From Chromatocurvus halotolerans (GTDB lineage Bacteria > Pseudomonadota > Gammaproteobacteria > Pseudomonadales > Halieaceae): a DNA stretch of 64,000 nt. Positions 1-64,000 of the stretch are shown here, in pieces. Numbering within the stretch: position 1 is the stretch's first letter; every line of letters starts with the position of its first letter. The stretch covers positions 248,001-312,000 of the forward strand of contig NZ_SLWX01000003.1 in NCBI RefSeq assembly GCF_004340525.1, written 5' to 3'. The notes below the pieces were generated by a model. It was not told the DNA's origin and ran no database searches. It worked only from the letters and a program-made list of their open reading frames with translations. Both the position numbers and the translations under genes were made by a program.

Positions 1-182
1 TGGGTGACGGCTACTTCGGATTCTACCTGCTGGCCATGGGCAGCGGTCGTCCGCGCAGCGCCCAGGAACTCTCCGCGATGCTGAGAGACGCGGGATTCCA
101 GGGCGTCCGTGAGCTCAAGACATCACAGCCGATGCTGGTGCGGGTGCTGGTTGCAGAAATTGGTGCTGATGTTGTTAATTAA
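1..182 (+). CDS. crtF: Demethylspheroidene/hydroxyneurosporene O-methyltransferase CrtF, 3' end only
   Basis: The reading frame is open from the window edge (frame 3) to the TAA at 180-182, giving the last 59 residues of a protein that begins outside the window. The segment has a SAM-methyltransferase C-terminus of the CrtF kind: GDGYFGFYLLAMGSGR, then a helix (ELSAMLRDAGF) and a final strand (PMLVRVLVAE). CrtF methylates the 1-hydroxy group of acyclic carotenoids such as spheroidene and spirilloxanthin precursors. The position directly before bchCXYZ is the classic crtEF-bchCXYZ-puf order of purple bacteria and supports the name. A related SAM methyltransferase such as BchU is less likely. 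The two PpsR palindromes of the next promoter begin inside its last codons. Confidence 0.8.
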   Translation, partial: GDGYFGFYLLAMGSGRPRSAQELSAMLRDAGFQGVRELKTSQPMLVRVLVAEIGADVVN

Positions 183-190
183 ACTTGACA
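173..190 (+). promoter_or_regulatory. PpsR/CrtJ palindrome, upstream copy, in front of bchC
   Basis: TGTTAATTAAACTTGACA fits TGT-N12-ACA exactly. It overlaps the crtF stop codon. Its right half contains TTGACA (185-190), which with TAAACT at 207-212 (16-bp spacing) forms a plausible sigma70 promoter for bchC. A second site follows after exactly 8 bp, the spacing known for cooperative CrtJ binding at the Rhodobacter capsulatus bchC promoter. Confidence 0.8.
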
Positions 191-198
191 TCTCAGAA

Positions 199-216
199 TG
201 TAAACTTAAACTGACA
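199..216 (+). promoter_or_regulatory. PpsR/CrtJ palindrome, downstream copy, in front of bchC
   Basis: TGTAAACTTAAACTGACA fits TGT-N12-ACA exactly and covers the proposed -10 region (207-212) of the bchC promoter. Together with the copy at 173-190 it forms a tandem pair that could hold a PpsR tetramer across the promoter. Confidence 0.8.
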
Positions 217-281
217 CCCATGGAAACGAGAAATCACATGGTCATTCATTCCCTGCAGCAGACACGTATCGGAGGCGCCCA

Positions 282-1232
282 ATGACAGATCGCGTTGCCG
301 CCGTCGTGTTTGAGCAGCCTGGGGAACTGGCCGTACGAAGCGTGGGTCTTGCCTCACCGGGTAACAGTGATTGCGTCGTGGATGTCGAGTGGAGTGGTAT
401 CAGCACGGGCACAGAACGACTGCTCTGGCTGGGTCGCATGCCGGCTTTCCCCGGCCTCGCCTATCCTCTGGTGCCGGGTTACGAGTCTGTCGGCCGCGTC
501 AGCGCGGTAGGCAGCGACTGTGCCCTGCAGCTTGGCCAGCGCGTGTTCGTGCCTGGCTCACGAGGGTTCACGGACGTGCAGGGGCTTTTCGGTGGTGCTG
601 CCCAGCGGCTGGTCGTGGATGGCGGACGTGTGACGCCACTCGCCGAGAGCCTTGGCGAGGAAGCGACCCTTCTGGCGCTCGCGGCAACAGCGTACCGCGC
701 GGTTACCCGCGGACCTGAGGGGTCCCTGCCGGATCTGATTATCGGCCACGGCGTCCTCGGCCGACTCGCGGCGCGCACGGTTCTCGCGCTTGGCGGCGCG
801 GCGCCGATTGTCTGGGAAAATCAGGCATCACGACGCGCTGGCGCCGAGGGCTACAGCGTCATTGACGCCGAGACCGATACGCGCAGCGACTACCGCCTGA
901 TCTGCGACGCCAGCGGCGCGCCGGGTCTGCTCGATACGCTCGTTGCGCGACTGGCTCCCGGCGGCTGCGTCATTCTCGCAGGCTTTTACCAGGAGCCCGT
1001 GTCGTTTGCCTTCCCGCCCGCGTTCATGCGTGAAGCACAGCTTCGCATCTCGGCGGAATGGCAGCCGGCAGACCTGATCAGGGTGACCGAACTGCTCGCC
1101 AGTGGCGCTTTGTCACTCGATGGACTGATTACACATCGCTCGCCGGCGGCGAATGCCGAGCCGGCTTACGAACAGGCATTCGCGGATGCGGACTGCCTGA
1201 AAATGATTCTGGATTGGAGGTCTGCGAAATGA
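282..1232 (+). CDS. bchC: Bacteriochlorophyllide a dehydrogenase BchC
   Basis: The 316-residue protein is of the medium-chain dehydrogenase type and has the usual BchC length. It oxidises the 3-(1-hydroxyethyl) side chain of (bacterio)chlorophyllide to the acetyl group, a late cytoplasmic step towards bacteriochlorophyll a. The N-terminal GroES-like half contains STGTERLLWLGR and PGYESVGRV; a nucleotide-binding glycine motif GHGVLG lies at about residues 155-160. A GGAGG ribosome-binding site stands just before the ATG. It is the first gene behind the double PpsR site, and its TGA overlaps the bchX start as ATGA, so bchC and bchX are probably translationally coupled. Confidence 0.96.
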   Translation: MTDRVAAVVFEQPGELAVRSVGLASPGNSDCVVDVEWSGISTGTERLLWLGRMPAFPGLAYPLVPGYESVGRVSAVGSDCALQLGQRVFVPGSRGFTDVQGLFGGAAQRLVVDGGRVTPLAESLGEEATLLALAATAYRAVTRGPEGSLPDLIIGHGVLGRLAARTVLALGGAAPIVWENQASRRAGAEGYSVIDAETDTRSDYRLICDASGAPGLLDTLVARLAPGGCVILAGFYQEPVSFAFPPAFMREAQLRISAEWQPADLIRVTELLASGALSLDGLITHRSPAANAEPAYEQAFADADCLKMILDWRSAK

Positions 1233-2227
1233 CGGAAGCGTCTGTCGCTCAGTTTACGCCGGATATGGAAAAGGACGGAACCCTTGACGATACCGACATG
1301 CTTGCCAGCTCGAAAGATGGTCCTGGAACGCAGATCATCGCGATCTATGGCAAGGGTGGTATTGGCAAGAGTTTCACGCTGTCCAACCTGTCCTACATGA
1401 TGGCCCAGCAGGGCAAGAAAGTGCTGCTGATCGGCTGTGACCCGAAAAGTGACACGACCTCGCTGCTGTTCGGCGGCAAGGCCTGCCCGACAATTATCGA
1501 GACCGCCTCGCGCAAGAAGGAAGCCGGTGAGGAAGTTCGCATCGAGGATGTCTGCTTCAAGCGTGACGGCGTCTTCGCGATGGAGCTCGGCGGTCCTGAA
1601 GTCGGCCGTGGCTGCGGTGGCCGTGGCATCATCCACGGTTTTGAAACCCTGGAGAAGCTCGGCTTCCACGACTGGGACTTCGATTACGTGCTGCTCGACT
1701 TCCTGGGTGACGTGGTGTGTGGCGGCTTCGGTCTGCCCATCGCACGGGACATGTGCCAGAAGGTGATTGTGGTCGCGTCCAACGACCTACAGTCACTTTA
1801 CGTGGCCAACAACGTCTGCTCGGCGGTGGAGTACTTCCGGAAGCTGGGCGGCAACGTTGGTGTCGCCGGCATGGTGACCAACAAGGATGACGGTTCCGGT
1901 GAGGCACAGGCCTTCTGCAAGGCAGTCGGCATTCCCGAGCTCGCCAGCATTCCTGCCCACGACGACATCCGGAAAAAGAGCGCCAACTACGAGATTATCG
2001 GCTACCCCGAGGGTGAGTGGGGGTCGCTGTTTGGCCTTCTCGCCAAGAACGTTGCCGAATCGCCGCCGCACCACCCGACGCCGCTGACGCCGGACGGCCT
2101 GCTGGACCTGTTCTCCAGCGACACTACCGGACGCGACGTCGTCCTGCAGCCCGCCACCCAGGAAGATCTCTGCAGCGCAGCCGTGCTGAACAAGGAATCC
2201 CTGGAGGTGATTTATGACACCGTCTGA
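1229..2227 (+). CDS. bchX: Chlorophyllide a reductase, iron-protein subunit BchX
   Basis: BchX (332 residues) is the ATP-binding, electron-donating homodimer of chlorophyllide a reductase, a nitrogenase-like enzyme that reduces ring B of chlorophyllide a. Seen in the sequence are a P-loop [12 protein letters not shown] (about residues 39-50), the LIGCDPKSDTTS segment, and the two cysteines expected to hold the shared 4Fe-4S cluster, Cys129 (GRGCGGRG) and Cys164 (DVVCGGFG). The frame is open further upstream, but the ATG at 1229 overlaps the bchC stop in ATGA and gives the family's normal N-terminus. Its 3' end overlaps bchY by 14 bp. Confidence 0.97.
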   Translation: MTEASVAQFTPDMEKDGTLDDTDMLASSKDGPGTQIIAIYGKGGIGKSFTLSNLSYMMAQQGKKVLLIGCDPKSDTTSLLFGGKACPTIIETASRKKEAGEEVRIEDVCFKRDGVFAMELGGPEVGRGCGGRGIIHGFETLEKLGFHDWDFDYVLLDFLGDVVCGGFGLPIARDMCQKVIVVASNDLQSLYVANNVCSAVEYFRKLGGNVGVAGMVTNKDDGSGEAQAFCKAVGIPELASIPAHDDIRKKSANYEIIGYPEGEWGSLFGLLAKNVAESPPHHPTPLTPDGLLDLFSSDTTGRDVVLQPATQEDLCSAAVLNKESLEVIYDTV

Positions 2228-3782
2228 TCACACAGACGCCACGCTGGAGAAACCGGCCCTGAACGGTGCCGAGCGACTCCCGGAATCCGCGCCTGCGGGT
2301 GACATTCCGCTGGCGGATGTCGAGCAGGCCGTGGAATCCGGTGCCGGCTGCCACGCCGGTGCCGATCGCATGCAGGCCGAGGCGACGCTGTCCGGCAAGG
2401 GTGCGGTGCTCGAGCAGTACAAGAAAGATTACCCGGTGGGCCCGCACGATCAGCCCCAGAGCATGTGCCCGGCCTTCGGCTCACTGCGCGTGGGCCTGCG
2501 GATGCGACGCACGGCAACGGTTCTCAGCGGTTCGGCCTGCTGTGTCTACGGCCTGACCTTCACCTCGCACTTCTACGGCGCCCGGCGCACGGTGGGCTAT
2601 GTGCCCTTCGATTCCGAGACGCTGGTGACCGGCAAGCTGTTCGAGGATATCCGCGAGTCTGTCCACACACTGGCCGACCCCGACAAGTACGATGCGGTGG
2701 TGATCATCAACCTGTGTGTGCCTACCGCATCCGGCGTTCCGCTGGACCTGCTGCCGAAAGCCATTAACGGTGTCCGCATTATCGGCATCGACGTTCCCGG
2801 GTTTGGTGTGCCGACCCACGCCGAGGCCAAGGACATCCTGGCCGGCGCCATGCTGCGCTATGCGCGCACCGAGGTCGAGAACGGGCCGGTTGCCGCACCC
2901 GAGCAGGGACGCAGCGAGCTGCCTTCAGTAGCCCTGGTCGGCGAAATGTTTCCGGTCGACGCGATGACGATTTCCCGACTGCTGGCCCCGATGGGTCTGT
3001 GCGCGGGTCCCACGGTCCCGACGCGCGAGTGGCGCGAACTGTACGCCGCACTCGACTGCGCCGCAGTGGCGATGATTCATCCTTTCTACACCGCCAGCTA
3101 CCGTCAGTTCGAAGCAGCGGGTCGGCCTGGCGTCGGCTCTGCGCCGGTCGGCTACGAGGGCACCGAAGCCTGGCTGGAATCACTCGCAAAATTGCTGAAA
3201 ATTGATGACGACAGGCTCAATGCCGCCAAGGACGCTGTTCTGCCCGCGATCAAGGCCGCGCTGGAAACCGCGCGTATCGATGCCCGCATTACGCTGTCCG
3301 GTTACGAAGGTTCCGAATTGCTGGTCGCGCGCCTGCTGGTCGAAAGTGGCGCCGAGCTCTGCTACGTCGGTTCCGCATGCCCGAAGACACGCTGGGCCGA
3401 GATTGATCGTGAGTGGCTTGAGGCGCGTGGAGTGGAGGTGAAATTCCGTGCCTCCCTCGAGGACGACGTTGCCGCCATGCATCACTACAAGCCGGATATC
3501 GCGATCGGTACGACGCCGGTTGTGCAGAAGGCCAAAGAGCTGGCGATTCCCAGCCTGTACTTCACTAACCTGATTTCGGCTCGTCCCTTGATGGGCGCGG
3601 CCGGACCCGGCTCCATTGCCGAGGTCATCAACGCGGCACTGGCAAACAAGTCGCGTTTCGACGAAATGGAAGCGTTTTTTCACGGTGTCGGCAGCGGCGA
3701 CAACGCCGGCATCTGGCAGCCGGAAATGCTCGATGCCAAGCATGCGCCGGTCGGCCGCGCAGCGTCTGCGGGAGGTGCCTGA
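2214..3782 (+). CDS. bchY: Chlorophyllide a reductase subunit BchY
   Basis: BchY (522 residues) is one of the two NifDK-like catalytic subunits of chlorophyllide a reductase and with BchZ carries the 4Fe-4S cluster and substrate pocket. Recognisable family segments are [41 protein letters not shown], the [19 protein letters not shown] segment and a C-terminal [20 protein letters not shown]. The first 60 or so residues are acidic, poorly conserved and could be flexible. The ATG lies inside the last codons of bchX, and its own stop overlaps the bchZ start as TGATG, as expected for subunits made in fixed ratio. Confidence 0.97.
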
Positions 3783-5242
3783 TGTTGGTGCTTGATCACG
3801 ACAGGGCTGGTGGTTACTGGGGATCGGTCTACGTCTTCACGGCTGTGAAGGGTCTGCAGGTGATCATCGACGGACCTGTGGGTTGCGAGAACCTGCCGGT
3901 GACTTCTGTCCTGCACTATACCGATGCGCTGCCGCCACACGAATTGCCGGTGGTGGTGACAGGTCTCGGTGAAGAGGAACTCGGGCAGCACGGTACCGAG
4001 GGTGCCATGCGCCGGGCCCACGAAACGCTGGATCCGGATCAGCCAAGTGTCGTGGTCACGGGCTCCATCGCCGAAATGATCGGTGGCGGTGTCACGCCCC
4101 AGGGCACCGGCATTGAGCGGTTTCTGCCGCGCACGATTGATGAAGACCAGTGGCAGAGCGCGGACCGCGCGATGAACTGGCTGTGGACCCGTTTCGGCGC
4201 CAAGAAAGCCAAGAAAATGGCCAAGGCAAAGAAAGCCGATGCCGCGGCGACCAAGAAGGTCAACATCATCGGCCCGATCTACGGCATGTTCAATACCTGG
4301 TCCGATGTCGCGGAAATCCGCCGTCTTATTGAAGGCATCGGTGCCGAAGTCAACATGGTATTCCCACTGGGCTGCCACGTTGATGACGTCTACAAGCTCG
4401 CAGATGCCGACGTCAACGTCTGCATGTATCGCGAATTCGGTCGGCTGCTCTGCGAAGAGCTGGACCGTCCCTATCTGCAGGCGCCCATCGGCCTGCACAG
4501 CACCACCAAGTTTCTCGAGAAGCTGGGTGAATTGCTGGATCTTGATCCGGCTCCCTTTATTGAGCGCGAGAAGCACACCACGATCAAGCCGATCTGGGAT
4601 CTGTGGCGGTCAGTCACCCAGGATTTCTTCGGCACTGCGAGCTTCGGTATTTCAGCGAATGCCACATACACCCGCGGCATTCGCCATTTCCTGGAAGAGG
4701 AAATGGGGCTTCCCTGCAACTTTGCCTTTGAGCGCCGCGCCGGCGTCAAGCCGGATAACAACGCCATTCGAGAGGCGGTGCAGACCAAGTCACCGCTGAT
4801 ACTGTTCGGCAGCTACAACGAGCGCATGTACATGGCCGAGACCGGCGTGCGTGGGGTGTATATCCCCGCATCGCTGCCCGGCACAGTGATCCGCCGGCAC
4901 ACCGGGACACCGTTCATGGGGTATGGCGGCGCCTGTTATCTCATTCAGGAAGTCTGCAACGCATTGTTTGACGCGTTGTTCAATATCCTGCCGCTGGGCT
5001 CGGATCTCGATCGGGCACCAGCGACGCCGACACGCGAACGCGCGTCGATTGCCTGGGAAGTCGCAGCGGAGCTCGAGCTCGACAAGCTGGTTGCTGCCGA
5101 GCCGATTCTGGTGCGGATATCCGCGGCAAAACGCCTGCGGGATGCTGCCGAAAATGCAGCGCGGGGCAGCGGTGCCGAACAGGTCACCCTCAGCCATCTG
5201 CAGGCTGCGCGGCAGGTGTTGTCAGCCGGAGTTGTGGCATGA
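3782..5242 (+). CDS. bchZ: Chlorophyllide a reductase subunit BchZ
   Basis: BchZ (486 residues) is the second NifK-like catalytic subunit of chlorophyllide a reductase, working with BchX and BchY. The N-terminus ([39 protein letters not shown]) has the conserved cysteine region that contributes cluster ligands in this family; [13 protein letters not shown] and [20 protein letters not shown] are further family signatures. A lysine- and alanine-rich stretch ([19 protein letters not shown], about residues 140-158) separates two Rossmann-like parts and looks like a charged surface linker. It is the last of the coupled bchCXYZ genes, and the ATGA at its end overlaps a possible upstream start of the pufQ-like gene. 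Confidence 0.97.
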
Positions 5243-5340
5243 CTGTCATTGCAAGAACACGGATTGATGGTGTGACGCCCCCTGTCGGGCTGGACACACC
5301 GGGTATCGAAGAGCCCTCACTGCAGGGCCAGGGGAGCATT

Positions 5341-5577
5341 ATGAAAACGTCGACGTCTACGCAAGCCGTATCCCATGCGACGCCTCTGCACGACCGGATC
5401 GAATTCCGGCTGCTGATCGCGGTGTCGCTGTTGTGGTTCCTGGTAGTGGCGGCGGTGAGCCGACTGCTGCCGCGCAAGTTGCGGCCGCTGTCATCCCGTG
5501 CCGCCCGTGGAGAGTCCCTGTTCGCCGAGGCCAGACGCACGGCTTACACGGTGATTCCCTACGCTTTCATGCGTTAA
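5341..5577 (+). CDS. pufQ: PufQ-like small membrane protein
   Basis: The 78-residue product has one membrane segment (about residues 21-36, LLIAVSLLWFLVVAAV) followed by a basic stretch (SRLLPRKLRP) and a C-terminal tail with FAEARRTAYTVIPYAFMR. Size, single transmembrane helix, basic patch and position between bchZ and the puf genes match PufQ, a protein linked in Rhodobacter to bacteriochlorophyll production and delivery. Sequence similarity as read by eye is modest, so the name rests partly on context. AGGGGAG stands 5 bp before the ATG at 5341. The frame is also open from an ATG at 5239 that overlaps the bchZ stop (ATGA); that start would add 34 residues unlike PufQ. Confidence 0.7.
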   Translation: MKTSTSTQAVSHATPLHDRIEFRLLIAVSLLWFLVVAAVSRLLPRKLRPLSSRAARGESLFAEARRTAYTVIPYAFMR

Positions 5578-5718
5578 GGCCGGGGAGGCGCTCATGCAAA
5601 GATCAAGAAAAAACAGGCGGTGTCAGTCTGCTATGACCGACGCCAGGTGTCGGGACGGGGTCCCGGTGATGTGTTGGTTTCATTTAGCAGGTCCCGCTTC
5701 TGGGCCGGAGGAAAAACT
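5578..5718 (+). other. pufQ-pufL spacer without pufBA genes
   Basis: In the usual puf operon pufB and pufA lie here; in this window the 141 bp hold no open frame for an LH1 peptide. The stretch contains a weak PpsR-like sequence at 5621-5638 (TGT-N12-ACC, one mismatch to the palindrome) and ends with the GGAGG ribosome-binding site of pufL. No clear promoter is visible. Confidence 0.6.
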
Positions 5719-6543
5719 ATGACAATGCTGAGTTTCGAGAAAAAATACCGGGTCAGGGGGGGGACCCTCGTCGGGGGCGACCTTTTCGACTTCTGGGTGG
5801 GTCCATTCTACGTCGGCTTTTTTGGCGTGACCACGGCCTTCTTCAGTATTCTCGGTACGCTTCTGATTATTTACGGCGCGTCCATGGGGACGACCTGGAA
5901 CATCTGGCAGATCAATATCGCGCCGCCGGACCTGAGCTATGGCCTCGGCATGGCGCCTCTCGCGGAGGGCGGTCTCTGGCAGATCATTACCATCTGTGCC
6001 ACGGGGGCCTTTATCTCCTGGGCGCTGCGTCAGGTAGAGATATCGCGCAAGCTCGGCATGGGGCTGCATATCCCCTTCGCCTTCAGCGTCGCGGTGTTCG
6101 CCTATCTCACGCTGGTGATCTTCCGCCCGCTGCTGATGGGTGCCTGGGGTCATGGTTTTCCCTACGGGATTCTCAGCCACCTCGACTGGGTGTCCAACGT
6201 CGGCTACCAGTACCTGCACTTCCATTACAACCCGGCGCATATGCTCGCCATCACCTTCTTCTTCACGACCACGCTGGCATTGTCCATGCACGGTGGCCTG
6301 ATCCTGTCAGTCACCAATCCAAAGAAGGGTGAGCAAGTCAAAACAGCGGAGCACGAAAACTCGTTCTTCCGCGACGACATCGGCTATTCCATCGGTGCCC
6401 TCGGCATTCACCGTCTGGGCCTCTTCCTGGCTCTGTCGGCCGGTTTCTGGAGTGCGGTGTGCATCATCATCAGTGGACCCTTCTGGACCCGAGGCTGGCC
6501 GGAATGGTGGAACTGGTGGCTCGAACTGCCCATCTGGAACTAA
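5719..6543 (+). CDS. pufL: Photosynthetic reaction centre L subunit
   Basis: PufL (274 residues) is one of the two membrane subunits binding the bacteriochlorophylls, bacteriopheophytins, quinones and iron of a type-II reaction centre. Five membrane helices are evident. Expected ligands are present: His154 and His174 for bacteriochlorophyll, His191 and His231 for the non-haem iron, and Glu213 plus Ser224 of the QB proton path (Rhodobacter numbers plus one). The frame is open upstream to 5620, but the ATG at 5719 follows CCGGAGGAAAAACT and gives the normal family start. It is separated from pufM by 15 bp. In this operon it is the first structural reaction-centre gene, with no LH1 genes before it. 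Confidence 0.98.
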
Positions 6544-6558
6544 GCGGAGGATTACAGC

Positions 6559-7533
6559 ATGGCTGAATATCAAAACATTTTTACCCGCGTCCAGGTGACG
6601 GCCCCGATCTACTCGGGTACCGACATCGGCAGTGACGCCAGCAACCGCACGGGTGCTACGGAAAACTACTGGCTTGGCAAGATTGGTGACGCCCAGCTCG
6701 GCCCGATCTATCTCGGACCCACGGGTGTACTGTCGATACTTTTCGGCTTCATCGCCATTGAAATCATCGGCCTCAACATGTTGGCGTCGGTGAACTGGGA
6801 TCCGGTGCAGTTCATACGGCAGCTGTTCTGGCTGGCGCTTGAGCCACCACCGCCGGAGTACGGTCTCAGCATTCCGCCGCTGCACGATGGTGGCTGGTGG
6901 CTGATGGCGGGCTTCTTCCTGACGGCATCGATCCTGCTCTGGTGGGTGAGAACCTACAATCTGGCTCGCAAGAACGGCATGGGCACGCACATTGCCTGGG
7001 CCTTCGCAGGTGCCATCTGGCTCTATCTGGTACTGGGCTTCATCCGGCCGGTGCTGATGGGTAGCTGGAGTGAGGCAGTGCCCTTTGGCATCTTCCCGCA
7101 CCTGGACTGGACTGCAGCATTCTCAATCCGCTACGGCAACCTGTTCTACAACCCGTTCCACATGCTCTCGATTGCCTTCCTGTATGGCTCGACTCTGCTC
7201 TTCGCGATGCACGGTGCGACTATTCTGGCAACGAGCCGCTACGGTGGTGACCGTGAGATCGACCAGATCACCTACCGTGGTACCGCCTCCGAGCGTGCCG
7301 GACTGTTCTGGCGCTGGACCATGGGCTTCAACGCGACGATGGAGTCCATTCACCGCTGGGGTCTCTGGTTCGCGGTACTGACAGTGATTACCGGTGGTAT
7401 CGGCATCCTGCTTACCGGCACGGTTGTGGACAACTGGTATCTCTGGGGTGTCAAACACGGTATTGCGCCGGCCTACCCTGCGCTTGAGGCAATGCCGCTG
7501 CAAGATCCCCTGACAACGGGAGCTGGACAATGA
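6559..7533 (+). CDS. pufM: Photosynthetic reaction centre M subunit
   Basis: PufM (324 residues) pairs with PufL in the reaction-centre core. His181 and His201 match the bacteriochlorophyll ligands, and His218, Glu233 and His265 match the iron ligands of the family (one less than Rhodobacter sphaeroides numbering). Five membrane segments are visible, with [20 protein letters not shown] around the special pair. The C-terminus ([20 protein letters not shown]) runs past the fifth helix, as is usual in species whose reaction centre carries a PufC cytochrome. The stop overlaps the pufC start as ATGA. Confidence 0.98.
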
Positions 7534-8579
7534 AAATGAAACCTAACCTTCGTTTACCTGTGGTCGGCGCTGCGCTTGCCACGCTCACCCTGGCGGCCTG
7601 TGAGCCGCCACCGGTAGACACTGTGCAGCGCGGCTACCGCGGTGTGGGTATGGAACTGGTCATCAATCCTGACGAACGCGCCAGGAGTGTTGCCGAAAAC
7701 ATGCCGCCGGACATTATCCCGCAGATAGCGGATGATGATGGTCCGCGGGCAGGTGACATCTACCAGAACGTGCAGGTGCTCGGCGACCTGAGTGTCGGGC
7801 AGTTCACCCGGGTGATGGCTTCCATCACCGAGTGGGTGTCTCCGGAAGCCGGTTGCGCCTACTGTCACGAGGGCAACAACTTTGCCAGTGAAGCGCCTTA
7901 CACAAAGCGCGTCTCACGGGTGATGTTTGCCATGACCCAGCGTGCCAATGAGGACTGGGGCAGCAAGCACGTCGCGCCGACAGGCGTGACCTGCTACACC
8001 TGTCACCGTGGACAGCCGGTACCGGAGTACGTCTGGGCGGAAGATCCGGGTGGTCCGCATGCCAAGGGCCTGGCCCGGGCTGAGCAGAACATTGCCGGAA
8101 AGGCGACGGTCGCTTACGCGTCGCTGCCTTATGATCCGCTGACCCCGTTCCTGTCCCAGGACTATGACATTCGCGTGGCCTCGGATACGGCATTGCCGAA
8201 CGGCAACCGGACGTCGATCAAGCAGACCGAGTGGACCTATGGGTTGATGATGCACTTCTCGGACTCGCTGAATGCGAACTGCACGTACTGCCACAACAGT
8301 CGTGCATGGTCGGATTGGGAGCAGAGTTCACCCGCACGCCTGAAGGCCTGGCACGCCATCCGCATGGTTCGTGAAATGAACAATGCCTACATCGATTCCA
8401 CGGCTGACTGGCTGCCGGATTCCCGTAAGGGGGCGTTGGGTGATCCCCTCAAGGTGAACTGCAAGACCTGTCACCAGGGAGCCTACAAGCCGATGTACGG
8501 TGCGCAGATGATTGACCAGTTCCCCAGCCTGAGCAAGAAGACCGGTGTTGCGGTCGACATGCACAAGCAGGGTGGCTGA
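7530..8579 (+). CDS. pufC: Reaction-centre tetraheme cytochrome c subunit PufC
   Basis: PufC (349 residues) is the periplasmic cytochrome that re-reduces the special pair. Four CxxCH haem motifs are present: Cys109-Cys112-His113 (CAYCH), Cys155-Cys158-His159 (CYTCH), Cys251-Cys254-His255 (CTYCH) and Cys311-Cys314-His315 (CKTCH). The N-terminus is a lipoprotein signal ending in the lipobox LAAC (Cys24), so the mature protein is probably anchored by lipid to the outer face of the inner membrane. Its start overlaps pufM (ATGA). A 230-bp non-coding gap with a hairpin follows before pufB. Confidence 0.97.
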
Positions 8580-8591
8580 GATGACTATGAT

Positions 8592-8610
8592 GCCGGCAAT
8601 GTTGCCCGGC
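8592..8610 (+). other. RNA hairpin just behind pufC
   Basis: GCCGGCAATGTTGCCCGGC folds into a stem of about seven pairs with one bulged C and a small ATGT loop, starting 13 bp after the pufC stop. It lacks a following T run and so does not look like a full terminator. By analogy with the intercistronic pufA-pufL hairpin of Rhodobacter it could be an RNA processing or stability element between the reaction-centre part and the LH1 part of the transcript; that role is inference. Confidence 0.45.
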
Positions 8611-8809
8611 AACGGCCAGTGGCGGCAGCACCGCGCCGCTGGTCTACAGGAAATCCTTACTGAGTTAGTTGCGCACACGTGGCGCAGCCGGCCCGGGTCA
8701 AGGGTAATCACCGGCCCAGGATCTACGGATCGACAGGCAGGTGTGGAGAGTATCCCGGGCGATTCCGCATCGGGTGCTCAAATTGAAAACTCACTTGGGA
8801 GAAACAACC
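8611..8809 (+). other. Non-coding spacer between pufC and pufB
   Basis: About 200 bp with no credible gene; the only open frame crossing it starts inside pufC and has no family resemblance. It contains short GC-rich complementary stretches (for example CCGGCCC around 8690 with GGCCCAGG near 8713) that may fold, and ends with the pufB ribosome-binding site GGGAGA (about 8797-8802). No convincing sigma70 promoter or PpsR palindrome was found by eye. Confidence 0.5.
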
Positions 8810-8956
8810 ATGAGTGACAACACAAGCGTATCGGGCTTCTCTGCTGACGAAGCCAAAGAGTTCCACACTTTCTTCATGCAGGGATTTCTGGGTTTCACCG
8901 CTGTAGCGGTAGTAGCTCACATTCTGGTGTGGATGTGGCGCCCCTGGCTCGGCTGA
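8810..8956 (+). CDS. pufB: Light-harvesting 1 beta subunit
   Basis: The 48-residue peptide is a typical LH1 beta chain: a polar N-terminus ([14 protein letters not shown]), one membrane helix and the C-terminal WMWRPWL motif. His37 (VVAHILVW) is the expected bacteriochlorophyll ligand, with His19 as the second conserved histidine upstream. It builds the ring around the reaction centre together with PufA. A GGGAGA ribosome-binding site lies 8 bp before the ATG. The gene is placed after pufC instead of before pufL, so LH1 would be translated from the distal part of the operon or from a separate transcript. Confidence 0.95.
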
Positions 8957-9037
8957 GTCAGTAGCACCACGGTAGTAACCTGGCGGAAAAGCCGGAAATG
9001 GTTCCGGTGAACCGCAAACGAAAATTAGGAGAACGAT

Positions 9038-9226
9038 ATGTACAGACTTTGGCTGCTTTTTGACCCCCGTCGAATTCTGGTCGCAACTGCGGCGTTCCTG
9101 TTCACGCTGGCACTGTTGATTCACTTCATCCTGCTGAGCACAGAGCGCTTCAATTGGATCGAAGGACCGACGGCCGGTTCGCAGGTTGCACAGCAAATGG
9201 CGCCGCTTCCCGCGACGCGTAGTTAG
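9038..9226 (+). CDS. pufA: Light-harvesting 1 alpha subunit
   Basis: The 62-residue peptide is an LH1 alpha chain: [12 protein letters not shown] at the cytoplasmic face, one membrane helix, and His29 (LLIHFILLS) as the bacteriochlorophyll ligand, followed by a periplasmic tail (ERFNWIEG and a further 20 residues). AGGAG stands 7 bp before the start. It follows pufB by 81 bp, a spacer that contains a small GC-rich fold (GCCGGAAATGGTTCCGG). Two strong hairpins follow the gene, marking the end of the operon. Confidence 0.95.
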
Positions 9227-9253
9227 CTAAAAGACCGGTCCCCATGGGACCAC

Positions 9254-9299
9254 TCAGGAGTATGGCCCGTCGTCACATGATGACGGGCACAACTCCTGA
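9254..9299 (+). other. Long two-part stem-loop behind pufA
   Basis: An outer stem TCAGGAGT (9254-9261) / ACTCCTGA (9292-9299) encloses an inner stem GCCCGTC (9265-9271) / GACGGGC (9282-9288), with a short internal loop between them. There is no T run after it, but a terminator-like hairpin starts 10 bp later. A strong 3' structure like this could protect the pufBA part of the message from 3' exonucleases. Confidence 0.65.
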
Positions 9300-9309
9300 C
9301 CCATTACTG

Positions 9310-9344
9310 CCCCGGCGTGTCGACCAGACTGTCACACGCCGGGG
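9310..9344 (+). terminator. Hairpin ending the puf operon
   Basis: CCCCGGCGTGT (9310-9320) and ACACGCCGGGG (9334-9344) form a perfect 11-bp stem with a 13-nt loop, followed by CTTCTTCATTTCT. The T tract is interrupted, so termination may be incomplete; read-through would enter idi, which starts 43 bp later. Confidence 0.7.
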
Positions 9345-9386
9345 CTTCTTCATTTCTCAAGCCGCAATGCGGCGCGGAGTCCCTGT

Positions 9387-10007
9387 ATGCAAAAGCCACG
9401 ATGGCAGCAGGTCTCTTTTGCTGAGGAACCCCTGATCCTGGTCAATGCCCGGGACGAACCCTGTGGTTTCGACAGCAAGCTCAATGTTCACGCGGGTGCC
9501 GGTAAGCTGCATCGCGCGTTTTCCATTTTTCTTTTCCGCGATTCCGAACACGTTCTTCTGCATCGGCGGAGCGCGGAAAAGCCTCTCTGGCCCGGCTACT
9601 GGACCAACAGTTGCTGCAGTCATCCCCGGCGGGGCGAGTGCAACAGGATCGCCACGTCACGCCGGCTGGAGCAGGAGTTGGGCGTGTCGGCGGAGCTGCG
9701 CTATCTCTACCGCTTCCAGTATCAGGCAGCCTTTGGCGATCTCGGCTCTGAACATGAGCTGTGTTCCGTGTATATCGGCAGGCTTGACGACGAGCAGGAG
9801 CTGCGTGTCAATCGCAGTGAGATCTCTGGGTGGGACTGGTTCCATGTGGATGACGTGGACAAGTGGCTGGCAGCGTCGCCGGAAACGCTCACACCCTGGT
9901 TCAAGCTCGAGTGGCAGCAGCTGCGGGGTCGCCATGCGGCAGATATCAGATCCCTGTTTACTGATGCTGGGAATTCGACTTCACGACCCCACGCCGTCGG
10001 TGAGTAG
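9387..10007 (+). CDS. idi: Isopentenyl-diphosphate delta-isomerase, type I
   Basis: Idi interconverts isopentenyl and dimethylallyl diphosphate and so feeds phytol and carotenoid synthesis. The 206-residue protein has the Nudix-like type-I fold: LNVHAGAGKLHRAFSIFLF, then WTNSCCSHP with the catalytic cysteine at Cys77 and the metal-binding His79, and a later acidic stretch (GSEHELCSVY) containing the second active-site glutamate. The start is supported by GGAG about 9 bp upstream. It is somewhat longer than the Escherichia coli enzyme because of its C-terminal tail. An idi gene inside a photosynthesis cluster is also known in other purple bacteria. Confidence 0.94.
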   Translation: MQKPRWQQVSFAEEPLILVNARDEPCGFDSKLNVHAGAGKLHRAFSIFLFRDSEHVLLHRRSAEKPLWPGYWTNSCCSHPRRGECNRIATSRRLEQELGVSAELRYLYRFQYQAAFGDLGSEHELCSVYIGRLDDEQELRVNRSEISGWDWFHVDDVDKWLAASPETLTPWFKLEWQQLRGRHAADIRSLFTDAGNSTSRPHAVGE

Positions 10008-10030
10008 AGCGTCGGCGAGTCTTTGCGGCC

Positions 10031-10048
10031 GCCCGGATATATCCGGGC
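10031..10048 (+). terminator. Possible hairpin behind idi
   Basis: GCCCGGATATATCCGGGC is a perfect 18-bp palindrome 24 bp after the idi stop. It has no T run, so its role as a terminator is uncertain. Confidence 0.4.
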
Positions 10049-10072
10049 AGCCGCCGCGTTTATCACAGGCAT

Positions 10073-10106
10073 AAAAAAACCGCCTGCGCACGTGCTGCGC
10101 AGACGG
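10073..10106 (-). terminator. Rho-independent terminator of hemN
   Basis: On the minus strand CCGTCTGCGCA (from 10106) pairs with TGCGCAGGCGG (to 10080), 10 of 11 bases matching, with a 5-nt loop, and is followed by seven T residues (10079-10073). It lies 18 bp behind the hemN stop codon. Confidence 0.85.
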
Positions 10107-10124
10107 CTCTCGATGGCTGCCCGA

Positions 10125-11456
10125 TCAGAGGACGGCGAGACCGCGAAAGTGCGGTGAGGCATCGCCCCAGAGCTGGTGAAGCGCAAAGCGACCATACTCC
10201 GTCACCTCGATTTTTTCCGGGGTGACCTGCACCAGTCCATCGCGCTCAAGTTCCGCGAGTGTGTTGGTTTCGCCGTTGGTTTCCAGCAGATCGCGGTAAT
10301 CTGACAGCTGCAGATTACACATGAGATCGTTCATGGCCTGGCGGCGTCTGCGCTCGGACTCACTGACAAGCATTCCCGACTGCAGTGGCAGATTGCCGCT
10401 CTGGATGGATTGTCGCCAATCATCGAGCTGCACCTGATTCTGGACGTTGGCGGAACCGATCTGGCTGATGGCGTCGGCGCCGAATCCAAACAGATCGCCG
10501 GCGTGCTGTGCCGTGTAGCCTACCCAGTTGCGGTGAAGCTTGCCGTCGAGTCGGGCGATGGACAGGGGGTCGTCACGGTGTGCAAAGCAGTCCAGTCCTA
10601 CCCAGTCGTAATCGTTCTCGAGCATGGCCTCACAGGCGCTGTTGAACATGGCCACCTTGTCGGCCAGCGACGGCAGGCTGGAGGTATCGATAGCGCGCTG
10701 ATGCTTGAAAATATCCGGCCTGCGTGAAAATGCATGACAGACGATGCGTTCCGGCGCTAGCTCTACCATGCGCCCGACGGTTTCCTGAATACTGCCGAGG
10801 GTCTGGTTGGGAAGCCCGTACACCAGATCCATGCCGATGGTGTCAAAGCCCTCGCTGCGGGCACTGCCGAGTACATCCTGCAGCATGGGCAGGGAATGTG
10901 ACCGGCCCACCGCCAGCTGAACCGCGCTGTCGATATCGCGGACCTGGAAGTTGATGATCTTGAATCCCAGGCCCTTGAGCAGTGCCAGCTGTGATGGTGA
11001 GCAGCGCTTGGGGCTGGCCTCCAGTGAGGTTTCTGTTTCGCTGGAAACGCCGAAATGCTTGTCGACGATATCCATCAGCCGGGACAGCTGGGTATCGCTC
11101 AGGTAATTTGGCGTCCCGCCTCCCAGGTGCAACTGCGTTAACGGTAGATGACGGCCGATGCGGTCGGTGACCATCTCGATTTCCTGCTCGAGGCAATTGA
11201 GATAGTCGTCAATGGTGTCGCCGTTGTGCGTCACGGTGGTGTGGTGATCACAGCTCAGGCAGCGGGACGGACAGAATGGCAGGCGTATGTGAATGGCGAT
11301 ATTCCTGCTGCCCGTGGCGCTCCAGGAGGACAGCACGTCGGCGTATTCGCCGGCGGTAAGCCCGGGAGCATGAACAGAGCCAAATAGCGGCGGCAATTGA
11401 TCGAGATCGCCGCTTGAGCGTGCGAGATAGTCAGGTAATTTGACCAGTGGGCTCAT
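10125..11456 (-). CDS. hemN: Oxygen-independent coproporphyrinogen III oxidase
   Basis: HemN is a radical-SAM enzyme that decarboxylates coproporphyrinogen III to protoporphyrinogen IX without oxygen. The 443-residue product has the CxxxCxxC cluster motif at Cys62, Cys66 and Cys69 (PFCPSRCLSCD), the HLGGGTPN motif (about 110-117), IGMDLVYGLPNQ and a HemN C-terminal domain, and is close to the normal family length. AGGAGGTG stands before the ATG. A perfect PpsR palindrome lies 157 bp upstream, so the gene seems to belong to the photosynthesis regulon and not to be simply a resident housekeeping gene. Confidence 0.94.
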   Translation of the reverse strand: MSPLVKLPDYLARSSGDLDQLPPLFGSVHAPGLTAGEYADVLSSWSATGSRNIAIHIRLPFCPSRCLSCDHHTTVTHNGDTIDDYLNCLEQEIEMVTDRIGRHLPLTQLHLGGGTPNYLSDTQLSRLMDIVDKHFGVSSETETSLEASPKRCSPSQLALLKGLGFKIINFQVRDIDSAVQLAVGRSHSLPMLQDVLGSARSEGFDTIGMDLVYGLPNQTLGSIQETVGRMVELAPERIVCHAFSRRPDIFKHQRAIDTSSLPSLADKVAMFNSACEAMLENDYDWVGLDCFAHRDDPLSIARLDGKLHRNWVGYTAQHAGDLFGFGADAISQIGSANVQNQVQLDDWRQSIQSGNLPLQSGMLVSESERRRRQAMNDLMCNLQLSDYRDLLETNGETNTLAELERDGLVQVTPEKIEVTEYGRFALHQLWGDASPHFRGLAVL

Positions 11457-11612
11457 CGAGCACCTCCTAGTGTACGCTGCGGTACAACTGGTCTGGCAGT
11501 GACTCCTCTGCTGGTGCAGAGAGGTGTCAGATAACAGTTTTTAGACAGTGGGTACGTTAATTTCCGGTTTCTGTTTGTTTTCACTTTCCAGAGTAGAAGC
11601 CGCTGATAGTTC

Positions 11613-11630
11613 TGTCAAATAATATTGACA
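11613..11630 (-). promoter_or_regulatory. PpsR/CrtJ palindrome and -35 box upstream of hemN
   Basis: TGTCAAATAATATTGACA is a perfect TGTCA-N8-TGACA palindrome. Read on the minus strand its end supplies TTGACA, with TACTCT 17 bp downstream (11595-11590) as a poor -10 match. The hemN start codon is 157 bp from the site, which would leave a leader of about 125 nt. The end of puhE is only 34 bp on the other side, so the site can only serve hemN. Confidence 0.75.
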
Positions 11631-11663
11631 CTATTCCTGCTGGCGCAGGGTTTGGCGTTGCGC

Positions 11664-12551
11664 TCAAAAGGCCGGAGAGCGAGTCCCCTGGCCCGATGTT
11701 GTGTTTGTCGCCGCTTTGGCACCCGGCATGGCGGCCACCTTGCAGGCAGGCGGCTTGCGGGCAGTCGTTCGCTGGCTGGTGCGGGCGCGAACCCGGTCCG
11801 CCGCCGTGATCGCCCACTGCCAGAGTGCACTGTCGCGTACCGGCAGGACCAGGAACCAGTGTTCCAGAATGGCCAGCGCGAGCAGCGTACAGACCAGCGA
11901 GGCCGCAAGACGGTCCACCGCATTGTCCGCGCCGGAGGCCTCCAGGGCGAGCAGGGTGGCCGCGATCGTTGCCAGCCCCACGGAAAAGGGAAACAGCCAG
12001 TTCATTGCCCGGGTGCGCATATAGCTGACCAGGTAGCGGTTACGCTCTGGCAGCCAGTGTTCGTTGAAATTGGACACCCCCAGGTACAGATTCAGCTTGG
12101 CGCTCCAGCGCATCAGCCACAGTGTCAGGTAGGTTCCCGCTGCCACCTGATTCGGAGCCTCCCAGGACAGGGCGATGATCGCGATCCCGCAGGCGATGAC
12201 AGCCAGTTCATGGTGAATGCTGGTCGCTACCGCAAGTCGGAAACGCTGCCAGCCGTTAATGCCGGCGGGGCAGGGCTGGCTGTTGTTGCCTGTGAGGAAG
12301 CCCATCAGGTAGCTGATCTCCAGCGCGCCCCAGACGGTCAGCGCCACCGCGAAACCGGCAATTGCAGCAGACTGGGAGTGCTGTCCGGCAATGCCGGGCA
12401 GCAGGGCGAGGCTGGCAAGTGCCAGCAGTGCAAAGCCGCCCACGCTCCAGGCGTGGCTGCGGCTGGGCAGCAGATTCAGGTAGAGAATAATGCCAGTGCT
12501 GAGCCACCAGCCCAGCAGGGAAATTGAAACAGCGAGCAGATAGCTGGACAT
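11664..12551 (-). CDS. puhE: Photosynthetic complex assembly protein PuhE (DUF3623)
   Basis: PuhE is a polytopic membrane protein of the puh operon needed for normal reaction-centre and bacteriochlorophyll levels; its biochemical function is unknown. The 295-residue product has about seven hydrophobic segments and recognisable family stretches WGALEISYLMGFLTG, ATSIHHELAVIACG and LGVSNFNEHWLPERNRYL. The last 45 residues or so (from about RVRARTSQRTT) are basic, of low complexity and not clearly part of the conserved domain. It is the last gene of the long bchF-to-puh unit, 10 bp after puhC, and the next gene on the strand (hemN) has its own promoter. Confidence 0.9.
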   Translation of the reverse strand: MSSYLLAVSISLLGWWLSTGIILYLNLLPSRSHAWSVGGFALLALASLALLPGIAGQHSQSAAIAGFAVALTVWGALEISYLMGFLTGNNSQPCPAGINGWQRFRLAVATSIHHELAVIACGIAIIALSWEAPNQVAAGTYLTLWLMRWSAKLNLYLGVSNFNEHWLPERNRYLVSYMRTRAMNWLFPFSVGLATIAATLLALEASGADNAVDRLAASLVCTLLALAILEHWFLVLPVRDSALWQWAITAADRVRARTSQRTTARKPPACKVAAMPGAKAATNTTSGQGTRSPAF

Positions 12552-12561
12552 TGACCGGTCG

Positions 12562-13017
12562 CTATCGGGTAGCTGCGACGGCTTTGTTCAACAGCGTGTT
12601 GAAGGAGCCGATATTGGTTTGACCGAATGCCACCAGGTTTATGTACGTGCCCACTGACGGATCCTCTATTACCATGCTGCCATCTGCGTATGAGACCAGA
12701 CGAAATGGCGGCGTCATGTCGATATCGCGACTGCGACGTTCGCGTGCCATGCTGCGCATGACGCCGCGGATGAAGCTGTCCTCGGCGGGCTCCAGCGTGG
12801 CGATATGGCTGTCAGTGCTCTGTTCGAAAACGTGCACTTCACCACCGCCAACATCAACGAAGCGCAGCGCGACCTGGTGTACCACTTCACTGTCGACCGT
12901 TGTGTCCGGTGTAAAGCCGGAGAGCCGCATGGCGGCCACCGTTGCCACCGTCATGATAACAATCGCGCCGACCAGGGTTGCCAGCCAGCGCGTCGGTGAC
13001 CAGTGGCGCAGACTCAC
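12562..13017 (-). CDS. puhC: Photosynthetic complex assembly protein PuhC
   Basis: PuhC supports assembly of the reaction-centre/LH1 core. I place the start at a GTG (13017) whose GTGA overlaps the puhB stop; this gives 151 residues with one N-terminal membrane anchor (about residues 10-32, WLATLVGAIVIMTVATVAAM) and a periplasmic domain with LRFVDVGGGEVHVFE, SFIRGVMRSMARERR and PFRLVSYADGSMVIEDP, all typical of the family. The frame continues upstream to 13218, but that part overlaps puhB and has a composition unlike a real N-terminus. Confidence 0.9.
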   Translation of the reverse strand: MSLRHWSPTRWLATLVGAIVIMTVATVAAMRLSGFTPDTTVDSEVVHQVALRFVDVGGGEVHVFEQSTDSHIATLEPAEDSFIRGVMRSMARERRSRDIDMTPPFRLVSYADGSMVIEDPSVGTYINLVAFGQTNIGSFNTLLNKAVAATR

Positions 13018-13682
13018 GCCAGCGCTCCCGCCTGTTCCAGTTCGCGCGAGTCGGGCTGTCGGGTCGGTTTCGAGACACTGACTGCCGCGTTGGTGCGAAC
13101 GTCGTCTCGATGCGCCGCGACGGCAGCAGCCAGTTCCCCGGCAACCCGGGTGGCATCCGGTACGTTGCGCAGCATCGGTATGACGGGTGACATGCTCCAC
13201 GGGCGTGCGTGGGGCCACAGCGCCCAGTAGGAGATCCGTTCGCCGTCCTCGAGCCGCAGGGCAATGTCACCGCTGCCATCGTTGAATGCACGCAGGTCCG
13301 CAGCGTGCATCCGGTCGAAGGGCAGGTTGATCATCATCGGTATCGCGACGCCGAAGCGCAATACCACGCGCTTGTTGGTTATCGTGTACACGGTGCTGCG
13401 TGCGAACAGCCAGGCCAGTCCGGACAGGAGCGCCAGGGTGAACAGGCCCAGCCCGGCCTGCCAGGCCAGGCTGGCAATGCCGCCGGCGACGTCGCCGCCG
13501 CCGCTGTAGTGGATCACCTGGTGCGCGCCGATGAGGACGGCAAAGTAGAGCCCGAACTGCTGGACTCTGAATGTTCGCCGCGCCATGCTGCGCCAGTCAG
13601 GTGAACCCTGCCAGGTCATGTGCTCGCCGGCCGGGAGTTCCTCGGGCAGGCCTTTTACCGGTTCGATTTCATACTCGTTCAT
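13014..13682 (-). CDS. puhB: Photosynthetic complex assembly protein PuhB
   Basis: PuhB is a membrane protein that helps reaction-centre assembly in Rhodobacter. The 222-residue product begins with EYEIEPVKGLPEELPAGEHMTWQGSP, a family hallmark (here split), has two or three hydrophobic helices (about 40-100) and then a bacterial PH-like domain with STVYTITNKRVVLRFGVAIP and INLPFDRM. It overlaps puhA (13679-13682) and puhC (13014-13017) by 4 bp each, so the three puh genes are probably coupled in translation. Confidence 0.93.
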   Translation of the reverse strand: MNEYEIEPVKGLPEELPAGEHMTWQGSPDWRSMARRTFRVQQFGLYFAVLIGAHQVIHYSGGGDVAGGIASLAWQAGLGLFTLALLSGLAWLFARSTVYTITNKRVVLRFGVAIPMMINLPFDRMHAADLRAFNDGSGDIALRLEDGERISYWALWPHARPWSMSPVIPMLRNVPDATRVAGELAAAVAAHRDDVRTNAAVSVSKPTRQPDSRELEQAGALA

Positions 13683-14500
13683 ATCAGTGGCTCCGTGCGT
13701 TCAGCCGTTGCGTAAAGGGTACCTCCGCCGTAGTAGGCGCAGACCTGATCCTCTTCCTGCAGCGTGATCTGGTCAGGATTGGCCAGCGTCGGGACGTTGG
13801 CGAAGTGCTCAGCCTTGATGGAACGCACGCGTACGGTGCCGTCCTTGCCACTGACACGCGCCAGCGTGATCGGGAGCAGTACGCGGCGGGGGCCTGCTTC
13901 AGCGGTACCCTCGTAACCTTCGGTGTCGGCAACCGGGGCGTGGAAGCCACTGCAGGCAACCTCCAGGTAGCGCACCTGCGGTTCAGCGCGATCTACCCAC
14001 AGATCGACGACTTCGCCGGCTTTCTCACCGTCGAGGCCATAGACCGCCTTGCCGCGGGGATCCGGGTCTTTCTCATTGACGGCAAAGTCCGTCGCCACAC
14101 GCATCGGGACGATTTTCGGCTGGCCGTCAATGGTCATGTCCGGCACCTGTGGACGTATCGCCCAGGCTCCGGGACCAACGCCGTCACGCATCGGGTCCCC
14201 GGTGGGGTGATACGCTGAGCCAAAGGTGCCGTCTAGCGGGCTTGCCGCCATTTCGTATTCCGCCGGATCCTGTCGCGGCGCCATGACCGAATCCTGTCCA
14301 TGCGGCATCAGGTATTCCTTGGTGTCCGGCAGGTCAGGAAAACCGACGACGCGGACATTGCGGTGAGCGTCGGTGAGCAGTGGATAGCCCTCGCGTTTAC
14401 CCTCCCGGTGCAGGTAAAGCACCAGAAGCAGAAAAAACAGCCAGAAGGCGTAGAGCGCCAGTTGTGCTACGTCAATGTAGCCAGTGATTGCACCTGTCAT
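13679..14500 (-). CDS. puhA: Photosynthetic reaction centre H subunit
   Basis: PuhA (273 residues) caps the cytoplasmic side of the reaction centre and guides protons to the QB site. One N-terminal membrane helix (about 10-30) is followed by YLHREGKREGYPL, a strongly conserved element, and a beta-rich cytoplasmic domain with GKAVYGLDGEKAGEVVDLW, VRYLEV and LLPITLARV, and the C-terminal DQVCAYYGGGTLYA. The length is normal. It follows lhaA by 25 bp and leads the puhABCE genes. Confidence 0.97.
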   Translation of the reverse strand: MTGAITGYIDVAQLALYAFWLFFLLLVLYLHREGKREGYPLLTDAHRNVRVVGFPDLPDTKEYLMPHGQDSVMAPRQDPAEYEMAASPLDGTFGSAYHPTGDPMRDGVGPGAWAIRPQVPDMTIDGQPKIVPMRVATDFAVNEKDPDPRGKAVYGLDGEKAGEVVDLWVDRAEPQVRYLEVACSGFHAPVADTEGYEGTAEAGPRRVLLPITLARVSGKDGTVRVRSIKAEHFANVPTLANPDQITLQEEDQVCAYYGGGTLYATAERTEPLI

Positions 14501-14525
14501 ATCGAGACCTCCAGTTGGACTCTTG

Positions 14526-15953
14526 TCATTCGGGAAACTCCGCTAGGTAAAATGCCGGCTGCCTTACCGCCAGCTCGCCAGGACCGCGTACGAGCGGGCC
14601 GATGGTGATCAGTGCGGCAAACAGCACCGCGATTTCAAGATGATAGACCACGCCATAGCCGGTCGCCGGACCGCTCAGGGCAACCCCGAGCGTGCCTGCG
14701 TCGGCCATGTGCGTAACGATGTCGCGTATCGCGCCGCCCGCCGCGATGGCGAGGCCGGTCGCAGTAGCCTGCACCGCGCCCCAGGCGCCGAGGGCCATGC
14801 CGGCACCCCCCTGCTGGCCAAGGTTCATTGCCGCCGTCAGCGTGCCGACGGCGAAAAGCCCGTTGCCAAAGCCGATGACCAGCGTGCCGCTGCGGAACAG
14901 CATGGCAGAATCCAGTGGCGCAGACAGGATGACCGCCGCGAACGCAAAAATGCCGGCGACGGCGCCGTAGGCCGACAGTCGAATCGGATCGGCACCCTGG
15001 CTCAGCTGGCGCGACGCGATGATGAACGCCGCGAGCATGCCGAGGGCGAAGATGGCGGTGAGGCCGGTGGTGGCGCTCACCGACAGGCCGAGCACTTCGC
15101 CACCATAAGGCTCAAGCAGGATGTCCTGCATGGCGAAGCCGGCGCTGCCGAGTCCGACGGCAACCAGCATTCGCAGTGTGCGACCCTGTTCCCGGAACTG
15201 TGCCCAGGCCACGGCGAAGGGAGGGCGAGGGGCTTCCCGGTTGCGGGTGGGGTCGCGCGGCTCCTGCTTCCACAGGGCGGTGGCGTTTAGCAGCGCCGTC
15301 AGCGCCGCCGCCCCCTGTATGACCTGGATCAGTCTCAGCTGGCTGAAATCCGCCAGCAGTAGTGCAAACATGAACGAGCTGCCGATCATGCCCACCAGCA
15401 GCATCACGTACATCATCGCAACAACGCGCGGGCGGGTCTTTTCGGTACCCAGATCCGTCGCCAGCGCAAGACCTGCTGTCTGCGTGGTATGCATGCCCGC
15501 ACCCACCAGCAGGAACGCGAGCGCGGCGGCTGCCGGGCCCACCCAGCTGGGTCCCTGGAAGGGCTCGGCCAGTACCAGCAGGGCGAAGGGCATGATCGCC
15601 AGTCCACCGAACTGGGCCAGTGTGCCGAGCCAGATATAGGGCACCCTGCGCCAGCCAAGTGCGGATCGGTGATGGTCGCTGCGGAACCCGATCAGCGCGC
15701 GCAGCGGGGCGAACAGCAGAGGCAGTGACACCATGAGTGAAACCAGCCAGGCCGCCTGGCCAAGCTCCAGTACCAGCACCCGGTTCAGTGTACCGTTGAG
15801 CAACACGAACGCCATGCCCACGGAGATCTGGAACAGCGACAGCCGCAGCAGGCGCCCGAGCGGGAGATCTTCGGTTACGGCGTCGGCAAACGGCAGCCAG
15901 CGAGTCCCGACTCGTGCCAGAAAGGTCTGGGTAAATGCGACGGAGCGCTTCAT
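14526..15953 (-). CDS. lhaA: LhaA, PucC-family LH1 assembly transporter-like protein
   Basis: LhaA belongs to the BCD family of the major facilitator superfamily and promotes LH1 assembly, possibly by handing over pigments. The 475-residue product has twelve hydrophobic segments and family motifs: LFQISVGMAFVLLNGTLNRV, LRALIGFRSDHHRSALGWRR and AMQDILLEPYGGEVLGLSV. It lies between bchM and puhA, the place it occupies (as orf1696) in Rhodobacter. A second PucC-family member is encoded behind bchG; the two differ enough not to be recent duplicates. Confidence 0.93.
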   Translation of the reverse strand: MKRSVAFTQTFLARVGTRWLPFADAVTEDLPLGRLLRLSLFQISVGMAFVLLNGTLNRVLVLELGQAAWLVSLMVSLPLLFAPLRALIGFRSDHHRSALGWRRVPYIWLGTLAQFGGLAIMPFALLVLAEPFQGPSWVGPAAAALAFLLVGAGMHTTQTAGLALATDLGTEKTRPRVVAMMYVMLLVGMIGSSFMFALLLADFSQLRLIQVIQGAAALTALLNATALWKQEPRDPTRNREAPRPPFAVAWAQFREQGRTLRMLVAVGLGSAGFAMQDILLEPYGGEVLGLSVSATTGLTAIFALGMLAAFIIASRQLSQGADPIRLSAYGAVAGIFAFAAVILSAPLDSAMLFRSGTLVIGFGNGLFAVGTLTAAMNLGQQGGAGMALGAWGAVQATATGLAIAAGGAIRDIVTHMADAGTLGVALSGPATGYGVVYHLEIAVLFAALITIGPLVRGPGELAVRQPAFYLAEFPE

Positions 15954-15962
15954 TCTGCCGTC

Positions 15963-16663
15963 CTATTGTCGACGAAGCTCACACGCCTGAGACGTGTAAA
16001 AACCACTTTTTACCCGATGTCCGCGGCCGCGTTGCCAGGCGCGCAGAGACTCTGCCGTATCCAGTTGCCGGAACAGTTTCTCCTCGCCAATCGGCTCGAT
16101 GGAAGGCGCACGATCGCCCCGCGGAAACAGTGAGCCGGCTGCATGCATGACTGACAGCAGCGGTGTACGCGGTGCAAAGGTGAACACGATGCTGGTAGAC
16201 ACCTTGGACGCCAGCTGGGTCAAGACCTTGACCGCATCCCTGGCGTTGTAGTGAATCACCGAATCCATGGCGACGGCGTGATCGAAGTCGGCGAGATCCA
16301 GTTCGGACATGTCGCCGACCCGGAAGTCGATACTGCCCTCGCCGATTTCCGCAGGCACACGTTCGCGGGCCAGTTCAACCAGCGTCGGTGACAGGTCGAT
16401 GGCAACCACGTGCGCTCCCCGTCGTGCCGCCTCGACAGACAGCGCGCCGGTACCACAGCCGGCGTCGAGAACCCGCAATCCGCGCAGATCCCCGGGCAGC
16501 CAGCTGAGCAATGTGTTGCGCATTTCGTCGCGTCCCGCGCGCACGGTCTGCCGAATCCGGCTGACCGGTGCGTCCGAGGTCAATCGTGACCAGGCGTCCG
16601 CAGCGGTTCGATCGAAGTAGGTCTCGATCTCCGAGCGGCGCTCTTCGTAGGTGTTTTCGCGCA

Positions 16664-16664
<1 letters not shown>
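15963..16664 (-). CDS. bchM: Magnesium-protoporphyrin IX methyltransferase
   Basis: BchM transfers a methyl group from SAM to the ring-C propionate of Mg-protoporphyrin IX, making the AcsF substrate. The 233-residue product has the SAM motif VLDAGCGTGALSVEAARRG, the N-terminal EIETYFDRTAADAWSRLTSD typical of this family, and FTFAPRTPLLSVMHAAGSLFP plus GFYTSQACELRR near the end. It starts on the last base of the bchL stop (TGATG) and ends 9 bp before lhaA. Confidence 0.95.
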
Positions 16665-24629
<7,965 letters not shown>

Positions 24630-24667
24630 GGCGGCATCCGGTCGTCGTTATCGTGTCGTCAGGATCA

Positions 24668-24708
24668 AAGTTAGACGCACTGAAAGCGTATGTCAACTAA
24701 ACCTTACA
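24668..24708 (-). promoter_or_regulatory. Promoter of the bchF unit with PpsR palindrome (24691-24708)
   Basis: TGTCAACTAAACCTTACA at 24691-24708 fits TGT-N12-ACA. Its left half read on the minus strand gives TTGACA, followed after 17 bp by TAACTT (24673-24668), so the -35 box and the operator half-site are the same bases. The -10 is weak, which fits a promoter depending on derepression or an activator. Confidence 0.75.
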
Positions 24709-24716
24709 CAAAGTAT

Positions 24717-24734
24717 AGTCCACTTAAATTGACA
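24717..24734 (-). promoter_or_regulatory. Second, imperfect PpsR-type site between bchF and ppsR
   Basis: AGTCCACTTAAATTGACA differs from TGT-N12-ACA by one base and is separated from the perfect site at 24691-24708 by exactly 8 bp, the spacing also found before bchC. It lies 136 bp from the ppsR start and could allow cooperative binding or autoregulation. Confidence 0.6.
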
Positions 24735-24800
24735 AATGTCACTTTCTGGCTTTAACTTACGACTGCGGACGGGGGAAACTGAAGCAGGTATAAGGAAGTG

Positions 24801-24806
24801 TATAAT
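24801..24806 (+). promoter_or_regulatory. Candidate -10 box of ppsR
   Basis: A perfect TATAAT hexamer, 65 bp before the ppsR ATG. No good -35 hexamer is found at 16-18 bp, so the assignment is tentative. The PpsR-type sites end 66 bp upstream of it, so direct occlusion of this promoter by the repressor is not expected. Confidence 0.4.
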
Positions 24807-24870
24807 CGTCGCGCTGCGCCCTTAGAGGCGAAGGTAATTAAAACTAAATTTTTTATTCGGATCCAAATGC

Positions 24871-26253
24871 ATGTTTGTCGATTTGGACATATCAGCGCTG
24901 GCGAGCCTGCTTGAGAAAGTAGCGGACTTTTCCCTTGTTCTGGACAGGAATGGCAAGATTGTCGAGTTGGCTCTTAGCAGCGACGAATTGCAGGCCTACA
25001 TCGATGAGAGCTGGATCGGTGCGGATCTTGTTGACACGGTAGCCCCGGAAAGCCGCGGTCGTATCAAGGAGTATCTGCAGGCGGCCATTGACGAGCCCGA
25101 CACGCCAATCCGCGCCGACGTCAATCATCTGCTGGCTGACTCATCGCTGCTGCCTGTGCAGTACCGCATGGTTGCGCCTACGGGGGACACCCGCATTCTG
25201 GCCGTGGGTCGGGACATGCGCGCGGTTACCAGTCTGCGCCAGCAGTTGCTTAACGCGCAGCAGGCACTGGAGGCGGATTACTGGCGCCTGCGGCAGGTGG
25301 AGACGCGCTATCGCCAGCTCTTTGACCTGGTGTCCGAGTCCATTCTGGTGCTCGACGCGGTCAGCCACCGCGTTCTGGAGGCCAACCCGGCGGCGGCAGA
25401 GCTGCTGGGGAGTCAGGGTCAGCGTGTCGTTGGCAAGGCGTTTCCGCTCGGTCTGCGCAATGACAGTGCGCAGGCCATCAATTCACTGATGCTCGAGGCA
25501 CAGTCTGTGGGGCGTGCCCATGCATCGGGCCTGCAGCTCGAGGCCGATGGCAGCCTGGTGACGGTGGTCATCAGTTATCTGCGGCAGGCCAACGAAGCGC
25601 GGTTCCTGGTGCGAATGGCGCATGAGCAGCTGGCCAGCGCTGGCAGTGATGCCCTGCTGCCGCCCGCGCTGCAGAAGGCGCCGGATGCAGTTCTGCTGAC
25701 CGACACCGAGGGTCGCGTCCTGGCGGCAAATCGCGCGTTTGTCGACCTCTCCCAGGTGGTCAACGAAGAGCAGACGGTAGGCATCGTTGCCGATCGCTGG
25801 CTCGGCCGTTCCGGCGTGGATCTCAGCGTGCTGTTGAGCAATCTGCGCGAGCGCGGGGTGGTCAAGCTGTTCAGTACGGTGTTGCGCGGTGACTCCGGCG
25901 TGCATACCGATGTCGAGGTATCCGCGACACTGGCGGAATCGCCGCAGCGTCCGATGTTTGCCTTCTTTATACGTGACGTCAGCCGGCGGGTCAGCGCCCA
26001 GCAGGCCGGGGGTTCAGGCCTGCCTTCAACCATTGAGCAGATTACCCATCGGGTGGGGCGCCTGCCCCTGAAAGAGCTCGTGCGGGAGTCCACCGATGTC
26101 ATTGAAGCCATGTGCATCCGGGCAGCCCTGGAGTTGACCCAGGATAACCGGGCGTCTGCCGCAGAGCTGCTCGGGCTGAGTCGCCAGAGCCTCTATGCCA
26201 AGTTGAGGCGTTACGAAATCTCCGGCTTCGAGTCAGATCCGGTGTCGCCCTGA
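24871..26253 (+). CDS. ppsR: PpsR/CrtJ photosynthesis-gene repressor
   Basis: PpsR represses bch, puc and some crt genes under oxygen or bright light by binding TGT-N12-ACA palindromes. The 460-residue product has the family layout: an N-terminal PAS-like domain (about 5-115), a helical Q-linker (about 118-150), two PAS domains (about 150-250 and 265-375), and a Fis-type helix-turn-helix at 408-450 (RAALELTQDNRASAAELLGL). Palindromes are found at five promoters in this window, which supports the identity. Unlike Rhodobacter PpsR/CrtJ with two redox-relevant cysteines, this protein contains a single cysteine, Cys415 in the DNA-binding domain. No aerR/ppaA gene is next to it. Confidence 0.93.
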   Translation: MFVDLDISALASLLEKVADFSLVLDRNGKIVELALSSDELQAYIDESWIGADLVDTVAPESRGRIKEYLQAAIDEPDTPIRADVNHLLADSSLLPVQYRMVAPTGDTRILAVGRDMRAVTSLRQQLLNAQQALEADYWRLRQVETRYRQLFDLVSESILVLDAVSHRVLEANPAAAELLGSQGQRVVGKAFPLGLRNDSAQAINSLMLEAQSVGRAHASGLQLEADGSLVTVVISYLRQANEARFLVRMAHEQLASAGSDALLPPALQKAPDAVLLTDTEGRVLAANRAFVDLSQVVNEEQTVGIVADRWLGRSGVDLSVLLSNLRERGVVKLFSTVLRGDSGVHTDVEVSATLAESPQRPMFAFFIRDVSRRVSAQQAGGSGLPSTIEQITHRVGRLPLKELVRESTDVIEAMCIRAALELTQDNRASAAELLGLSRQSLYAKLRRYEISGFESDPVSP

Positions 26254-26311
26254 GGCGGCTACCGGCGGCCAAGGGGTGTAAACTCGAGATGACACCAATA
26301 TCCTCAAAAAG

Positions 26312-26352
26312 TGTCATTAATAATTGACACTTGTTTGCTGGCCTTCTATATT
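26312..26352 (+). promoter_or_regulatory. bchG promoter with PpsR palindrome over the -35 box
   Basis: The palindrome TGTCATTAATAATTGACA (26312-26329) is a perfect TGTCA-N8-TGACA. Its right half contains TTGACA (26324-26329), and exactly 17 bp later stands TATATT (26347-26352): a near-consensus sigma70 promoter that PpsR would block directly. The ATG of bchG is only 7 bp behind the -10 box, so the transcript is predicted to begin at or one base before the start codon. Confidence 0.85.
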
Positions 26353-26358
26353 CAGGCA

Positions 26359-27276
26359 ATGCAATCGCCCGAATCAGCGCTCACCAGACCGACCCGACTC
26401 GACCCACGGGGCCTTCTTCAATTGCTCAAGCCGATTACCTGGTTCCCGCCGATGTGGGCCTTCGGCTGTGGCGTGGTGTCATCCGGCATGTCGCCGGCAC
26501 AGATGCCCTGGGCGATCGTTGCCGGGGTGATTCTTGCGGGGCCAATGGTCTGCGGAGCCAGTCAGATCGTGAATGACTGGTTTGATCGCCATGTCGATGC
26601 CATCAACGAGCCAGAGAGGCCGATTCCCTCGGGCCGTGTCCCCGGCAGGATTGGTCTGTATTACGCCATCATCTGGTCACTGCTGTGCCTGCTGCTCGCG
26701 GCGACGCTGGGAGCCGTGGTCTTCTGGGCAACCGTGCTTGGTCTGGTGCTGGCCTGGGCCTACAGTGCGCCGCCGGCGCGGCTGAAGCTTAACGGCTGGT
26801 GGGGTAACGCCGCTGTCGGATTCTCCTACGAGGGCCTTGCCTGGGTGACCGGCGCCGCAGTGATGCTTGGCGGTGCCATGCCGGCCAACGAAATTCTGAT
26901 TCTCGCGGTGCTTTACAGCCTCGGCGCCCACGGCATCATGACCCTCAACGATTTCAAGGCCATCGAGGGCGACCTGCAGCTGGGCGTGCGCAGTATTCCG
27001 GCACAACTGGGGCCGGATCGAGCGGCGCGTCTCGCCTGTGTGGTCATGCTGGTACCCCAGGTGGTGGTCGTTCTTCTTCTGCTGTCCTGGGACAAAGGCG
27101 GCTTTGCGGCCGCTATCGGCGTCGGCATGCTGCTTCAGCTCTGGGCGATGCGTCGATTACTGACGGATCCCAAGGGCCTCGCGCCCTGGTATAACGGTAC
27201 GGGCGTAACGCTCTACGTGCTGGGCATGCTCGTGGCCGCCTTCGCGGTGCGCGGTCTGCCGGGAGTCGGCGCATGA
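26359..27276 (+). CDS. bchG: Bacteriochlorophyll synthase (geranylgeranyl transferase) BchG
   Basis: BchG is a UbiA-family membrane prenyltransferase that attaches geranylgeranyl diphosphate to bacteriochlorophyllide a. The 305-residue product begins with the typical LKPITWFPPMWAFGCGVVSSG region (split here) and has the aspartate-rich motif NDWFDRHVDAINEPERPIP, about seven to nine membrane helices, and GAHGIMTLNDFKAIEGD as the second acidic motif. The frame is open to a GTG at 26311, but that lies inside the operator. No Shine-Dalgarno sequence precedes the ATG at 26359, in line with a leaderless message. It overlaps the next gene by 4 bp. Confidence 0.95.
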   Translation: MQSPESALTRPTRLDPRGLLQLLKPITWFPPMWAFGCGVVSSGMSPAQMPWAIVAGVILAGPMVCGASQIVNDWFDRHVDAINEPERPIPSGRVPGRIGLYYAIIWSLLCLLLAATLGAVVFWATVLGLVLAWAYSAPPARLKLNGWWGNAAVGFSYEGLAWVTGAAVMLGGAMPANEILILAVLYSLGAHGIMTLNDFKAIEGDLQLGVRSIPAQLGPDRAARLACVVMLVPQVVVVLLLLSWDKGGFAAAIGVGMLLQLWAMRRLLTDPKGLAPWYNGTGVTLYVLGMLVAAFAVRGLPGVGA

Positions 27277-28646
27277 ACCTGCCGGCGCTGGGCTGGTTCG
27301 GCATTGTCCGCCTGGGTCTGGTGCAGACGTCCATCGGCGCGGTCGTTGTTCTTACCACCTCGACGATAAACCGGGTGATGGTGGTAGAGCTGGCGCTGCC
27401 GGCCATGATCCCCGGTTTTCTGGTTGCCATTCACCATCTTGTGCAGATGTCGCGGCCCCACTTCGGCCACCGTTCGGATATCGGTCGTCGGCGCACCCCC
27501 TGGATCATTGGCGGTATGCTGGTGCTGGCTCTGGGCGGCGTCGGCGCCGCCCTGGGGACTGCCATTGCCGGAAATGCCCCTGGCGTCGGGCTGACGGTGG
27601 CGCTGCTGTCGTTCATCGCCATTGGTCTTGGCGTTGGTGCAGCCGGGACCTCACTGCTCACCCTGCTGTCCCAGCGTGTTGCCAAAGAGCGGCGCGCTGC
27701 CGCTGCCAGCATTGTCTGGATCATGATGATCGCCGGCTTTGCCATTACCGCCACGGTAGCCGGCCAGTTCCTCGACCCGTTTACGCCCGAGCGGCTGGTG
27801 GCAGTCACCGGCACGGTTTCCCTGCTGGCTGTCTGCCTCACCCTTGTCGCGTTGCGCGGCATTGAGGGTGTGGCACCCCGAACTCAGGTCCCGGCCGCCG
27901 ACGCGGCACAGACGCCGGCTGCGGGCGTGGATTTTCGGGCTGCACTGTCAGAGGTGTGGCGCGAGCCGACGGCGCGGCGCTTCACCCTGTTTGTGTTCGT
28001 GTCCATGCTTGCCTATAGCGCGCAGGATCTGATTCTGGAGCCCTATGCGGGCACCGTCTTTGGCATGACGCCGGGCGAATCCACGAAAATGGCAGGCATG
28101 CAGCATGGCGGTGTGCTGCTGGGAATGCTGCTGGTGGCTGCTACCGGGACTGGCAGGCGCCGTTCCGGGGTCGACGCCCTCCGTCTGTGGACGGTTGGCG
28201 GTTGCATTGCCTCGGCGCTGGCCCTGTTCGGTATCGCCTTTGGCGGCATGCTGTCAGCAGACTGGCCGCTGCGTCTGAATGTTTTTCTGCTCGGCATCGC
28301 CAACGGTGCGTTTGCCGTCGCTGCGATCGCTTCCATGATGGCCCTCGCAAGCCGGGGAAGCCACGGTCGCGATGGTCTTCGGATGGGGCTCTGGGGTGGC
28401 GCTCAGGCGATAGCCTTTGGTCTCGGCGGACTGCTGGGCACGGTTGCCATCGATATTACACGACAGCTCCTGCAGGAGCCGGTGCATGCGTACGCACTGG
28501 TATTTGCCTGCGAAGCTGTGGTTTTCCTGTACGCGGCGGTACTGGGTGCTGGAGTGCGCTCCGGGACCACCGCGACATTCAATGATCACCACGCTGCGCC
28601 GGGATTCGGCGACGTTGCCATGGTGGAAGTACTGCACGGGAGGTAG
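27273..28646 (+). CDS. PucC/BCD-family MFS protein of the bchG-bchP operon (Bch2/Orf428)
   Basis: The 457-residue product belongs to the same BCD family as LhaA and PucC, with twelve hydrophobic segments and the motifs LVQTSIGAVVVLTTSTINRV, QMSRPHFGHRSDIGRRRTP and SAQDLILEPYAGTVFGM. In Rhodobacter a homologous gene (orf428) also lies between bchG and bchP. A role in pigment delivery or in bacteriochlorophyll tail processing is inferred from position; the substrate is unknown. The start overlaps bchG by 4 bp and the stop is 2 bp before bchP, so the three genes form one unit. Confidence 0.9.
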   Translation: MNLPALGWFGIVRLGLVQTSIGAVVVLTTSTINRVMVVELALPAMIPGFLVAIHHLVQMSRPHFGHRSDIGRRRTPWIIGGMLVLALGGVGAALGTAIAGNAPGVGLTVALLSFIAIGLGVGAAGTSLLTLLSQRVAKERRAAAASIVWIMMIAGFAITATVAGQFLDPFTPERLVAVTGTVSLLAVCLTLVALRGIEGVAPRTQVPAADAAQTPAAGVDFRAALSEVWREPTARRFTLFVFVSMLAYSAQDLILEPYAGTVFGMTPGESTKMAGMQHGGVLLGMLLVAATGTGRRRSGVDALRLWTVGGCIASALALFGIAFGGMLSADWPLRLNVFLLGIANGAFAVAAIASMMALASRGSHGRDGLRMGLWGGAQAIAFGLGGLLGTVAIDITRQLLQEPVHAYALVFACEAVVFLYAAVLGAGVRSGTTATFNDHHAAPGFGDVAMVEVLHGR

Positions 28647-28648
28647 TC

Positions 28649-29845
28649 ATGCAGTCAGTAGAACACTTTGATGTAGTCGTGGTCGGGGGCGGTCCCTCGG
28701 GAGCGACTGCGGCAACAGATCTTGCGCGACTCGGCAAGCGGGTGCTGGTGCTGGAGCGGGCGTTTCGTATAAAGCCCTGCGGCGGCGCGATACCGCCGAG
28801 GGCGATCGAGGACTTCGATATCCCCTCGCATCTCATCGTGGCGAAGATCAAGTCTGCACGCATGATTTCACCGAAGGATGCGCGTGTCGATATGCCGGTG
28901 GGTGACACCTACGTCGGCATGGTCGACCGCGATGTGTTTGATCCCTGGCTCCGGGAGCGGGCACGCGGCGCCGGTGCAGAAGTGCGCACCGCGACATTCA
29001 AGCAGCTCGAATATCTTGAGGACGGGCAGGCGCGCGTTACCTATCTGGACAAGAACAGCAGCGGTGAACATCGCTGTGTGACGGCCAGCGCCGTCATTGG
29101 TGCTGATGGTGCGAAATCCCGCGTGGCCGCCCAGTGTGTTCCCGGTGGCGATCGCATGCGCTGCGTGTTCGCCTACCACGAGATCGTCGAGGCGCCTGCC
29201 GCCGATACGGGCGCGGACTACGACCCCCTGCGCTGTGATGTCTGGTACCAGGGCCGTCTGTCGCCGGATTTCTACGCGTGGGTGTTCCCGCACGGTGACA
29301 AGGCCAGTATCGGTGTGGGCAGTGAGCAGAAGGGCTTTTCCGCGCCGGCCTCGGTAGCGGCTCTGCGCGAGACCGTGGGATTGAAGGACGCGAAAACCGT
29401 TCGGCGAGAGGGCGCGCCCATTCCGCTCAAGCCTCTGAAGCGCTGGGACGACGGACGTCGCGTGCTGTTGGCGGGTGATGCGGCGGGTGTGGTTGCCCCG
29501 GCGTCCGGCGAGGGTATCTACTACGCCATGCTGGGTGGCCGGCTTGCCGCGGAAGCCGTTGCAGAGTTTCTGCATAGCGAAAATCCCGCGGCTCTGCGCT
29601 CTGCACGCAAGCGGTTTTTACGCGAGCACGGCCGTGTCTTTTTCGTGCTCGGCATCCTGCAGCGCTTCTGGTATTCCAGCGACAAGCGCAGAGAAAAGTT
29701 TGTTGCCATCTGCCGCGACCCCGACGTGCAGTATTTGACCTGGCAGGCCTATACGCAGAAAAAACTGGTGCGCGCCAAACCTGTGGCGCACCTGCGTATT
29801 TTCTTCAAGGATATGGCACACCTGCTGGGTATGGCGCGGACCTGA
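28649..29845 (+). CDS. bchP: Geranylgeranyl diphosphate/bacteriochlorophyll reductase
   Basis: BchP is a flavoprotein that reduces three double bonds of the geranylgeranyl tail to phytyl. The 398-residue product has an N-terminal FAD motif VVVVGGGPSGATAATDLARL (about 10-29), KPCGGAIPPRAIEDF, the second FAD-binding stretch GRRVLLAGDAAGVV near residue 270, and SGEGIYYAMLGG. Length and order behind bchG and the PucC-like gene are normal for purple bacteria. A small membrane-protein gene follows after 14 bp. Confidence 0.95.
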   Translation: MQSVEHFDVVVVGGGPSGATAATDLARLGKRVLVLERAFRIKPCGGAIPPRAIEDFDIPSHLIVAKIKSARMISPKDARVDMPVGDTYVGMVDRDVFDPWLRERARGAGAEVRTATFKQLEYLEDGQARVTYLDKNSSGEHRCVTASAVIGADGAKSRVAAQCVPGGDRMRCVFAYHEIVEAPAADTGADYDPLRCDVWYQGRLSPDFYAWVFPHGDKASIGVGSEQKGFSAPASVAALRETVGLKDAKTVRREGAPIPLKPLKRWDDGRRVLLAGDAAGVVAPASGEGIYYAMLGGRLAAEAVAEFLHSENPAALRSARKRFLREHGRVFFVLGILQRFWYSSDKRREKFVAICRDPDVQYLTWQAYTQKKLVRAKPVAHLRIFFKDMAHLLGMART

Positions 29846-29859
29846 GCCAGACCTGCGCA

Positions 29860-30135
29860 GTGGAGTCACTGCTTGCTGTGCTGGTCTCGCCACCGGTCAT
29901 TGATCTGATTCTGCTGGCCGTGCTTGCGGAGGGTGCAGGCCTGCTGGTGCTCTATCGTGTCAGCGGTCGCGGCATTCCGCCGGGTGTCCTGCTGCCCAAT
30001 CTTGTCGCCGGCGGCTGCCTGTTCCTCGCTCTCAGGCTGGTGCTGTCCGATGCGGCTGTCTACTGGGTCGCGCTGACGCTGGTGGTTGCCCTGATTGCGC
30101 ATCTCACTGAACTGGTTCTGCGCTGGCAGCGTTGA
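29860..30135 (+). CDS. Small membrane protein of unknown function behind bchP
   Basis: The 91-residue product starts with GTG 14 bp behind the bchP stop; no strong ribosome-binding site is seen. It has three hydrophobic segments: about 3-22 (LLAVLVSPPVIDLILLAVLA), 25-60, and 64-84 (AVYWVALTLVVALIAHLT), with few charged residues except Arg33, Arg37, Arg59 and the C-terminal RWQR. I do not recognise a named family. Distance and direction suggest co-transcription with bchG and bchP; a link to pigment or membrane assembly is only inferred from that. The codon composition agrees with its neighbours, so I believe it is a real gene. Confidence 0.65.
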   Translation: MESLLAVLVSPPVIDLILLAVLAEGAGLLVLYRVSGRGIPPGVLLPNLVAGGCLFLALRLVLSDAAVYWVALTLVVALIAHLTELVLRWQR

Positions 30136-30200
30136 TCCAGGTATGACCTCGGGATTGATTGTCTGCAAAAGCCACTGCCCGCAGGTGGGCCTGCCCCCGT

Positions 30201-30245
30201 GACGCCTGCCGCAGGGACGCCTGCCGCAGGGACGCCTGCCGCAGG
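30201..30245. repeat. Three perfect tandem copies of a 15-bp unit
   Basis: GACGCCTGCCGCAGG occurs three times head to tail (30201-30215, 30216-30230, 30231-30245) in the non-coding space between convergent transcripts from the small membrane-protein gene and acsF. Each unit contains CCTGCCGCAGG, itself partly self-complementary (CCTGC/GCAGG), so the array can form hairpins. No function is known. Confidence 0.9.
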
Positions 30246-30289
30246 GCAATCGCGGTGACACTGACAGTCTGGCAAAAAAGCAAAGAATG

Positions 30290-30320
30290 AAAAAAGGCGC
30301 CGCGGAAACTCCGGGCGCCT
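30290..30320 (-). terminator. Rho-independent terminator of acsF
   Basis: On the minus strand AGGCGCC (30320-30314) pairs with GGCGCCT (30301-30295), with further CCGG/CCGCGG pairing towards the loop, followed by a run of six T residues. It is 43 bp behind the acsF stop. Confidence 0.8.
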
Positions 30321-30363
30321 CTATCGTCGGTTACCAGGGCTGCACCCTGGCTTCTGACCGTTG

Positions 30364-31440
30364 CTACCAGGCGGGTGCCATGCAGACCGTGTCGGGCAGC
30401 TGGTTGGACTTGGTGGGCAGGAGATAGAGTCGCGCAAACACTGTGGCGCCGCGCACTGTCAGCCAGCCGCGCTTCAGGCCCGCGATCATGCCGCCGCGGG
30501 CACGTGTTTCCTGTATCGCAACGTTGATGTGCCGCAGCTTCTCGAGTCCGCGCCGGAACACCGGATTATCCGTATCCAGCGTCAGCGGGAAGACCTGTCG
30601 CGTGATCTCCGTGGTAATGTCGAACACGCGATAGTCGAACTCGGTGGGATCCATGCCCAAGGCCTCGTAGAGCTGTGGCCGGGTGTGATCTCGCACATAC
30701 ATGGTGGCGTAGACCGCCAGCAGGAAAAAGCGGATCCACAGCTTGTTGACGCCCTTGAGGAGGTGCGGGTTCGAGCGCATGATCAGGGCGAAGGCCTCGC
30801 CATGGCGATACTCGTCATTGCACCATTCCATGAACCATTTGAAGATGGGGTGGAAGCGGTGTTCCGGGTGGCGCTCGAGGTGCCGGTAGATCGTGATGTA
30901 ACGGGCATAGCCGATCTTCTCTGACAGATACGTCGCGTAGTAGATGTACTTGGGCTTGAAAAACGTGTAATTTTTCTCGCGCTTGAGGAATCCGAGATCG
31001 ACAGCAAAGCCGAGGTGCTTGAGGGCGCGATTGATAAATCCGGCGTGGCGTGACTCGTCACGCGCCATGTAGCCCATCAGGTCGGCGATATCCTTGTTGT
31101 CGATGTTCTTCTGAATTTCCTGGTAGAGAACGCAGCCTGAATACTCCGACGTGACGGAGCTCACCAGGAAATCGATGAACTCATCGTGAAGATGTTCGGG
31201 GATGTTTACACCTTCGGCATCGAAATCGACTTCCTTGCGGAAGTGATCGCGGTTCTCGTCGCGCTCGAATTCGGCCATCATCTGGTCCCATTCACGGCGC
31301 ACGGGAGAAATGTCCAGTTTTTCGAGCTGGGCATAATCAGTGCGATAGAATCGCGGCGTGAGCAGTGTATCCTTCGCTTTGGATTGCTCTGCGGTTCGAG
31401 CTTTGGTCGAGGGGGGGGTGGCGGCTGTCGCATCTGTCAT
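30364..31440 (-). CDS. acsF: Aerobic Mg-protoporphyrin IX monomethyl ester oxidative cyclase
   Basis: AcsF is the di-iron, oxygen-dependent enzyme that closes the fifth (E) ring, giving divinyl-protochlorophyllide. The product (358 residues from the ATG at 31440, which has AGAGG 11 bp upstream) shows the ferritin-like iron-binding pieces [12 protein letters not shown] and [17 protein letters not shown] at 31470 in frame would add 10 residues but has no ribosome-binding site. No gene for the anaerobic cyclase BchE is seen in the window, so pigment synthesis should need oxygen. PpsR-type sites lie 50-95 bp upstream, shared with the divergent BLUF gene. Confidence 0.95.
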
Positions 31441-31492
31441 TGTCAGGTAACCTCTTTCATTCATGTCCACGCTGTGGCGGGCAACGTTGCAG

Positions 31493-31510
31493 TGTAAACT
31501 AAACTAGACA
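31493..31510 (-). promoter_or_regulatory. PpsR/CrtJ palindrome upstream of acsF
   Basis: TGTAAACTAAACTAGACA fits TGT-N12-ACA exactly, 53 bp from the acsF start. It is followed 7 bp away by an imperfect copy (31518-31535). For acsF a possible promoter uses TTGACA of the imperfect copy (31523-31518, minus strand) with TAGTTT (31501-31496) as a weak -10 lying inside this palindrome. Confidence 0.75.
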
Positions 31511-31511
31511 T

Positions 31512-31540
31512 TACACATGTCAAGTATAGGTGACTATACT
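31512..31540 (+). promoter_or_regulatory. Candidate promoter of the BLUF gene
   Basis: TACACA (31512-31517) and TATACT (31535-31540) are separated by 17 bp and match the sigma70 hexamers at four and five of six positions. The imperfect PpsR-type site at 31518-31535 fills the spacer. The BLUF start codon is 78 bp downstream. Confidence 0.5.
31518..31535. promoter_or_regulatory. Imperfect PpsR-type site between acsF and the BLUF gene
   Basis: TGTCAAGTATAGGTGACT matches TGTCA-N8-TGACA in all but the last base. It lies 7 bp from the perfect site at 31493-31510 and overlaps both the proposed acsF -35 box and the start of the -10 box of the BLUF gene, so PpsR bound here could affect both directions. 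Confidence 0.6.
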
Positions 31541-31617
31541 GTGATGCTCAAGGTGAATTGCCGGCAGGCGGCATCACAGCACAGGGATTGCCTCTGTGTC
31601 AGGCAGGAGACAGTTCA

Positions 31618-32094
31618 ATGACAGGCTCAGCATCCAATTCCACGCCGGACAGTCACCGCGACGACCGGGGTGATGAACTGTATCACCTGGCCTACGTCAG
31701 CACCCTGGTGTCACCCATGGCCGCTGAAGAGGTTGTTGAACTGCTGCGCGTCGCCCGGGCCTGTAACGAAATCCGTGGGGTCACCGGGCTGCTGCTGCTT
31801 CGCGGCGACTCGTTCTTTCAGGTTCTGGAGGGGCGCGAAGAGGATGTGCACGCGATTTTCGAGCGGGTTTTCGCCGATGCGCGTCATCACCGGATCGAGG
31901 TGCTGTTCGAGGAGCCGCTCGCCGAACGCGAGTTTGGCGATTGGCAGATGGGCTTCGTCGAGCTGGATGGTGTGGATGTCAGTGAGCTGGAGGGGGTGTC
32001 GGACTTTCTCAGCCGGGATGCCGATCCGCGCGAAATGTTTACCCACCTCACCCGCAGCAAGCGCCTGATGCTGATGTTCCGGCAGATGTGCTAG
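31618..32094 (+). CDS. Stand-alone BLUF-domain blue-light sensor
   Basis: The 158-residue product is a BLUF domain with a short tail on each side. Residues expected to surround the flavin are present: Tyr26 (LAYVST), Asn50 (ACNEIRG), Gln68 (FFQVLEG), Trp109 and Met111 (FGDWQMGF). The N-terminal 20 residues are polar and may be disordered; the last residue is Cys158. AGGAGA lies 9 bp before the ATG. No output domain is attached, so it must act through a protein partner. Its place in the photosynthesis cluster beside PpsR-type sites suggests a link to photosynthesis-gene control, but it lacks the B12-like domain of AppA. The 3' end overlaps the opposite DUF3080 gene by 47 bp. Confidence 0.92.
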   Translation: MTGSASNSTPDSHRDDRGDELYHLAYVSTLVSPMAAEEVVELLRVARACNEIRGVTGLLLLRGDSFFQVLEGREEDVHAIFERVFADARHHRIEVLFEEPLAEREFGDWQMGFVELDGVDVSELEGVSDFLSRDADPREMFTHLTRSKRLMLMFRQMC

Positions 32095-33166
32095 CGGCCC
32101 ACTCGTTAGCGGCCTGCCGGCGCTGACTTGCCGCTGTTTTCAGCGGCGTCTCCGGCGACTGCGTCCGGCAACTCTCCAGCGTTTGCTGTACCTGCTGCAC
32201 ATGCTGTCGCGGCGCGTCGCTGACGGTATCGAGCACGTTCTCGCGCTGTCGCCGCCATTCGCGGTAGGCGGGGGGAAGTACCGCTGACAGCTGGGTCTCG
32301 AGTTGTCGGACGGGCGGGAGAAGGCCGTGAAGTCGCTGGCTGAGTGCCGCGGACCAGGGCTGTATTCCGCGAATAAAAAATTTCTCGACCACATTCTTGA
32401 AGATATCCAGGTCGGGCGAAAGCAGTTTGCCCTGACAGAACCCGCCACCGTCCCGGTGCTCGCGCAGCATCGCATTGGCACCCTCGAGCGCCGCCTTCTG
32501 CAGGTTGAGTGCCGCGAGCAGCGAGCCGGCATCGCCTCTCGCGACGTCGCTGAGCAGCATCTCGAAATCGCGGTTGTTGGCTGAATAGTCGCCTGACAGC
32601 CAGCGTGATGCCAGCGCATTGATGCCGTCCAGAGCCGACAGTGGCGCGCTGCTGGTGGATTCGGGGTAATCGCCAAGGGCCTGTGGCGCCTGCCACAGGC
32701 TGCGGAATTCATCCGTCGCCAGGGTCGCGTTGTAGATGCGGCTGGGCAACTCCCGGCGCTTGCTGTCGAGCGCCGCGCTCAACGCTGATGCCAGGGTCTC
32801 CTGGTCCTCCTCCTTCAGATACTTGATGCAGGCGGGTGCCAGACGGAGGAACTCCAGCTCCAGCAGCAGTTCCTGGGATGGTGGTGCCAGGCGGCCGAGA
32901 CTGCTGTTGCGTTTGCCGACGGTGACCTGGAGTTCGCAGCCCCGCAACGCCAGGAAGTCGAGTGCCGCAAGCCGTCCTGGTGCCAACGGTATGTGCAGTT
33001 TCGCGGCGCGGGGTGGGCGTGGAACAGGTTCCCTTTCCCAGGGCGGGGCCGCTGTCCCCAGGGGCCTCTCCAGCCGCGAGAGGTAGGTATCAAAGGCTTG
33101 CTCTGGGCCGGGGTTGCCGCAGCCAGCCATGAGCGCAGCCAACAGTGCCGGCGGCAGCCACCGCAT
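32048..33166 (-). CDS. DUF3080 family lipoprotein
   Basis: The 372-residue product starts with a lipoprotein signal (MRWLPPALLAALMAGC, lipobox LMAGC, Cys16) and resembles the DUF3080 family of gammaproteobacterial lipoproteins of unknown function: LRGCELQVTVGKRNSSLGRL and a helical periplasmic domain follow. The ATG at 33166 overlaps the stop of the glutathione transferase gene (ATGA). The last 25 or so residues (serine-, alanine- and cysteine-rich, ending GACCG) look unconserved and are encoded in the 47 bp that overlap the BLUF gene, so the C-terminus may have been extended by a lost stop codon. Confidence 0.75.
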   Translation of the reverse strand: MRWLPPALLAALMAGCGNPGPEQAFDTYLSRLERPLGTAAPPWEREPVPRPPRAAKLHIPLAPGRLAALDFLALRGCELQVTVGKRNSSLGRLAPPSQELLLELEFLRLAPACIKYLKEEDQETLASALSAALDSKRRELPSRIYNATLATDEFRSLWQAPQALGDYPESTSSAPLSALDGINALASRWLSGDYSANNRDFEMLLSDVARGDAGSLLAALNLQKAALEGANAMLREHRDGGGFCQGKLLSPDLDIFKNVVEKFFIRGIQPWSAALSQRLHGLLPPVRQLETQLSAVLPPAYREWRRQRENVLDTVSDAPRQHVQQVQQTLESCRTQSPETPLKTAASQRRQAANEWAASTSAGTSASGACCG

Positions 33167-33792
33167 CAGCCGGCGTCTAGCGCCTGCCGGACGCGCTCGC
33201 GCCATGCCAGCAGAGACTCGCAGTCTTCCGGGAGGCTTTCCTTGACCCAGCCTGCAAACTCGGTGCAAACCAGCAGATCGATGTCAGCGAGAGTGAGCGC
33301 GTCTCCCACCAGAAAATCCCGCCCGCTGAGTGCATCATCATAGGCTTGCCAGCCGCGCCGCAGGCGCTCGCGACCCCGGTCTACCAGAGCGGGAATCTGG
33401 GGGATTTTCACCGGCCCTGGCAATGCGCGGTCCGCAAAGTTGGGATTGCCGTTGCGCAGTACCTCGGCGACAGCGGTGAACGCATTCATGTAGATATGAT
33501 GGTCCCAGCCGAGCACCTGCGCTCGTGCCAGAGGCGTGGTCCCCATCAGCGGCTTCTGGGGGTACAGTGACTCCAGGTAGTCGCACATGGCGATGACCTC
33601 TGTCATCAGCGTACCGTCGTCAAGAATCAGCGTGGGGACGGTGCCTGAGGGGGAGATGGCGCGATAGGCCTCGCCCAACTGTTCCAGCTGCATGAGGTCG
33701 ACCTGAGTGGTGTCGATATCGATGTCTTTCCAGGCGAGGAACAGACCGAGTCGGCGAGGATTCGGCGCAGGATCATAGGTGTAAAGATGCAT
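33166..33792 (-). CDS. Glutathione S-transferase family protein
   Basis: The 208-residue protein has an N-terminal thioredoxin-like GST domain (MHLYTYDPAPNPRRLGLFL, then SPSGTVPTLILDDG and TEVIAMCDYLE) and a helical C-terminal domain with GDALTLADIDLLV. The glutathione-contacting proline (VPTL) and the ES/TE loop position (LMTEVI) are visible. Substrate is unknown. The start at 33792 gives the normal N-terminus; the longer frame to 34158 covers the divergent cytochrome gene region and is rejected. Confidence 0.9.
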   Translation of the reverse strand: MHLYTYDPAPNPRRLGLFLAWKDIDIDTTQVDLMQLEQLGEAYRAISPSGTVPTLILDDGTLMTEVIAMCDYLESLYPQKPLMGTTPLARAQVLGWDHHIYMNAFTAVAEVLRNGNPNFADRALPGPVKIPQIPALVDRGRERLRRGWQAYDDALSGRDFLVGDALTLADIDLLVCTEFAGWVKESLPEDCESLLAWRERVRQALDAG

Positions 33793-33961
33793 GGCGTTGC
33801 CTGTGGCTGTGGGAACGTGGACAAAGGGTAGCAGACGTTCTATGCCGTTGCTTGCCGGTCGGCGTCGCTGGCAGTCTCGACAGAGCGGGAGACACCGCCT
33901 CGAGTTTTCCAGGCGCAGGATACTGGCTATAATGCGCGCCCCGACAAAAGGAGACGATAGC

Positions 33962-34402
33962 GTGCTCAAGCAATTATCAGCAATGTTCATACTTGGCAGC
34001 CTGGCGCTGTCAGCACAGGCGGTCGAGTTGACCGAGGAGCAGCGTGCGGCCATCGAAGCGCGTCTGAAGCCGCACGGCGATCTCTGCCTCAGCGGCGATT
34101 CCAACTGCGCCGGCGCCGTCATGGCGAGTGCGGATTCATCCGCAGGCGGCAGCGACATTTCCGGTGAGGCGGTCTACAACCAGGCGTGCATGGCATGTCA
34201 CAGCTCCGGCGCCGGTGGAGCCCCCATTGTGGGACAGGTAGATCAGTGGAGCGAACGTCTGGCCAAGGGCCGGGATGCGTTGCACCAGAGCGGTCTGCAG
34301 GGTGTCGAGGGCACCAGCATGATGGCCAAGGGCGGACGCGCGGACCTGTCGGACGAGCAGGTTATGGCCGCGGTCGACTACATGGTCGACAACAGCCAAT
34401 AA
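33962..34402 (+). CDS. Cytochrome c5-type monohaem protein
   Basis: The product (146 residues from a GTG with AGGAG 8 bp upstream) has a signal peptide (cleavage near SAQA-VE, residue 20), an N-terminal segment with two extra cysteines (Cys42 and Cys49, HGDLCLSGDSNC) and one haem motif Cys76-Met-Ala-Cys79-His80. Met121 in TSMMAKGGR is the probable sixth ligand. It is a periplasmic electron carrier of the c5 family. TATAAT at 33928-33933 is a likely -10 box. It could carry electrons to terminal oxidases or to PufC, but nothing in the sequence shows its partner. Confidence 0.9.
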   Translation: MLKQLSAMFILGSLALSAQAVELTEEQRAAIEARLKPHGDLCLSGDSNCAGAVMASADSSAGGSDISGEAVYNQACMACHSSGAGGAPIVGQVDQWSERLAKGRDALHQSGLQGVEGTSMMAKGGRADLSDEQVMAAVDYMVDNSQ

Positions 34403-34409
34403 GCCGAGC

Positions 34410-34456
34410 GGGGCCGCGGGATTCGCCCGAGCGGGCGCATCCCGGCAGTCGGCCCC
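34410..34456. terminator. Long stem-loop between convergent cytochrome c and rep genes
   Basis: Nested stems: GGGGCCG (34410-34416) / CGGCCCC (34450-34456), CGGGAT (34417-34422) / ATCCCG (34439-34444), and CGCCC (34424-34428) / GGGCG (34433-34437). It fills the 63-bp space between the two stop codons and could end transcripts from both sides, although T runs are missing. Confidence 0.65.
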
Positions 34457-34465
34457 ATATCAATC

Positions 34466-36460
34466 TCAATCCAGCAGCGCCTGCAGGCTGGTGAGCGTTT
34501 CCCTGCCGCGGGCGAGATTGCGCTCTACATCCTTTTCGGTCCCGCCAAGCCACTCCATGTCCTCCCTTGGCAGTTCATCCAGAAAGCGACTCGGCTGGCA
34601 ATCCACCCGCTCGCCGAACTGGCGCCGCGTGCGTGACCAGGTCATGCACAGGGTTTGTTGCGCCCGCGTCAGTCCGACATAGGCGAGGCGACGCTCTTCC
34701 TCCACGGCGCCGCTTTCCACGCTGTTGCGGTGCGGCAGCAGCTTTTCCTCCATCCCCACGATAAACACATGGGGGAATTCCAGTCCTTTGGCCGCATGCA
34801 GGGTCAGCAGCTGAACACAGGTATCGCTGTTTTTCTCTTCTTCCTGCTGTTCCATCAGGTCCCGGAGCACCAGCTGCGCAATCGCGTCGGGCAGCGTGCG
34901 CTGCTCGCGCTGTATCAGACGCGACAGGCTGTCCAGAAGAAAGTGAACGTTGCCCATGCGCCGCTGCGCCACGTCCTCGCTCGAGCTGTTCCTGTGCAGC
35001 CAGTCCTCGTAGCGGATGTTGCGCAGCAGCTGATGTACACCCGCGATATTGCCGCTATCACCGGCCCGCCTTGCTTCATCCAGATGCCCGAGCAGCGTCT
35101 GCAGCTGGCGCAGGCTGGCGGGATTAATGATGTCGGAGCCGACGTCACTGCAGGCCTGTGCCATGCTGCAGTGTTGCTGCGCGGCGAGGCTGCCAATGGC
35201 CTGCAGGGTTGCGGTACCGAGGCCGCGACGCGGAACATTGGCGATACGCAGAAAGGCGTTGTCGTCATCACGGTTGATCAGCAGACGCAGGTAGGCCATG
35301 ACATCCTTTATCTCGTTGCGCGCGAAAAACGAGGTGCCGCCGCTGATCTGATAGGGAACGCCCTGCTGCTGCAGGGCAAGCTCCACCAGTTTCGACTGGT
35401 GGTTGCCACGATACAGAATGGCGTAGTCACCGAGACGGGTGCCGCGCCGCAGCTGGTGATCCAGAATCTCCGCCACCACCTGGCCGGCCTCGGCATCCTC
35501 GTCGGCGCATTCGATGACCCGCAAGGGATCGCCAGGCCCCAGACCGCTCCAGAGCTGCTTTTCAAACAGGTGGGCATTGTTGGCAATCAACTGGTTGGCC
35601 GCCTGCAGGATACGGCCCGTGGAGCGGTAGTTCTGCTCCAGCTTGACGATCCTGAGCCCCGGAAAATCCGCCTGGAGCTGGGCCAGGTTCTCCGGTCGGG
35701 CGCCGCGCCAGGCGTAGATCGACTGATCGTCATCGCCGACCACGGTCAGCGCCGCGCGCAGCCCGGTGAGTTGCCGAACCAGCCGGTACTGTGCTTCATT
35801 GGTGTCCTGGTACTCGTCCACGAGCATGTAGTGAACCCGCTCCTGCCAGCGCTGCCGCGTGTCGGAACAGCCTTCCAGAAGGCGCGCCGGCAGCATCAGC
35901 AGATCATCGAAATCCACCGCATTGAACGCGCGCAGTGCGTCGCTGTAGCGCTGGTAGCTCCGCGCTGCCAGCAGATCCGCCGGGCCGGATGCCTCGCGCA
36001 ACGCTTCCTCACTGTCTGTACACGTGTTTTTCCACGCGGAAATGCGCTGGGCAACGGCGCCGGCCTGCTCTGCTGCCGCCTTGCTTTCCTGCCGCAGCAG
36101 TTCCTGCAGCAGTGTCAGCGTGTCCTGGTTGTCGAAGATGGAGAAACCGCGGCGCAGGGACAGCTGCGCCTGTTCACGCCGGATGATGGTCAGCCCCAGC
36201 TGGTGAAAGGTGCTGATGGTCAGGCTTTCGGCCGCTTCTTTTGATAGCAGGTTGCCGACGCGCTGGCGCATTTCGCGCGCTGCCTTGTTGGTGAAGGTCA
36301 CCGCCGCGACGCGATCGGGCCGCAGGCCACATTGTTTGATAAGGAAGGCGATTTTTTCGGTAATGACGCTGGTTTTACCGCTGCCGGCGCCGGCAAGCAC
36401 CAGGAGTGGACCATCAATATAGCGCACGGCCTCGCGCTGCTGGGGGTTCAGACGTGACAT
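34466..36460 (-). CDS. rep: ATP-dependent DNA helicase Rep
   Basis: The 664-residue protein is a superfamily-1A 3'-5' helicase of the Rep type, which removes proteins ahead of replication forks. Seen are MSRLNPQQREAVRYIDGPLL, Walker A GAGSGKTSV, VTFTNKAAREM (motif Ia), a VDEYQDTNEAQY Walker B, GDDDQSIYAWRGA (motif III), LEQNYRST (motif IV) and LTLHAAKGLEF (motif V). The length is near that of Escherichia coli Rep (673) and shorter than UvrD. The start at 36460 was preferred to the longer frame because it gives Rep's usual first residues. Confidence 0.94.
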   Translation of the reverse strand: MSRLNPQQREAVRYIDGPLLVLAGAGSGKTSVITEKIAFLIKQCGLRPDRVAAVTFTNKAAREMRQRVGNLLSKEAAESLTISTFHQLGLTIIRREQAQLSLRRGFSIFDNQDTLTLLQELLRQESKAAAEQAGAVAQRISAWKNTCTDSEEALREASGPADLLAARSYQRYSDALRAFNAVDFDDLLMLPARLLEGCSDTRQRWQERVHYMLVDEYQDTNEAQYRLVRQLTGLRAALTVVGDDDQSIYAWRGARPENLAQLQADFPGLRIVKLEQNYRSTGRILQAANQLIANNAHLFEKQLWSGLGPGDPLRVIECADEDAEAGQVVAEILDHQLRRGTRLGDYAILYRGNHQSKLVELALQQQGVPYQISGGTSFFARNEIKDVMAYLRLLINRDDDNAFLRIANVPRRGLGTATLQAIGSLAAQQHCSMAQACSDVGSDIINPASLRQLQTLLGHLDEARRAGDSGNIAGVHQLLRNIRYEDWLHRNSSSEDVAQRRMGNVHFLLDSLSRLIQREQRTLPDAIAQLVLRDLMEQQEEEKNSDTCVQLLTLHAAKGLEFPHVFIVGMEEKLLPHRNSVESGAVEEERRLAYVGLTRAQQTLCMTWSRTRRQFGERVDCQPSRFLDELPREDMEWLGGTEKDVERNLARGRETLTSLQALLD

Positions 36461-36545
36461 GCGCTGGGTAGGGCCTCGGGCTGCTGTCGGTGACGGCCGC
36501 GCATCGTCGCATGAACGCGCGCATCGTGGAACCACTGCGCCGGCT

Positions 36546-38030
36546 TCACAGCGGCAGGCGGTAGCTGATGGCTTCATCAATATGGCGTGTGGTTACCGAC
36601 AGGCTTTCTTCGAGGTCCGCGATAGTGCGCGAGACACGGATCAGCCGGTGCGCTGCCCTGGCGGAGAGTCTCAGTCGGCTGATGGCGGCTTCCAGCCTGC
36701 GCGTCGCGGCGCTTTCCAGCTGACAGGCTGAGCGCCATTCGCTGCTGGCAATATCGGCGTTGCATTTGCGCTGGCGTGCGAGCTGCCGCTGTCGTGCGCG
36801 TGTCACGCGCTGTCGCACTGACTCAGAGGTTTCGGCCCTGCCCGCCTCAAGCAGCAGCGTTCTGGCATCGGTTCGAGGAACATCAACATGCAGGTCGATC
36901 CGGTCCAGCAAGGGGCCCGACAGGCGTTGCTGGTAGCGCAGAATCCTGTCGGGCGTGCAACGGCAGCTGTGGTCGGGGTCGCCCGCATAGCCGCAGGGGC
37001 AGGGATTCATGGCGGCGACCAGCTGAAAATCCGCGGGGTAGGTAACCTTGCGACGGGCCCTCGACAGCGTGATGCTGCGGGATTCCAGGGGCTCCCGCAG
37101 CATATCGAGTGTCCGGCGGGAGAATTCCGGCAGTTCATCAAGAAACAGGATGCCGCCGTGCGCCAGTGAAATTTCTCCGGGTGCCGGCAGATTGCCGCCA
37201 CCGACGAGCGCCGCGGCACTGGCGCTGTGATGCGGCGCGCGGAAGGGATGCCCGCCGGTGATGGTGCTTTCCACGGTCAGGCTGTGCAGCGCCAGCGAGA
37301 CGAGTCGCTGGGAGGCATCCATCGGTGGCAGAATGCCGGCAAGTCGGCTAGCCAGCATGGTCTTGCCGGTTCCGGGTGGACCGCGCATCAGCAGGTGGTG
37401 TCGACCCGCTGCCGCGATTTCCAGCGTCCGTCTGGCGGTGCCCTGTCCGACCACATCCGCAAGGTCAGGCATCGCCCTGCAGTCCCTGTCCTCGTTCGGC
37501 GCAGCCGGTGTCATTGCACGCCGTCCGCGAAGTCCGGCGCAGAGCGACAGCAGATCCGTGGCGCCTATCACCCGACTCTCCGGAGCCCGCGCGGCGTCTC
37601 CGGCACAGGCGGCGGGAACCACCAGCGTGCGACCCGCCCCGGCGCTGGCAATAGCGACCGGCACTGCGCCGCGCACGGCGCGAATGCCGCCGTCCAGCGC
37701 CAGCTCGCCAATGAACTCAAATGCCTGCAGACCCCGCATCGGCAGCTGTGCAGAGGCCGCGAGGATGCCCAGAGCGATGGGCAGGTCGAAACGTCCGCCG
37801 CCCTTGGGCAGGTCTGCCGGCGCCAGGTTGACGGTAATGCGGCGATCCGGGAAGTCGAAACAGGAATTGAGCAGTGCGCTGCGCACGCGATCACGACTTT
37901 CCCTGACGGCGGTCTCGGGCATGCCGACGATGTGAAAAGCGGGTAGACCGCTGGACAGGTGCGTCTCCACCCGTACGAGGGGCGCGTTCAGTCCATCGCT
38001 ACCGCGGCTGTAGACCAAGGCGTATTGCAT
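36546..38030 (-). CDS. comM: YifB/ComM-family Mg-chelatase-like AAA+ ATPase
   Basis: The 494-residue protein has an N-terminal Lon-protease-like fold (about 1-170), an AAA+ module with Walker A RGPPGTGKTMLASRL and Walker B ILFLDELPEFSR, and a C-terminal Mg-chelatase-like domain with a cysteine-rich stretch (NPCPCGYAGDPDHSCRC). ComM is a hexameric helicase that promotes branch migration during natural transformation in competent gammaproteobacteria; the gene is also widespread in species not known to be competent. Despite its chelatase-like domain it is not a BchI or BchD. Confidence 0.93.
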   Translation of the reverse strand: MQYALVYSRGSDGLNAPLVRVETHLSSGLPAFHIVGMPETAVRESRDRVRSALLNSCFDFPDRRITVNLAPADLPKGGGRFDLPIALGILAASAQLPMRGLQAFEFIGELALDGGIRAVRGAVPVAIASAGAGRTLVVPAACAGDAARAPESRVIGATDLLSLCAGLRGRRAMTPAAPNEDRDCRAMPDLADVVGQGTARRTLEIAAAGRHHLLMRGPPGTGKTMLASRLAGILPPMDASQRLVSLALHSLTVESTITGGHPFRAPHHSASAAALVGGGNLPAPGEISLAHGGILFLDELPEFSRRTLDMLREPLESRSITLSRARRKVTYPADFQLVAAMNPCPCGYAGDPDHSCRCTPDRILRYQQRLSGPLLDRIDLHVDVPRTDARTLLLEAGRAETSESVRQRVTRARQRQLARQRKCNADIASSEWRSACQLESAATRRLEAAISRLRLSARAAHRLIRVSRTIADLEESLSVTTRHIDEAISYRLPL

Positions 38031-38101
38031 GCTCGTCCCTGAGCCTCATTGTCTTTGATCCGCGACACATCCTGTGCGCGTTACATCATTGCTGTCCGCT
38101 G

Positions 38102-38368
38102 CTAACGTTTCTGCTGAGCCTCGAGATCGTCGATGGCGGCGGTCAGAGCGGCGAGCTCGGATTCCAGCGTCCGCACCCGCTCCTGCGTTCTTGCCAGCAG
38201 CTCTGTCTGGGCATCGAACTCATCCCTCGCCACGACGTCGAGCCGCTGCAGTGCAGATTGCACCAGCAGGCGGGCATTGCGGTCTACCTCGCTGCGCAGT
38301 CCTTCGCCGCCAACCAGCTGGTTGACCTGCTGGATCATGTCGCCAAATGGTGGCGGTTTCAGTGCCAT
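38102..38368 (-). CDS. ubiK: Ubiquinone biosynthesis accessory factor UbiK (YqiC family)
   Basis: The 88-residue protein has the short conserved N-terminus (PPFGDMIQQVNQLVGG), a middle amphipathic part and a long coiled-coil C-terminus (about 50-86, with LARTQERVRTLESELAAL). UbiK binds UbiJ and supports aerobic ubiquinone synthesis in the Ubi complex. It stands alone, divergent from glnK and near comM, as in many Pseudomonas-like genomes. Confidence 0.88.
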   Translation of the reverse strand: MALKPPPFGDMIQQVNQLVGGEGLRSEVDRNARLLVQSALQRLDVVARDEFDAQTELLARTQERVRTLESELAALTAAIDDLEAQQKR

Positions 38369-39047
<679 letters not shown>

Positions 39048-39095
39048 CGCTTTTTGGCAGGCCACAACGGTGACTTCGACGCGAGAGTGATTTTC

Positions 39096-40367
39096 ATGGA
39101 AAACCAGATATTTGAACTGCAGTATGCCCTCGATACCTTTTATTTCCTTGTCTGCGGGGCCCTTGTCATGTGGATGGCAGCCGGCTTTGCGATGCTCGAG
39201 GCAGGGCTTGTCCGGTCCAAGAACACCACCGAAATCCTGACAAAGAACGTCGCGCTTTTCTCGGTCGCGTCCACGATGTATCTCATCTGTGGGTATCACT
39301 TCATGTATGGCGGTGGCTTCTTTCTCTCCGGTATCACCACGGTTGCCGCCATGGATGATGCCGCGGTCGCCCGGGTGCTGGTGGATTCAGCGGACGCGGG
39401 CTTCGACGGCGACTCGGTCTACTCCAGTGCGTCGGATTTTTTCTTTCAGGTGGTGTTTGTTGCCACGGCCATGTCGATCGTCTCCGGCGCTGTGGCCGAG
39501 CGCATGAAGCTCTGGGTGTTTCTCGCCTTCGCTGTCGTGATGACCGGGTTCATCTATCCGATCGAAGGCGGCTGGACCTGGGGCGAGAAAGATGTGCCAT
39601 TGATTGGAGCGCTGAGCTATAGCGACTATGCGGGCTCCGGTATCGTGCACATGGCGGGAGCGGCCGCTGCCCTGGCGGGGGTTCTTCTGCTGGGGGCGCG
39701 CAAAGGAAAGTATGGTGCCGATGGCTCGATCCGGGCCATACCCGGCGCGAACATGCCGCTGGCCACTCTCGGAACCTTTATTCTGTGGATGGGATGGTTT
39801 GGCTTCAATGGGGGGTCCACCCTGAAACTGGGCGGTATCGGCGTTGCCAACGAAGTGGCGAACGTCTTCCTCAACACCAACGCGGCCGCCGCTGGCGGTT
39901 TGATTTCTGCCCTGATTGTAGCGCGACTGGTGTTTGGCAAGGCAGATCTGACCATGGCGCTCAACGGCGCTCTGGCAGGCCTGGTTGCTATCACTGCCGA
40001 GCCAGCCGATCCCTCGCCACTGCTGGCGACAGTGATTGGCGCGGTTGGCGGCATCATTGTGGTCTTCAGCATTGTCTCGCTCGACAAGCTCCGTATCGAC
40101 GATCCCGTCGGTGCCATCTCCGTGCATGGCGTCGTTGGGCTGTGGGGCATTTTCGCGGTTCTGCTGTCTGACGCAGAGGCAACGTTCCTGGGTCAGCTCA
40201 TCGGCGCGGCGGTCATCTTTGTCTGGGTGTTTGTCGCCAGCCTGGCGGTGTGGGGCATCCTCAAGGCGGTGGTGGGGATTCGCGTCAGCGAGGAAGAGGA
40301 GTACGAGGGCGTCGACGTATCGGAGTGTGGTCTGGAGGCCTATCCGGAGTTTGTGGCGGCGAAATAA
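39096..40367 (+). CDS. amtB: Ammonium transporter AmtB
   Basis: The 423-residue Amt/Rh-family channel has eleven membrane segments, the signature AGFAMLEAGLVRSKNTTEIL, and GWFGFNGGSTL; a conserved histidine is in SVHGVVGLWGIF. I chose the ATG at 39096 (MENQIFELQYALDTFYFL) because the upstream frame starts with TTG and has no family residues. The first hydrophobic part is the first transmembrane helix and not an obvious cleaved signal. GlnK normally blocks AmtB when nitrogen is plentiful. Confidence 0.95.
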   Translation: MENQIFELQYALDTFYFLVCGALVMWMAAGFAMLEAGLVRSKNTTEILTKNVALFSVASTMYLICGYHFMYGGGFFLSGITTVAAMDDAAVARVLVDSADAGFDGDSVYSSASDFFFQVVFVATAMSIVSGAVAERMKLWVFLAFAVVMTGFIYPIEGGWTWGEKDVPLIGALSYSDYAGSGIVHMAGAAAALAGVLLLGARKGKYGADGSIRAIPGANMPLATLGTFILWMGWFGFNGGSTLKLGGIGVANEVANVFLNTNAAAAGGLISALIVARLVFGKADLTMALNGALAGLVAITAEPADPSPLLATVIGAVGGIIVVFSIVSLDKLRIDDPVGAISVHGVVGLWGIFAVLLSDAEATFLGQLIGAAVIFVWVFVASLAVWGILKAVVGIRVSEEEEYEGVDVSECGLEAYPEFVAAK

Positions 40368-40397
40368 GCTTGCGGGCGCATTGAAAAATGCGGTTTT

Positions 40398-40422
40398 AGG
40401 GGCCCTCGGGTCCCTTTTTTTT
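40398..40422 (+). terminator. Rho-independent terminator of glnK-amtB
   Basis: AGGGGCC and GGGTCCCT form a hairpin with a small CTC loop, followed directly by eight T residues (40415-40422). It separates amtB from the second PII gene, which should therefore have its own promoter. Confidence 0.85.
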
Positions 40423-40439
40423 GTCTCGCCGCCGGATGC

Positions 40440-40469
40440 TTGCCACACCTGCCCTCCACTCCCTATCAT
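40440..40469 (+). promoter_or_regulatory. Candidate sigma70 promoter of the second PII gene
   Basis: TTGCCA (40440-40445) and TATCAT (40464-40469) each match five of six consensus bases and are 18 bp apart; the ATG is 31 bp further downstream. This would give expression that does not depend on sigma54. Confidence 0.55.
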
Positions 40470-40499
40470 CGGCGCTTCACCAACAGGAGTTGCATCACC

Positions 40500-40838
40500 A
40501 TGAAACTAGTTACCGCGATCATCAAGCCGTTCAAGATGGACGATGTGCGCGCCGCACTGTCTGATATTGGTGTGCAAGGCATCACCGTCACGGAAGTGAA
40601 GGGATTCGGGCGTCAGCGCGGTCATACCGAGCTGTATCGCGGTGCGGAGTATGTGGTCGATTTTCTGCCCAAGCTGAAGCTTGAGATTGCTGTTGCCGAA
40701 AGTCAGCTCGACGCCATTATCGAAGCGATCATCCAGTCGGCAAACACCGGAAAGATCGGCGACGGCAAGATTTTCGTCACCGATATGGAGCAGGTCATTC
40801 GCATCCGGACCGGCGAGTCCGGTGAAGAGGCGGTCTGA
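40500..40838 (+). CDS. glnB: Second nitrogen regulatory PII protein (GlnB-type)
   Basis: A 112-residue PII protein very similar to the one in front of amtB (first 40 residues nearly the same; T-loop [10 protein letters not shown] with Tyr51 unchanged) but differing at 70-100, where it has [24 protein letters not shown] lies 9 bp before the ATG. It is separated from amtB by a strong terminator and has its own sigma70-like promoter, so it is probably the constitutive GlnB-type paralogue; the symbol is given on that reasoning and could be exchanged with glnK. Confidence 0.85.
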
Positions 40839-40850
40839 TGCGCCGCGGGT

Positions 40851-41573
40851 TCAGCCAGCAGGCAGTTCTGATCGGTGTTGCAGGGCCCGCAATGCCTGCG
40901 GCAGATCTCCCAGACAGCTGATTTCCACGTCCGGCCGCACATCCGCTGTGGCAGATTCTCTATTGGGATTGAACCATACCGTTCGCAGACCTGCGTCCCG
41001 AGCTCCCCGGACATCGTGCCCGAGGCTGTCGCCGACGTGCGCAATGTTGTGCGGCTCTACCCCCGACCGCGCTATGGCAGCCTGAAACATGTCGGGGGCG
41101 GGCTTGCTGGCGCCGATATCCTCGGCGAGAAAGGCAAAATCAAAGTAGTCGCCGGCATCGGTCTTGTAGATATCGGCGTTGCCGTTGGTCAGCGCGCCGA
41201 GACGATAGCTTCGATGCAGCTGCTGAATCACGGCGAGGGCTTCCTCGTACAGTTCGACGGCGTGTCTTTCCTGCAGGAACACGGCGAAGGCGGCTTCTGC
41301 CCCGGCCTGTGCAGTGGCGTGGTCATATCCGGCCTGCCGCTGCAGCTCATACAGCACGGTCTGGCGCATGCGGCTGACATGGTGCAGGAGTTCAGGATGT
41401 CGCTGCGCTACTGCCTTGCGCACCGCCAGGAGGGCATCGTGGTCAATGCCCTCCATACTGCCGGGACGGTGCTCCAGCATCCATGCACGCTGGGTTTCTT
41501 CGGCGCGCAGCAGCGCTGGGGTCACGTCCCACAGGGTATTGTCGAGATCGAAGGTGACGACGCGAATGCTCAA
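40851..41573 (-). CDS. HAD-family hydrolase, YigB-like
   Basis: The 240-residue protein shows the HAD motifs: FDLDNTLWD (nucleophile and acid/base aspartates, residues about 8-16), TNGNAD (motif II), KPAPDMF (motif III) and HVGDSLGHDV (motif IV). In gammaproteobacteria the YigB member next to xerC dephosphorylates a riboflavin-pathway intermediate and FMN. The order HAD-xerC-DUF484-dapF is conserved in Escherichia coli and Pseudomonas. The ATG overlaps the xerC stop by 4 bp. Confidence 0.88.
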   Translation of the reverse strand: MSIRVVTFDLDNTLWDVTPALLRAEETQRAWMLEHRPGSMEGIDHDALLAVRKAVAQRHPELLHHVSRMRQTVLYELQRQAGYDHATAQAGAEAAFAVFLQERHAVELYEEALAVIQQLHRSYRLGALTNGNADIYKTDAGDYFDFAFLAEDIGASKPAPDMFQAAIARSGVEPHNIAHVGDSLGHDVRGARDAGLRTVWFNPNRESATADVRPDVEISCLGDLPQALRALQHRSELPAG

Positions 41574-42532
41574 GAGGGCTTCTGGTCCTTCTGCCGGCGC
41601 GCCCGTGGATGTGCAGCATCATAGATCTTCGACAGGTGCTGGAAATCGAGGTGAGTGTAGATCTGTGTTGTTCCTATGTTGGCGTGCCCCAGCAGCTCCT
41701 GCACCGCGCGCAGGTCGCCGCTGGACTCCAGCATGTGGCTGGCAAACGAGTGCCGCAGCATGTGCGGGTGGACGTCCTGTCGCATACCGGAGCGGCGGCC
41801 CTGCAGCCGCAGTCGTGCCTGGGTATTGCGCAGGCTGATGCGTCGCCCCCGGGAGCTGATGAACAGCGCGCGCGCTGCATCGGGATCCAGGGTGATGGAC
41901 GGTCTGACTTCCAGCCAGCTGTCGATTGCCGCGACAGCAACCCTGCCCACCGGGACATTACGTGTCTTGCGTCCCTTCCCGGTCACCTGCAGGAGGCGCT
42001 CCTGACGGTCGATATCGTCGATATTCAGGCTGACGAGCTCAGCGAGGCGCAGGCCTGACGAGTAGAACAGCTCTGCCATCGCCCGATCACGTCGCGCTGC
42101 CGGATTGTCGTCGGCGAAGATAAGAAACTGCTGCAGCTGGTCCGGATCCAGTGTTTTTGGCAGTCGGCGGGCTTGTCTGGGTGCCTGCACGCCGGCAGCC
42201 GGGTTGCGGGGATAGCCGGCAATCCGCCCCAGATAATGGAACAGCGAGCGTGCCGCTGACAGTCCTCGCTGGATGCTGCTGCCCGACAGGCCCCTGCGAT
42301 GCAGGCCGCTCACCCAGTGCCGGACATGCGCCTCCTGCACCTGCTCGGCGCGGTAGATCTGCTGTCTCGACAGCGCAGTCTCGAAGCTGTCGAGGTCGCG
42401 CCGGTAGTTGCTCAGGGTATGCGGTGACAGTTGTCGCACGTCACGGCAGTAATCCAGAAAAGCCGCGACAGACGCCGCGAAGGTGGTTTCGCCGGGCAGG
42501 GTGCTGACGATGGTGTCGTCACTGCTTGCCAT
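41570..42532 (-). CDS. xerC: Site-specific tyrosine recombinase XerC
   Basis: XerC (320 residues) works with XerD at dif sites to resolve chromosome dimers. An N-terminal SAM-like domain (about 20-105) is followed by the catalytic domain with Arg in SSGLRLAELVSL, HMLRHSFASHML (His-x-x-Arg), LLGHANIGTTQIYTH (His and the tyrosine nucleophile). It is slightly longer than usual because of the N-terminal tail. Context (DUF484, HAD phosphatase, dapF) is that of the chromosomal xerC, not of an integrase of a mobile element. Confidence 0.94.
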   Translation of the reverse strand: MASSDDTIVSTLPGETTFAASVAAFLDYCRDVRQLSPHTLSNYRRDLDSFETALSRQQIYRAEQVQEAHVRHWVSGLHRRGLSGSSIQRGLSAARSLFHYLGRIAGYPRNPAAGVQAPRQARRLPKTLDPDQLQQFLIFADDNPAARRDRAMAELFYSSGLRLAELVSLNIDDIDRQERLLQVTGKGRKTRNVPVGRVAVAAIDSWLEVRPSITLDPDAARALFISSRGRRISLRNTQARLRLQGRRSGMRQDVHPHMLRHSFASHMLESSGDLRAVQELLGHANIGTTQIYTHLDFQHLSKIYDAAHPRARRQKDQKPS

Positions 42533-42533
42533 G

Positions 42534-43244
42534 TCAGTGCGCGGCGGTCACTCGCGGCAGCAGTCGCGCCAGGACGGCGGCAATATGCTCAAGAAAAATC
42601 GTGCCCATTTGTGGGTGGTAACGCTTTGCATCGACGCTGCCCACGGCAATCAGGCCGAGTTCGCTGTCACCGTGGCGTATTGCGACTACCGCGGCGGATC
42701 CACTGCCGCGGGCATCGGGGAAAAGATAGTGGAACTCCTCATCGCGAAGAGCGCCGCAGGCGGGTTTGCCACCCTTGACCAGCGGGCCGAGATGCTCAAG
42801 AACGTTTTCCCGGGGTGCAAGCCTGCAGCTCTTCGTCGCATCGACCGCAGCAGTGGTGTTGTTGTCGAAAAGGATAATGGCGGCCTGATCCGTCTTGAAT
42901 TCCTTGCGCATGGAGCGCGTGAACACATCAAACAGGCTTTCCAGCGAGTCGGCCTCGAGCAGGGCGAGCACGAGCTTGCGCGTATTCATGTACAGCTGCT
43001 CGTTATCGCGGGCAGCATCGGTCAGGTCGCGCAGTCGATGCCGAAGGTCGACATTGCGTTCGCGCAGCACGCTTACCTGTCGTTCCACGAGTGAAACCGC
43101 ATCACCGCTGGCGTGCGGGATATGCAGCTTTCGCAGCATATCGGGGTTGCGCTGGAAAAAGTCGAGGTGCTGCCCCAGAAAGTCCCGCACCTGTGCGTCG
43201 CTCAGCTCGCTGCTGGTGAGTGGTGTCGGTTGCTCTGCCGCCAT
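42534..43244 (-). CDS. DUF484 family protein (GAF-like)
   Basis: The 236-residue protein has the family's N-terminal LSDAQVRDFLGQHLDFFQ and HASGDAVSLVERQVSVLRER segments, a helical region and a GAF-like domain (about 95-230). Function is unknown. It always tends to be found next to xerC and dapF in gammaproteobacteria, as here (1 bp to xerC, 30 bp to dapF). Confidence 0.9.
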   Translation of the reverse strand: MAAEQPTPLTSSELSDAQVRDFLGQHLDFFQRNPDMLRKLHIPHASGDAVSLVERQVSVLRERNVDLRHRLRDLTDAARDNEQLYMNTRKLVLALLEADSLESLFDVFTRSMRKEFKTDQAAIILFDNNTTAAVDATKSCRLAPRENVLEHLGPLVKGGKPACGALRDEEFHYLFPDARGSGSAAVVAIRHGDSELGLIAVGSVDAKRYHPQMGTIFLEHIAAVLARLLPRVTAAH

Positions 43245-43274
43245 ACCTTCGCTTCCTTTATCAGCTTGTGATTG

Positions 43275-44105
43275 TTACAGCCGGATGCTGCCTTCGAAAA
43301 CGACGGCCGTAGGGCCGGTCATGCGCACCGTATGGCCTTCACCCGGCCACGCGATGTGGAGCTTACCTCCAGGCAGTTGCACTGTCACCTGCTCATCCAG
43401 CCAGCCCCGAAGTCTGCCGTAAACGACCGCGGCGCAGGCCCCGGAGCCGCAGGCCAGCGTTTCGCCGGCGCTGCGCTCATGCACGCGCAGGCGGATCTCG
43501 TTGCGCTCCACGATCTGCATGAAGCCCACGTTGCAGCGGTGGGGGAAGTCAACGTGGTGCTCAATCAGTGGCCCCAGTTGTTCAATGCGGCAGGTATCGG
43601 TATCCGTGACGCGAAGCACTGCGTGGGGGTTCCCCATCGAGACGGCCCCGATCGACAGCTCTTCGCCTTGCACGTTGAGCCAGTATTCCTGCTCGCGCTG
43701 CGGTCGGTGCAAGGGAATGCTGCCGGGATCCAGCGTCGGCTGGCCCATGTCCACCTCGACCTGATGACGGTCCACTATCCGTAGTTCGCTGATGCCCGAC
43801 AGCGTCTCAACGCGGATGACGCGTTTCTGGGTGAGCCGCCGCTGGCGCACAAAGCGGGCGAAACAGCGCGCACCGTTACCGCACTGTTCGGCCTCGCTCC
43901 CATCCGGGTTGTAGATACGATAGAAAAAATCCACATCCGGGCGTCCGGGCGGCTCAGCCAGCAGCACCTGGTCGCAGCCCACGCCGAGACGCCGGTCTGC
44001 GATTTTCATGATATCGCGGGGCTTCAGCTGCAGTCGCTGGGTGACGCCGTCAATCACGACGAAGTCATTGCCGATACCGTGCATTTTGGTGAATTTCAGC
44101 AACAT
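43275..44105 (-). CDS. dapF: Diaminopimelate epimerase
   Basis: DapF (276 residues) converts LL- to meso-diaminopimelate for lysine and peptidoglycan. The start MLLKFTKMHGIGNDFVVID is canonical. The two catalytic cysteines are in GNGARCFARF and ACGSGACAAVV. It lies between lysA and DUF484, in a conserved lysine-pathway block. Confidence 0.96.
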   Translation of the reverse strand: MLLKFTKMHGIGNDFVVIDGVTQRLQLKPRDIMKIADRRLGVGCDQVLLAEPPGRPDVDFFYRIYNPDGSEAEQCGNGARCFARFVRQRRLTQKRVIRVETLSGISELRIVDRHQVEVDMGQPTLDPGSIPLHRPQREQEYWLNVQGEELSIGAVSMGNPHAVLRVTDTDTCRIEQLGPLIEHHVDFPHRCNVGFMQIVERNEIRLRVHERSAGETLACGSGACAAVVYGRLRGWLDEQVTVQLPGGKLHIAWPGEGHTVRMTGPTAVVFEGSIRL

Positions 44106-44114
44106 CGGCGAGCG

Positions 44115-45386
44115 TCACTCGGGCAGGCGGCTTTCGCCACGCAAGAGGTCGGCGAGGGTCTCGCGTTCGCGGACGACATGGATCTGCCCGCCATCGACCA
44201 TCACTTCGGCGGCGCGACCGCGCGTGTTGTAATTGGAACTCATGACAAAACCGTAAGCGCCTGCGCCCATCACCGCAAGCCGATCCCGCGGGGACAGGGT
44301 CAGTTCGCGGTCGCGGCCCAGAAAGTCCGCAGTCTCGCAGACGGGGCCAACCACGTCCCATATTGCAGTGGTGCCACCGGTGCCTTCCACGACAGGCTGG
44401 ATGTCCTGCCAGGCGCTGTAAAGCGCGGGGCGGATGAGGTCGTTCATTCCGGCATCAACCAGGGCAAAGTTGTGTGCCGGCGTGCGCTTCAGATATAGCA
44501 CCTCGGTCAGCAGGACGCCGGCATTGGCGGCGATCGAACGGCCGGGCTCCAGGATCAGCTCCAGCTGGCGGTCGCCGATGCAGTCGCGCAGGGCAGCAAT
44601 GTAGTCATGAACGGGCGGTGGCGACTCGCCGCGATAACGCACGCCGAGGCCGCCCCCGAGGTCCAGGTGGCGCAGATGGATGCCGGCGCCGGCGAGCCTG
44701 TCGACCAGTGCCAGCATGCGTCGGGTGGCATCGATGAAGGGCGCGATCTGTGTCAGCTGCGAACCGATATGGCAGTCCATACCGATGACGTCGATGTGCG
44801 GCAAAGCCGCTGCCCGGGCGAAAACATCCATGGCCTGGTCGCTGTCGACACCGAACTTGTTTTCCTTCAGGCCGGTCGATATGTAGGGATGCGTCTGTGC
44901 ATCGACGTCGGGGTTGACGCGAATGGAGACAGGCGCCCGCCGACCGGTGTCACCGGCGACGCCGTTGAGCAATTCCAGCTCTGCAGCGGACTCGACGTTG
45001 AAGCAGCGGATGCCAGCCTCGAGTGCGCGGCGCATCTCGGCGGCCTGCTTGCCGACGCCCGAAAACACCACGTTGCCCGGATCACCACCGGCGGCAATCA
45101 CCCGCTCCAGTTCGCCAACGGAAACAATGTCGAAGCCGGCGCCACGGCGTGCGAGAACATCAAGCACGGCGATATTGGAGTTTGCCTTGACGGCGTAACA
45201 GACCAGGTGAGGGCAGCCCGCGAGTGCATCGAGGTAGGCATCCAGCGCGCCCTCGAGTGCTGCGCGGGAATACACATAGCAGGGAGTCCCCACACGATCG
45301 GCAACAGCCGTCAATGACACGCCCTCGACGTGCAGTTCGCCGTCGCGGCGGGTGAACACCGCGTTATTGTCTTCGTGCCGGGTCAC
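44115..45386 (-). CDS. lysA: Diaminopimelate decarboxylase
   Basis: LysA (423 residues) is a PLP enzyme making lysine from meso-diaminopimelate. The PLP lysine is in CYAVKANSNIAVL; HIGSQLT, HLDLGGGLGVRY, ILEPGRSIAANAG and the C-terminal GAYGFVMSSNYNTRGRAAEV complete the family pattern. It overlaps lptM by 4 bp and precedes dapF by 9 bp. Confidence 0.96.
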   Translation of the reverse strand: MTRHEDNNAVFTRRDGELHVEGVSLTAVADRVGTPCYVYSRAALEGALDAYLDALAGCPHLVCYAVKANSNIAVLDVLARRGAGFDIVSVGELERVIAAGGDPGNVVFSGVGKQAAEMRRALEAGIRCFNVESAAELELLNGVAGDTGRRAPVSIRVNPDVDAQTHPYISTGLKENKFGVDSDQAMDVFARAAALPHIDVIGMDCHIGSQLTQIAPFIDATRRMLALVDRLAGAGIHLRHLDLGGGLGVRYRGESPPPVHDYIAALRDCIGDRQLELILEPGRSIAANAGVLLTEVLYLKRTPAHNFALVDAGMNDLIRPALYSAWQDIQPVVEGTGGTTAIWDVVGPVCETADFLGRDRELTLSPRDRLAVMGAGAYGFVMSSNYNTRGRAAEVMVDGGQIHVVRERETLADLLRGESRLPE

Positions 45387-45517
45387 GGCAGTCGCTGCAG
45401 ATTGCCGACGCGCTCGATGCCCGCCAGTGTTTCCGGCTCGGGCTGAGGGTACAGCGGTCCGGTCTGACCGCAGCTCGCCAGTGCGACGCAGGCGACAAAC
45501 AGCAGTGTGCGAAACAT
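45383..45517 (-). CDS. lptM: Small lipoprotein LptM (YifL family)
   Basis: The 44-residue product has a lipoprotein signal (MFRTLLFVACVALASC, Cys16) followed by GQTGPLYPQPE, the short conserved core of LptM. In Escherichia coli LptM helps LptD mature in the outer membrane. It sits before lysA, its usual place, with a 4-bp overlap. A TATACT hexamer on the minus strand at 45562-45557 may be the -10 box of the lptM-lysA-dapF-DUF484-xerC operon, but no good -35 is seen. Confidence 0.85.
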   Translation of the reverse strand: MFRTLLFVACVALASCGQTGPLYPQPEPETLAGIERVGNLQRLP

Positions 45518-45623
45518 GGCTATCCCCACGGTGAATCCGCCAGTGAAAGGCGGCGAAGTATAACGCCGCGCCGGTGACTCTGCGAACCTGTCGCGGGGTC
45601 CAGCGGCGCCGCGCGAGTGTTTT

Positions 45624-47033
45624 TCAGGCGCGCGTGTCCCGCTGCTCCAGCAGCGCTCTGGCGCGATCGATCGCAGCGCGAACCTGCTCCGGCGCGGTGC
45701 CGCCGATGTGGTTGCGGGCAGCAACGGAGCCTTCCAGCGTCAGCATGCCGTAAACATCCTGCTCTATCGTAGTGGAAAACGACTGCAGCGTGGCAAGGTC
45801 CATTTCAGCGAGGTCCAGGCCCTCGTCGATGCCGTGGGCAACCGCATTGCCGACGACTTCGTGCGCGTCGCGGAACGGCATGCCTTTACGCACCAGGTAA
45901 TCGGCGAGGTCGGTCGCAGTGGAAAAGCCGCGGCGGGCTGCCTCGCGCAGATTGTCGACGCAGGGTTCCACGGCCGGAAGCATGTCGCCGAAGGCGCGCA
46001 GGCTGTCGATGACCGTATCGACCGTGTCGAACAGCGGCTCCTTGTCCTCCTGATTATCCTTGTTGTACGCCAGCGGCTGGCTTTTCATGAGGGTCAGCAG
46101 CGCCACCAGGTTGCCGTTCACGCGGCCCACCTTGCCGCGCACCAGTTCGGGGACATCCGGATTCTTTTTCTGCGGCATGATCGAGGAGCCGGTGCAGAAG
46201 CGATCCGGCAGGCGCACGAAGTCGAACTGGGCCGATGTCCACAGCACCAGCTCCTCGGAGATACGCGACAGGTGTGTCATCAGCAGAGCGGCAAAGCTGC
46301 AGAACTCGATCGCGAAGTCGCGGTCGGACACCGAATCGAGACTGTTCGCTGTCGGCGCGTCGAAGCCCAGCGCCTGCGCCGTATGCTCTCGATCGATCGG
46401 ATAGGGAGTTCCCGCCAGCGCCGCCGCCCCGAGCGGGCACTGATTCAGCCGTGCACGACAGTCCATGAGCCGGCCGTGATCGCGTTCCAGCATCTCGTTC
46501 CACGCCAGTACGTGGTGGCCGAAGGTCACCGGCTGCGCGGTCTGCAGGTGGGTGAAGCCCGGCATGACCGTATCGGCGTGCGCTTCGGCGAGTGATACCG
46601 CGCCCCGCTGCAGGTGGGTCAGTGCGGTACTGATCGTGTCAATGGCGTCGCGCAGGAACAGCCGGATATCCGTGGCCACCTGGTCATTGCGTGAGCGACC
46701 CGTGTGCAGTTTTTTTCCGGTGCTGCCGATCAGCTCAGTAAGCCGCGCCTCGATATTCATGTGCACATCTTCCAGCGCCGTCGACCAGTTGAACTCGCCG
46801 CGGTCAATCTCCTCCTGCACCTGCCGCATGCCATCGACAATCTGCCGGTGTTCTGCTGCCGTGAGGACTCCCACGTGGCGGAGCATGTCGGCGTGTGCCA
46901 GAGAGCCGGAGATATCCTGTACGGCCAGGCGTTGATCGAAGCCGACGGACGCGGTAAAGCGCTGCACGAAGGCATCTGTGGGTTCGCTGAAGCGTCCGCC
47001 CCAGACGTGGCTGGTGTCAGTGGTCCTGCTCAT
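45624..47033 (-). CDS. argH: Argininosuccinate lyase
   Basis: ArgH (469 residues) splits argininosuccinate into arginine and fumarate, the last step of arginine synthesis. The fumarase-family signature [12 protein letters not shown] is present, along with [13 protein letters not shown] at the start and [16 protein letters not shown]. The ATG at 47033 replaces the longer frame to 47180, which would run into the hemC promoter region. It is divergent from hemC. Confidence 0.96.
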
Positions 47034-47090
47034 GATGTCTCCGGCTCCGGCGTTGATTGGCTGCTCAGGCGAAATCGATTTCCGCCGCGG

Positions 47091-47099
47091 AGTATAGCA
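47091..47099 (-). promoter_or_regulatory. Extended -10 promoter of argH
   Basis: Read on the minus strand TGCTATACT forms an extended -10 element (TGN-TATACT), 58 bp upstream of the argH ATG. No obvious -35 hexamer, as is common for extended -10 promoters. Confidence 0.55.
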
Positions 47100-47124
47100 C
47101 CGCCTCGCCGCGTCCTGCGGGCGC

Positions 47125-47133
47125 TGGTATGAT
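47125..47133 (+). promoter_or_regulatory. Extended -10 promoter of hemC
   Basis: TGGTATGAT is an extended -10 element (TGN-TATGAT), 27 bp upstream of the hemC ATG. It is back to back with the argH promoter, 25 bp apart. Confidence 0.55.
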
Positions 47134-47160
47134 GTCGGCGAACGGATGAGAGAGCAGAAT

Positions 47161-48090
47161 ATGGCGCAGAAAATCACCATCGCGACCCGCGAAAGTCCCC
47201 TCGCACTGTGGCAGGCCGAATACGTTCGCGACGCCCTGGAGAGCGCGCATGACGGCCTTCAGGTAGAACTGTTGGGCATGACCTCGCGCGGGGATCAGTT
47301 GCTCGACGTGCCGCTGTCCAAGGTGGGTGGCAAGGGACTGTTCGTCAAGGAACTGGAAACCGCGCTGCTCGACGGCAGTGCCGATATTGCCGTGCATTCC
47401 ATGAAGGACGTGCCCATGGCGTTTCCGGACGGTCTGGGGCTGGCCGTGATCTGCGAACGCGAGGAGCCCGCAGACGCGTTCGTGAGCAATCACTACGATA
47501 GTATCGAGGCGCTGCCTGCCGGCAGCGTGGTCGGAACCTCAAGCCTGCGGCGCGAGTGCCAGTTGCGTGAGCTTCGCCCTGACGTCACCGTGCGTTTCCT
47601 TCGCGGCAACGTCAACACGAGGCTGCGCAAGCTCGATGACGGCGAGTACGATGCGATCATTCTGGCCTGCGCCGGTCTGCTGCGTCTGGAAATGGGTGAT
47701 CGCATCCGCAACCGGATCCCGGTGGCGCAGTCGCTGCCTTCCGGTGGTCAGGGCGCGGTGGGAATCGAAATCCGCACCGACGATCATGCGACCCGCGCAA
47801 TGCTGGAGGTGCTGCATCATCCGGCGACCGCGGAGTGCGTTACCGCCGAACGTGCGGTAAACCGCCGACTGCAGGGCGGCTGTGAGGTGCCGATAGCTGC
47901 CTATGCGGTGCACGAGTCGAGCGACAGCCTGTGGCTGCGAGCCCTGGTGGGCAGTCCGGACGGAACCCTGGTGCTGCGTGCCGAGGCGCGGGGCAGCACG
48001 CGGGACGCGGATGCCCTGGGCGAGGGCGTCGCGGACGACCTCCTGGCCCAGGGTGCCGCTGATATTCTCGCTGCGGTATATGGCCGTTAG
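47161..48090 (+). CDS. hemC: Hydroxymethylbilane synthase (porphobilinogen deaminase)
   Basis: HemC (309 residues) joins four porphobilinogens into hydroxymethylbilane at the start of the tetrapyrrole pathway shared by haem and bacteriochlorophyll. [18 protein letters not shown] at the N-terminus, SSLRRECQL, and the cofactor-attaching cysteine in [14 protein letters not shown] are present. An ATG at 47146 in frame is possible but gives an unusual N-terminus. It overlaps hemD by 11 bp. Confidence 0.96.
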
Positions 48091-48865
48091 CGGATCGGTA
48101 CTGGTTACCCGGCCGGCGGGTCAGGCCGGGAAGCTGTGCGCGGGTCTTTCGGCGGCGGGATACCGGCCGCTACACCAGCCGCTGCTGGCAGTGTCACCGA
48201 TCGCACTGGATGCCGCCCAGCAGGCGATGGCAGGCGCGTTGGAGAGCTATGCGCATTGCCTGTTTGTCAGCAGCAACGCGGCGAAATATGGCCTCGAGTG
48301 CCTGCTGGCGGGGCGCACTGCCTGGCCGGGCAGGGTGCAGTGCTACGCCGTGGGTGACAGCACCGCCGATGTCCTGCGGGCCGCGGGGATCGTCGTGCAC
48401 ACGCCGGGACGGGAAATGACCAGTGAAGGACTGCTGACGCTGCCCTCGCTGCAGTCGGTGGCCGGTGAGCGTGTGCTGATCGTCAAGGGTGAGGGCGGGC
48501 GCACTGCCCTGCGCGAGGCGCTGGCTGGACGCGGTGCGCAGGTGGATGAGCTTCGCTGTTACCGCAGGTCACCACCGGACGTCGCGCCCGACGCACTGCA
48601 GCAGCTGCTGGACGCAGAGCAGGTTGTCTGCATACTGATCTCCAGCGGTGAGGCGCTCGACAACCTGAGGGGAATTCTCGAACCTGCCGACACCGCGCAA
48701 TCCATCCACGAGCACTGCGCGCTCGTCGTGCCGTCTGCGCGGGTTGCGGCGCAGGCGCGGGCCGCCGGCTGGCAGGATGTCACAGTGGCAGCCAATGCTT
48801 CCGACGATGCCATGTTGGCGGCGCTGCAGGAACGGGACCTGACGCGTGAGCGCATGGGTGGCTGA
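48080..48865 (+). CDS. hemD: Uroporphyrinogen-III synthase
   Basis: HemD (261 residues) closes and inverts ring D to form uroporphyrinogen III. Family sequences are weakly conserved; [13 protein letters not shown] at the start, [29 protein letters not shown] and [20 protein letters not shown] fit well. The start at 48080 overlaps the end of hemC by 11 bp, which supports it over the longer frame from 47903. Confidence 0.92.
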
Positions 48866-50132
48866 CGAGAACAACAATCCGACGGCGGCTCCGGCGGCCG
48901 GATCCGCAGCGCCGGAGTCAACGGCGGCCCGAACAGCATTTTCTCCGGTCCCGCCCGCCAGTGCCGAGCGCTCAGGGAGTACCGCCATCGCCTGGCTGGC
49001 ACTGCTGCTTGTCCTGTTTCTCGCCGCCGCTGGTGTCTGGGCGCTGCTGGAGGCCCAGCAGCGCGAGAGCCAGCTACGGGAGCGGCTTCAGGCAATAGAG
49101 GCGGGTGCCGGCAGCGACGTATCTGTTATCGACCCGATCAGCAGGAATCTCCAGCGCCAGGTTGAGCTGGAGGTTGCCGCCGCGCAGACAACGCTCCGCG
49201 GTGAGTGGCAGGATCAGGTAGAGAAGCTGCGCGAGCAGGCCCGCCAGCTGGCAGGTGGCACGGATGAAACGCGGCGGCTGCAGCTGGACGTCGATCGGCG
49301 CGTGTCTTCCCTGCAGGAGGCGCTGGCAGGAGCGCGGCAATCGCTCGAAGAAAAGCTTGCCGCCCTCGAAAGCCAGCTGGCTCGCCAGCGAGCCCGGCTC
49401 GACCGTTTCAGCGCGGACGATCGGGAGAGCTGGCTGCTGGCAGAGGCGCAGCACCTGATTCGCCTGGCCAACCAGCGCCTGATCATGACGGGTGATACCG
49501 GGGCTGCAGGGGCGCTGCTGCGCAGCGCGGACAATCTGCTGCAGGAACTCGATGGGGCCGATCTGCGGGATGTTCGCCGCGCCCTGGCAGCGGATATGCT
49601 CGCGGTGCGCGCGGTGTCGGGACCTGACCTCGAGGGGATCTACCTTCGCCTCGGTGCCCTGATCGAACAGACCGCCTCGCTCGCCATCTTCTCGCTCCCG
49701 GAGCCGCGCAAAGAGCCCGCTGTCACAGAGGCCGGAGACTGGCGCGGTCGCCTCCGCCTCGGGTATGAGAGGGCGCTGGAAAAGCTTTCCAGCTACGTGG
49801 TATTCCGTCGCCGGGATGTGTCGCCAGAGGCGCTGATGGATCCGCAGTGGGAGGCCATGCTGAGGCAGAACCTGCGCCTGCTGATCGAGCAGGCGCAGTT
49901 GGCGCTGCTTTCGGGCAACCCGCGTCTTTTCCGTGAGAGCCTGCAGCGTGCGCGAGACTGGCTCGGCCAGTTCCCCGGCAGCGACGAAACCGCGGCAGGG
50001 GCAATGCTGCGTGAGCTGGAGGACCTCGAGGCCACGCCCATCAGTGTCGATGCACCGGATGCGTCGAAGACGCTGCAGGCGATGCAGGCCGTCATGGCGG
50101 CCCGCAAGGGCGACAGGGACGCTGGCCCATGA
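48846..50132 (+). CDS. hemX: HemX-like membrane protein
   Basis: The 428-residue product has a proline- and alanine-rich cytoplasmic N-terminus, one membrane helix (about 47-66, IAWLALLLVLFLAAAGVWAL) and a long periplasmic coiled-coil region (about 70-185) followed by a helical domain with ESWLLAEAQHLIRLANQRL. HemX is annotated as a uroporphyrinogen-III methyltransferase in older records, but the sequence shows no methyltransferase motif; the role is unclear. The GTG at 48846 overlaps hemD by 20 bp; a second GTG at 48858 is an alternative start. Confidence 0.88.
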   Translation: MSAWVADENNNPTAAPAAGSAAPESTAARTAFSPVPPASAERSGSTAIAWLALLLVLFLAAAGVWALLEAQQRESQLRERLQAIEAGAGSDVSVIDPISRNLQRQVELEVAAAQTTLRGEWQDQVEKLREQARQLAGGTDETRRLQLDVDRRVSSLQEALAGARQSLEEKLAALESQLARQRARLDRFSADDRESWLLAEAQHLIRLANQRLIMTGDTGAAGALLRSADNLLQELDGADLRDVRRALAADMLAVRAVSGPDLEGIYLRLGALIEQTASLAIFSLPEPRKEPAVTEAGDWRGRLRLGYERALEKLSSYVVFRRRDVSPEALMDPQWEAMLRQNLRLLIEQAQLALLSGNPRLFRESLQRARDWLGQFPGSDETAAGAMLRELEDLEATPISVDAPDASKTLQAMQAVMAARKGDRDAGP

Positions 50133-51406
50133 TGCGGCTGTTCTTTGTGGCGCTCGTTGCGCTTCTTCTGGGCGCTGGCGTTGTCGCCCTCATCGACAGC
50201 GAGCCCGGCTACCTGCTGGTGGCCTACAGCGGCTACACGATAGAGACCAGCCTGTGGATAGGACTGTTGTTGATCGCCGGCATCGTGCTGGCGTTGTACG
50301 CGGCACTGCGCCTTCTGCAGCGCGTGCTTTCCGCGCCGGGTTCACTCGTGTTCTGGGCGAACTCGCGCAAGCGTCGCCAGGCGGCACGGCTTACCAGTCG
50401 GGGGCTGATGAATTTCATTGAGGGTAACTGGAAGCAGTCCCGTCGGCAGCTCCGGCGCGGCGCCCGTCATGCCGAGGCGCCCGTGTTCAATCACCTCATG
50501 GCCGCGCGTGCCAGTTTTCAGCTCGAGGACAGATCACAGATGCGCAGTGATCTTGAGGCTGCGCTGGCCTCAGACAGCCAGGCCGCGGCGGCGGTGGATC
50601 TGGTGCAGGCAGAGATGCAGCTGCAGGCCGCGCAGTACGGCCCCGCACTGGCAAGCCTTGACCGCGCCGAAGCCAGCGGTTCGCGCACGCCCCTGTCGCT
50701 GCGCCTGCGCAGCAAGGCGATGCTGGGCCTGTCGGACTGGGAAGGCCTTCGTGCGCTGCTGCCCGATCTGCAGAAGCATGAGGTGCTGTCGGCGAGGAAG
50801 CTGGCGCGACTGCGCAGGGAAACGGCCCTGCGCCTCCTCAAAGTGGCAGCCGGTGACCTCGGTGACAATACGGTCACGGCCCTGCAGCGCGCCTGGAAGC
50901 AGACGCCGGCGGATCTTCAGCACGACGATCGCGTGCTGCACCGCTATCTGTCGCTGCTGGCGAACGCCGGTGCCACAGAGGAGACGATCAACCTGATTGC
51001 TCGCATCCTGAAAAAACGCTGGGACCCGGTGCTGGTTGAGCAGTTCGGGCGCCTGCCGGGGCAGAATCCGCAGCAGCAGCTGGCGCTGGCAGAAGGCTGG
51101 CTGGTGGGTCGCGAGGAGGAGCCGACGCTGCTGCTTTGCCTCGGGCGCCTGGCGGCGCGGCAGCGTCTGTGGGGGCAGGCGAGGGATTACTTCGAGCGCA
51201 GCATCAGTGTCGATCCCCGCGATGAGGCCTGTGCCGAGCTCGGCCGTCTGCTTGCCGCCAGCGGTGACTACCTGCAGGCCAGCAAGGTTTTCTGTGCCGG
51301 TCTGGCTTTGCAGGACCGTGGCCTGCCGGAACTGCCCCTGCCGGAAAACGCAGTGGCAAAAGACCGCCTCATTACTGTGGATATCAGCGCCGGCAAGAAG
51401 CATTGA
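50129..51406 (+). CDS. hemY: HemY, tetratricopeptide membrane protein of the hem operon
   Basis: The 425-residue protein has two membrane helices near the N-terminus (about 4-22 and 41-62) and helical TPR-like repeats in the rest (for example PVFNHLMAARASFQLEDR and RDYFERSISVDPRDEACAEL). This is the HemY of gammaproteobacteria found behind hemX, unrelated to the protoporphyrinogen oxidase also called HemY. A role in tetrapyrrole pathway organisation is suspected. It overlaps hemX by 4 bp. Confidence 0.92.
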   Translation: MMRLFFVALVALLLGAGVVALIDSEPGYLLVAYSGYTIETSLWIGLLLIAGIVLALYAALRLLQRVLSAPGSLVFWANSRKRRQAARLTSRGLMNFIEGNWKQSRRQLRRGARHAEAPVFNHLMAARASFQLEDRSQMRSDLEAALASDSQAAAAVDLVQAEMQLQAAQYGPALASLDRAEASGSRTPLSLRLRSKAMLGLSDWEGLRALLPDLQKHEVLSARKLARLRRETALRLLKVAAGDLGDNTVTALQRAWKQTPADLQHDDRVLHRYLSLLANAGATEETINLIARILKKRWDPVLVEQFGRLPGQNPQQQLALAEGWLVGREEEPTLLLCLGRLAARQRLWGQARDYFERSISVDPRDEACAELGRLLAASGDYLQASKVFCAGLALQDRGLPELPLPENAVAKDRLITVDISAGKKH

Positions 51407-51437
51407 GTGCACTGTATCCGGAACGGGTCCCTGAGCA

Positions 51438-52922
51438 TCAGAGCCCGAGTGACGCCCACATGTTGTCAACCCGCTTTTTCACGTCGTCGGACATGCTGAT
51501 CGGCTGTCCCCACTCACGGGTGGTCTCCCCGGGCCATTTGTTAGTGGCATCCATTCCCACCTTGGATCCCAGTCCGGCCACGGGTGAGGCGAAGTCGAGA
51601 TAGTCGATGGGCGTATCGTCCACGAAGACGCAATCCCGCCGTGGATCCATGCGCGTGGTAATGGCCCAGATCACATCCTGCCAGTTACGCGGGTCAACAT
51701 CGTCGTCAGTAACCACGATGAACTTGGTGTACATGAACTGACGCAGGAATGACCAGATGCCCAGCATGACGCGCTTGGCATGTCCGGGATATTCCTTGCG
51801 CATGGTCACCACGGCCATGCGATACGAGCAGCCCTCCGGCGGCAGGTAGAAATCGACGATTTCCGGGAACTGTTTCTTGAGTATCGGCACGAACACCTCG
51901 TTCAGGGCGACGCCGAGAATGGCGGGCTCATCCGGTGGTCGCCCGGTGTACGTGGTGTGGTAGATCGGTGATTCCCGGCTGGTGATGGCGTCCACCGTGA
52001 ACACGGGGAAGCTGTCGACTTCGTTGTAGTAGCCTGTGTGGTCGCCGAAGGGTCCTTCGGCGGCCATGTCGCCCGGCTCCAGGTACCCTTCCAGAATGTA
52101 CTCCGCGGTGGCCGGTACCTGCAGGCCGTGTTCGCGACACAGTGGCGTGATGCATTCCACGAGCTCGGTCTTGCCACCGCGCAGAAGGCCGGCGAAGGCG
52201 TATTCCGACAGCGTGTCCGGCACCGGCGTGACCGCACCGAGCGTGGTGGCGGGATCGGCGCCGAGGGCGAGGGCCACCGGATAGCGCTTGCCCGGATTCT
52301 GCAGCTGCCAGTCGCGGTAGTCGAGGGCGCCGCCTCGGTGTGACAGCCAGCGCATGATGAGGCGGTTACGGCCGATCAGCTGCATGCGGTAAATGCCGAG
52401 GTTCTGTCGCTTCTTGTTCGGTCCGCGGGTAATGACCAGCGGCCAGGTGACCAGCGGGCCGGCGTCCCCGGGCCAGCAGGTCTGTATGGGTAGCTCATGC
52501 AGGTCGACCGAACTGCCCTCGCGGACGTGAGTCTGGCAGGGAGCGTTGCGCACGAGCTTCGGGCCCATGCTCATGACTTTTTTCAGCAGCGGCGCCTTAT
52601 CGATGGCGTCGCGAAAACCGGCGGGTGGATCGGGCTGGCGAAGGTAGGCCAGCAGTTCGCCGATTTCGCGCAGGGCGGAAACGTCTTCTGCGCCCATGCC
52701 CATGGCGACGCGGCGCTCTGTCCCGAACAGGTTGGCAAGCACGGGAACACTGTGATTTTTCGGGCGGGTGAACAGCAGGGCGGGTCCGCCGGCGCGCAGG
52801 GTGCGGTCGGCAATCTCCGTCATTTCCAGGTACGGGTCGACTTCGACGTCGATGCGCTTCAGTTCACCCTGTTTTTCCAGGGCATCGATGAAATCGCGCA
52901 GGTCCGCGTACTTGCTTGCCAT
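51438..52922 (-). CDS. ubiD: 4-hydroxy-3-octaprenylbenzoate carboxy-lyase UbiD
   Basis: UbiD (494 residues) decarboxylates polyprenyl-hydroxybenzoate in ubiquinone synthesis with prenylated FMN made by Ubi[21 protein letters not shown] at the start, [39 protein letters not shown] and [20 protein letters not shown] are typical, and Glu in EGPFGDHTG is in the active-site triad. The length matches Escherichia coli UbiD. It converges with hemY. Confidence 0.95.
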
Positions 52923-52987
52923 GGTGCTGCTCCGTCAGAGGGCGGCACAGTATAGCAACGTCGCCACGCTGGCGACGCAGGTGCAGA

Positions 52988-54256
52988 CTACTTGCGACGC
53001 ATCGAGAGGAAGAATTCCTCGTTGGTCTTGGTGTCTTTGAGCTTGTCGATCAGGAACTCGATCGCCGGTGTGTCTTCCATACCGTGCAGCAGCTTGCGCA
53101 GAATCCACATGCGCTGCAGTTCGTCCTCGGCCGTGAGCAGTTCTTCGCGCCGGGTGCCGGAACGACGGATGTTGATGGCGGGATACACGCGCTTCTCGGC
53201 GACTTTGCGGTCGAGGTGGAGCTCCATGTTACCGGTGCCCTTGAATTCCTCGTAGATGACCTCGTCCATCTTTGAACCGGTGTCGATCAGCGCCGTGGCG
53301 ATAATCGATAAAGAACCGCCCTCTTCGATATTGCGTGCGGCACCGAAGAATCGCTTGGGGCGCTCCAGCGCGTGAGCATCGACACCGCCGGTGAGTACCT
53401 TGCCGGAGCTCGGAATAACGGTGTTGTAGGCGCGGGCCAGGCGCGTGATCGAATCGAGCAGGATGATCACGTCGCGCTTGTGCTCGACCAGTCGCTTGGC
53501 CTTCTCGATCACCATGTCGGCGACCTGCACGTGACGCGAAGGGGGTTCGTCAAAGGTGGATGCGACGACCTCTGCACCTCGCACCCCGACCGAGCGCTGC
53601 ATCTCGGTGACTTCCTCGGGCCGCTCGTCGATCAGCAGGACAATGATGTAGCACTCGGGATTGTTGCTCATGATGGCCTGGGCCATGCTCTGCATCATGA
53701 TGGTCTTGCCCGCCTTGGGCGGTGCTACCAGGAGACCGCGCTGGCCCTTGCCAATGGGGGCGACCAGATCGATGATGCGCCCCGTGAGATCTTCGGTGCT
53801 GCCGTTGCCCTTCTCGAGAATCAGGCGCTTGGTGGGGAATAGCGGGGTCAGGTTTTCGAACAGAATCTTGCTTTTGGAATCTTCCGGCCGGTTGAAGTTA
53901 ACCTCGCCTATCTTCAGCAGTGCAAAGTAACGTTCGCTGTCCTTCGGAGGGCGGATCTTGCCGGTAATGGAGTCACCGGTGCGCAGATTGAAGCGGCGAA
54001 TCTGGCTGGGCGAGACGTATATGTCATCCGGGCCTGCGAGGTAAGAGCCCTCGGCGGAGCGCAGAAACCCGAAACCGTCCTGCAGGATCTCCAGTACCCC
54101 ATCGCCATAAATGTCTTCGCCGCTTTTGGCGTGGCGTTTGAGGATGGAGAAAATGATGTCCTGCTTGCGCGAGCGGGCCATGTTTTCCAGGCCGATCTCT
54201 TTCGCAATGTCAATGAGTTCCTGGGTGGATTTGGTCTTCAGGTCGGTAAGATTCAT
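52988..54256 (-). CDS. rho: Transcription termination factor Rho
   Basis: Rho (422 residues) is the hexameric RNA helicase that ends about a fifth of bacterial transcripts in well-studied species. [20 protein letters not shown], the cold-shock-like RNA-binding domain ([21 protein letters not shown]), Walker [28 protein letters not shown] and the C-terminal RKLLHG segment are all present. I chose the ATG at 54256 as the canonical start. It follows trxA on the same strand after a 283-bp leader, which in other species is used for autoregulation. Confidence 0.97.
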
Positions 54257-54502
54257 AGACTTTTCTGGGATGTGGGATTGAAGAGAGCCGTGTATGGCCA
54301 CGCGCTGGCATCAGGTGTGTCGGGCTTTATGCCCAGGACGTTGGAGCGGCCAATTGAATTACGGGGTTATTATCGCTGCACGGGAGGTAGCAACGATCTG
54401 AAAGTTAGCATGTCGGGAGAGGGGCGTCTACCGCTTTTTCGGCCACGCCCGCTGCGGGGTTTGCGGCTCTTGTGCACGGGCAACGATGCCAGCTTTGGAA
54501 AC

Positions 54503-54532
54503 GGTGCCGACTGCGCTCGCACAGTGGGCACC
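54503..54532 (-). terminator. Hairpin directly behind trxA
   Basis: GGTGCC (54503-54508) and GGCACC (54527-54532) with an inner ACTG/CAGT pairing form a hairpin starting 8 bp after the trxA stop on the minus strand. It is followed by GTTTCC, so the T tract is weak; termination may be partial and allow some read-through into rho. Confidence 0.5.
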
Positions 54533-54539
54533 CCCGGGT

Positions 54540-54869
54540 CTACTCGACCGATTCCTTGATAAAATCAACCAGCTGCGTCTTGGAGAGTGCGCCCACCTTG
54601 GTCGCCTCGGCATTACCATTCTTGAACAGAATCAATGTGGGAATACCGCGGATGCCGAATTTTGGCGGAATCTCCGGGTTGGAATCGACGTCAACCTTGC
54701 AGATCTTCAGCTTGCCGGCGTATTCCGTCGCAATTTCGTCGAGGATAGGGGCAATCATTTTGCAGGGGCCGCACCATTCAGCCCAGAAATCCACCAGTAC
54801 GGGAACATCTGCGGACAGGACGTCCTGATCGAAACTGCTGTCGGTCACATGTACGATGTGCTCACTCAT
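54540..54869 (-). CDS. trxA: Thioredoxin 1
   Basis: TrxA (109 residues) is the general cytosolic dithiol reductant. [20 protein letters not shown] carries the active-site Cys33 and Cys36, and [13 protein letters not shown] has the cis-proline loop. Gene order trxA-rho is conserved in gammaproteobacteria. GGAGA lies just before the ATG. Confidence 0.97.
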
Positions 54870-55007
54870 GAGATTCTCCGGAATATTGAATAAGGCCTGC
54901 CCTGGTGGGCAATGAAAGAAACATGTATCTGTCGCTGCAGTTTACCATTGGGATGCGTCGCGTCCAATTCAAGCCCACTGATCCCCGCGGGCTCCCGGGC
55001 GCGCAGA

Positions 55008-55292
55008 ATGTGCGATGATGCCGGTGTCATCGCGCCGGTGGACGCACGCTGGTGCGTGTACCTGCTGCGTTGCGCCGATGGCAGTCTGTATACCGGAATT
55101 ACCCGCGACCTCCCTCGCCGTCTTCGACAGCACAACGGGGAGCTGGTCGGCGGATCGCGATACACCCGATCGCGACGACCGGTCGCACTGGCGTGGTCGA
55201 CGCAGGCTGAATGTCGGGCCGAGGCGCAGCGCCTCGAGGCCTCCATCAAGGCCCTGTCGCGGGCCGCAAAATGGGCGCTTGTCAGGGGCTAG
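55008..55292 (+). CDS. GIY-YIG nuclease superfamily protein (YhbQ/UPF0213-like)
   Basis: The 94-residue protein has the single small GIY-YIG domain: WCVYLLRCADGSLYTGITRD (YLL...YTG form of the motif), the arginine in RRLRQHNGE, and the RYTRSRRPVALAW strand. Proteins of this size (YhbQ family) are thought to act on DNA, but their natural role is unclear. The start at 55008 follows the stretch GCGCAGA; the frame is open further upstream to 54912 without family resemblance. Confidence 0.87.
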   Translation: MCDDAGVIAPVDARWCVYLLRCADGSLYTGITRDLPRRLRQHNGELVGGSRYTRSRRPVALAWSTQAECRAEAQRLEASIKALSRAAKWALVRG

Positions 55293-55306
55293 TGGGTCGC
55301 TGTTTG

Positions 55307-57211
<1,905 letters not shown>

Positions 57212-57278
57212 ATGGAGAATTCTACGGTGCGCTGCGCAGGTCCACCAGATGCGCGGGACAATCTGCGCAGGACAATCG

Positions 57279-57779
57279 ATGGATGATGATATGGCGGTTC
57301 CCGAGCTCTGGCAGGGAATGCTTGACCTTTACTCAGCACGGGGTGTCCCGGAGGCCTGTGTTGGTGTCCAGGACGCCTGCGACGCCGATGTTCTGCTGCT
57401 TCTCACCGCGGCGATCCTGGCGCGCAGCGAACGACAGGTGACGCCGGATCTTGCAGGCAGGCTGGTGGCTGCGACGGCGGAATGGCGACACGAGGTGGTC
57501 CTGCCGCTGCGTGCCCTGCGCAGGCGGTGGCGTGGCAGGCTGGCCGCGCAGTCACTGCGTGAACGCGTGAAAGCACTGGAGCTGGAGGCCGAGCGCAGCC
57601 AGGTCAGCCTGCTGCAGTCTACGCTCGAGGCGGCGTCCCCACTGCCCGAGGCAGTCGCTGGTCGGGCGTTGCTTCGCCGCAATTGTCTCGCGGTGTTGCC
57701 GGGCGCGAGAGCGTGTCTGGCTTGCGACGAGGCCCGTGAGATCTTTCTCGACGGCGTTGCAGCACGGCTTTGGCCATGA
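57279..57779 (+). CDS. TIGR02444 family protein
   Basis: The 166-residue protein matches, as far as I recognise, the TIGR02444 family of gammaproteobacterial proteins: LWQGMLDLYSARGVPEACV, DADVLLLLTAAILARSERQV, VVLPLRALRRRWRG and a helical C-terminal half. Function is unknown. It is divergent from the yheS-like gene, its usual neighbour in Pseudomonas. Either the ATG at 57279 or the one at 57291 may be the start. Confidence 0.8.
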   Translation: MDDDMAVPELWQGMLDLYSARGVPEACVGVQDACDADVLLLLTAAILARSERQVTPDLAGRLVAATAEWRHEVVLPLRALRRRWRGRLAAQSLRERVKALELEAERSQVSLLQSTLEAASPLPEAVAGRALLRRNCLAVLPGARACLACDEAREIFLDGVAARLWP

Positions 57780-57870
57780 TGAGTGGCTGAAAATCGCGGG
57801 GTAGCTGAATAGCTGTCGGGGTAGTACCATTCTCCACTTGCAAATTCACTCACAACTGACGGACTCACTT

Positions 57871-58632
57871 ATGAAGAAAGCCATACTCCCCTTCGCGATC
57901 GCGGCGTTGACACTGGGGCTTCAGGCCTGTGACCAGGGCACAGAGGAGGGCGGCGCAGCCGAATCCGGTGCTGAGGTTACGCTCGATACACCGACCAAGC
58001 GTCTCAGCTACGGCGTTGCACTTGGCCTCGGTCGCAATATGGCGTCAGATGGCATGGAAATGGATATCGATGCCTTCACACTGGGCCTTCGCGATGCATT
58101 CTCCGGTGCCGAGCAGCGTCTGACCCAGGAAGAGATTCAGGCCGAGATGATGGCGTTCCAGGAGCAGCTGGAAGCTGAGCAGACGGCGAACCAGGAAGCC
58201 CTGGCGGCATCCAATGCCGCCGCGGCAGAGGCGTTCATGGCTGAAAACGCCCAGCGCGAAGGTGTCATTACCACTGACTCAGGCCTGCAGTACGAGGTCA
58301 TGAAAATGGGCGATGGCGTCACGCCGGGACCTGAGGATACGGTGGAAGTTCACTACAGCGGCAAACTGCTGGATGGCACCGAGTTTGACTCATCCTACAA
58401 GCGCGGCGAGCCCGTGACCTTCGGTGTAGGTCAGGTCATTGCCGGATGGACCGAGGCACTGCAGATGATGCCTGCAGGTTCCCAGTGGAAGCTGTTCATT
58501 CCGCCGGAGCTGGCCTACGGTGCTGGTGGTGCAGGGCAGGTGATCGGCCCGAACGCTGCGCTGACCTTTGAGGTTGAGCTGCTGTCAGTGCCGAGCCAGT
58601 CTGAAGACAGCGAAGAGAACGAAGAAGGCTGA
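57871..58632 (+). CDS. FKBP-type peptidyl-prolyl isomerase lipoprotein (FkpA/Mip-like)
   Basis: The 253-residue protein has a lipoprotein signal (MKKAILPFAIAALTLGLQAC, Cys20), a helical dimerisation domain (about 45-130, with TKRLSYGVALGLGRNM and a long EAEQTANQEALAASNAAAAE helix) and a C-terminal FKBP domain from about 140 (DTVEVHYSGKLLDGTEFDSS, VIAGWTEALQMMPAGSQWKL, PELAYGAGGAG). The acidic tail (SEDSEENEEG) is unusual. It should help fold outer-membrane or periplasmic proteins. Confidence 0.92.
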   Translation: MKKAILPFAIAALTLGLQACDQGTEEGGAAESGAEVTLDTPTKRLSYGVALGLGRNMASDGMEMDIDAFTLGLRDAFSGAEQRLTQEEIQAEMMAFQEQLEAEQTANQEALAASNAAAAEAFMAENAQREGVITTDSGLQYEVMKMGDGVTPGPEDTVEVHYSGKLLDGTEFDSSYKRGEPVTFGVGQVIAGWTEALQMMPAGSQWKLFIPPELAYGAGGAGQVIGPNAALTFEVELLSVPSQSEDSEENEEG

Positions 58633-58647
58633 TACCGCGTCAGTTCC

Positions 58648-58675
58648 CCGACGCCGGCGCCACTGCCGGCGTCGG
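58648..58675. terminator. Strong hairpin between convergent FKBP and dsbB genes
   Basis: CCGACGCCGGC (58648-58658) and GCCGGCGTCGG (58665-58675) form a perfect 11-bp stem with a 6-nt loop, 15 bp after the FKBP gene and followed by ATTCTCCC. It could end transcripts from both sides. Confidence 0.7.
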
Positions 58676-58701
58676 ATTCTCCCCCGACAGCCGTTTTCGC
58701 A

Positions 58702-59196
58702 TCACCGCCTGGCTGTCTGCCAGAGTCCCAGCATAGCCAGAACCAGGAACAACAGCAGCGTCTGTGCGGGTATGCTCATTCCCAGGAAGCTCCACTGCGT
58801 CTCGGCACAGTTGCCGTCCCCCATCATGACCAACGCAAAGGTCTCACTCAGCGGCAGCGTATCCAGCATGTAGTCGAGGCTGGGTCCACAGGCAGGTGCC
58901 TGGTCCGCAGGCAGACTCTGCAGCCACACATGCCGGCCGGCAACCGCGGCACCACCGATAGCCGCCAGCGTACAGAGTCCGGCATAGAGACGGCGACCGA
59001 TGCCGGAAGGGTTGTGAATAAATGCCGCCAGTGCAAACAGGCCCACCAGTATGACAAAACCACGCTGCGTGATACACAGCGGGCATGGGGCGAGCCCAAG
59101 GGCCTGCTGCAGGAACAGCACCGCGAAGCCCATGGCGATAACGGGTATGAGGAACAGGGCAAAAAAAACCGGACGTTTCTGCATCAGTGGGTGCAT
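58702..59196 (-). CDS. dsbB: Disulfide bond formation protein DsbB
   Basis: DsbB (164 residues) reoxidises DsbA and passes electrons to quinone in the inner membrane. Four membrane segments and the two cysteine pairs are present: Cys38-Cys41 (APCPLCITQR) and Cys103/Cys130 (PACGPSLDYM, GNCAETQ). A second start, Met5, is possible. No dsbA is next to it. It ends 26 bp from the hairpin shared with the FKBP gene. Confidence 0.93.
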   Translation of the reverse strand: MHPLMQKRPVFFALFLIPVIAMGFAVLFLQQALGLAPCPLCITQRGFVILVGLFALAAFIHNPSGIGRRLYAGLCTLAAIGGAAVAGRHVWLQSLPADQAPACGPSLDYMLDTLPLSETFALVMMGDGNCAETQWSFLGMSIPAQTLLLFLVLAMLGLWQTARR

Positions 59197-59226
59197 GGTG
59201 ACTCCTGCGGTAAACCGCGGTTGCCG

Positions 59227-60813
59227 CTATAGCGCGGCGTATTGATCGTAGTAGGCTCGGAGGTGCGCGGCAAAATCGCGGGTCTCGCTGCGCTCCAGCG
59301 CCGTCTGGGCTTCCAGGGATCGCGCGCTCTCGGCATCCAGGGCCGCCAGCGTTTCCGGAGACAGGGGACGGGCGCGGAAGTGCTCCGCCCAATGGTTGCT
59401 GTAGTGCAGCCCAAGGCGGTAGAAGGGCATGTCGCGTTCGCGCATTTCCGCGATCAGTTGCGCCGAGGGTGTGAGTTCCGGGTTGTTGATCTTCGCGCGC
59501 TGAGCCTCCAGAGCACGGCGATAGTCCTCGCCGCCGTGGGACCTGTCCAGCGCATCGGCTGACCGGATCAGCGCATCCATCAGCGCGTTTGCCAGTTCGG
59601 CCATTGGCCGCGGCCCGTCCGGGGTGCCCAGGGTGAGACCGGGTTCGCGGCCACGGTTGACCACGGCCTCCAGATTGGCGTCCTGCATGGACTGCTGCTG
59701 TTCATTGCAGGCGGGGCTGTCATCGGTAAGACAATGCAGGAGGAATGTGTCGAGAAAACGGATCATTCCTGCATCGATGCCTTCCGCCAGAAACGGGCTC
59801 ACGTCGAGGCAGCGTACCTCGATGTACTCAATGCCGGCGCGGTTCAGGGCGGCGAGCGGTGTCTCGCCAGAGGCCGCAACACGTTTTGGACGGATGGTGC
59901 TGTAGAACTCGTTTTCTATCTGCAGCAGACTCGTGTTGAGCTGCTGATAGTTGCCATCCTCTCCGGCGGGATAGGCGGCGTAATCGGCGTGTGGCTGCAT
60001 GATGGCGTCTTTCAACGCGTGGATATAGTTATCCAGTGAGTTGTAGCAGACCTGCAGGCCTCGCTGCGCGGCGCTGTTGTAGCCAAGTCCCCCCATACGC
60101 AGTGCCGTTGCGTATGGCAGGAAGAGTGTGTTGCCCTCGCTGTCGAAGGCCTCGAGCGCGCTTTTCTGTCCGCGTCCGCGCAGGAAGCTGGCGCAGACGG
60201 CCGGGGAGGCGCCGAAGAGGTAGATGAGAAGCCATGACCAGCGGTGGAAGTTGCGAATCAGCCCCAGATAGCGGTCGGTGATGTAGTCCTGCCGCCTGCC
60301 TGGCGAGCCGTCTGCCTGCCAGCTGGCGTCCCAGTAGCTGTCCGGCATGGAGAAGTTGTAATGAATCCCGGCGATCGCCTGCATGGTGCGGCCATATCGA
60401 TTGCCCAGACCCAGTCGATACACGGTTTTCATTCGCGCGACATTGGACGAGCCGTACTGCGCCACCGGAATACCTGCATCCCCGGAGACGATACAGGGCA
60501 TGCTGGCTGCCCAGAGCCGCTCGTTGCCCAGGTGCCGATAGACGTAGGTGTGGATGTCCGCCAGCGTTGTCAGCGTGGTATCGATGCCTGTGCTCACGGG
60601 GGTGATGAATTCCATCAGTGCTTCGGAGTAATCCGTTGTGATCGCGCCGTGCGTCAGTGCGGAACCGAGAGCCTGCGGATGCGGTGTCTGCGCGAGCGTG
60701 CCCTCTGCAGATATGCGCAGGCTCTCCTTTTCAATGCCGCGCTGGATGGCGTTGAGCAAGTCGGGTTGGTCTGCAGTCACGTGCTGCAGTTGTCGGTGCC
60801 AGTGGGATGTCAA
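59227..60813 (-). CDS. gshA: Glutamate-cysteine ligase GshA (Escherichia coli type)
   Basis: GshA (528 residues) makes gamma-glutamylcysteine, the first step of glutathione synthesis. RGIEKESLRISAEGTLAQTPH, ITTDYSEALMEFITPV, CIVSGDAGIPVAQYGSSNVA (starting at PCIV) and IEYIEVRCLDVSPF are signature regions of class-1 enzymes. The length is close to the family's 518. It supplies glutathione that the GST-like protein at 33166-33792 would use, though the two genes are far apart. Confidence 0.95.
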   Translation of the reverse strand: MTSHWHRQLQHVTADQPDLLNAIQRGIEKESLRISAEGTLAQTPHPQALGSALTHGAITTDYSEALMEFITPVSTGIDTTLTTLADIHTYVYRHLGNERLWAASMPCIVSGDAGIPVAQYGSSNVARMKTVYRLGLGNRYGRTMQAIAGIHYNFSMPDSYWDASWQADGSPGRRQDYITDRYLGLIRNFHRWSWLLIYLFGASPAVCASFLRGRGQKSALEAFDSEGNTLFLPYATALRMGGLGYNSAAQRGLQVCYNSLDNYIHALKDAIMQPHADYAAYPAGEDGNYQQLNTSLLQIENEFYSTIRPKRVAASGETPLAALNRAGIEYIEVRCLDVSPFLAEGIDAGMIRFLDTFLLHCLTDDSPACNEQQQSMQDANLEAVVNRGREPGLTLGTPDGPRPMAELANALMDALIRSADALDRSHGGEDYRRALEAQRAKINNPELTPSAQLIAEMRERDMPFYRLGLHYSNHWAEHFRARPLSPETLAALDAESARSLEAQTALERSETRDFAAHLRAYYDQYAAL

Positions 60814-60920
60814 GTTGCATATCCTGTGCCGGAGTCATCGCCGCGGGCGCGCAGCAGTTGCTGGCGTCGCGGCGCAAAAGTGTAGCGGTGAACGTTCGGC
60901 GAGTACAGATGTGCGATGAA

Positions 60921-61295
60921 TCAGCTGTCCTCCCGGACTTCCATCACCTGCAGCGCCTGTTCCCAGTGCTCCAGGTCCGAGCCCGCGGCGTTGAGTATCT
61001 CGAAGCCCGCAATCCAGCTGCCCGGCTTGTCCTTCTCCTGCATCCTCCAGCGAACCTGACCCACCAGGTAAAAGGGCTCGTCGTTGCCCGGAATATCGAC
61101 CCCAATCTGCAGGATAGCGCCGACGGTGACACGCTGGTCGATCTGGACACGCAGGCCCCAGCGCGACACTTCCAGGGTGTGGCAGCGCACAACCTTCCCG
61201 GGCCCGAGGCTGCCGGGCGGGGGTGACTCCAGCTCGATGAATACCGTGCTCTCCAGCGGCAGTCGGCAATAGCGACGACTGTTCTTGCCGGTCAT
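60921..61295 (-). CDS. PilZ-domain protein (putative cyclic di-GMP receptor)
   Basis: The 124-residue protein is a single PilZ domain. The cyclic di-GMP-binding RxxxR motif is at Arg7-Arg11 (SRRYCRLPL), and the second motif reads EVSRWG instead of the usual D/NxSxxG, so the first position is conservatively changed. It probably reports cyclic di-GMP levels to a partner. It is 19 bp upstream of DUF1631 on the genome's opposite order (it is transcribed after DUF1631 on the same strand), so a joint role is possible. Confidence 0.85.
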   Translation of the reverse strand: MTGKNSRRYCRLPLESTVFIELESPPPGSLGPGKVVRCHTLEVSRWGLRVQIDQRVTVGAILQIGVDIPGNDEPFYLVGQVRWRMQEKDKPGSWIAGFEILNAAGSDLEHWEQALQVMEVREDS

Positions 61296-61313
61296 GTCCA
61301 GGCCCCCCGCTGT

Positions 61314-63377
61314 TCAGTCATGGTGCTGGCCTCGCGCGCGCTGCACTTCGTCGCGGAAGTAGGAGCGTGTTTCCAGGATGTCGACCAGCCCTTCATCAAT
61401 CAGCCCGAGCAGCTCACTGCGGGACAGTTCGCGCAGGGCAATGCCCCGGCGGTTGACAAAGATATAGTTGTCCCGGCGCGGATCGTAGACCGCCAGCTTG
61501 GCCATGATCGGCGTTTCACCGTCATGAAATCCCAGCCAGGCGCCCATCGGGACGTCGATCTCGGGTTCCGCGTTTCGTTCACGCCCGCTGTCGGACATAC
61601 CCCTGTCCTGGCGCTCGCTGTAGGCGGTTCCGGCGCGCTCGGTGGGACGTGGCTGTGAGACAGGTGCACGGTTTTCCCGGGGTCGCTGGGTTAGCCGCTC
61701 GGGCGACCTGGCCTCCGCCTGGCGCAGGTCAGGTGCCGGTACCGCCACGGTGCTGGGCTGTATGGGTGGGGCGGGCGAACCGCTGTCACTGTCCTCTGTC
61801 AGCGTCAGCTCGAGGGATTCGATTTCGGGTACCGCAGGGTCACCCACGGACCTCCCTTCACGCCGGCTCAGGTCCGGCAACGGGTCTTCCCACTCTTCAG
61901 CCGCGGCGGTGGATGCCGTGTGTTGCGATCTACTGCTTGACAGTACGTCACCGTCCTCGGGCTGTAAGGCGTCGCTCGCGTCGGGTTCGGTGTCGTCTGC
62001 ATCGATGGACTCGCCGTCGATGGGTTCGGGCACGAAAGACGGATCGATCAGGGCACGCAGCTTTTCATTGCTGTCCACGCCCGCGGTGCTCGCCAGGGAG
62101 AGGCTGAAAGTGTCCTCGGCGGGCAGGGGCCGTGCCCGGTTTTCGCGCAGCCGTCGTAGAAATTCATCGCGGCGCAGGTCCAGGGCCTTGAGTCCCACGA
62201 CATTCGTGAACAGGAGATGCTGACCCTTCTCCAGCTGCAGCGTCAGCTGGGCGCGCAGTTCTCCCTCATCGTCCTGCATGAGGAACCAGTGGCCGTTGTT
62301 CAGCTCCACTGCGTCCTGGTCATGATTCTCCACGACGGCGCGGGAGCCCGTGATGGCGATCGGCGGAATACGCGTCAGGCCCAGATTCTGGCCATGACGC
62401 AGCCTCAGGTGCGCATATTCCACGAGGCCGATGGCATCGTCTGCTGCGTCCGGATCGTGCTGCAGACTGAGCAGCCATTCCCTGAGCTCCTGCGGCAGGC
62501 GCTTGACGATGTTGGCCAGGCGGTCGCGATTGGCATCGTCAGCGTCCTCGCGGGGCTGGACGGATTCCATAAGATGCTCCGTCGCCCGCCGCACCTGGCG
62601 CCATTCATGGGAGTCCGTGCCAAATTTGAGGGCGACCAGCTGCGCGCTGTCAAACCATGGACCTTTGAGAAATTCCCCGATGGCGGCAGGTAGCTGGTAC
62701 TTCTCGAGACCGCTATTGATCACCCCGGCGGCGTCGCGCTTGACCTGATCCGTTTTCAGGCTGGCCGCCTCGGCTTCGGCAAGGCGCTGCACCATTCGCT
62801 GGGCGCGCGCAGCATCCCGCTCGGCGGCCGCGGTGAGTTCACGCGTGATGTGGGCGAAATCCACGGACCGGTCCTCGAACCACTCACGTGCTCTGACCAC
62901 GGCTCGCATGACGCGTTGCTCAAGCATCTGGCCGGCGCGGTCCAGGCGCTGCTGCCAGCCGACGGCACTTTGCTGGAGACAGTCAAGCAGCTGATGCAGG
63001 GGGTGTGCGCCGGGGGTGAAAAAGTGCTCGTCAGACACCGCCAGCGCAATCGCCAGCGGCAGTAGTTTGCGCACTTCCAGAGCGAGCTTCTGCTCCAGCG
63101 GATAATGGTCTTCCCAGTGGTCGAATGACAGCGTCACCCATTCCACAATGGAGCCATGCGCAGGCTCGAGGCTGCCGCTTGCACCCTCGCTTTCCGCCTG
63201 ACGGCGCAGGCTGATGAGCGGCGACGTCGGGTCATCGCCCAGCTTTCCCAGAAGTCGGATCAGCTGGTCACGGGTCAGCACCTCTCGCCCTGCCTCGCCA
63301 CCGGATTGTGGAAAGCGCCGTGTGACCGCGTCGCGGAGCGAGCAGGGTAGCGGGATATGTTCGCTGGAAAGAGGCAT
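61314..63377 (-). CDS. DUF1631 family protein
   Basis: The 687-residue protein matches the DUF1631 family of large, mostly uncharacterised gammaproteobacterial proteins. An N-terminal helical domain of about 390 residues (with SRAVVENHDQDAVELNNGHW and HLLFTNVVGLKALDLRRDE) is followed by an acidic, proline- and serine-rich linker (about 430-590, low complexity) and a short conserved C-terminal part (MGAWLGFHDGETPIMAKLAV, REDNYIF-like strand, then GLVDILETRSYF). The C-terminal beta strands are reminiscent of a PilZ-like fold. It is transcribed 18 bp before the PilZ gene. Confidence 0.82.
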   Translation of the reverse strand: MPLSSEHIPLPCSLRDAVTRRFPQSGGEAGREVLTRDQLIRLLGKLGDDPTSPLISLRRQAESEGASGSLEPAHGSIVEWVTLSFDHWEDHYPLEQKLALEVRKLLPLAIALAVSDEHFFTPGAHPLHQLLDCLQQSAVGWQQRLDRAGQMLEQRVMRAVVRAREWFEDRSVDFAHITRELTAAAERDAARAQRMVQRLAEAEAASLKTDQVKRDAAGVINSGLEKYQLPAAIGEFLKGPWFDSAQLVALKFGTDSHEWRQVRRATEHLMESVQPREDADDANRDRLANIVKRLPQELREWLLSLQHDPDAADDAIGLVEYAHLRLRHGQNLGLTRIPPIAITGSRAVVENHDQDAVELNNGHWFLMQDDEGELRAQLTLQLEKGQHLLFTNVVGLKALDLRRDEFLRRLRENRARPLPAEDTFSLSLASTAGVDSNEKLRALIDPSFVPEPIDGESIDADDTEPDASDALQPEDGDVLSSSRSQHTASTAAAEEWEDPLPDLSRREGRSVGDPAVPEIESLELTLTEDSDSGSPAPPIQPSTVAVPAPDLRQAEARSPERLTQRPRENRAPVSQPRPTERAGTAYSERQDRGMSDSGRERNAEPEIDVPMGAWLGFHDGETPIMAKLAVYDPRRDNYIFVNRRGIALRELSRSELLGLIDEGLVDILETRSYFRDEVQRARGQHHD

Positions 63378-63399
63378 CAGGCCGCGGGCGCCAGCAGCG

Positions 63400-64000
63400 C
63401 TAGCGCGTGCTGCGCAATAGCTGGTCGATTACCCGCTCCAGTTGCCGCAGGCTGTTGCATTCAGCGGCAAAATGGCAGGCACTGAGGTAGCGGAGCATCT
63501 CGGAGTCACCGGTTCCCCATGCCTGGCGCGATTCGGGATTGAGCCAGATGACCTGCTTGCTTCGCTGATAGAGACTCTGCATGATTTCCAGTTCTGGATC
63601 CCCCCGGTTGTTGCGGGCGTCACCGAGAATGATAACTGATGTCTGTCGGTTTATATCATTCAGTGCCAGGCGCGCAAAATCGCGCAGGCTGCCTCCGTAA
63701 TCGGTTGCACCGCCGTATTGCCAGTTTGCCAGTTCCACGGCGCGCTCCACAGGGTGGGTCTCAAACAGCTCGCTGATTTCACCGAGGTGGTGTGAGAAGG
63801 CAAAGCTGCGCATGCGCGGCAGAATGTCCTGCAGGCTGTACAGGAAGATGAGCAGGAACTTTGCGTACGCGGCGACGGAACCACTGACGTCGCAGAGAGC
63901 CAGTACCTGTGCCTTGTCCCGCCGACGCCGGCGCCAGTGGGTACGAAAGAGGATGCCGTCCGTGGGTACCCCCGCGCGCAGGGTCTTGCGCATGTCCAGC
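63400..64000 (-). CDS. VWA-domain (CoxE-like) protein, 5' end cut by the window
   Basis: The visible 200 residues or so show a von Willebrand A domain of the CoxE type: the metal-binding DxSxS motif in ALCDVSGSVAAYAKF, SFAFSHHLGEISELF, WQYGGATDYGGSLRDFA and SVIILGDARNNRGDPELE. The frame has no stop at the right edge, so the N-terminus lies outside; an internal ATG at 63993 is not taken as the start because the family has a longer N-terminal part. CoxE-like proteins usually work with a MoxR-type ATPase, which may be encoded just beyond the edge. It is 22 bp upstream of DUF1631 on the same strand. Confidence 0.85.
   Translation of the reverse strand, partial: LDMRKTLRAGVPTDGILFRTHWRRRRRDKAQVLALCDVSGSVAAYAKFLLIFLYSLQDILPRMRSFAFSHHLGEISELFETHPVERAVELANWQYGGATDYGGSLRDFARLALNDINRQTSVIILGDARNNRGDPELEIMQSLYQRSKQVIWLNPESRQAWGTGDSEMLRYLSACHFAAECNSLRQLERVIDQLLRSTR

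Follow-up and report, generated by a model that had tools for sequence, protein, structure and literature searches.

The photosynthesis gene cluster (PGC) of Chromatocurvus halotolerans encodes a small BLUF protein, and the question raised by this locus is whether that protein provides light input to the repressor PpsR in place of AppA or AerR/PpaA, as the initial annotation suggested. The analysis was centred on a window of 64,000 nucleotides and was extended to the whole host genome, to other Halieaceae and to a phylum sample. Papers designated by PMC number are cited for the passages available.

The BLUF-PpsR link had been put forward as a new proposal; it was, in fact, already in print in 2009, when Spring et al. 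proposed that a single-domain BLUF protein encoded near ppsR in Congregibacter litoralis, which has two BLUF genes, modulates PpsR without AppA (PMC2654016). The proposal was repeated in PMC3666943. The statement that a BLUF gene near photosynthesis genes had been noted in OM60/NOR5 strains is correct (PMC2654016, PMC3176799); the latter paper records that in two NOR5/OM60 strains the PGC is preceded by a BLUF gene and that acsF and BLUF are close together; for the other two clades it mentions ppsR and ppaA, but for NOR5/OM60 just crtJ. In its available passages, a 2025 review (PMC12654162) mentions Halieaceae blue-light photoreceptors without a BLUF-PpsR test, and a search of titles and abstract openings, with subscription papers mostly beyond reach, found no report of such a test in this group. 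The gene of C. litoralis KT71, KT71_19323, resembles the window BLUF gene in that it lies near ppsR in an OM60/NOR5 strain without appA and encodes a single-domain protein (PMC2654016); judging by its position, it is probably the orthologue of the window gene. What PMC2654016 offers on KT71_19323 is a hypothesis and physiology: the terms AerR and PpaA are absent from its main text and, unlike the present analysis, its passages on this gene describe no acsF linkage, subfamily or PpsR changes.

From left to right, the cluster around the BLUF gene comprises bchF on the minus strand, then ppsR, bchG, the lhaA-like gene, bchP and a 91-aa ORF on the plus strand, acsF on the minus strand and BLUF on the plus strand:

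24108-24629, minus strand: bchF, divergent from ppsR
24871-26253, plus strand: ppsR (TIGR02040, 482 bits; PAS-Q-linker-PAS-PAS-HTH_8), a gene not named by the initial annotation
26311-27276, plus strand: bchG; TGTN12ACA sites start at 26277 and 26312
27273-28646, plus strand: PUCC-family transporter (lhaA/pucC-like)
28649-29845, plus strand: bchP, geranylgeranyl diphosphate reductase
29860-30135, plus strand: 91-aa ORF with no Pfam/NCBIfam family match, found in the same place in some relatives
30364-31470, minus strand: acsF, aerobic Mg-protoporphyrin IX monomethyl ester cyclase, divergent neighbour of BLUF
31471-31617, no strand assigned: acsF/BLUF divergent intergenic region, with a TGTN12ACA PpsR-type site and a one-mismatch copy
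31618-32094, plus strand: BLUF gene (158 aa, ATG start), an ORF with a Pfam BLUF match; stand-alone, of the acsF-linked subfamily, flavin site intact

The ppsR gene lies 5.4 kb upstream of the window BLUF gene and is the single PpsR match of the host genome at E<=1e-30. Its product has a single cysteine, C415, within the HTH; the second redox cysteine known from Rhodobacter PpsR has no counterpart in it.

The description of the BLUF protein as stand-alone, with all flavin-site residues and no output domain, was confirmed. Pfam BLUF is its sole recognised domain, matched over the whole profile (E=2.4e-28) with no second Pfam family at E<=0.001. Tyr26, Asn50, Gln68, Trp109 and Met111 are all present, and each is invariant across a 54-row alignment of relatives, in which the frameshifted L044 and the X-containing L093 were not used. 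The protein therefore has the BLUF domain and the Tyr, Asn and Gln residues of a BLUF photoreceptor and, as in BlsA-like short BLUF proteins, no output domain; at 158 aa it does not have the fusion of BLUF to SCHIC that defines AppA. The terminal Cys158, which had also been pointed out, is present, but cysteine is the last residue in just 5 of the 54 aligned proteins, and a conserved redox switch at this position was thereby ruled out. The predicted structure has a mean pLDDT of 80, and Foldseek returned, as expected, 1yrx (the AppA BLUF domain) as the top match; PixD was among the following matches. Because the pLDDT is just 58-77 by block over residues 111-158, the model was not used to define a contact surface. 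The 3' ends of the BLUF gene and of a convergent DUF3080 frame overlap by 47 bases (32048-32094).

As had been proposed, the BLUF gene stands beside PpsR-type sites. A perfect TGTN12ACA is located at 31493-31510, between acsF and BLUF, and a one-mismatch copy at 31518-31535 in the same gap; 16 sites were counted in positions 1-32100 of the window versus 3 in 32101-64000. Among 60 distinct homologous acsF-BLUF gaps, which stem from related genomes, 29 contain an exact TGTN12ACA, with 33 sites versus 2.9 expected from mononucleotide shuffles. Upstream of other BLUF genes, the motif was not found above chance (2 of 39 regions; 1.8 sites expected). The sites in the acsF-BLUF gap may serve acsF, BLUF or both.

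The family survey covered 140 Halieaceae genomes, counted over family cut-offs. PpsR was found in 59 genomes and BLUF in 68; both were present in 55, PpsR only in 4, BLUF only in 13 and neither in 68. Thus, with kinship ignored, BLUF was found in 55 of the 59 genomes with PpsR versus 13 of the 81 without it. Two of the four PpsR-only genomes are cut by contig ends (a truncated BLUF in G076; a contig that stops 238 bases past acsF in G071), and for the other two, G068 (62% complete) and G081 (95% complete), neither BLUF nor acsF was listed. The acsF gene was found in 58 genomes, with BLUF as its divergent neighbour in 55; the remaining three (G071, G076 and G082, whose contig stops inside acsF) are contig-end cases. 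In 28 genomes, one of them represented by the G076 fragment, BLUF follows ppsR on the same strand at a distance of 5.1-9.0 kb; in G007, it is 16 kb from ppsR, on its other side. Some members of genus g21 have acsF and BLUF together at a distance from ppsR and bchP. A general rule that ties BLUF to ppsR rather than to acsF was therefore ruled out, since BLUF stays with acsF when apart from ppsR.

This constancy of the divergent pair, together with its persistence away from ppsR and a BLUF-AcsF partial mirror-tree correlation of 0.18 (p 0.009), is what an acsF-centred explanation draws on, in which BLUF would act on acsF or on the cyclase. Such an action appears distinctly unlikely: in locus L249 (genome G144), BLUF lies near lhaA, bchP, a PpsR-like gene and a bacteriophytochrome-like gene, with no acsF match in the 17-kb locus; moreover, to our knowledge, acsF-bearing phototrophs elsewhere do without an acsF-linked BLUF, and we know of no BLUF that acts on a cyclase. 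The bacteriophytochrome-like gene of G144 (L249/L372; 628 aa; BphP E 6e-96, below the family cut-off) is located between the PpsR-like gene and BLUF. These neighbours recall the BphP-PpsR2 pair of Rhodopseudomonas, and G144 is a candidate case of adjacent red and blue receptors.

In the BLUF tree, calculated without L128 and L130, the 55 acsF-linked BLUFs and that of G088 (contig edge) form one 56-row group, although the support (89/92) is not strong. The window protein belongs to this subfamily by its divergent acsF, its place in the tree and its C-terminal ending (...RLxLxFR or close). A comparison with other Halieaceae BLUFs, without L102, L128, L130 and L141, identified 28 positions conserved in the subfamily but not in the others, 19 of them in residues 105-155, where few other BLUFs align at 124-130, so that those positions say little. 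The C-terminal segment of the window protein (about residues 105-155) is thus subfamily-specific, and the majority ending in relatives is SRGKRLALMFR. A search for BLUF relatives across genome contigs, considering the best 80 of 107 loci, identified acsF-linked members beyond the BLUF rows of the 140 genomes, namely L204, L209, L211 and L212 (genomes G140-G143). A second PpsR-like ORF of the cluster is located between bchP and acsF in L211 (6993-8480, full-length) and L204 (8361-9290, 309 aa, recognised by a PpsR-like match). In G110 (L044, L165), the C-terminal segment typical of the other BLUFs is absent from the BLUF frame, and an internal stop divides the PpsR match; this possibly reflects decay of light control, or assembly errors.

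The C-terminal tail as a feature unique to phototrophs was weakened by L258 and L263, which have similar endings. L258, from Ca. Thiodiazotropha, is a BLUF relative (39% identity) in a genome without PpsR, and it is directly followed by a CheB/CheR-PAS-GGDEF-EAL protein (10001-14660). It bears on the explanation that the BLUF signal reaches PpsR by an indirect route or goes to a different output (a c-di-GMP enzyme, a response regulator or a linker protein). The cyanobacterial BLUF protein PixD works through a separate partner, and a second host BLUF (L001 85-1365, contig C20) also adjoins a GGDEF-EAL protein, so that a further light input to c-di-GMP is possible in this organism. On the other hand, no such partner was found as a constant neighbour of the PGC BLUF, with 11 window proteins searched around it. 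On balance, we consider an indirect route or another output unlikely, though not strongly so.

The initial annotation had found no appA, aerR or ppaA between positions 1 and 32,100, and profile searches showed that this holds for the whole host genome. An AerR/PpaA profile was built from five PpaA/AerR proteins encoded directly upstream of ppsR on PGC plasmids. Among six plasmid clusters viewed, aerR lies beside ppsR in five, the sixth being that of Thiodictyon. In the five alphaproteobacterial plasmid clusters, aerR/ppaA occupies the interval between bchF and ppsR; in the window, this interval is empty, and the host thus has no B12-binding protein directly upstream of ppsR. At E<=0.01, the AerR/PpaA profile matched the host genome just once, through a B12 domain in an open frame of 727 aa (E=6e-6) that is not of AerR/PpaA grade, and AppA_SCHIC gave no match in the host genome at E<=0.01. 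None of the 59 PpsR-bearing Halieaceae has an AerR/PpaA-type gene directly upstream of ppsR. The best match to the AerR profile was 5e-11 among the 140 Halieaceae and 5e-10 among those with PpsR; all the matches listed start at profile position 109 or beyond, i.e. in the B12-binding half, and most of them fall in open frames of about 720 aa, which are putatively methylmalonyl-CoA mutase-like. No SCHIC match exceeded the cut-off in the 140 genomes, with weak matches in 3 of them, the host not included. Part of g21 has B12 proteins in frames of about 230-260 aa that were considered as possible AerR; L361, the one scanned, is not AerR, as its B12 protein consists of two parts and is encoded next to a trimethylamine methyltransferase.

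The phylum sample, an even one, comprised 397 genomes at least 90% complete, of which 39, including the host, carry PpsR at E<=1e-50. In each of the 38 others, a ppsR is immediately preceded by an AerR-type gene on the same strand (<1.5 kb), with a best E per genome of 5e-27 to 3e-82. BLUF occurs in 30 of these 38 genomes and in none within 60 kb of ppsR on the same contig, a count limited by short contigs; the distance table does not include a weak, partial BLUF row of G305, whose contig (C122) is not the one that carries ppsR. A 445-aa protein of G169 (Gammaproteobacteria; L370 1817-3157) has an N-terminal BLUF and an AppA_SCHIC match just below the cut-off, and this AppA-like fusion coexists with aerR-ppsR in the genome. 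In G237 and G278, BLUF and AerR-type matches fall in open frames of equal length (370 and 391 aa, respectively).

Substitution of BLUF for AerR fits the Halieaceae, but it is not a strict rule, since two metagenome-assembled genomes (MAGs) have both, on different ppsR copies, and Thiodictyon has neither near ppsR. MAG G141 has two PpsR genes, one directly behind aerR and the other in a bchF/ppsR-bchG-lhaA-bchP/acsF/BLUF block. G143 also has both arrangements, but both of its PpsR are partial, cut by contig ends; binning errors are possible in these MAGs. A strict replacement of AerR by BLUF in every carrier is thereby ruled out. In a PpsR tree that took in 22 of the 59 Halieaceae rows, the BLUF-block PpsR of G141 and G143 join the Halieaceae in a 26-row clade (support 100/99), and the AerR-linked PpsR of G141 groups with the AerR-linked PpsR (96/71); the BLUF-block clade does not include the second PpsR-like genes of L211 and L249. 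Among the other carriers of this BLUF, G140 gave no AerR-profile match at E<=0.01, and G142 and G144 gave weak ones (1.5e-14 in 369 aa and 3e-4 in 274 aa, respectively).

In the Thiodictyon plasmid pTs485, bchF and ppsR have nothing between them, and neither an AerR/PpaA nor a BLUF match was found in a 25-kb stretch around ppsR. The AerR of G141 as a query gave no match on pTs485 (plasmid only); with the same query, the PpsR plasmids of Roseobacter ponti and Thalassococcus gave no match either, although the latter carries an AerR-type gene. As the PpsR of pTs485 is sister to the BLUF-block clade (90/88) and its gene has no AerR or BLUF nearby, the aerR beside ppsR may have been lost before BLUF came. 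For this reason, our estimates both for control of PpsR by BLUF and for direct binding were reduced.

It is important to mention that PpsR itself differs between the two arrangements. Six Q-linker residues of CrtJ, said to be conserved in all known orthologues, were modelled as facing AerR/SCHIC (PMC9144470). By our alignment, residue 123 of the window PpsR, an Arg, is the equivalent of the first of them, CrtJ Gln133. Gln is found here in 36 of 36 AerR-linked PpsR, and Arg (56) or Lys (4) in 60 of the 61 rows for Halieaceae and the G141/G143 blocks, the 61st being a gap; within the Halieaceae alone, with one row per genome, Arg or Lys is present in 58 of 58 readable rows. The residue table included 29 of the 41 non-own PpsR matches, those with loci. 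Two early-branching BLUF-block PpsR (L204, L211) and that of Thiodictyon keep Gln, and Q123R/K is probably a single event. At the other five modelled positions there is hardly any change even where AerR is absent (Val is found at one of them in 6 of 58 readable Halieaceae rows), so the linker face may not be AerR-specific. Moreover, 4 of 45 positions invariant in the AerR group have changed, with a chance of about 0.45 of striking one of six given positions, so that the change is not significant alone and was rejected as statistical proof. In a mirror-tree analysis of the 33 genomes with usable copies of all seven genes, the partial correlations of BLUF were 0.30 with PpsR, 0.27 with BchP and 0.18 with AcsF, and those of PpsR with BchF (0.45) and LhaA (0.35) were above that with BLUF. 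This analysis does not single out PpsR as the partner of BLUF.

As regards known systems, we know of no exact precedent for a BLUF domain touching PpsR alone, because the linker contact of AppA is made by SCHIC. AppA of Rhodobacter sphaeroides resembles the window protein in its BLUF fold and gives blue-light input to PpsR, the function proposed for the window protein, but in the AppA-PpsR structure its heme-binding SCHIC, not BLUF, contacts the PpsR Q-linker (PMC9144470), a domain that the 140 Halieaceae do not have over the cut-off. AerR/PpaA is a PGC-linked sensory partner of PpsR/CrtJ, the role proposed here for BLUF, whereas it has a B12-binding fold of another domain family and is encoded directly upstream of ppsR. 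LdaP of Dinoroseobacter shibae, which senses blue light through a flavin, co-purifies with PpsR and is an antirepressor in the dark; in contrast, it has a LOV domain, is of 38.5 kDa with its tag, and its genome keeps PpaA (PMC10890935). BlsA of Acinetobacter baumannii is a short BLUF protein that binds and antagonises the repressor Fur in the dark (PMC5955987), but its repressor and regulon are different and its host is not phototrophic.

Pigment repression under blue light is known from C. litoralis, Luminiphilus syltensis and Pseudohaliea rubra (PMC2654016, PMC3666943). For two strains, PMC3666943 additionally reports repression by green light, and it considers oxidative stress a possible cause. 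The effect could accordingly derive from photo-oxidative stress or from another photoreceptor (other BLUFs, LOV), with the PGC BLUF playing a minor part, and three further BLUF proteins are encoded in the host genome, which has four BLUF matches in open frames of 150-186 aa. Of these four BLUF genes, however, just the window gene is part of the PGC; the tree places none of the other three within the acsF-linked group, and upstream of BLUF genes from beyond this group PpsR-type sites are no more frequent than expected by chance. We regard a dominant role of stress or of other receptors as improbable.

The best explanation, which we put forward tentatively and rate just short of an even chance, is that the PGC BLUF is a blue-light receptor that tunes PpsR and acts as its dark-state antirepressor. 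In the dark or in dim light, BLUF would bind PpsR through its C-terminal segment and lower repression; blue light would alter this segment, setting PpsR free, and pigment genes would be turned off. PpsR may also repress the BLUF gene, in which case the two would form a feedback loop. We count in support the AerR/BLUF contrast, the co-occurrence of BLUF and PpsR, G141/G143, the PpsR clade, the linker residue, the physiology of the strains and the LdaP and BlsA precedents; we count against it acsF as the constant neighbour, pTs485, the mirror-tree result, the single-event linker change, the SCHIC linker contact and L258. The BLUF-PpsR interpretation, published as speculation, is thus plausible and now appears better supported through the AerR/BLUF contrast. 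The more specific proposal, which on the sequence comparisons we consider unlikely, is that in the Halieaceae PGC lineage AerR was replaced by a stand-alone BLUF that makes direct contact with PpsR, with no SCHIC/B12 module involved, the rewired contact consisting of the Gln to Arg/Lys change in the Q-linker and the new BLUF C-terminal segment; MAGs with both pairs would then have both systems side by side. The idea of a BLUF-PpsR link is itself known; the acsF-linked BLUF subfamily, the contrast with AerR, the dual-arrangement MAGs and the Q-linker residue are new here.

The comparison sharpens the 2009 remark: P. rubra (G146) and L. syltensis (G147), which show blue-light repression, each have one PpsR, an acsF-linked BLUF in the PGC and no AerR match better than 1e-7, and thus none of AerR grade. 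OM60/NOR5 bacteria and the Roseobacter lineage are the dominant aerobic anoxygenic phototrophs of the sea (PMC3666943). If the proposal is true, a PpsR-type repressor would have swapped one photosensory partner for another of unrelated fold.
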